Shown: positions 1-34,252 of the stretch, one piece after another
Position numbering within the stretch: the first letter of the stretch is position 1
Layout of the letters: every line of letters starts with the position of its first letter
Assembly: GCA_016865985.1 (NCBI GenBank)
Contig: VGNO01000008.1
Coordinates: forward strand, 1 to 34,252
DNA: 34,252 nucleotides
Source of the DNA: Chloroflexota bacterium
Lineage (GTDB): Bacteria; Chloroflexota; Anaerolineae; Anaerolineales; Villigracilaceae
Direction: 5' to 3'
Notes under the pieces: model-generated
The model's database searches: none
What the model was told of the DNA's origin: nothing
Seen by the model: the letters and a program-made list of their open reading frames with translations, nothing else
Program-made: the position numbers and the translations under genes

Positions 1-984
1 CTCCCCGGCCAGACGCCCGAGACGCCCTCCACGCCTGCCTACACCCGGCCGGTGGTCGGCGGCGCAGACCTGATCGCCTTCCTGCGGTCGGACGACCTGT
101 GGGTCATGAACGTGGACGGGACGGAGGCGCGCCAACTGACCAGCGACGGGGCTGCCAAATCGGACCTGCAGTTCACGCCCGACGGCCGGTCGGCGCTGTT
201 CATATCGGGCAAATGCGTCCAGATAGTCGACATCGAGACGGCTGTCGTGACCCCGTTGACCTGCTTCAATTCCGCCGGTGTACTGGATGCCTTCGAGATT
301 TCGCCGGATGGGAACCAGGTGGCCGTCAGCCTCGACCACGAACTGTTCGTGGTGCCCTTCGACCTGGCGGCTCTCGCCCAGGCCCATACCCGGATGGACA
401 TCCGCAACCTGCACGGCTGTTTTACCTTCAACCAAAACCCCACCCTGGATGTCCGCTGGTCGGCGGACAGCAACAAGATCGCCATCGAGATGCGGGGAGT
501 GGACGACCAGAACAAGGGCGTGGACCTGATCCGGGTGCTGGATATTTCCGAGTGCGACAGTTTCGACCCCTTCCGCCTGGACGAATTCCCCGGCAACCGC
601 TTCACTCCCGAGGGGTATACCGTCAGCGGCATCATCCCCTCCTTCGACTGGGACGGCAACCTGCTCTTCATCCTGAACGGCATCGTCCGCAACGAAGGCT
701 ATGGCTCGCTCTATCTCTACAACATCGAGACCCGCCGGGCGCAGACCCTGCTCCCGATCGATGATTCCTGCTGTTACCGCGATGCCCGCTGGAGCCCGGA
801 CGGCAACTACCTGCTGTTTGCCTACCAGGATATGCGGATGGCCGCCGCCAGCGTCACGTTGATGTACTACATACCCGCCGGGATAGCCGGGGCGGGCGCC
901 AATTTCAGCCCGTTGCTGCCTTCCGATTTCTTCACCTCGGCCCGCGAAAGCCCCCGGCCGGCCCTGCGCCCGGCCCGCCCTTAA
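1..984 (+). CDS. TolB/WD40-like beta-propeller repeat protein, 5' truncated by window edge
   Basis: Frame 1 is open from base 1 (LPGQTPETPSTPAYTRPVVGGADLIAFLRSDDLWVMNVDGTEARQLTSDG...), so the listed start at 52 is probably internal. Repeated 'WSPDGNYLLFA', 'FTPDGRSALFIS', 'ISPDGNQVAVS' blades. Confidence 0.8.
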   Translation, partial: LPGQTPETPSTPAYTRPVVGGADLIAFLRSDDLWVMNVDGTEARQLTSDGAAKSDLQFTPDGRSALFISGKCVQIVDIETAVVTPLTCFNSAGVLDAFEISPDGNQVAVSLDHELFVVPFDLAALAQAHTRMDIRNLHGCFTFNQNPTLDVRWSADSNKIAIEMRGVDDQNKGVDLIRVLDISECDSFDPFRLDEFPGNRFTPEGYTVSGIIPSFDWDGNLLFILNGIVRNEGYGSLYLYNIETRRAQTLLPIDDSCCYRDARWSPDGNYLLFAYQDMRMAAASVTLMYYIPAGIAGAGANFSPLLPSDFFTSARESPRPALRPARP

Positions 985-989
985 CCGGG

Positions 990-2102
990 TTACAGGCTTT
1001 TGACGATCCGCCTGACCAGCCCCGGCCCGGCATAGACCAGCCCGGTATAGACCTGCACCAGCGCCGCCCCCTTGTCGAGGCGGCGTTTGGCATCCTCGGG
1101 GGACATGATGCCCCCGGCGCTGACGACCGGGAGCCGCCCGTCGAGCCGTGAGAGCGCCCTCTTGAGCGCCGCCTCGCTGCGCACCGTGAGCGGGTGTCCG
1201 CTCAGGCCGCCGCTTTCGACCCTGTGTGGGGACCGCAGCCCCTCCCGCGCCAGCGTCGTATTGGCGGCGATGACGCCGTCCATGCCCTTGTCCAGGATCG
1301 CGCCGAGGGCATCGTCCAACTCGGGGTCGGAAAGATCGGGCGCCAGTTTCACCAGGATGGGCGGACGACGGTCCATGCGCCTTCTTTCGTCAGCGATCGC
1401 GCCCAGCAGGTTTTCCAGCATCTCCCGCCCCTGCAGGCGGCGCAGACCAACCGTGTTCGGGGATGATACATTGATGGCAAGATAATCCGCGAGCGGTGCA
1501 AATATCCGCATGAGGGCGAGGTAATCCTCGGCGGCGTTTTCCAGCGGGGTGTCTTTATTCTTGCCCAGGTTCACCCCGATGATTGTGTCGATGCGAGCGA
1601 AGGTCGAGTAGCCGCGCAGCGACGAATCGAGACCGGGCGAAGCAATCCCCTCGCCGGCGCGCAGATCGCTTGCCACAGGCACGCTGCGCGGTCGCCGCCC
1701 TTTCAGGGCCCCTCTCAGCGACACTGCTACTTTTTCTGCGCCCCTGCCCGGGAAACCCATCCGGTTGATGAGCGCCGCATCCTCCACCAGCCGGAAGACG
1801 CGCGGCTTGGGGTTGCCCGGCTGGGGGCGGGGGGTGACCGTCCCGATCTCGAGATGGCCGAAGCCCAGCGCGGCCAGTCCACGGCTGGCGACCCCGTCCT
1901 TGTCGTAACCCGCCGCCAGTCCGACCGGGTTGCGGAAGGCGAGCCCGAAGACGGACACCGGTCTCGGCGGGGTGGAGAAAAGTCCGTGCAGCAGCCAGCG
2001 GGAGGGTGGAAAAACCCCCGCCAGCCGGACCAGGTCGAGGGTCAGGCTGTGGGCGGTCTCCGGGTCGAGTTTGAATAGAATGGGGCGGAAGAGCGGGTAC
2101 AT
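990..2102 (-). CDS. pyrD: Dihydroorotate dehydrogenase (quinone), class 2
   Basis: MYPLFRPILFKLDPETAHSLTL...NPVGLAAGYDKDG...INRMGFPGRGAE...IGVNLGKNKDTP...YLAINVSSPNTVGLRRLQ...VVSAGGIMSPEDAKRRLDKGAALVQVYTGLVYAGPGLV are PyrD class-2 motifs. Confidence 0.95.
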   Translation of the reverse strand: MYPLFRPILFKLDPETAHSLTLDLVRLAGVFPPSRWLLHGLFSTPPRPVSVFGLAFRNPVGLAAGYDKDGVASRGLAALGFGHLEIGTVTPRPQPGNPKPRVFRLVEDAALINRMGFPGRGAEKVAVSLRGALKGRRPRSVPVASDLRAGEGIASPGLDSSLRGYSTFARIDTIIGVNLGKNKDTPLENAAEDYLALMRIFAPLADYLAINVSSPNTVGLRRLQGREMLENLLGAIADERRRMDRRPPILVKLAPDLSDPELDDALGAILDKGMDGVIAANTTLAREGLRSPHRVESGGLSGHPLTVRSEAALKRALSRLDGRLPVVSAGGIMSPEDAKRRLDKGAALVQVYTGLVYAGPGLVRRIVKSL

Positions 2103-2103
2103 C

Positions 2104-2562
2104 CTACGGTTTCATTTTGTGGATGTCGGCATAGCGCTTGCATTCGACGGCGTATTTCTGGGCGCGTCCCTGCAACTTTGGGAAGATGGAGAAATCGCCT
2201 TTCAGGATTTCCGCCCCGTGTTCCTGCAACTGTGAACTCATTTTCTGGAGGAAGGGTTCGATGGATTCCGGGCCGAGCGTTTTCTGCTGAAAGGCCTCCT
2301 TCGGGGTGGGGGATTTTGCAACCCCCTGTTCCACCAGCAGCCAGCCCAGGGTGGATTTTCGCTTGGTGTTGTTCAGGTCGACCATGGTCAACCAGGGCTC
2401 GTCGCCGATCTCGTAACTGAGCACCAGCCCGGTGGTGGCGTTCTCGTAGCGGACCGTGGCCCCGTTGCGCCGGAAGGTGGTCTCGAGCCGCTTGAACTTG
2501 TAGTTGGCTTCCAGGCTCCCAAAAGTGCGGTCTATCATCCGTTCGAAATCCGATTTTTTCAT
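2104..2562 (-). CDS. Hypothetical protein (152 aa)
   Basis: Complete ORF abutting pyrD, plausible start MKKSDFERMIDRTFG. No family recognised. Confidence 0.65.
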   Translation of the reverse strand: MKKSDFERMIDRTFGSLEANYKFKRLETTFRRNGATVRYENATTGLVLSYEIGDEPWLTMVDLNNTKRKSTLGWLLVEQGVAKSPTPKEAFQQKTLGPESIEPFLQKMSSQLQEHGAEILKGDFSIFPKLQGRAQKYAVECKRYADIHKMKP

Positions 2563-2766
2563 GCCTGATCTCCTGTTTTTTTCTCGGCGGGGAGACGCGC
2601 CGGGAGGGACAGGCGGTTTCGCGGTCGAGAGTATGGACTTTCATTAACCTGGTTTGATTGTACCTGCTTTTTGGCCGAACCGGGCTGGCCTTTTAGGGGG
2701 GGCACATAAAGAAGGACTTATCCATATCCGCGGGCAGAGCAGAGTTCGCGGGGAGTGGCGAATAAA

Positions 2767-2874
2767 GTGGGTAAAAAACATTTAACCGCAGAGAGCGCGG
2801 AGTTCGCGGAGAAGATCAAAGGAAAATCTCTGCGCACATCGCGTACTCTGCGGTAAAAAAATAGGATAACCCAC
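2767..2874. repeat. Imperfect palindromic dispersed repeat of the 'ACCGCAGAG..CGCGGAG' type, intergenic copy
   Basis: tttaaccgcagagagcgcggagttcgcggagaag ... aaatctctgcgcacatcgcgtactctgcggtaaa forms an inverted repeat, flanked by gtgggta / taacccac. Partial copies flank it (gcagagcagagttcgcgggg near 2734; agttcgcggagaaaaacagagg near 2891). Related copy at 6396-6466. Confidence 0.8.
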
Positions 2875-3058
2875 CGTGTTAGGCGCTCCCAGTTCGCGGA
2901 GAAAAACAGAGGACCGCCTGGCAGGATGTATAATTGACCAGACAACCTGCAATGTGTTTTTCCCATCCTGCCCGGGGTTGTATGACCTTTGCTGTGCGGC
3001 CCAACCGAAGGTCATAGATCCGGAAAGTAATCTGAGGTAGAGGAAAGGAGAAACCGAA

Positions 3059-4045
3059 ATGCCCGAAAAATGCATCCGTCTGCTCGGCGCCATCCTCCTG
3101 ATGATAATGGTTGCCGGCTGCGACCTCCCCGAACCAATCCCCACCGTCACACCGACCGTCACACCGCTGCCCTGGATCTACCTGAACACCGCCGAGCCCA
3201 CCAATTCGCCGGTCATCCAGATGCCGCTCCCGCTCATCCGGGTCTCCCCCATTCAATCCCTGTTCATGTTCTGGGAGGACTTCGATGACGATGATCTGAA
3301 TGTCCCTGCCCCTCCCTGGAGCGCCGGGACTCACGCCCAGGGCTATCACAACGTGGACTGCTCACTCGGCTGCTGGCTGCGGTTCAACGGACCGGACTAT
3401 GGAGGCGTTCACGACACCGGCTTGATGCACCTCTTGGGTGAGGCATATGAGGGGATCCAGCCGACATATATCTCCTTCGATATATTCTCCTGGTCGCTCC
3501 AGGATGCCCACGTGGGCTATTTCCTGCTGGAAGGCAAGGTCGATTACGACCAGCCAGGGTCCTATCGAGCCGGCATCCAATTTCATATCATTGGGCATCA
3601 GTTCAGCATCAACTGGAACACTTACGACATCGAGGCGGACTGGATGACCCAATGGAGCCAGGTCGAATTCAAGAACTTCGACTGGGATGCCACTCCGCCA
3701 AAGTTCGACCTCTATTTGGATGGCGAACTCGTGGGAGGCTGCATCTCCTTCATCAACACGGTCTCATCGTTCCAGTACCTGCACCTGTATAACCTCGACA
3801 CCGGCTACGTGGGGTATGACAATATTTTCATGGGGATCGGCTACGGCGATAATGCCGCCCAGGAACCGCACTGCAGCGCTCCCCCTCCTCCCCTTCCTCC
3901 ACCCCCACAGGCGACCGCCACCCTAACCGCCGTTCCGGTGGTCTGCGCCAACCTGGATGCCCAGCAGTGCAACCAGCGCTCGCAGGAATGCAAGTGGATG
4001 CCTGTCGTAACCCACCCAGGCGGAGGCTATTGCACAGATAAGTGA
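3059..4045 (+). CDS. Putative lipoprotein of unknown function (possible concanavalin/LamG-like fold)
   Basis: Signal peptide with lipobox LLMIMVAGC, T/P-rich linker, then a beta-rich region (FDIFSWSLQDAHVGYFLLEGKVDY... FDLYLDGELVGG) and a Cys-rich C-terminus. Confidence 0.7.
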   Translation: MPEKCIRLLGAILLMIMVAGCDLPEPIPTVTPTVTPLPWIYLNTAEPTNSPVIQMPLPLIRVSPIQSLFMFWEDFDDDDLNVPAPPWSAGTHAQGYHNVDCSLGCWLRFNGPDYGGVHDTGLMHLLGEAYEGIQPTYISFDIFSWSLQDAHVGYFLLEGKVDYDQPGSYRAGIQFHIIGHQFSINWNTYDIEADWMTQWSQVEFKNFDWDATPPKFDLYLDGELVGGCISFINTVSSFQYLHLYNLDTGYVGYDNIFMGIGYGDNAAQEPHCSAPPPPLPPPPQATATLTAVPVVCANLDAQQCNQRSQECKWMPVVTHPGGGYCTDK

Positions 4046-4101
4046 GCCGCGAAGGGAAGGGCTCCTGCCGCCCGGCGGAGGCGCGTTGCCTGGAAACGCA
4101 A

Positions 4102-4144
4102 CCCCCGGAAGCCTGTGGCCATGCCTCGGGGGAAGGTTTTGTGT
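4102..4144 (+). terminator. Possible Rho-independent terminator
   Basis: cccccg ... cggggg pairing (4102-4107 / 4127-4132) followed by gaaggttttgtgtt, shortly after the stop at 4045. T-tract is weak. Confidence 0.35.
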
Positions 4145-4185
4145 TCCCTTGATCGTTTTTTACGATGTGGATTCAACTGCAACTT

Positions 4186-5247
4186 TTATTCTTTGAACTC
4201 ACCGTTTTCCAAAACAAGTTTCTCATCAAACCAAACACTAGGTTTCAAGATAACAAAATCCTGATGTAAATTGGACTTGTTCTTCCCGCCGAAACGGTCG
4301 TTCATCCCGACAGCAATGTGGACGCTTCCGCCGATCTTCTCGTCCAGCGCGATAAAGCCAATGGGTTCCGTTACACCGGGATTGGTGGCGATGGCAAATT
4401 CAGCAATCCTGTCTTTATCCCCTGTAGAGACAGCCAGCGCTTCCCGGAAAGATTCTGCACCGGCAGGGTCGGGAGCATCCACGTTGACCACGCGTCCGGC
4501 AGAAAAGGCCAGGCGCAGATTTTCCACGCACTTGCCGCGGAAGAATGCTTTTTGGATCACCATCACGCCTTCAGCGGAATCTTCGAGCGGCGCAATGTAC
4601 GCTTCGCCATAGGGAATGCTGTCGGTGTCGGTGAGCGCCTTTCGCCCGGCCACTCGCAGATGCAGGTCCGTGCCCGCCGCGCAGGTGACATGGACGCGGT
4701 CCGCTTTTTCGAGCAGAGCAGCCAACCGGTTCTGATGGCCGTCCACAACGGCGTAATCCACGTCAATTGCCTGCATGACGCGGCGTTGCAACTCGCCCAC
4801 CGGCAGGCCGACAGACTCGGCCAGTGCGGGCGTAGGGTTGATAACCATCAGCCGCCGGATGCCTTTACGAGCAGCCTCCTCGATCAGGGCCAGCCACTCG
4901 GTCCCCATCGCCCGCCGCCTTTCGAGCGGCACATCAGGGAGATGCCCGCCGTGGTCGCGGACTTCTATGATGGCGTGCACATCGTCTAGCCAGCGGAGTT
5001 CGTGATGCGGAACCAGACCCAGGTACTCCTGCGGCACACCCTGCCCAATCCGTTGCAGGAGCGGCACGCTGTTCATGCGCAGAGTCCAGAACGCGCCGCG
5101 GGCGCGGATGCGGTACGCCAGCGCCTCGATGAAGTCCATCGAGACAACGTTCGCCCAAATCCAGATGACCTGTCCCGGCGAAACCGAAAGCGCCTCGATT
5201 GTTTTGTCGGCCAGGACCTCAACATCGAGCCCCGTGCTATTCTTCAT
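4186..5247 (-). CDS. Aminopeptidase, M29 family (thermophilic metalloprotease)
   Basis: Overall M29 layout: N-term 'MKNSTGLDVEVLADKTIEALSVSPGQVIWIWA', C-term 'EKIGGSVHIAVGMNDRFGGKNKSNLHQDFVI'. Confidence 0.8.
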   Translation of the reverse strand: MKNSTGLDVEVLADKTIEALSVSPGQVIWIWANVVSMDFIEALAYRIRARGAFWTLRMNSVPLLQRIGQGVPQEYLGLVPHHELRWLDDVHAIIEVRDHGGHLPDVPLERRRAMGTEWLALIEEAARKGIRRLMVINPTPALAESVGLPVGELQRRVMQAIDVDYAVVDGHQNRLAALLEKADRVHVTCAAGTDLHLRVAGRKALTDTDSIPYGEAYIAPLEDSAEGVMVIQKAFFRGKCVENLRLAFSAGRVVNVDAPDPAGAESFREALAVSTGDKDRIAEFAIATNPGVTEPIGFIALDEKIGGSVHIAVGMNDRFGGKNKSNLHQDFVILKPSVWFDEKLVLENGEFKE

Positions 5248-6892
5248 GGACTTCCTCCGCCAAAAGACCTAACTCTGCCAGCGCGGCCAGCACTTTGGCC
5301 CCCGCCCCCGGTTTGACGACGACCGCCGTTGGGCCGAGGATTTCGCCCAGGAAACGGCCGGCTTTCGATTTGCGCAACTCCTCCAGCGCCTCGGGCCTGC
5401 TCACTCTTAGAACGGTCTGGACCTCGACGCGGGCCTCGGTTCCGTTCAATTCCCAGCGTTTGAGCGACTTGACGAACGCGGGCGGAATTTCGGCTGCCGC
5501 ATTTTTCGCCAGCAGGCTCAACAACTGGCCGACCTTCAGCCCCTGCCCGGCAGCCTTTTTCAGCGAGGCGGTCGTGACGCGGTAACGGTATTCCTCGGGC
5601 TTGGATTCGTCCCATTCACAGAAGCGCGCGATCTGGTAACGCGCGGCACGGGGCAGCGATTGTGGAACGGTGATTTTCCCCTGCGAAGCAACATTCAACT
5701 TCCCAGTCTCATGGAACTTGGCGCCAGGAACCCGGAACTTGATCCGAAAGGCGGTGACAATTTCGCTTTCCTCCGGCGTTGCCAAGTCGGCCATCCCCAG
5801 CCACGCCATTGGACCGGTGACCAGGTAGCGGACGAGCGCGCCGTCCACCTCGTCCCAATGCTCGAAGCCGCGCAGGTAGATGCCATCTGCCGCGCGTTTG
5901 ACGAACCACGAGTCGTAGTCGCCGGCCGGGCGCTGGAAGTCGGGATGTTTTTCCCTGACGGCGAGGACGAACGCCGGCAGGCTCCACCATTTGTCTTTAG
6001 GGATGGCTTCCAGCAGGGCAAGCAGGAAACGGCGGGCGGCGAGCGGAGCGTTCGTCCACTCGCCTTCGCAAATGAGTCCCGGCACCTGGCGCAGTTCGTT
6101 GAAGGTTTCGCTTTTTTGCCAGGCCGCGGCCAGCATGGAAAGGGCCTCGCCGCGCGGCATTTCGAGGAATGGCTTGACTTTTTCGGCAACCGGATCGTTC
6201 CCGGCCAGGATTCCCGCGGCGCGCAGGAAATCGCCAGCCGTGTTCACTGGCACGGGAGTTTCCGGCGGCTGTCTGTCCATGCGCAGGGCAGCGAGCAGGG
6301 TGGCGGCGTCGTCGAGCAGGCGGTCCGAGGCGGGCAGGACGCGGGCGCGTTCCTTCGGCGCGGCGAGGCGGCCCAGGGGCGCGCTGCCAATTTCTTTAAC
6401 CGCAGAGTTCGCGGAGAGCGCGGAGAAATTCTTATCTTTTTCTCTGCGTTCTTTGCGCTCTCCGCGATTGATGATCTTGAATAAATCATCGGGGATGTAG
6501 GCAAATTCCTGCGGACCGTCCGGCGTGTCGAAAAAAGCGCGGGCGAGCAGGCCATTGTAGAAAAGGGATTCAGTCGTGGAAACGGGATCGAGGTGCGGGT
6601 TTTCCCGGTCGCGCCGGCCGGGGCCCATCTCGCGCATCTCCCCGTGGCGGCGGACGAAAACCGCCCAGGGCATGCGCCCTTCCCCGCCGGCGAGGGATTC
6701 GAGCGCCTGGAGCGCCTCCCCGGGAAGGGTTTCCAGCCGTTCTGCCAGTCTGCCCGGATCGCGCATGGCAGCCGCCAATTCCTCGAGCGCCAGGCTGGTC
6801 TCGCTGGCGGCCAGTTCGATCCCCCATAATTGGGACACGATCCGCAGGTGGCCGATATCCCGGCCTTGGAGGCTTTGACTTAGGTCTGGCAT
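5237..6892 (-). CDS. XPB/Ssl2 N-terminal-domain-like / helicase-associated protein
   Basis: ORF extends to 6940; MPDLSQSLQGRDIGHLRIVSQLWGIEL at 6892 is the more plausible start. Resembles bacterial proteins annotated as helicase XPB/Ssl2 N-terminal domain. Carries an in-frame palindromic repeat at 6396-6466. Confidence 0.55.
   Translation of the reverse strand: MPDLSQSLQGRDIGHLRIVSQLWGIELAASETSLALEELAAAMRDPGRLAERLETLPGEALQALESLAGGEGRMPWAVFVRRHGEMREMGPGRRDRENPHLDPVSTTESLFYNGLLARAFFDTPDGPQEFAYIPDDLFKIINRGERKERREKDKNFSALSANSAVKEIGSAPLGRLAAPKERARVLPASDRLLDDAATLLAALRMDRQPPETPVPVNTAGDFLRAAGILAGNDPVAEKVKPFLEMPRGEALSMLAAAWQKSETFNELRQVPGLICEGEWTNAPLAARRFLLALLEAIPKDKWWSLPAFVLAVREKHPDFQRPAGDYDSWFVKRAADGIYLRGFEHWDEVDGALVRYLVTGPMAWLGMADLATPEESEIVTAFRIKFRVPGAKFHETGKLNVASQGKITVPQSLPRAARYQIARFCEWDESKPEEYRYRVTTASLKKAAGQGLKVGQLLSLLAKNAAAEIPPAFVKSLKRWELNGTEARVEVQTVLRVSRPEALEELRKSKAGRFLGEILGPTAVVVKPGAGAKVLAALAELGLLAEEVHEE
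6396..6466. repeat. Palindromic dispersed repeat, copy inside a CDS, in frame
   Basis: ttaaccgcagagttcgcggagagcgcggagaaattcttatctttttctctgcgttctttgcgctctccgcg; arms pair (cgcggagagcgc / gcgctctccgcg). Same family as 2767-2874. Confidence 0.85.
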
Positions 6893-6963
6893 GGCATGAG
6901 ATGCGGAAAACGGGTTTGCTGTATTGTACCCGTTTCCCACCGGTTCCTGCCAGTTTTTACCGC

Positions 6964-7881
6964 TCAGCCCCCAACGACCTGCAACGCGCCGGCTGCGATC
7001 TCGACCTTGATCTGCCGGGTATTACTGCCGAAGCCGGTGAAAATTTCCCCGTCAGCGTGGATGTAGAGCGGACGGTCGGACGCGAGCGCCAGTTTCCGGA
7101 AGGTCCCCGTCCGCACCTGCTTGAAGCGTCCGTGGGTCCCCTTCATGACCTCCGGCACCAGGCGGAACATCATAGGACGTGAGACCTTGCAGATCGAAGC
7201 GTAGTGCAGCACGCCGTCATTGTTCCTGGCCTCCGGCGCGACCAGGAACCCGCCGCCCTCGCGCGCCCCGTTGCAGAGCGCCAGCATCACAGTCGGCTGC
7301 GCCCAGGTCTCGCTGTCGGTCTCGATCTGCAACTGCATCGGGTCGAAGTTCAGGATGATGGTCTGGATGACGGCGGTCAGGTACATCATGAAGCCGCGCA
7401 CGACCGGCAGTTTGTGCGAGCGGATGGTCACCACGGCGTCGAAACCGATGCCGAGCGTATTGTCGAAAAACTCCCGGCGCCCGTTCTCGTCGGTCAGCAG
7501 GCCAAGGTCGACCGGCTTCGGCTCGTGGTGCAGTGCGTGGACAAGGGCCGCGTCGGCCTGCAGCGGGACCCCGATGGCGTGGGCGAAATCGTTCCCGGAC
7601 CCGGTCGGCACAACGCCCAGGATGGGACGCTTCCCGGACGGGACCTGCATCAGGCCGTTGACCGCCTCGTGGACGGTGCCGTCGCCGCCCAGGGCGATGA
7701 CCATGTCATAGCCCTGTTCCCCGGCCTGCCGCGCCAGTTCGGTGGCGTGGGTCGGGTAGACGGTCCCGCTCCAGTCGGCGTGACCGTAATCGGCGATGAT
7801 CGGGCGCAGGTCGTTGGCTGTGCGCCAGGCCTGCCCCATATCGGCTGTCGGGTTGAAGACCAGTTTAACTTTCCGGTGCAT
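6964..7881 (-). CDS. Diacylglycerol kinase family / YegS-like lipid kinase
   Basis: MHRKVKLVFNPTADMG...VIALGGDGTVHEAVNGLM...LGVVPTGSGNDFAHAIGVP; GGDGT and GTGNDF-type motifs. Start chosen at MHRKVK (ORF extends to 7896). Confidence 0.9.
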   Translation of the reverse strand: MHRKVKLVFNPTADMGQAWRTANDLRPIIADYGHADWSGTVYPTHATELARQAGEQGYDMVIALGGDGTVHEAVNGLMQVPSGKRPILGVVPTGSGNDFAHAIGVPLQADAALVHALHHEPKPVDLGLLTDENGRREFFDNTLGIGFDAVVTIRSHKLPVVRGFMMYLTAVIQTIILNFDPMQLQIETDSETWAQPTVMLALCNGAREGGGFLVAPEARNNDGVLHYASICKVSRPMMFRLVPEVMKGTHGRFKQVRTGTFRKLALASDRPLYIHADGEIFTGFGSNTRQIKVEIAAGALQVVGG

Positions 7882-7955
7882 GGAGGCCTCCCGCAATGGA
7901 TTTGGTTCGGTGGTAATAACACCAGATCCGCCCTTGAGCCTCCAGTTGGAATCGC

Positions 7956-9173
7956 TTATCCAGTTCCCCCGTTCTGGGCGACGAAGAATTGGCCGCGGCT
8001 GTTCTTTTTAGCGCGATAGAGGGCTTCATCGGCGGCGCGCAGCAGGTCCGAAGCCGAACGTCCATGCAGCGGGTACATGGCTATGCCGCCGGAGAGGTCG
8101 AGACGGGCGCGTTTCCGGTTGGGGAGCAGGATCTTCGTTCTCCGTAACTGCTCCTGCAATTTGTGCGCCACCACGTTGGCGGCCGGTATATCGGTATCGG
8201 GCAGAACCAGGGTCAACTCGTCGCCGCCGTAACGCGCCAGGAAATCGCTGCTGCGGATGCTGCTGGCGAGGGGTGCAAAGGCTTTCGCTAGGATCTCATC
8301 GCCGACCACGTGGCCGAAGGTGTCGTTGATGCGTTTGAAGCCATCCATGTCCATCATCACCACGCTCAACGGGTGGTCGGCGTGTTTGGCGAGTTTCACT
8401 TCCTCTTCCAGCCTCTCGTCCAGGGCGCGGCGGTTGGGCAGGCCGGTCAGGATGTCGCTGCGTGCCTGCCGGCTGACGGCTTCGTGCAGGCGGGCGTTGA
8501 CGATGGCAATGGCTGCCTGGTCTGCCAGCAGGCTGAGTAGGCGGATCTCCCCTTCCGTAAAGCCGCCCGTGGTCAGGCGCGCCAGGTTCATCACTCCCAC
8601 CACCCGCTCGCCCATCATCAGGGGAATGGCAACGATCGAGCCTTTCCAATGTTCCGGCGTGTCCTTGAAAAGGGGATGCTTGCGCTGGTCTTCAACCACG
8701 ACCATCTGGCGGCTGCGTGCCACCTGGTAGGTCAAGCCTTCCGGACGCGGTTCAGCAAATGGATGGTTGTGGTTCCCCTCGTTGTCAAGCGCCGCCCCGA
8801 AGGAGAGCATCCCATCATGGTAGAGGAAGATATGAGCATCATGGGCATTTTTGATGAGGCGCATGGCCTCCGTGACGATGCCGGTCAGCACCTCGTCCGA
8901 CTCCAGCCGGGTGGCCAGGTTGCGGCTGATGCGCTTGAGGGCTTCGAGTTCCTCGGTCTGCTGGTGGATGACGGCCAGGAGGTTTTTGTTATCGAGCAGG
9001 TTGTCCACCAGGTTTTTTCCGGTTGAATCCTTATCAGCAATCCCCTTGATTTCGCTGACCGAACCTACCAGGAGGTCCATCAAGGTGCGCAGGCAGTCCT
9101 TCTCGTTGCGGGAGAGGGAATCCTGTTCGATGCGCTGGCGGGCGATATTCAGTAACTCAGCCTGGAGGTCCAT
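7956..9173 (-). CDS. GAF domain - GGDEF domain diguanylate cyclase
   Basis: GAF-like region (VTEAMRLIKNAHDAHIFLYHDG...VAIPLMMGERVVGVMNLAR) followed by DILTGLPNRRALDERL...DMDGFKRINDTFGH...RSSDFLARYGGDELTLVLP. Active site reads GGDEL; RxxD I-site present. Confidence 0.92.
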   Translation of the reverse strand: MDLQAELLNIARQRIEQDSLSRNEKDCLRTLMDLLVGSVSEIKGIADKDSTGKNLVDNLLDNKNLLAVIHQQTEELEALKRISRNLATRLESDEVLTGIVTEAMRLIKNAHDAHIFLYHDGMLSFGAALDNEGNHNHPFAEPRPEGLTYQVARSRQMVVVEDQRKHPLFKDTPEHWKGSIVAIPLMMGERVVGVMNLARLTTGGFTEGEIRLLSLLADQAAIAIVNARLHEAVSRQARSDILTGLPNRRALDERLEEEVKLAKHADHPLSVVMMDMDGFKRINDTFGHVVGDEILAKAFAPLASSIRSSDFLARYGGDELTLVLPDTDIPAANVVAHKLQEQLRRTKILLPNRKRARLDLSGGIAMYPLHGRSASDLLRAADEALYRAKKNSRGQFFVAQNGGTG

Positions 9174-9294
9174 GTTCGACTCCTATACAATTCAATCATG
9201 GAATAACTTCAACGCCAATCCAACCATTCTCCCACCGGGAACAGGCGACTCTCTCATGTATAATAGCACCGGTCGATGATGCATCCCAATTTGG

Positions 9295-10101
9295 ATGGAG
9301 TCTATCATGTTATCGAAAACGCAGGCCGATAAGTTTCCCCGACCCACGCCGTTGACCCCCCGCCGTCGCGGAATCATCGTTGGCGCTTCGAGCGGGATCG
9401 GGGCGGCCCTGGCAAAACGGCTGGCGTGCGAGGGTTATACCCTGGCTTTGTTGGCCCGCCGGCAGGACCTGCTGGAAACCGTTTGCGGCGAGATCAACCG
9501 TGAGGCGGGGGAGAGACGGGCTGCGGCTTATGTCCATGACGTTACCGACTTCGGCTCTGTTCCGGGATTATTGCAACGCATCCTGGCCGATCTGGGCGGC
9601 CTCGACCTTCTCATCTACAACTCCGGTATTTCCCTGCCGACAGGCCTGAAGCGTTATGACTTCGAAAAGGACCTGGCCACAACCCGCGTCAACTACCTGG
9701 GCGCGCTGGCCTGGTTGAGTCCGGTGGCGGCGCTCTTCCAGGGCCAGGGAGCAGGCCAGTTGGTGGGAATCTCGTCGGTGGCCGGCGACCGCGGGCGCGT
9801 CGGCAACCCCTCCTATAATGCCTCCAAGGCCGCCCTGACCTGTTATCTCGAGGCGCTGCGCAACCGTCTCAGCCGCTTTGGCGTGTCGGTGCTGACCGTC
9901 AAACCGGGATTTGTGGCGACCGACATGCTGGCCGGCGCGAAGAGGACCTTCCTCGTGGCGACCCCAGAAAAAGTGGCGGCCGACATTTGCAAAGCCATCC
10001 GCCGCCGGAGACAGATACTTTACACCCCGTCGGTCTGGGGCTGGCTGATGTTGATCGTCCGGAACATCCCGTCCATCATCTTCCGCCGCATGACCTTCTG
10101 A
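9295..10101 (+). CDS. SDR family NAD(P)-dependent oxidoreductase (DprE2-like neighbour of an FAD oxidase)
   Basis: GIIVGASSGIGAALAKRLACEG, YNASKAAL, LTVKPGFVATDM. Confidence 0.9.
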   Translation: MESIMLSKTQADKFPRPTPLTPRRRGIIVGASSGIGAALAKRLACEGYTLALLARRQDLLETVCGEINREAGERRAAAYVHDVTDFGSVPGLLQRILADLGGLDLLIYNSGISLPTGLKRYDFEKDLATTRVNYLGALAWLSPVAALFQGQGAGQLVGISSVAGDRGRVGNPSYNASKAALTCYLEALRNRLSRFGVSVLTVKPGFVATDMLAGAKRTFLVATPEKVAADICKAIRRRRQILYTPSVWGWLMLIVRNIPSIIFRRMTF

Positions 10102-10104
10102 CCG

Positions 10105-11514
10105 ATGAGCCCCCTCGATCCCCGGAAATTCACCCGCCTCGAAAACTTCGGCCATTCGCTTGCCGCGCCGTCCTTTGTCTATCGCCCTGTGGAAACCGGC
10201 GAGATCGATGAAATATTCCGTGCCGCCCGCCGGGACGGGTTTACCGTCACCCTGCGCGGCGGGGGGCGGAGTTACAACGACGCCGCCCTGAACGGCGGCG
10301 GGGTCGTGCTGGACCTGGGCGGCTTGTCGCGTATCCTGGACTGGGACCCGGCTGCGGGCCGGGTGCGGGTGGAGCCCGGGGTGACGCTCCAGCAGTTGTG
10401 GCAGAAGGTCCTGCCGGATGGCTGGTGGCCGCCGGTGGTGTCCGGCACCATGTACACCACCCTCGGCGGCTGCCTGGGCATGAACATCCACGGCAAGAAT
10501 AATTTCGTCGCCGGGACGATCGGCGAGCACGTGCGGGAGTTCACAGCCCTGTTGCCCACCGGCGCGACAGTCACCTGCACCCCGCGTAAAAATGGCGACC
10601 TGTTCCGCGCCATGATCGGTGGGATGGGGATGCTGGGTGTATTCATATCCATCACTCTGCAAATGAAACCGATGCACTCCGGCCTGTTGGCAGTCAGCGC
10701 CTACCCGGTGCGCAACCTGGAGGAGCAACTGTGCGCCCTTTCCGCTGGCGCGCCGCAACACGCCTACATCGTCGGCTGGCTGGATGCCACCGCTCGCGGC
10801 CGGGGGCTCGGGCGCGGCCAGATCCATGCCGCCGACTACCTCCCCGAGGGAACTGACCCGGAATGCCAGCGGACGATGCAGGTCGCATACCAGACCCTGC
10901 CGGCGACCATGTTCGGCATTTTCCCGAAATCCCTGATCCACCATTTCATGAAACCATTCATGAACAACCCGGGGACCTGGGGGGTCAATACTACCAAGTA
11001 CCTGCTCAGCCTGCGCCGGGGACGCTACCGCCAGTCACATGCCTCATTCCACTTCCTGCTCGATTACGTCCCGGACTGGGAACTGGCCTACGGCCCGGGC
11101 GGCCTGGTCCAGTACCAGAGTTTCCTCCCGCTCGCAACCGCCGCAGACGCCTGGCGCGCCCTACTGGATCTCTCCCACCGGCGCGGCCTGCCATCCTACC
11201 TGGGCGTGACCAAGCGCCACCGCCCGGATGAATTCCTGCTCAGCCATGGCGTCGACGGGTTTTCGCTGGCGTTGGATTTCAAAGTAACCTCGGGCAACCG
11301 GCCCCGCTTGGCCCGTATCTTGCAGGAGTTCGATGAGATCGTCCTGCAAGCCGGTGGGCGTTTCTATTTTGCCAAGAACAGCGAAACCAACCCGCAATCC
11401 GCCCGTCGATTCCTCGGGCAGGATGCAATTGCCCGTTTCATGGCCTTGAAAAAGCGCTGCGACCCGCAGCACGTGCTGGAATCCGATCTGTATCGGCGGG
11501 TGTTCCTGGGTTGA
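10105..11514 (+). CDS. FAD-binding oxidoreductase, DprE1-like / FAD-linked oxidase
   Basis: VTLRGGGRSYNDAALNGGGVVLDLGGLSRILDWDPAAGRVRVEPGVTLQQL...GGCLGMNIHGKNNF is a PCMH-type FAD-binding domain; C-terminal ends 'CDPQHVLESDLYRRVF'. Confidence 0.88.
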   Translation: MSPLDPRKFTRLENFGHSLAAPSFVYRPVETGEIDEIFRAARRDGFTVTLRGGGRSYNDAALNGGGVVLDLGGLSRILDWDPAAGRVRVEPGVTLQQLWQKVLPDGWWPPVVSGTMYTTLGGCLGMNIHGKNNFVAGTIGEHVREFTALLPTGATVTCTPRKNGDLFRAMIGGMGMLGVFISITLQMKPMHSGLLAVSAYPVRNLEEQLCALSAGAPQHAYIVGWLDATARGRGLGRGQIHAADYLPEGTDPECQRTMQVAYQTLPATMFGIFPKSLIHHFMKPFMNNPGTWGVNTTKYLLSLRRGRYRQSHASFHFLLDYVPDWELAYGPGGLVQYQSFLPLATAADAWRALLDLSHRRGLPSYLGVTKRHRPDEFLLSHGVDGFSLALDFKVTSGNRPRLARILQEFDEIVLQAGGRFYFAKNSETNPQSARRFLGQDAIARFMALKKRCDPQHVLESDLYRRVFLG

Positions 11515-11558
11515 ACCAACAGGGATGCCTGGGTTGCGCAATGGCTATAAAGTGTGAT

Positions 11559-11587
11559 TTGACATTTACCCGTGAATTCTGTACACT
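11559..11587 (+). promoter_or_regulatory. Predicted sigma70-type promoter for the FHA gene
   Basis: TTGACA (11559-11564), 17-bp spacer, TACACT (11582-11587), then aggagga RBS before ATG 11618. Confidence 0.6.
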
Positions 11588-11617
11588 ATATCCAACTGGA
11601 ATCCCATAGGAGGAACC

Positions 11618-12202
11618 ATGACTGCTCAATATCAAATCGTAATGCGTTCCGGGCCTAATGCCGGAAGGACCTACCCGTTGGAGGTCAACGAGGCTGTCAT
11701 CGGCCGTGATACCGCGAACTTCATCTCCATAAACGATGCGGAAGTCTCGCGAAAACACGCCAAATTGACCCGTCTCGACCAGGGTTATGCCATCGAAGAC
11801 CTGGGTTCGACCAATGGGACATTCATCAACGGCCAGCGGATCGTTGCCCGCCACGCGTTGCGTCCGGGCGACCTGATCTCGCTTGGCGAGAATATCACCA
11901 TGAACTACGAGGCGGTCACGGACCCGAACGCCACCATGGTCTCATCTCCGAAGGCGGTATCAGCCCGGGCGCCGAAGGCTGCCGCCGCACAACCGCCACC
12001 GCCACCGCCCCCGGCATATTCCGGCCAGGTTCCCGCCGGGCCGGTGCCGGTCGAGCAGCCCCGCAAGAAACGCAGCCCCCTGCTGGCGATCGGCCTGGTC
12101 ATTTTCCTGCTGCTCTGTCTCTGCGGTGTGCTCTTCTGGTTGGTGGACTTCCTGAACCTGTATTGCACCCTCCTCCCATTCCTTTTCCCCGGCGCCTGCT
12201 AA
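11618..12202 (+). CDS. FHA domain-containing membrane-anchored protein
   Basis: AVIGRDTANFISINDAEVSRKHAKLTRLDQGYAIEDLGSTNGTFINGQRI is a full FHA motif; Pro-rich linker; C-terminal TM segment LLAIGLVIFLLLCLCGVLFWLV. Confidence 0.92.
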   Translation: MTAQYQIVMRSGPNAGRTYPLEVNEAVIGRDTANFISINDAEVSRKHAKLTRLDQGYAIEDLGSTNGTFINGQRIVARHALRPGDLISLGENITMNYEAVTDPNATMVSSPKAVSARAPKAAAAQPPPPPPPAYSGQVPAGPVPVEQPRKKRSPLLAIGLVIFLLLCLCGVLFWLVDFLNLYCTLLPFLFPGAC

Positions 12203-12223
12203 GGCGTGCTCGAACCTGCTCCC

Positions 12224-12257
12224 AGCCCGACTCCTCAGAGCCGGGCTGCTTTGTTCA
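12224..12257. terminator. Possible terminator between convergent genes
   Basis: agcccg-actcctcagagc-cgggct hairpin followed by gctttgtt, between convergent stops at 12202 (+) and 12255 (-). Confidence 0.5.
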
Positions 12258-13604
12258 TGTAAGTATATCCAACAGGAGGTTGGTCCAATCCAGGATGCGC
12301 GCCAGGCGGGCGTAATCCCCCACCAGCAAGGCCTGGTGGGCTTCCAGGAGGAGGGACTCGATGGCCCGGTTGGACAAGCGCTCCGGGTGGCGCAGGTAAT
12401 CGGCTACGATCTGTTCCTGTCGCATGGCATTGCCATCCGCCAGCCAGGCGGTGAGGAAATGGGCCGAAGGGTCGAACGCCTGCTGGTAACGGCGGATGGT
12501 GTCGTAGAGCACAACGGTCAGGCGCAGGTCGGTGACCGCGCCTTCGCTGGCGGCGTGCTGTTCCAATCGGGCAACGAAATCCTGCTCCAGGCCGGCCAAT
12601 GAGACGCCAAAATGGGCCTGCAAGGCTCGGTCCAGCGCCTGCGACACCGCCTGGTCCCCCGGCGGCTCGATGCTGCGGTAGAATGTCTCGAATGATTCCC
12701 AGCCGTAGACCTCTACCAGGTGGCAGACCAGCGCCCCGGCCTCCAGGTAGCCGACCTCGTGCTGTTGGAAATAGAAATCATCCGCCAGGGTGGCGAGCGG
12801 GATGAACCAGCCCAGTTCCAGCAGGGCGGCGGCGCGTTCCAGGAGCGGTTCCGGTTTGTAGTGGCCGCCGCTGAGGTGGACGGCCAGTCCCTCCACCAGG
12901 ATGGACGGGCGATACGAGCCGCCCAGGCTGGAATCCAGGTCGTGGACCATTTCATGCCGGATGATCTGGGAAGGCAACCCACCGGCATAGTTTTCATCCA
13001 GGTAGGAGACGTAGATACCGTCCCCGGCGAATCCACCATGGCCGAGGGTGCGCGACAGGAAGGAGACCTCGATGACACTTTCCAGGTTGCTGCCCATCTG
13101 CGCCTCCACTGCCGCCGCCTGTTCGTCCACCATTTGCAGCAGGAACGGTAGGTCGCGTTCGGCGTCTGTGCCTGTGATGAAATAGACGAGACAGCAATCG
13201 CTCTCGGCCATTTCCCAGCGGGCTTCCGGACCTGGGGGCGGGAGGCTGTCCGATGGGCGAAGCCGCAGTTCCTCGCTCCAGGTCGGCCCGTCTGGTGCGA
13301 CGCTGAAGGTCAGGGCGTAGTCGCCGGGCGGCAGGTCGCGCGTATCCCAACTCCAGAGAAAGGTCGCCTGCATCCGCTGGCCGACCCCAAATGGAGCGAA
13401 TTCCTGCCGCCCGAGTTCGATTTCATCCACAGAAATCCGCACCGTCTGGCCGCCGGTCTCGAAACCGGCGGGAGGCAGCACTTCGAAACTGACCCGGTCG
13501 CCGGTATACAAGGCGCCGTCCGGGTGGGTATGGACCTCGAAACCCTGACCGCTGGGCCGGCAGGCAACCAGGAGGACCAAAAAAAGTATCGCGAATTGGC
13601 GCAT
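12255..13604 (-). CDS. Lipoprotein with peptidase MA-like (gluzincin) domain
   Basis: Lipobox LFLVLLVAC; IIRHEMVHDLDSSLGG...PSILVEGLAVHLSGGHY shows HExxH plus downstream Glu (EGLA). Confidence 0.8.
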   Translation of the reverse strand: MRQFAILFLVLLVACRPSGQGFEVHTHPDGALYTGDRVSFEVLPPAGFETGGQTVRISVDEIELGRQEFAPFGVGQRMQATFLWSWDTRDLPPGDYALTFSVAPDGPTWSEELRLRPSDSLPPPGPEARWEMAESDCCLVYFITGTDAERDLPFLLQMVDEQAAAVEAQMGSNLESVIEVSFLSRTLGHGGFAGDGIYVSYLDENYAGGLPSQIIRHEMVHDLDSSLGGSYRPSILVEGLAVHLSGGHYKPEPLLERAAALLELGWFIPLATLADDFYFQQHEVGYLEAGALVCHLVEVYGWESFETFYRSIEPPGDQAVSQALDRALQAHFGVSLAGLEQDFVARLEQHAASEGAVTDLRLTVVLYDTIRRYQQAFDPSAHFLTAWLADGNAMRQEQIVADYLRHPERLSNRAIESLLLEAHQALLVGDYARLARILDWTNLLLDILT

Positions 13605-13677
13605 GGGCGTTATTATACTGTTGTAAAATCAAGTTGCCAGCCCGGAACCGGCAACAAAGAATACCGGGAGCACGTAG

Positions 13678-14910
13678 ATGACATTGGAGACGGATATGAA
13701 CGCGAGATCGAATCTTTCACCCCGCTGGACCAGCACGACCAAGCTGGTGGTCGCTTCAACAATAGTGGTCATCATCGGCGCGCTGCTGGTGCGCTTCCAT
13801 GGGATCATCGTCCCGGTCATGATGGCATTCATCCTGGCCTACCTGATGCATCCGCTGGCGAGTTTTATCAGTCGCAGGACACGGCTCTCCTGGCGGGGGG
13901 CAGTGAACATCATCTACCTGTTGCTGCTGGTGATCATCCTTGGCCTGTTGACGGCCGGTGGCGTGGGACTGGTGCAGCAGATCCAGAGCCTGATCGAAGT
14001 GGTCCCGCAGTATATCGAGGAATTGCCCGCTTTCATCGAGAACCTGTCCACCCAGCAGTTCAGCCTGGGACCGTTCCATTTTGACCTGGGCAAAATGGAC
14101 CTCGATCCACTGGCGCAGCAGGTGTTGTCGGTGGTACAACCGGCGCTTGGGAAACTCGGCGGCCTGGTGGGAACGCTGGCAACCAGCGCCGCCACCACCC
14201 TCGGCTGGATATTTTTCATCCTGGTCGTTTCGTATTTCTTCCTGGCCGAGAGCGGGGGGTTGCGGGACCGCATCATCCTGGTCGAGATCCCGGGGTACAA
14301 CGAGGATATCAAACGCCTGGGCAGCGAACTCAGCCGCATCTGGAACGCGTTCCTGCGCGGTCAGATCCTGATCTTCCTGGCGACCTTCATCGTCTATTCA
14401 ATCGTACTGCCTATCCTGGGCGTGCGCTATGCGATCGGCATTGCCCTGCTGGCCGGTTTTGCGAATTTCCTGCCCTATGTCGGCCCGGCCATCACCTGGG
14501 TGGCGCTCGGCCTGGTGACCTTTTTCCAGACAGACAAACTTTTCGATATGAGCGCGCTGGGTTATACAGCGCTGGTGGTGGTGATTGCGTTATTGATCGA
14601 TCAGGTGTTCAATAACTTCGTCATCCCGCGGGTCATGGCGCATACCCTGAAAGTCCACCCGGCATTTGTGCTGATCGCGGCCCTTATTGCCGCCAGCCTG
14701 TTGGGTGTGTTGGGAGTCATCATTGCCGCGCCGCTGCTGGCGACGATCAAACTGGTCGGGCAGTACATCCTGCGCAAGATGTTCGATCTCGATCCCTGGT
14801 CGAAGACGGACGACGAATCGCAGGCGCCATCCGCGCCGCGTTGGTGGCGCCGCTTGAAAGGGCTCTGGGGCCGGGCGCTGCACCGCATCCGGAAGAGGGG
14901 ACAGGGGTAG
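13678..14910 (+). CDS. AI-2E family transporter (PerM/YhhT type)
   Basis: Multi-TM; VPVMMAFILAYLMHPLASFI, ANFLPYVGPAITWVALGLV, PRVMAHTLKVHPAFVLIAALIAASLLGVLGVIIAAPLLATIKL. Confidence 0.9.
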   Translation: MTLETDMNARSNLSPRWTSTTKLVVASTIVVIIGALLVRFHGIIVPVMMAFILAYLMHPLASFISRRTRLSWRGAVNIIYLLLLVIILGLLTAGGVGLVQQIQSLIEVVPQYIEELPAFIENLSTQQFSLGPFHFDLGKMDLDPLAQQVLSVVQPALGKLGGLVGTLATSAATTLGWIFFILVVSYFFLAESGGLRDRIILVEIPGYNEDIKRLGSELSRIWNAFLRGQILIFLATFIVYSIVLPILGVRYAIGIALLAGFANFLPYVGPAITWVALGLVTFFQTDKLFDMSALGYTALVVVIALLIDQVFNNFVIPRVMAHTLKVHPAFVLIAALIAASLLGVLGVIIAAPLLATIKLVGQYILRKMFDLDPWSKTDDESQAPSAPRWWRRLKGLWGRALHRIRKRGQG

Positions 14911-14977
14911 GTTTTAAGGATGGAAACGGTCAAATATCCGTATAATGGATTCAAACCCCTGACCTGAGGAGGCAGCC

Positions 14978-15181
14978 ATGACCAAGCAACCCCCGGAACC
15001 CAAGACCAAGCAACCCCCGGAACCCAAGACCGACACCATTACCGAGACCGAGAATTACCTGGCCTGGAAGGCGGAGGAACCCGACGGTGAAACCACCTAC
15101 CATATCGAGTTGAACAATGTCACCCTGCACTTCTTCCAGGAAGAGTGGGATGAGTTCCTGACCCTGGTCCGCAGCCTGTGA
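14978..15181 (+). CDS. Small hypothetical protein (67 aa) with duplicated N-terminal peptide
   Basis: RBS gaggagg upstream of ATG; MTKQPPEPKTKQPPEPKTDTITE; stop overlaps next start. Confidence 0.6.
   Translation: MTKQPPEPKTKQPPEPKTDTITETENYLAWKAEEPDGETTYHIELNNVTLHFFQEEWDEFLTLVRSL
14981..15028 (+). repeat. Exact 24-bp tandem duplication (2 copies)
   Basis: accaagcaacccccggaacccaag repeated at 14981-15004 and 15005-15028. Confidence 0.95.
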
Positions 15182-16182
15182 GCCGTTTCAACAGCATCAC
15201 CGACATCCCCGGTATCCGGGTCGGCCATGCCCAGGATGAAGAGGCGCTGACCGGTTGTACGGTCGTCCTGTGCGAGAAGGGCGCTTCCGCCGGCGTCGAC
15301 CAGCGCGGCGGCGCGCCGGGGACGCGCGAGACCGACCTGCTCAGTCCCATCAACGCAGTCGGGAAAGTCCACGCAGTCCTCCTGGCCGGTGGGTCGGCTT
15401 TCGGCCTGGACGCCGCGGCTGGCGTGATGCGTTACCTGGAAGGGAGAAAGGTGGGATTCAACACCGGGGCGGCGCGTGTCCCGATTGTCCCGGCTGCAAT
15501 CCTCTACGACCTGGCAATCGGGCGCGCCGACCGCCGCCCGGATGATGAAATGGGCTACCAGGCTTGTGTCCACGCCAGTGCAGACGCCCCAATGGAAGGC
15601 AACATCGGGGCCGGGATGGGCGCCAGCGTCGGCAAGATCTTCGGCATGAAACAGGCCATGAAATCAGGTCTCGGCTCGGCCTGCCTGGACGCGGGCGGTG
15701 GCGTGTTGGTGGGCGCCCTGGTGGCGGTCAACGCCTTCGGCGATGTGGTCGACCCGCAGACCGGCGCTATCCTGGCCGGGGCGCGTTCGACCCACATCGG
15801 CCCTTTTCGCCTGGGCCAACCCGGACCGTTTGCCGATACGCTGGCAACCCTGCGCAAGCCTGCCGGGCGGACGGTGATGAGGCTGGTCTCCAGCCGGAAC
15901 ACTGTCATCGGCGTGGTGGTAACCAACGCCAGGTTGACGAAGGGCGGGGCGACCAAGGTGGCCCAGATGGCGCATGATGGGCTGGCGCGCACCGTCCGCC
16001 CGGCGCATACGATGGTGGATGGCGATACATTGTTCGCCCTGGCAACCGGGCAAAGGCAGGCCGATATTTCCACCGTCGGGGCCTATGCAGCGGAAGCCGT
16101 GGCGCAGGCCATTCTTCGGGCAGCGCGGACGGCAACGGCCGCCGGAGGGTTGCCTTCGTTCAACGACCTGCAGGCCTCCTGA
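15178..16182 (+). CDS. P1 family peptidase (DmpA/L-aminopeptidase-like, self-processing)
   Basis: NSITDIPGIRVGHAQDEEALTGCTVVLC...GGSAFGLDAAAGVMRYLE...NIGAGMGASVGK; GTG start overlapping previous TGA. Confidence 0.9.
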   Translation: MSRFNSITDIPGIRVGHAQDEEALTGCTVVLCEKGASAGVDQRGGAPGTRETDLLSPINAVGKVHAVLLAGGSAFGLDAAAGVMRYLEGRKVGFNTGAARVPIVPAAILYDLAIGRADRRPDDEMGYQACVHASADAPMEGNIGAGMGASVGKIFGMKQAMKSGLGSACLDAGGGVLVGALVAVNAFGDVVDPQTGAILAGARSTHIGPFRLGQPGPFADTLATLRKPAGRTVMRLVSSRNTVIGVVVTNARLTKGGATKVAQMAHDGLARTVRPAHTMVDGDTLFALATGQRQADISTVGAYAAEAVAQAILRAARTATAAGGLPSFNDLQAS

Positions 16183-16207
16183 TGCAATGAATCCCGGGTG
16201 GATGAGA

Positions 16208-16235
16208 AACGAGACCGCCGTCCGGCGGTCTCGTT
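16208..16235. terminator. Strong perfect hairpin, likely bidirectional terminator between convergent genes
   Basis: aacgagaccgcc-gtcc-ggcggtctcgtt: 12-bp perfect stem, 4-nt loop, between stop at 16182 (+) and 16272 (-). Confidence 0.7.
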
Positions 16236-16271
16236 GATTCACTGGCTGGGGCAACTGGAATTCCAGCCCGG

Positions 16272-16661
16272 TTACTTCTTTTTCTTGCGGCCTTTCAGTT
16301 CATCCTTCAGGATCAGGCTCAGGATGATGCTGATGATACTGACGATCAGGGCGCCCAGGAATGCATTCCAGAAGACTGGTTCTGAAATCACCAGGTTCAA
16401 GCCGACACCCTGGCCGATCTCGCCGGTCAACCAGAACAGGAAGGTGTTGATTACCAGGGTGAACAGGCCGAGGGTTAGGACGATCAGGGGGCAGGTGAGC
16501 AATTTGAGCAATGGGCGCAGCAGGGCGTTGACAAAGCCAAAGATGAGCGCCAGGAAGACGATCCCCACCCATTCGCCCCGGAAATCGAGGCCGGGCAGGA
16601 TGGCGATGGCCGCGTACAACGCGGCGGCGTTGATGCCCCAACGGATGACGAATTTGGTCAT
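16272..16661 (-). CDS. Phage holin family (PF04020-type) small membrane protein
   Basis: MTKFVIRWGINAAALYAAIAILPGLDFRG...FLALIFGFVNALLRPLLKLLTCPLIVLTLGLFTLVINTFLFWL; start chosen at MTKF. Confidence 0.88.
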   Translation of the reverse strand: MTKFVIRWGINAAALYAAIAILPGLDFRGEWVGIVFLALIFGFVNALLRPLLKLLTCPLIVLTLGLFTLVINTFLFWLTGEIGQGVGLNLVISEPVFWNAFLGALIVSIISIILSLILKDELKGRKKKK

Positions 16662-16679
16662 GTTTACCTCCAACTCTAT

Positions 16680-17669
16680 TTACGGAAGATTGGGTCCTTT
16701 CGATGCATCCAGTTGCATCCAGATCAGGGTGCGCCGGGAGGTGAAGCCGGCGCTTGCAAGGGTTTCCACAGATTCGCCGGCCGGGAACTCCAGGGAAAGG
16801 GAGATACTGCCGGCCAGCGCCCGGCGGGCATGGAGGAGCATGGCGGTCAGCGCTTCGGACTGGCCTGGCTGGGCTGCGAGCCAGAGCCGGTCATTGCGGC
16901 TGGAGGCCGGCTGCCAGACCAGCGCCGCCTGGAAAAGCCCGTTGTTGTAGGCGCCCCACTGGCGGGTTTCATAGTCCATGAAGAGACGGTACAGGGCGGG
17001 GCCTATCCCGGGTCGGACAGACTGCCAGGGGAACGGATAATACCATGAAAGATGTTTCGGATAGAGTCTTTCCAGCCACGCCTGGTGGGCCGGCCAGTCC
17101 CGGTTATGGCGCTGGAGGACCTGGATCCCGGTCTGCGGGTTGGGGGCGGTGCGGTCCGGGACCCCGCGCCAGGAGGTCCGGCGGGCGCGTTCGCGGAATC
17201 CAAGCAGGTGGTACAAGTGGGCGGCGCCAGGGTTGTCATCCCTCACGTGCAGCCATGTCTCTGCGCCATTGTGGCTGCGGGCATGGCGGATGGCGGCCAC
17301 GGTCAGGGCGCGCCCAATCCCCTTTCGCCGCAGGTCCGGCCGGACGGCAACATTGGCGATCAGGTAGATTTTTCGTCCCTGGTGGTGGAAGGGGATCAGG
17401 CTGGCGTTCCCGGCGATCTCGCCGCCCTCCTCCCAGACGAAGCCCGTCAGCGGCATGGAGACCGTGTCGGCGGCATGGGCTGCCCAGCGCAGGAAACCAT
17501 GGTCATGCCCGGCGCGCCGCATCTGCTGGATATAACGCTGGCCTTCCATATCCAGCGTATCCTGGAAACAGGATTCGACCAGGCTGGCAATCCCGGGCAG
17601 GTCGCGCAGGATATTGACCGGGCGGAGTTGGGTCGGGGAGGTGTCGACGGAAGTGGCGATGACGCTCAT
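16680..17669 (-). CDS. GNAT family N-acetyltransferase
   Basis: IYLIANVAVRPDLRRKGIGRALTVAAIRHARSHNGAETWLHVRDDNPGAAHLYHLLGF. Start chosen at MSVIATSVDTS (17669); ORF extends upstream to 17882 without similarity. Confidence 0.88.
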   Translation of the reverse strand: MSVIATSVDTSPTQLRPVNILRDLPGIASLVESCFQDTLDMEGQRYIQQMRRAGHDHGFLRWAAHAADTVSMPLTGFVWEEGGEIAGNASLIPFHHQGRKIYLIANVAVRPDLRRKGIGRALTVAAIRHARSHNGAETWLHVRDDNPGAAHLYHLLGFRERARRTSWRGVPDRTAPNPQTGIQVLQRHNRDWPAHQAWLERLYPKHLSWYYPFPWQSVRPGIGPALYRLFMDYETRQWGAYNNGLFQAALVWQPASSRNDRLWLAAQPGQSEALTAMLLHARRALAGSISLSLEFPAGESVETLASAGFTSRRTLIWMQLDASKGPNLP

Positions 17670-17745
17670 TGGGCAATTATAAGCCAACCTGCCCGGCATG
17701 GTCAGGATGGCGGATCCTGAAGACCCGTTCCGGGTGTTTTGCCTC

Positions 17746-17773
17746 TTGACTCCAATTCGTGCGGGATTATAAT
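17746..17773 (+). promoter_or_regulatory. Predicted sigma70 promoter of the polysaccharide locus
   Basis: TTGACT (17746-17751), 16-bp spacer, TATAAT (17768-17773). Confidence 0.65.
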
Positions 17774-17787
17774 TCAGCAATTGAATT
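17771..17787. promoter_or_regulatory. Candidate operator palindrome overlapping the -10 and expected start site
   Basis: aattca-gcaat-tgaatt, perfect 6-bp half sites, 8 bp upstream of ATG 17795. Confidence 0.5.
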
Positions 17788-17794
17788 TTAGACC

Positions 17795-18267
17795 ATGAAC
17801 GCCTCCCTCGAAACCGAACGCGAACTGACCCTTCTCGAGACCATCGAACACGACCCGGATGTGACCCAGGCCAGCCTGGCAACGCAAATGGGCGTGGCGG
17901 TGGGGACCGTCAACTGGCACCTCAAGCGGTTGATCGAAAAGGGTTATGTCAAGATCAAACGCGCCGAGCGCAAGAAACTGCGCTATATCATCACCCCCGA
18001 AGGGATTGCCTTGCGCGCCCGCTTGACGGTGGATTACCTCGAACAACAATTCCTACTCTACCGGAATACCCGGCGGCGGGTGATCGAATGCCTGGGGCGC
18101 CTCCGCCAGTCCGGTTTCGATTGCGTGAGGTTGGTGGGAGAGGGGGATGTGGCTGATATCTGCCGCCTGACCTGCCTGGAACAAGGGATTGCGGTGGTTG
18201 CCGATGGTCCGGGGCCCAGCCTGACGGTCCAGGGGTCGCGCGTCCTGCTTTCGCTGGATGGTGAATC

Positions 18268-18271
<4 letters not shown>
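17795..18271 (+). CDS. MarR-like winged-helix regulator, EPS-associated type
   Basis: ELTLLETIEHDPDVTQASLATQMGVAVGTVNWHLKRLIEKGYVKIKRAERKKLRYIITPEGIALRARLT; located at head of polysaccharide genes. Confidence 0.85.
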
Positions 18272-20323
<2,052 letters not shown>

Positions 20324-21178
20324 ATGGTATCCGAATCCACCGTCCAAAAGGCAGAGTTGTCCGTTACCGATATCCGCCCTTCACGCGGCTGGGTGGCGCT
20401 CCACCTGCGCGACCTGTGGAAATACCGCGAGTTGATCTACTTCCTCATCTGGCGCGACGTGAAAGTGCGCTATAAACAGGCCGCGTTGGGCGTGGCCTGG
20501 GCGGTCATCCAGCCGGTGATGACGATGGTGGTATTCAGCGTGATCTTCGGCGAACTTGCCCGGTTGCCGACCGACGGCGACATCCCCTACCCGGTCTTCA
20601 GTTATGTGGCGCTCCTGCCCTGGCACCTGTTTGCCAATGCGCTCCAGAAATCGGGCATCAGCCTGGTGGGGAACGCCAACCTGATCACCAAGATCTACTT
20701 CCCGCGCCTGGTCATCCCGGTCTCGGCGGTGGTCTCCGGCCTGGTGGACTTTGCCATCGCCTTCCTGGTGCTGCTCGGCTTGATGGCTTACTACCACCTG
20801 CCTCTCTCCTGGAACATGCTGTGGCTGCCGCTGCTCATCCTCCTGGCGCTAGCGACCGCCCTGGCGGCGGGACTGTGGCTCTCGGCGCTCAACGTCCAGT
20901 ACCGCGATGTCCAGCACATGATCCCCTTCCTGACCACCGTCTGGATGTACGCTTCGCCGGTCGTGTATTCCTCGAGCCTCATCCCGGAAGGGAACTGGCA
21001 AGTCATCTACGCCCTCAACCCGATGGTGGGGGTCATCCAGGGTTTCCGCTGGGCGCTGCTTGGCGCCCAGGCCCCGGATGCCAGCCTGGCTGTCTCTTCG
21101 GCGGTGGTGGTACTGCTGCTGGCGACCGGGTTGTTCTTCTTCCGCCGCATGGAACGCACCTTTGCGGACATTGTATAG
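20324..21178 (+). CDS. Polysaccharide ABC transporter permease (Wzm-like)
   Basis: LIYFLIWRDVKVRYKQAALGVAWAVIQPVMTMVVFSVIFG; ABC-2 type multi-TM. Confidence 0.93.
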   Translation: MVSESTVQKAELSVTDIRPSRGWVALHLRDLWKYRELIYFLIWRDVKVRYKQAALGVAWAVIQPVMTMVVFSVIFGELARLPTDGDIPYPVFSYVALLPWHLFANALQKSGISLVGNANLITKIYFPRLVIPVSAVVSGLVDFAIAFLVLLGLMAYYHLPLSWNMLWLPLLILLALATALAAGLWLSALNVQYRDVQHMIPFLTTVWMYASPVVYSSSLIPEGNWQVIYALNPMVGVIQGFRWALLGAQAPDASLAVSSAVVVLLLATGLFFFRRMERTFADIV

Positions 21179-21189
21179 GATGATGCGGC

Positions 21190-22470
21190 ATGAGTGATGT
21201 GGCGATCCGGGTCGAGAACCTGGGAAAAAGATACCGCATCGGCGCCCTGTCCCAGCGCCGGGATACCCTGCGCGACCAGTTGGTATACCTGGGCACGCGC
21301 CTTGTCACCCCGCTGCGGGGCAGGGGCACACTGGCGCAGCCGTTGGATGAAGTATGGGCGCTGCGCGATGTATCATTCGAAGTCCGGCACGGGCAGGTGC
21401 TGGGCGTCATCGGGCGCAACGGGGCCGGCAAGAGCACCCTGCTCAAGATCCTTTCCCGCATCACCGAGCCTACGACCGGGAATGTACGCATCCGCGGCCG
21501 GGTGGGTTCCCTGCTGGAAGTCGGCACAGGTTTCCACCCGGAGTTGACCGGGCGGGAGAACATCTACCTGAATGGCGCCATCCTGGGCATGAAACGGACC
21601 GAGATCGAGCGCAAGTTCGATGAGATCGTGGCTTTTTCGGAAGTGGAACAGTTCATCGATACACCCGTCAAACGATATTCCTCCGGCATGTACCTGCGCC
21701 TGGCGTTCGCGGTGGCCGCCCACCTCGAGCCGGAGATCCTGGTGGTGGACGAGGTGCTGGCAGTGGGCGATGCCGAGTTCCAGCGCAAGTGCCTGGGCAA
21801 GATGAGCGATGTAGCCCAGCAGGGACGCACGGTGCTCTTCGTCAGCCATAACATGTCGGCCATCCTGCGCCTGACCCAGGAATCGATCGTGCTGGAAAAA
21901 GGCCGGCTGGCGCTGCGCGCCCCCTCGCCACAGGCTGTGGACCATTACCTCTCCGCCGGGCACGACCGCGCCGGCGAGCGCATCTGGGAGTCGTCCGAGA
22001 TCCCGCCCGAGGCGGCGCCGTTCCAGCCGGTGGCCCTGCGCCTGCGCGACCGGCGCGGCGGCATCGTCGATACCGTCCGGTCCACCGAACCGTTCGTCGT
22101 CGAGATGGAATATATCCTTTCCGCCCCATTGACCGGGCTGCGGGTCGGTTTCTACCTCTTCACGGCGCGCGGCGAAGCCGTCCTGACATCCTTCGACCTG
22201 GACGAGACGGCCATGTTCGAGCGTCATACCAACCGACCTGCCGGGCGTTACCTCAGCCGCTGCCTGCTCCCGGCCGACATTCTCAACCAGGGACGGTATA
22301 CGCTGGCGGTCAACGCCAGTTCCTACAATGTACGGCGTTATTTCATGGACGAGCAGGCGCTGGAATTCAATGTCGACATCACCGGCGCGCCGGGTATGCA
22401 GTGGTCCGAGCCGCGCCCGGGCGCCATCCGCCCGCGGCTGGAATGGCAGATCGAGGCTTTGAAACCATGA
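21190..22470 (+). CDS. Polysaccharide ABC transporter ATP-binding protein (Wzt-like, with C-terminal carbohydrate-binding-type domain)
   Basis: Walker A GRNGAGKST, RVGSLLEVGTGFHPELTGRENIYLNGAILGM, YSSGMYLRLAFAVAAHLEPEILVVDEVLAVGD, about 180-aa C-terminal extension. Confidence 0.94.
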   Translation: MSDVAIRVENLGKRYRIGALSQRRDTLRDQLVYLGTRLVTPLRGRGTLAQPLDEVWALRDVSFEVRHGQVLGVIGRNGAGKSTLLKILSRITEPTTGNVRIRGRVGSLLEVGTGFHPELTGRENIYLNGAILGMKRTEIERKFDEIVAFSEVEQFIDTPVKRYSSGMYLRLAFAVAAHLEPEILVVDEVLAVGDAEFQRKCLGKMSDVAQQGRTVLFVSHNMSAILRLTQESIVLEKGRLALRAPSPQAVDHYLSAGHDRAGERIWESSEIPPEAAPFQPVALRLRDRRGGIVDTVRSTEPFVVEMEYILSAPLTGLRVGFYLFTARGEAVLTSFDLDETAMFERHTNRPAGRYLSRCLLPADILNQGRYTLAVNASSYNVRRYFMDEQALEFNVDITGAPGMQWSEPRPGAIRPRLEWQIEALKP

Positions 22471-24068
22471 GCTCCAGGCGCGAGATCGTCAAGGGACTGC
22501 TGGGTGAACTGCCCTTTACAGTGGAGATGTACTGGCTGCTGCGCCAGCGCAACCGGCCGTTCCAGGGTCATTACAACCTGGAGCGCCTGCGGCGGGAACT
22601 GCCGCCTGCCTGCGCCCAGGTCGAGCCGATGGCCCGCTCCGCCCGGCGCGGCCGGCAGGTTTTTGTTTTTTCCACTCTGCACTACTGGGTGGAGCAAACA
22701 ACCATGATGAGCCTGGCGCTGGCCGGCCTGGGCGACCAGGTCACCCTGATGTACCTACCATATTCGAATTTCAAGCGGCCCATCAGCGCCTTCGACCGCC
22801 GCCGCCAGAACCTCTACAGCCGCGAGATGCTGTCCCCCGTCGCCGGCCTGATCCGGCCAATCTCCATGCTGGATGTGCGCCAGGCTCCCGGCCTGCCGGA
22901 AGAACTGGAACTGGCAGTGCGCCAGGTGAGCCTACTGGATTGCCAGTACACCCTCCAGTCCGAAGAGGTGGACCTGGGCAGCGAGTTGCACGCCATGCGG
23001 CTGGAGCGCAACACCCTGGCGGCGCGCGCCGCCCTGGGCTGGCTGCGGACGCACCGGCCGGAGGTGGTTGTCATCCCCAACGGCACCATCCTGGAACTGG
23101 GCATCGTCTACCGCGTGGCGCGTTACCTGGAATTGCCGGTCGTTACCTATGAATTCAACGACCAGCCCGGCCAGATCTGGATCGCCCAGGACGACGAGAT
23201 CATGCGCCAGAACACCGATCCGCTCTGGCAGGCGGGTGGCGCCACACCCCTCACGGCGGACCAACACCAGCGCATCCACAGACTCGAAAAAGCGCGCAAG
23301 GATGCGCGCAGTTTTGGCAGGTCCGACCGGCTGTGGCAGAATGCCCCCACCCAGGGCGCAGACAAACTACGCGCCGCCCTCGGACTGGACGGCCGTCCGG
23401 TGGCGCTGCTTGCCACCAACGTCCTGGGCGACAGCCTGACCCTCAGCCGCAATATCTTCGCCGCCAGCATGTCCGAGTGGCTGACCCGCTCCCTGCAATA
23501 TTTTGCCGGTCGCCGTGACGTCCAACTCATCGTCCGCATCCATCCCGGCGAGTGTTACCTGCGAGGCCAGTCCATGCTGGAAGTGGCACAGAAAGCCCTG
23601 CCGGAACTGCCGGAGAACATCCGCCTCATCAAACCGCTCGAAGAATTGAACACCTACGACCTGATGGAAGTGACCAGCCTGGGATTGGTCTATACGACCA
23701 CCACTGGCCTGGAGATGGCAATGGCCGGCATCCCGGTCATCGTCAGCGGCGAGACCCATTACCGCCAGCGCGGCTTCACGCTCGACCCGCAGACCTGGGA
23801 CGAGTACCATTCCCTGCTGGAAGGTATCCTGGCCGCCCCCGCCTCCCACCGCCTGTCGCAGTCCCAGGTGGACCTGGCCTGGAATTACGCCTACCGGTTC
23901 TTCTTCCAGTTCCCGCGTCCCTTCCCCTGGCGGCTGATCAGTTTCTGGAAGGATTACCCGCAGTGGCCGGTCGGACGCGTCCTGGGCGAGGAAGGCCGTG
24001 CCCTCTTCGAAGCCACCCTCCACCAGTTGACCGGCGATCCCATCGAATGGACGGATTATCATCAATGA
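22467..24068 (+). CDS. Surface/capsule carbohydrate biosynthesis protein, GT-B-like
   Basis: Start chosen at MSSRREIVKG (ATGA overlap with Wzt stop; ORF track extends to 22401). C-terminal 'YTTTTGLEMAMAGIPVIVSGETHYRQRGF' resembles KpsC/KpsS-type and UDP-GlcNAc 2-epimerase-like folds. Confidence 0.65.
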   Translation: MSSRREIVKGLLGELPFTVEMYWLLRQRNRPFQGHYNLERLRRELPPACAQVEPMARSARRGRQVFVFSTLHYWVEQTTMMSLALAGLGDQVTLMYLPYSNFKRPISAFDRRRQNLYSREMLSPVAGLIRPISMLDVRQAPGLPEELELAVRQVSLLDCQYTLQSEEVDLGSELHAMRLERNTLAARAALGWLRTHRPEVVVIPNGTILELGIVYRVARYLELPVVTYEFNDQPGQIWIAQDDEIMRQNTDPLWQAGGATPLTADQHQRIHRLEKARKDARSFGRSDRLWQNAPTQGADKLRAALGLDGRPVALLATNVLGDSLTLSRNIFAASMSEWLTRSLQYFAGRRDVQLIVRIHPGECYLRGQSMLEVAQKALPELPENIRLIKPLEELNTYDLMEVTSLGLVYTTTTGLEMAMAGIPVIVSGETHYRQRGFTLDPQTWDEYHSLLEGILAAPASHRLSQSQVDLAWNYAYRFFFQFPRPFPWRLISFWKDYPQWPVGRVLGEEGRALFEATLHQLTGDPIEWTDYHQ

Positions 24069-24931
24069 CAGATACCCAGCAGCAGGTGCGCGCTTTTTAC
24101 GATCAGATTGGCTGGCAGCAAGTCAGCGAAGGGGTTTACCAGAATGCCCGTTACGAGGACCTGCGGCCTGTTTCGCGCGAATACACCCACCGCTGCCACC
24201 TGCGCGTCAACCGGTTCCTGACCCGGCGCGGCGACTACCTGCTGGACGCCGGTTCAGGCCCGATCCAGTATCCGGAATACTTGACCTACTCGGAGGAATA
24301 CCGCTACCGGGTCTGCGCCGATATTTCCATCCAGGCCATGCGGGAGGCCCGCCGCCGGCTGGGCGGACGCGGCCTGTACGTGGTGGCGGATATCGCCAAC
24401 CTGCCGTTCAAGGCCGACGTTTTCGACGGGATCGTCTCGCTGCATGCCATCCACCACCTGCCTTATGAAAGCCAGATTCTGGCTTACCGGCAGTTGTACC
24501 GGTCCCTGAAGGCTGGCCGGAGCATGGCGGTGGTCAATGCCTGGAAAAACCCGCCATTGATCAAGTATACTTTCTGGCTGGTGCGGCTTGCTGAAATGAC
24601 CCGTTACTACGCCGGACGGGTGCGCTACCGCCTCTCCCGCCATCCCGCGCCGCAAGGGCAGGAAAAAGAAGAGGCCAGACCGACCACGCCGACCGGCACG
24701 TATGCCGAACACTACGATGCCCGCACCTTGCTGCAGGAACTGGGCATGGCCGGCATCCCGGTCGAGATCCGCTCGTGGCGCAGCCTGAGCGTCCGTTTCC
24801 TGCGCGCCCTGATCCATCCCTGGCTGGGCGGGCGCCTGTGGCTGTGGCTGGTATACCGGTTGGAAGACATCTTCCCCCACTCCCTGGGACGGATCGGGCA
24901 GTATCCATTGATCGTCATTCGCAAACCATGA
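24065..24931 (+). CDS. Class I SAM-dependent methyltransferase
   Basis: YLLDAGSGPIQYPEYLTYSEEYRYRVCADISIQAMREARRRLG...VADIANLPFKADVFDGIVSLHAIHHLP. True start at 24065 (ATGA overlap); ORF track start 23552 is upstream out-of-gene extension. Confidence 0.9.
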   Translation: MTDTQQQVRAFYDQIGWQQVSEGVYQNARYEDLRPVSREYTHRCHLRVNRFLTRRGDYLLDAGSGPIQYPEYLTYSEEYRYRVCADISIQAMREARRRLGGRGLYVVADIANLPFKADVFDGIVSLHAIHHLPYESQILAYRQLYRSLKAGRSMAVVNAWKNPPLIKYTFWLVRLAEMTRYYAGRVRYRLSRHPAPQGQEKEEARPTTPTGTYAEHYDARTLLQELGMAGIPVEIRSWRSLSVRFLRALIHPWLGGRLWLWLVYRLEDIFPHSLGRIGQYPLIVIRKP

Positions 24932-24941
24932 TGGAGAGACC

Positions 24942-25952
24942 ATGAACTGGAAAAACCAAGTTGTGCTCGTCACCGGGGGCACCGGTTCGTTCGGCAAGAA
25001 ACTGACCCGCATCCTGCTGGAAGAATACCAGCCGCGTAAGATCATCATCTTCAGCCGCGACGAACTCAAACAACATGAGATGCGGGTCGCCGGCTACGAA
25101 CATCCCTCCCTGCGTTATTTCATCGGCGACGTGCGCGACCGGGAACGGCTGGTACGCGCCATGCACGGGGTGGATATCGTCGTCCATGCCGCAGCCCTCA
25201 AGCAGGTCCCGGCCTGTGAATACAACCCGATGGAAGCCATCAAGACCAACATCATGGGCACCTCCAACGTGGTCGAAGGCGCCCTGGACGCGGGCGTCAA
25301 GAAAGTGCTGGCGCTCAGCACCGACAAGGCTGTCAACCCGGTCAACCTCTACGGCGCCACCAAACTGGCGGCGGAAAAACTGGTGGTGCAGAGCAACGCT
25401 TACGCCGCCGGCACGTCCACCCGCTATTCCTGTGTTCGCTACGGCAATGTGGTCGGGTCGCGCGGCTCGGTCGTCCCCTTGTTCCTGAAACAGCGCGCCA
25501 GCGGCAAGGTGACCGTCACCGACGAGCGCATGACCCGCTTCTGGCTCTCACTCGAACAGGGCGTCCACTTCGTCATCAACTGCATTGGGCAGATGGAAGG
25601 CGGCGAAGTCTTCGTCCCCAAGATCCCCAGCACCAAGGTCATCGACCTGGCGCACGCCATCGCCCCCGAAGCCAGGGTCGAGATCATTGGCATCCGTCCC
25701 GGAGAGAAACTGCACGAGGCGCTCATTTCGGAAGACGAGGCCCGCAGCGCCATCGAATTGAAGGACTTGTTCGTCGTCCAGCCGGCGGAAGCCTCCTGGT
25801 TCGGTTATTCTTGGAAGGACAAAGGCAAGCCCCTGCCGGATGGATACCATTATTCCAGCGACAATAACGCCTCCTGGCTGGATGTGGCGGGCATCAAAGA
25901 ATTCATTGCCCCCTTCGAAGCCGACCTCCTGGCCGGGAAACTGGCGGGTTGA
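24942..25952 (+). CDS. Polysaccharide biosynthesis NDP-sugar 4,6-dehydratase (PseB/CapE/CapD-like)
   Basis: VVLVTGGTGSFGKKLTRILLEEYQPRKIIIFSRDELKQHEM...AAALKQVPACEYNPMEAIKTNIMGTSNV...LSTDKAVNPVNLYGATKLAAEKL. Confidence 0.92.
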   Translation: MNWKNQVVLVTGGTGSFGKKLTRILLEEYQPRKIIIFSRDELKQHEMRVAGYEHPSLRYFIGDVRDRERLVRAMHGVDIVVHAAALKQVPACEYNPMEAIKTNIMGTSNVVEGALDAGVKKVLALSTDKAVNPVNLYGATKLAAEKLVVQSNAYAAGTSTRYSCVRYGNVVGSRGSVVPLFLKQRASGKVTVTDERMTRFWLSLEQGVHFVINCIGQMEGGEVFVPKIPSTKVIDLAHAIAPEARVEIIGIRPGEKLHEALISEDEARSAIELKDLFVVQPAEASWFGYSWKDKGKPLPDGYHYSSDNNASWLDVAGIKEFIAPFEADLLAGKLAG

Positions 25953-26873
25953 ATGCGCATCCTCGTAACCGGGGCAAGCGGCCTGCTGGGACTCAACCTC
26001 TCGCTGTTGATGGCGGGCGGGCAGCATACCATCGTCGGCGTGGACCGCAGCCGGTTGAGCGGGACACCCTTCGAACTGATCCAGGCCGACCTGCTAGGAC
26101 CGGACGCCTGTCCCCGTTTGCTGGAAGCGGTGCGCCCCGCGGCCGTCATCCACACTGCCGCGCTGGCAAACCTCGAAGCCTGCGAAGCCGACCCGGGGAC
26201 GGCGCGCCTTCTCAACGCCGACCTGCCCGGCGAACTGGCTGCAGCCTGCGCCGGACGCTCCATCGGTTTGGTGCACATCTCCACCGATTCGGTCTTCGAT
26301 GGCGCCCGGGAAGGGATCTATACCGAAGACGACGTTCCCAACCCACCGGGAGTCTATTCCGCCACAAAACTCCAGGGCGAACGGAATGTCCTTTCGGCTT
26401 ATCCTGAGGCCGTCGTGGCGCGCGTCAATTTCTTCGGCTGGAGCCTTTCCGGCAAACGCAGTCTTTCGGAATACTTCTATAACAACCTTTCGTCGTCCCG
26501 GCCTGCCCCCGGCTTCACCGACATCTGGTTCTGCCCGATATTCGTCGGCGACCTGGCCGACACCCTGGTGCGGATGCTGGAAAAAAGCCTTTCGGGACTG
26601 TACCATGCCGTCGGGTCCGAAGCGTTGACGAAGTACGATTTCGGGCTGCGGATCGCCCGCCGGTTCGGCTTCGACCCGGGGCTGGTCGTCCCGGCTTCCA
26701 TCCAGGATTCAGAACTTACCGCCCGGCGCTCTCCCAACCTGCGCCTTTCTGTCCACAAGTTATCCACAGCCCTGGGGAGGGAAATCCCCGGGGTTTCCAC
26801 CGGGATCGAACAGTTTTATACACAGGCCACGCAGGGTTATCCACAGAAAATGCGGAGTTATCAACAGGTATGA
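25953..26873 (+). CDS. RmlD-like SDR (dTDP-4-dehydrorhamnose reductase family)
   Basis: MRILVTGASGLLGLNLSLLM...VIHTAALANLEACEADPGTARLLNADLPGELA...HISTDSVFDG...YSATKLQGERNVL. Confidence 0.88.
   Translation: MRILVTGASGLLGLNLSLLMAGGQHTIVGVDRSRLSGTPFELIQADLLGPDACPRLLEAVRPAAVIHTAALANLEACEADPGTARLLNADLPGELAAACAGRSIGLVHISTDSVFDGAREGIYTEDDVPNPPGVYSATKLQGERNVLSAYPEAVVARVNFFGWSLSGKRSLSEYFYNNLSSSRPAPGFTDIWFCPIFVGDLADTLVRMLEKSLSGLYHAVGSEALTKYDFGLRIARRFGFDPGLVVPASIQDSELTARRSPNLRLSVHKLSTALGREIPGVSTGIEQFYTQATQGYPQKMRSYQQV
26760..26866 (+). promoter_or_regulatory. Cluster of DnaA-box-like 9-mers, all on + strand
   Basis: ttatccaca 26760-26768; ttatacaca 26816-26824; ttatccaca 26837-26845; ttatcaaca 26858-26866. 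Two exact TTATCCACA, one further match to TTWTNCACA, one single mismatch. Last three spaced exactly 21 bp. Confidence 0.65.
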
Positions 26874-26913
26874 CGCCAATGCGAGACAGGCAGGCACAGA
26901 AAACGAGGATTCA

Positions 26914-27981
26914 ATGGAAATAAAGATCGGCAAGCGCCTGATCGGCCCCAACCACCCGACCTATTTCATCGCCGACATCGCCGCCAACCATGACGGCGAC
27001 CTGGAACGGGCGAAACTGCTCATCCGCCTGGCGAAGGAAGCCGGGGCGGACGCGGCCAAATTCCAGAACTTCGATGCGCCCAAGATCGTCTCGGACTACG
27101 GTTTCAGCCACATGAACAGCCAGGTCAGCCACCAGGCTGCCTGGAAGAAATCGGTGGTGGAAGTGTACCGGGCAGCCTCCATCCCCTTCGAGTGGTCGAG
27201 AACCTTGGTGGAGGCGTGCGCCGAGGCCGGCATCGACTATTTCTCGTCGCCCTATGATTTCACCGCGATCGACTTCCTCGACCAGTATGTTCCGGTGTAT
27301 AAGGCCGGCTCCGGCGAGATCGATTGGATCGAGGCCCTGGAACGCATGGCGAGCAAGGGCAAGCCGTTCTTCGTTGCCACCGGCGCTTCGACCATCGGCG
27401 AGGTGCAGAAGGCAGTCCACGCCATCCTGAAGATCAACAAACAACTGGCGCTGATGCAGTGCAACACCAACTACACCGCCAGCCCGAACAACTACGACCA
27501 CCTGCACCTGAACGTGCTCAAAACCTACGCCAGCATGTTCCCGGATGTGATCCTGGGCCTTTCCGACCACACCCATGCGGTTGCGCCGGTGGTGGGTGCG
27601 GTAACCCTGGGCGCACGCGTCATCGAACGGCATTTCACCGACAGTAACGACCGCGAAGGCCCCGACCATAAATTTGCCATGGATCCGGAAAAATGGGCGC
27701 GCATGGTCGAGGAGACCCGCCTGCTCGAACGGGCGCTTGGTTCAGCCGATAAATTCATCGCCGACAATGAGATAGATACCGCGGTGGTGCAACGCCGCTG
27801 CCTGCGGGCGGCACGCGACATCAAGGCCGGCGAGAGGTTCACCCGCGACATGATCGATGTCCTCCGCCCGGCCACGCCTGGCGCGATCAAGCCTGACCAG
27901 ATCGAGAATGTGCTCGGCGCGAAGGCGCTCGTGGACCTGCCATACGGCAAGGAATTGCGCTGGATGGAGTTGGGCTCGTAA
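26914..27981 (+). CDS. NeuB-family N-acetylneuraminate/nonulosonate synthase with C-terminal SAF domain
   Basis: YFIADIAANHDGDLERAKLLIRLAKEAGADAAKFQNF...SSPYDFTAIDFLDQYVPVYKAGSGEI...LGLSDHTHAVAPVVGAVTLGARVIERHFTDSNDREGPDHKFAM. Confidence 0.93.
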   Translation: MEIKIGKRLIGPNHPTYFIADIAANHDGDLERAKLLIRLAKEAGADAAKFQNFDAPKIVSDYGFSHMNSQVSHQAAWKKSVVEVYRAASIPFEWSRTLVEACAEAGIDYFSSPYDFTAIDFLDQYVPVYKAGSGEIDWIEALERMASKGKPFFVATGASTIGEVQKAVHAILKINKQLALMQCNTNYTASPNNYDHLHLNVLKTYASMFPDVILGLSDHTHAVAPVVGAVTLGARVIERHFTDSNDREGPDHKFAMDPEKWARMVEETRLLERALGSADKFIADNEIDTAVVQRRCLRAARDIKAGERFTRDMIDVLRPATPGAIKPDQIENVLGAKALVDLPYGKELRWMELGS

Positions 27982-27991
27982 GGGAGTGTCT

Positions 27992-29110
27992 TTGAACCGC
28001 ATTTTGTATTTTTCGAACGATTATTGCACCCACGATTACCGCTTCCTGTCCTCCCTGGCAGAGAACGGCAACCAGGTGTTCCACGTCCGCTTGGAGGCTG
28101 TCCGCCGCCAGGTGGAGGACCGGCCCGTCCCGGCCGGGGTGGAGATCGTCCATTGGGCAGGCGGGCGGGACGCATTCCGCTGGCGTGACCTGCCCGGCCT
28201 GGTGCGCGACTTCCGGCGGCTGGCGCGCGCGATCCAGCCGGACCTGGTCCATGCCGGGCCGCTCCAGACCTGCGCCTTCATCGCCATCCTCTCCGGTTAC
28301 CATCCCGTCCTGGCAATGTCGTGGGGGTTCGACCTGATGGAAGACGCGGAAAGGAACCGCTGGTGGCGTTGGGCAACGAGGTTTGTGTTGCAACGGGCCG
28401 ATTTCTTCATCAGCGATGCCCGCGTCACCCGCGACCGGGCGGTCGCTTATGGCATGGATGCCGCCCGGACGGATGTTTTCCCCTGGGGCGTGGACCTGGA
28501 GCAGTTCTCGCCATCCGGGGCCGGGCGCCTTGCTCCCGGCGGGTTCACCCTGCTCTGCAACCGTTCCTGGGAACCGCGCTACGGGGTGGACCTGCTGGCG
28601 CGCGCCTTCGTCCAGGCGGCGCGCGCGGACGCCGAACTGCGCCTCATCCTGCTCGGCGGCGGGTCGCAGGCCCAGGTCATCCGCCAGGTTCTGGAGCGCG
28701 GCGGCGTATCCGAACGGGTCACCTTCGCCGGTCAGATCCCTCAGAAGGATCTCCCCCGTTATTACCGGATGGCCGACCTGTACATCTCGCCCTCGCACGT
28801 CGACGGTTCGTCGGTCTCATTGCTGGAAGCCATGGCATGCGGCCTGCCGGCGCTGGTATCCGACATTCCCGCCAACTGTGAGTGGGTGACGGATGGCGTC
28901 AATGGCCGGGTCTTCCCGGATGGCGCGCTGGATGCGCTGGCAGCCGGGATCCTGCGCGCAAAGGAGAATCCTGCTGAAAGCCGGGCTTTCGGGTTGGCTG
29001 CCAGAGAGGTAGCCGAAAGCCGCGCGGATTGGAAGGTCAATTTCCAGCATTTGCTGGGAGCCTACCAGATGACCTTGGATAACCGGAGATTGGTTAGTAA
29101 GAATGAATAG
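27992..29110 (+). CDS. Glycosyltransferase, GT4-like (GT-B)
   Basis: RILYFSNDYCTHDYRFLSSLAENGNQVFHVRLE...YISPSHVDGSSVSLLEAMACGLPALVSDIPANCEWV. Start probably TTG 27992 after AGGGAG, or GTG 27986; ORF track start 27857 is inside neuB-like gene. Confidence 0.88.
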   Translation: MNRILYFSNDYCTHDYRFLSSLAENGNQVFHVRLEAVRRQVEDRPVPAGVEIVHWAGGRDAFRWRDLPGLVRDFRRLARAIQPDLVHAGPLQTCAFIAILSGYHPVLAMSWGFDLMEDAERNRWWRWATRFVLQRADFFISDARVTRDRAVAYGMDAARTDVFPWGVDLEQFSPSGAGRLAPGGFTLLCNRSWEPRYGVDLLARAFVQAARADAELRLILLGGGSQAQVIRQVLERGGVSERVTFAGQIPQKDLPRYYRMADLYISPSHVDGSSVSLLEAMACGLPALVSDIPANCEWVTDGVNGRVFPDGALDALAAGILRAKENPAESRAFGLAAREVAESRADWKVNFQHLLGAYQMTLDNRRLVSKNE

Positions 29111-29849
29111 GAACATTATCTGGAGAATGTCCTGCCTCCTGCTGGCAGCGATGATGCTGTTGAGCGCCTGCGGGAATGCCGGAGCGCCCCTGCCGACCCC
29201 GTCGCCGGTCGACCCGGCTGTGGTCCAGACCGAGGCGGTGGCGACCTTTGCCATGTCGCTGACCCTGGCGGCGCCGACCCATACGCCGACCCCCCTGCCC
29301 AGCGCTACCCCGACCGCCACCGCCACATCCACGCCAACGGCCACGCCGACTGCGACCAATGTGTCCATCCCGGTAAGCGAGTTGATGAAGACCTACATTG
29401 CTTACTACTGGATCTATCCAGTCGAGATGACGACCGCTTGTACCTACTACGTGCTGCCATATATCGCCTACCCAATCGCCGAGCGGACTGGGAATCATGA
29501 GCAGGATATCCGGACGGCATTGAACATCCTTTTCGCGGACCATTCGCCTGGCAGCGGCGTGCTTACCAACCCGATCGGCCGTTCCAACCTTACCATCAGC
29601 GGTTTTCACCGCAGCGGGATCACCTTGAATGTCGAACTATCCGGGACGCTCTACCGGAATTTCTATTACCCCATGACCTGGTCCTATAGTTTATTCTGCC
29701 CTGATAAGCAGGCGCGCGATCAGGTCTTCAGGACCATCTGGCAATTCAAAGACATCCTGGCACAGAACGGCATTACAGATGTCGTCGTCTGGTACGATGG
29801 TCAATTGCTTGATGACCTGCTCCTGAACGATTTTTCCGGCGCGCCGTAG
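29103..29849 (+). CDS. Putative lipoprotein A of a tandem paralogous pair, T/P-rich linker, possible GerMN-like domain
   Basis: LLAAMMLLSACGNAG lipobox, THTPTPLPSATPTATATSTPTATPTATN linker, C-terminal 'DQVFRTIWQFKDILAQNGITDVVVWYDGQLLDDLL'. Confidence 0.75.
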   Translation: MNRNIIWRMSCLLLAAMMLLSACGNAGAPLPTPSPVDPAVVQTEAVATFAMSLTLAAPTHTPTPLPSATPTATATSTPTATPTATNVSIPVSELMKTYIAYYWIYPVEMTTACTYYVLPYIAYPIAERTGNHEQDIRTALNILFADHSPGSGVLTNPIGRSNLTISGFHRSGITLNVELSGTLYRNFYYPMTWSYSLFCPDKQARDQVFRTIWQFKDILAQNGITDVVVWYDGQLLDDLLLNDFSGAP

Positions 29850-29860
29850 AGAGGCTTCGA

Positions 29861-30574
29861 ATGTATTTCAAACCCACAAAAACCACCCTGCTCCTCGGGA
29901 TGCTTGTCTCGCTCCTGGCGGCGTGCGGCAGTCCTTCGGGTGGACTGCCAACTTCGACCGTGGATGTCGCTTCGTTGCAAACAGCCGCAGTTGGAACCTT
30001 CGTCGCCGGGTTGACCGCTGCTGTTCCTACAGCGACCGAGACCCCACCGCCCACGTCCACGCCCACCCAAACAGGGACACCCCTCCCGCCAACGTCGACC
30101 TTTACCGCCACGCCAACGGATGTGCTCTTCAACGTCCTCAACGCAGTTGAAGAGGCCGAGTACCTGCCCACACATATTGCCTTCTATGTCATTTCCCCAA
30201 TTTCAGCGCCAGAGTGTACATACTACATGCGCCCTGTGATAGCCGCGCCGTATCCGCTGAAGACAGGGGATGTGATCGTGGATGTGACGGCGGCTCTGAC
30301 AGCGCTCTTCCGGTTCAATTTTTCCGAACCAGGCGGTTTTCCCAACCCGATGCTGCCTGCCAGTCTACAGGTCACCGGCGTGACCCGCGAAGGCGGGTCG
30401 ATGACAGTCCACCTGACAGGCAACCCAGCCCGGACGGATGATAAATGCACGAACCGCCAGATGCGCGACCAGCTGGTTACGACCATTCACAGGATCGCCA
30501 ACGGGTTTGGTATCTACGATATCGTCATCTGGCTGGACACGAATCTGTATGACGATTACATGATTGGTGAGTAG
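29861..30574 (+). CDS. Putative lipoprotein B of a tandem paralogous pair, T/P-rich linker, possible GerMN-like domain
   Basis: LLLGMLVSLLAACGSPSGG lipobox; colinear with the 29103 gene (IAYYWIYPVEMTTACTYYVLPYIAYP vs IAFYVISPISAPECTYYMRPVIAAP; GITDVVVWYDGQLLDDLL vs GIYDIVIWLDTNLYDDYM). Confidence 0.75.
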   Translation: MYFKPTKTTLLLGMLVSLLAACGSPSGGLPTSTVDVASLQTAAVGTFVAGLTAAVPTATETPPPTSTPTQTGTPLPPTSTFTATPTDVLFNVLNAVEEAEYLPTHIAFYVISPISAPECTYYMRPVIAAPYPLKTGDVIVDVTAALTALFRFNFSEPGGFPNPMLPASLQVTGVTREGGSMTVHLTGNPARTDDKCTNRQMRDQLVTTIHRIANGFGIYDIVIWLDTNLYDDYMIGE

Positions 30575-30582
30575 GACAGGTT

Positions 30583-31410
30583 ATGGATCAGCCGCTGCGT
30601 TGCGTTGCCATCATCCAGGGCAGGATGTCCGCCTCCCGCCTGCCGGGCAAGGTTTTGCGGCCGATCGCTGGCAAGCCGATGCTGGAGCGGGTGGTCGAGC
30701 GGACGCGTCGCGCCAGATTGGTGGACGAGGTGTTCGTCGCAACGACGGCCGATGCCTCGGATGACCCAGTGGCAGAGTTTTGCCAGGGTCGCGGCTATGC
30801 CTGTTGGCGCGGCAGCCAGTTCGACGTCCTGGACCGTTACTACCAGGCGGCGCGCTTGGCCCGTGCCGAGGTGATCATCCGCATCACAGCCGATTGCCCA
30901 CTAATAGACCCGCAGTTGATTGACCTGACGGTGAGTGAGTTCTATCAGGTGAAGGCAGATTTTGCCGCCAACCGGCTCCCACCGCCCTGGCATCGCACCT
31001 ATCCCATCGGGCTGGATGTGGAGGTATGCGCCTTCACTGGCCTCGAACAGGCCTGGCGCGAAGCCGATAAGCCTCACCAGAGGGAACATGTCATGCCGTT
31101 CTTTTATGAAGGCATCCCGGTGGAGGCGGCGCACACGAACCGGCCGGTATCTTTATATACTTCGCCGCGCGGTTTTCGGGTGTTGTACTTGAACCACGAC
31201 CCCGACCTCGGCGCCATGCGCTGGACGGTCGATACACCCGAGGACCTAGATCTTCTGAATTGCATCTATGATCGTTTCAATGGCCGGGATGACTTTTCCT
31301 GGCAGGAGATCCTGGCGTTATTCCAGCGCGAACCGCAACTGGCGCAGGTCAATGCCGCGGTGCACCACAAGGCATACAACGATCTGGATCAGAGAGCCAG
31401 GAAACCATGA
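30583..31410 (+). CDS. Cytidylyltransferase, SpsF/NeuA-like
   Basis: VAIIQGRMSASRLPGKVLRPIAGKPMLERVVERTRRARLVDEVFVATTADASDDPVAEFC...VLDRYYQAARLARAEVIIRITADCPLIDPQLID. Confidence 0.9.
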   Translation: MDQPLRCVAIIQGRMSASRLPGKVLRPIAGKPMLERVVERTRRARLVDEVFVATTADASDDPVAEFCQGRGYACWRGSQFDVLDRYYQAARLARAEVIIRITADCPLIDPQLIDLTVSEFYQVKADFAANRLPPPWHRTYPIGLDVEVCAFTGLEQAWREADKPHQREHVMPFFYEGIPVEAAHTNRPVSLYTSPRGFRVLYLNHDPDLGAMRWTVDTPEDLDLLNCIYDRFNGRDDFSWQEILALFQREPQLAQVNAAVHHKAYNDLDQRARKP

Positions 31411-32267
31411 AAGCAGTTTTGCTGGAACTCCTGCGTTGCCCCACCTGCTCCGGAAGATATCGGCTCGAGCTGGACCGTCTGGTATGCTCGTACTGCCAAG
31501 CTGAGATTCCCCTCCAGAGTGGAATTTCGCTCTTTTCAGATGTTCCACCGGATATCACTCCTTCCGAGAAGCGGCTGCGCGGCGCCGGGATGGATACCCC
31601 CTGGCGCTGCGCCAATACGCGCTTCCTGGCAGGAGAGGCGCAGCGGATCGCCGGGAATGCAATCGTTCTCGATGTTGGCTCTGGCCGTGGTGATTTTTCG
31701 AGCATATTCACAGATCAGCGTTACCTGGCCGTGGAAATCTATCCGTATCCGGAAGTGGATGTTGTTTGTGACCTGACGAAGGTCAACCCTTTTGCGCTAG
31801 GCAGCCTGGATGTGATCCTCCTGATGAACGTGCTGGAGCATCTGCCGGATGCGATGGATTTCATCCAGAACCTTTCCGGTTTGCTGCGCCCAGGCGGGAA
31901 GATCCTGGCGGCGGTACCCTTCCTGGTCAAAATCCACTAGGCTCCCTATGATTTTGCCCGGTACACCCATTACCTCCTGCAAAAAATGGGCGAAGCGGCC
32001 AACCTGCAGATTGAGCGGATGGATGGTTATTACGATCCTGTTTTTCTTCTCGGCGAAAGTGAGCGCTATGTTCGGTTCTGGGCTTCATCCAGGTACCCGG
32101 CCGTTCGTCGCAGGATGTTGGCTGTGATGCTGGCCGGTTTGCGTTTGTACCAGGGGATCCTGTCACGCCTGCTGGGCGCTGGTTATCTGGCGGATGCAGT
32201 AAAAGAGAACAACCCGTCTCCGGTTGGGTATCATGTCATTTATCGGAAGGCTGAGCAATCTCAATGA
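31407..32267 (+). pseudogene. Class I SAM methyltransferase with N-terminal Zn-ribbon, interrupted by in-frame TAG at 31938-31940
   Basis: CPTCSGRYRLELDRLVCSYC; VLDVGSGRGDFSSIF; LLMNVLEHLPDAMDFIQNLSGLLRPGGKILAAVPFLVKIH*APYDFARYTHYLLQKMGEAANLQIERMDGYYDPVF... Same frame continues to 32267, where the stop overlaps the next start (ATGA). Confidence 0.8.
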
Positions 32268-33136
32268 GTGAACTGGTGCAGAACTGTCCCCTTTGCGGTG
32301 GTGAACACAGCCATCTTTTTGACCAGCGTAATTTCAAAGGCCATAAGGTTGTGAACCGCATCTGCCTTTCCTGCGGGCTGGTATTTCAATCCCCGCGCAT
32401 GACGGAAAAAGAAGCAGCTGCGTTCTACGAGAACGAATACCGCCTCCTCTACCAGGGCGGAGAGGATCCGACCGCCAAGGATCTGGCCGTGCAACGAGCG
32501 CGCGCCGCTTCCCTGCTAACTTACGTGAAGCCGCATGTACAGGAACTGTCACGTCACCTCGATATTGGCTCTTCAGCGGGCTTGCTCTTGCAGGAGATTG
32601 GCAAAGCCTATGGTTGCCAGCCAGTCGGCGTGGAACCGGGGGAGGCTTATCGCAAGTATGCGAGCCATAAGGGGATGACGGTTTACGAATCCCTTGAAAC
32701 GCTGAAGAGGAATGAAAGTACAGGCTTCGATCTGATCAGCATGGCGCATGTGCTCGAACACCTGCCAGACCCGGTTGGCTACTTATCCCATTTACGCGAA
32801 TCGCTTCTGGAGTCGGATGGTTGGTTGTTGATCGAGGCGCCGAATCTGTATGCCCATGACTGTTTCGAACCGGCTCACCTGTTTTCATTCAGCGCGCATA
32901 CCCTGCGACAGGTTATCTCCAGGGCTGGTTATAAAATAGTGAAGTTGGAGCAGCATGGCAGGCCGCGTTCGAGCATCCTCCCCTATTACCTGACAGCCCT
33001 GGCGCGTCCTGCAAAGAATCCAACCCAGCATGAAGTGAAACGAGAAGGGAAAGTGAAATTCAAGCGTCAATTGGGTATGCTCCGCCGGCGCCTGCTGGGT
33101 CGCCTGGCGCCGGGAAAAGTCTGGAAAGCGGTATAG
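32264..33136 (+). CDS. Class I SAM-dependent methyltransferase with N-terminal Zn-binding motif
   Basis: CPLCGGEHSHLFDQRNFKGHKVVNRICLSCGLVFQSPRMTEKEAAAFYENEY; HLDIGSSAGLLLQEIG; MAHVLEHLPDPVGYLSHLRESL. Confidence 0.9.
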   Translation: MSELVQNCPLCGGEHSHLFDQRNFKGHKVVNRICLSCGLVFQSPRMTEKEAAAFYENEYRLLYQGGEDPTAKDLAVQRARAASLLTYVKPHVQELSRHLDIGSSAGLLLQEIGKAYGCQPVGVEPGEAYRKYASHKGMTVYESLETLKRNESTGFDLISMAHVLEHLPDPVGYLSHLRESLLESDGWLLIEAPNLYAHDCFEPAHLFSFSAHTLRQVISRAGYKIVKLEQHGRPRSSILPYYLTALARPAKNPTQHEVKREGKVKFKRQLGMLRRRLLGRLAPGKVWKAV

Positions 33137-33139
33137 GCT

Positions 33140-34252
33140 ATGAAGCAAAAAACAGTCTTCATCAGCGCCGACCTGGCCTCGTCTTTGATCTACTACCTGC
33201 AGAGCGATATCTGGTCTGTACTGCGCGCAGCCGGGGTACAGGTCGTTCTCCTGACCAATGACCGGTTCGTGGATCCGCTGAGAAAGAGTAATCCCGACCT
33301 GGTAGTGGAAAGTCTGCGCCTGGATGCCTGTGAACGATATTTCCGCGAAGTGAACCAACCGCTTCAATACTGGCTTCATTTCCTGCGGCGTGTCGGTGGT
33401 TCCTGCCGGATCAATACCAGTCCGATGGATGCGGTGATCGGGGAGAGCGGCACTTTCAAGACTGGTGGGATCAAAGCTCTGGTCCTCCGTTTCGTGATCT
33501 GGCTGATGAGGCATTCGCGCCTGGCGCGATGGATCGTAGTACGCAGCCAGTTCAGGTTCACACCCGGGATCTATGATGACTATTTTGAGCGCTATCAGCC
33601 CGACCTGGTCATTGCCAGTACACCTGGATGGCGGGAAGACCGCTATTTGTTGCGGGAAGCGAATGCAATAGGAATCAAGACCGCCGCCGCGATCGTAGGC
33701 TGGGATAATCCATCGAGTTACCGCCTCTCCGGGGCTCGGGTGGACCATGTCACCTGCTGGTCCGAGATCCAGAAGGATGAATTGGTCCGAGGCGCGGATT
33801 GGTCGCCGAAGCGGGTGCACATCGGGGGTATCCCTTCTTATGATGGTTATTTTCGTCGCGCCTGGCAAACACCTCGTGAGGAATACTTCCAGCAGCACAA
33901 TCTCGATCCCAACCGCAAGTTGATATCCTATGCCTGTAGTTTTGTTTCGTTCTCACCGAATTTCGCCAATGTGGAGACGCTGGCCAGGCTGATCGGGAAC
34001 GATTTACTGGTCGAGCCTGTCCAACTACTGATCCGGCTCCATCCCGTACATCTCCATCCCGGTACGAGGTTTGCCGAGGAGGCGGAGCGCATCCACGCTT
34101 TGTCCAGGGTATATCCAAATGTCCATGTGGTCCGGCCTCAATCGTTGGGCGGCGATATGCGTTATTATGCAGGCGAGGATATGCCCGAAAAAGCCTCCAT
34201 GATGGCATATTCGGATATCTTCCTGACGGTTTACTCGACCATGGTGGTTGAA
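33140..34252 (+). CDS. Surface carbohydrate biosynthesis / GT-B-like protein, 3' truncated by window edge
   Basis: Not in the supplied ORF track because it runs off the end. Manual translation from ATG 33140: MKQKTVFISADLASSLIYYLQSDIWSVLRAAGVQVVLLTNDRF...NPDLVVESLRLDACERYFREVNQ...MPEKASMMAYSDIFLTVYSTMVVE, no stop to 34252. Confidence 0.85.
   Translation, partial: MKQKTVFISADLASSLIYYLQSDIWSVLRAAGVQVVLLTNDRFVDPLRKSNPDLVVESLRLDACERYFREVNQPLQYWLHFLRRVGGSCRINTSPMDAVIGESGTFKTGGIKALVLRFVIWLMRHSRLARWIVVRSQFRFTPGIYDDYFERYQPDLVIASTPGWREDRYLLREANAIGIKTAAAIVGWDNPSSYRLSGARVDHVTCWSEIQKDELVRGADWSPKRVHIGGIPSYDGYFRRAWQTPREEYFQQHNLDPNRKLISYACSFVSFSPNFANVETLARLIGNDLLVEPVQLLIRLHPVHLHPGTRFAEEAERIHALSRVYPNVHVVRPQSLGGDMRYYAGEDMPEKASMMAYSDIFLTVYSTMVVE

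Follow-up and report, generated by a model that had tools for sequence, protein, structure and literature searches.

We found that the final 114 bases, at the 3′ end, of a gene for an RmlD-like SDR carry four clear DnaA boxes, arranged head-to-tail on one strand, and that codon usage across relatives makes it almost certain that this array is maintained by DNA-level selection for DnaA boxes. By sequence comparison, the array is a variant of extra-origin DnaA-box clusters that is real, selected and embedded in a coding sequence: several close boxes lie outside oriC, beyond chance expectation, and are conserved as DNA among relatives. Published descriptions of the well-studied datA and DARS place them in non-coding DNA; the array lies inside a coding sequence and has been kept across one Anaerolineales family. 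Because its sites are kept species after species despite change in the protein, the stretch probably helps to control when the chromosome is copied.

The window analyzed here (34,252 nucleotides) is the whole of contig C8 in a 421-contig, 3.2-Mb draft genome (G000). Its SDR gene (25953..26873, + strand) encodes 306 amino acids and matches PF04321 (E 9.5e-54) over residues 1–291; against the RmlD equivalog of NCBIfam, its score falls short of the cut-off. Along the + strand, box 1 (TTATCCACA, 26760..26768) is followed at spacings of 56, 21 and 21 bp by box 2 (TTATACACA, 26816..26824), box 3 (TTATCCACA, 26837..26845) and box 4 (TTATCAACA, 26858..26866). An earlier note on this DNA had reported these four 9-mers, the 21-bp pitch of the last three and a different codon phase for box 1, and each observation proved correct: box 1 is read as L-S-T, boxes 2–4 as (F/G/S)-Y-x-Q (F-Y-T-Q, G-Y-P-Q and S-Y-Q-Q, respectively). 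The weaker match that it had placed at 26749 is likewise present (CTGTCCACA, 26749..26757, +), a word seen in the sequence whose position commonly holds TCCACAAG in relatives; a second weak box-like word, GTTTCCACC (26793..26801, +), has the equivalent TTTTCCACA in some relatives (e.g., G154). The pattern TTATNNACA matches the window four times, at these four boxes only, against 0.84 matches expected, a count reached in 3 of 100 shuffles.

To characterize how the array has been conserved, we compared 50 SDR orthologues from one family of uncultured Anaerolineales, most of them 52–78% identical in amino acids; the SDR gene is present in most relatives searched. Nearly all of these orthologues share these 9-mers and their spacing (box 1 is exact in about one-third), with box codons that are rare elsewhere within the same genes. 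At box 1, Leu270 is TTA in 28/49 (5% elsewhere) and Thr272 is ACA in 33/48 (9%). Box 2 has ACA for Thr290 in 34/37 (9% elsewhere), and where Ala occurs at this residue it is GCA in 9/10. Gly295 and Pro297 of box 3 are GGT in 45/47 (14% elsewhere) and CCA in 47/49 (8%), Ser302 of box 4 is AGT in 42/42 (9%), and Tyr296 and Tyr303 are each TAT in 46/46 (48% elsewhere); since the orthologues are related, binomial values for these counts overstate independence. Just outside the boxes, Tyr at position 292 is TAC in 16/21. At 296 or 303, Phe in place of Tyr is encoded by TTT, yielding the TTTTNCACA form.

Residue 304, within box 4, changes in amino acid while conforming to the box. Gln is always CAA (36/50), and the remaining 14/50 all carry NCA (GCA, ACA, CCA or TCA), as TTATNCACA requires, such that the box 4 site reads TTATNCACA in 14 relatives. 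Furthermore, the gene tails together contain 139 boxes, compared to a mean of 6.35 and a maximum of 15 in 1,000 rounds of within-gene synonymous codon shuffling; the rest of the same SDR genes contains 5 boxes in 37.7 kb. These shuffles and codon counts, along with family f13 (where the peptide is kept with other codons and boxes are found in 0/6), led us to reject a peptide repeat as the cause. The earlier proposal of a shared DNA motif, as opposed to a peptide repeat, is thus borne out, as both the 9-mers and their 21-bp spacing are preserved in relatives by rare synonymous codons and by substitutions in the protein; the outcome that would have spoken against it, a tail kept by relatives with the 9-mers or their spacing lost, is not what the family relatives present, as they retain both. 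Recent copying between species was also rejected, based on the mostly 52–78% protein identity and the freely varying non-box codons.

We also considered whether the tail itself is unusual, since the earlier note had read it as an extension beyond the RmlD fold. This reading did not hold: the RmlD domain occupies most of the protein, orthologues align to residue 305–306, and several outgroup orthologues without boxes retain a similar tail, so that an extension specific to this SDR protein was discarded. What does differ is individual residues, as Tyr or Phe occupies position 303 in 50/50 family members vs 2/20 orthologues of other families, and Gln291 is found in 50/50 vs 4/20. On these alignments, the array has visibly reshaped C-terminal residues of the SDR protein, for example Tyr303 and Gln291. 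A wider comparison covered 400 genomes of the order Anaerolineales. In families f6, f7, f8 and f14, a different pair with 12-bp spacing, TTATCAACAGGGTTATCCACAG, is present in 22–23/26; this pair sits at the same gene end (loci including L078, L082, L097 and L102). That sister families carry TTATCAACAGGGTTATCCACAG at the end of the SDR gene makes the association between this gene and DnaA boxes older than the family.

The family's boxes also continue beyond the protein. In 11/50 species, extra boxes occur just past the stop codon, where codons impose no constraint; they keep the orientation of the array and are mostly 21–24 bp apart. This repetition of word and pitch in non-coding boxes bears on a quite improbable alternative, namely that the array is explained by some unknown protein or RNA feature in which words resembling TTATNCACA occur by coincidence, or by a DNA-binding protein other than DnaA. 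DnaA as the ligand is predicted from sequence, which leaves such an explanation some room; however, the variation at residue 304 matches the DnaA consensus exactly, and the same word and pitch recur at the probable oriC (below). An RNA structure as the cause of the codon conservation was rejected, as the fold of the array RNA is not unusual (z-score −1.17) and a comparison of this RNA with Rfam gave no match.

DnaA of the host's kind reads TTATNCACA. The host DnaA possesses the ATPase and helix-turn-helix domains (Bac_DnaA_C) and aligns over its full length, GGRDHTTV included, with the DnaA chain of 8btg, which we take to be B. subtilis DnaA; the closest solved structure by sequence is the B. 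subtilis protein. DnaA is therefore very probably the ligand of the array, a prediction from these alignments and the box sequences.

We next describe how boxes are distributed across whole genomes. The window's genome contains 39 TTATNCACA sites, vs 18 for a reversed control pattern, and only two places hold at least three within ~200 bp: the SDR locus and C1:11866-12070. Extending this to 101 relatives, we searched for two TTATNCACA boxes 14–44 bp apart, using the reversed pattern as control. Most family genomes show only the SDR gene and one other locus, and the control produced 2 matches across all 101 genomes. The cluster is accordingly not a product of genome background, a concern raised with the original observation. 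In the window's genome, the other locus (L066; G000:C1:11700-12090) is intergenic-looking and has three TTATCCACA at 20–21 bp plus a fourth, inverted box; an AT-rich stretch there contains TAGTAGTCGTAGTAG, resembling a DnaA-trio. Its box pairs have the same ~21-bp pitch as the array. In the closed genome G057, GC skew (sampled in 10–20 kb pieces) changes sign at the intergenic cluster. From these features, the second pair locus is probably oriC, and the array would be, as first suggested, a DnaA-box cluster away from it. The gene dnaA is on a different contig (C35) in the window's genome, with no boxes nearby, and lies far from the intergenic cluster in closed relatives; dnaA autoregulation was rejected on the former ground. 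A deoxynucleoside-kinase gene, tried as an oriC marker in G008, was set aside because its position there, 926 kb, does not coincide with the skew switch.

The shared box word and spacing of the array and the probable oriC could also be taken to mean that the array is a second or alternative origin, which we regard as extremely unlikely. Only ~40 bp of intergenic DNA lies 3′ of the gene, and neither an AT-rich unwinding element beside the boxes nor a trio-like motif is evident there; moreover, the skew switch of G057 falls near the intergenic cluster, 228 kb from the array.

The position of the array relative to the origin was estimated in two ways. On contigs that hold both, the array lies 62 kb (G051), 107 kb (G006), 155 kb (G040), 228 kb (G057) and 417 kb (G014) from the probable oriC. 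By coarse skew, the distance to the origin is ~0.1–0.45 Mb in G008, 0.3–0.5 Mb in G292 and 0.4–0.6 Mb in G154, where the array is only loosely origin-proximal. As shared-contig distances are biased small, skew is noisy and few genomes contribute, proximity to oriC (roughly 0.1–0.6 Mb in the genomes checked) is suggestive only. The side and orientation of the array relative to the origin vary. A fork-barrier function was rejected because G006, G014, G040, G051 and G057 do not share one orientation of the array with respect to the presumed fork.

Among known systems, E. coli datA offers a close comparison, being a DnaA-box cluster outside oriC that is conserved among relatives (PMC4585315, PMC5295017). 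It is also relatively close to oriC, as the array may be, judging by the distances above. However, datA is a non-coding locus of ~1 kb that has five boxes, depends on an IHF site and stimulates the hydrolysis of DnaA-ATP (PMC4585315, PMC5295017). A datA locus is further characterized by over-initiation upon its loss. The array is not a member of datA as so defined, as it lies in coding sequence and the window holds no match to the IHF consensus WATCAANNNNTTR, which is that of E. coli and hence a weak test for an Anaerolineales host. The regular 21-bp pitch of the array is a further difference. The DnaA-box clusters of B. subtilis, as summarized in PMC5295017 (citing Okumura et al. 2012), are oriC-proximal and thought to bind free DnaA; that summary gives six clusters outside the origin, vs one major cluster here, which is coding and conserved at the codon level across a family. 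Initiation comes early when the B. subtilis clusters are lost jointly.

DARS1 and DARS2 of E. coli likewise lie outside oriC with a compact group of DnaA boxes at their core, are non-coding, and reactivate DnaA with the help of required flanking elements (PMC4585315). An array of this kind would stimulate the release of ADP from DnaA and promote rather than restrain initiation. Three close boxes outside oriC are the basic plan of DARS1/2 too (PMC4585315), but we consider this reading improbable, given that DARS2 needs both IHF and Fis sites, that the E. coli IHF consensus is missing from the window, and that an origin-proximal position resembles datA, not DARS.

The reading that we favor is titration or another form of negative control of initiation by an origin-proximal, coding DnaA-box array, which our analysis rates as about as probable as all alternatives taken together. 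Under this model, DnaA would bind the array cooperatively, as at oriC. Early duplication of the locus, shortly after initiation, would then allow it to withhold DnaA from oriC, or to promote DnaA inactivation, and so limit untimely re-initiation in the manner of E. coli datA or the DnaA-box clusters of B. subtilis. In E. coli, B. subtilis and Streptomyces, initiation is known to be restrained by clusters outside the origin (PMC4585315, PMC5295017), and origin-proximal titration has gained recent support in E. coli (PMC12371093). Several observations count against it. The array sits inside a transcribed gene, and an internal DnaA site in B. subtilis rplB is strong in vitro while in vivo binding there was not detected (PMC4447404); in addition, the array is always in the same operon, which fits operon regulation too. 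The missing IHF consensus and the limits on the proximity estimates given above, with G154 only loosely proximal, also weigh against titration.

Upstream of the SDR gene is pseB (24942..25952, +; UDP-GlcNAc 4,6-dehydratase, TIGR03589 above cut-off), and downstream is a neuB/pseI-like synthase (26914..27981, +; PF03102 and SAF). Across 24942-31410, the window holds pseB, the SDR gene, the neuB/pseI-like synthase, a glycosyltransferase-like ORF and a cytidylyltransferase, corresponding to a nonulosonate-type glycan pathway. By synteny, pseB precedes the SDR gene in almost all relatives, and most of the family has the order pseB-SDR-neuB. Such persistence is what the main rival to titration would predict, in which DnaA on the array regulates the pseB-SDR-neuB-like operon, either by acting between the SDR and neuB-like genes, as a roadblock or attenuator, or through control of a promoter there, so that surface-glycan (nonulosonate) synthesis would be linked with the cell cycle. 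It is also in keeping with this rival that every box faces the direction of transcription, those past the stop codon included, and that DnaA bound in transcribed regions is reported, where PMC11317965 mentions it, to act as a transcription-terminating roadblock. Like the roadblock sites mentioned there, the array has its boxes in a transcribed region, all in one orientation; it is larger and conserved family-wide, and its own role in transcription is a candidate one. We nevertheless hold operon control to be possible but doubtful. Which gene comes next, and how far away (9 to 1305 bp), differs among species while the array stays, and several species have no neuB within the retrieved flank 3′ of the SDR gene (a 20-aa fragment of one alternative downstream gene had no match in a Pfam scan). 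Moreover, an array as elaborate as oriC, and the sole other cluster in most genomes, exceeds what simple regulation would call for.

Titration and the operon need not be separate, and we raise, as a speculative reading, that DnaA sequestration and nonulosonate/surface-glycan synthesis might be coupled at one dual-coded locus, where transcription and DnaA occupancy would possibly be antagonistic. A full-text literature search on the Chloroflexi DnaA box and oriC, judged by title, returned no paper on such a locus, which makes the array a testable replication-control candidate for the phylum, together with candidate oriC sequences. Furthermore, the number of boxes is not the same in all species, nor do boxes spill into intergenic DNA in all of them, so that the family provides a natural comparative test of titration.

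Two individual loci are of additional note. Just 3′ of the SDR gene in G053 (L085), several tandem CTATCCACAGGATACGCTA-like repeats follow the stop codon, as if near-consensus boxes were extending the array. The SDR gene region also has a copy in G042 (L057) with an internal TAG reported by the search, and most boxes of this copy have decayed too.
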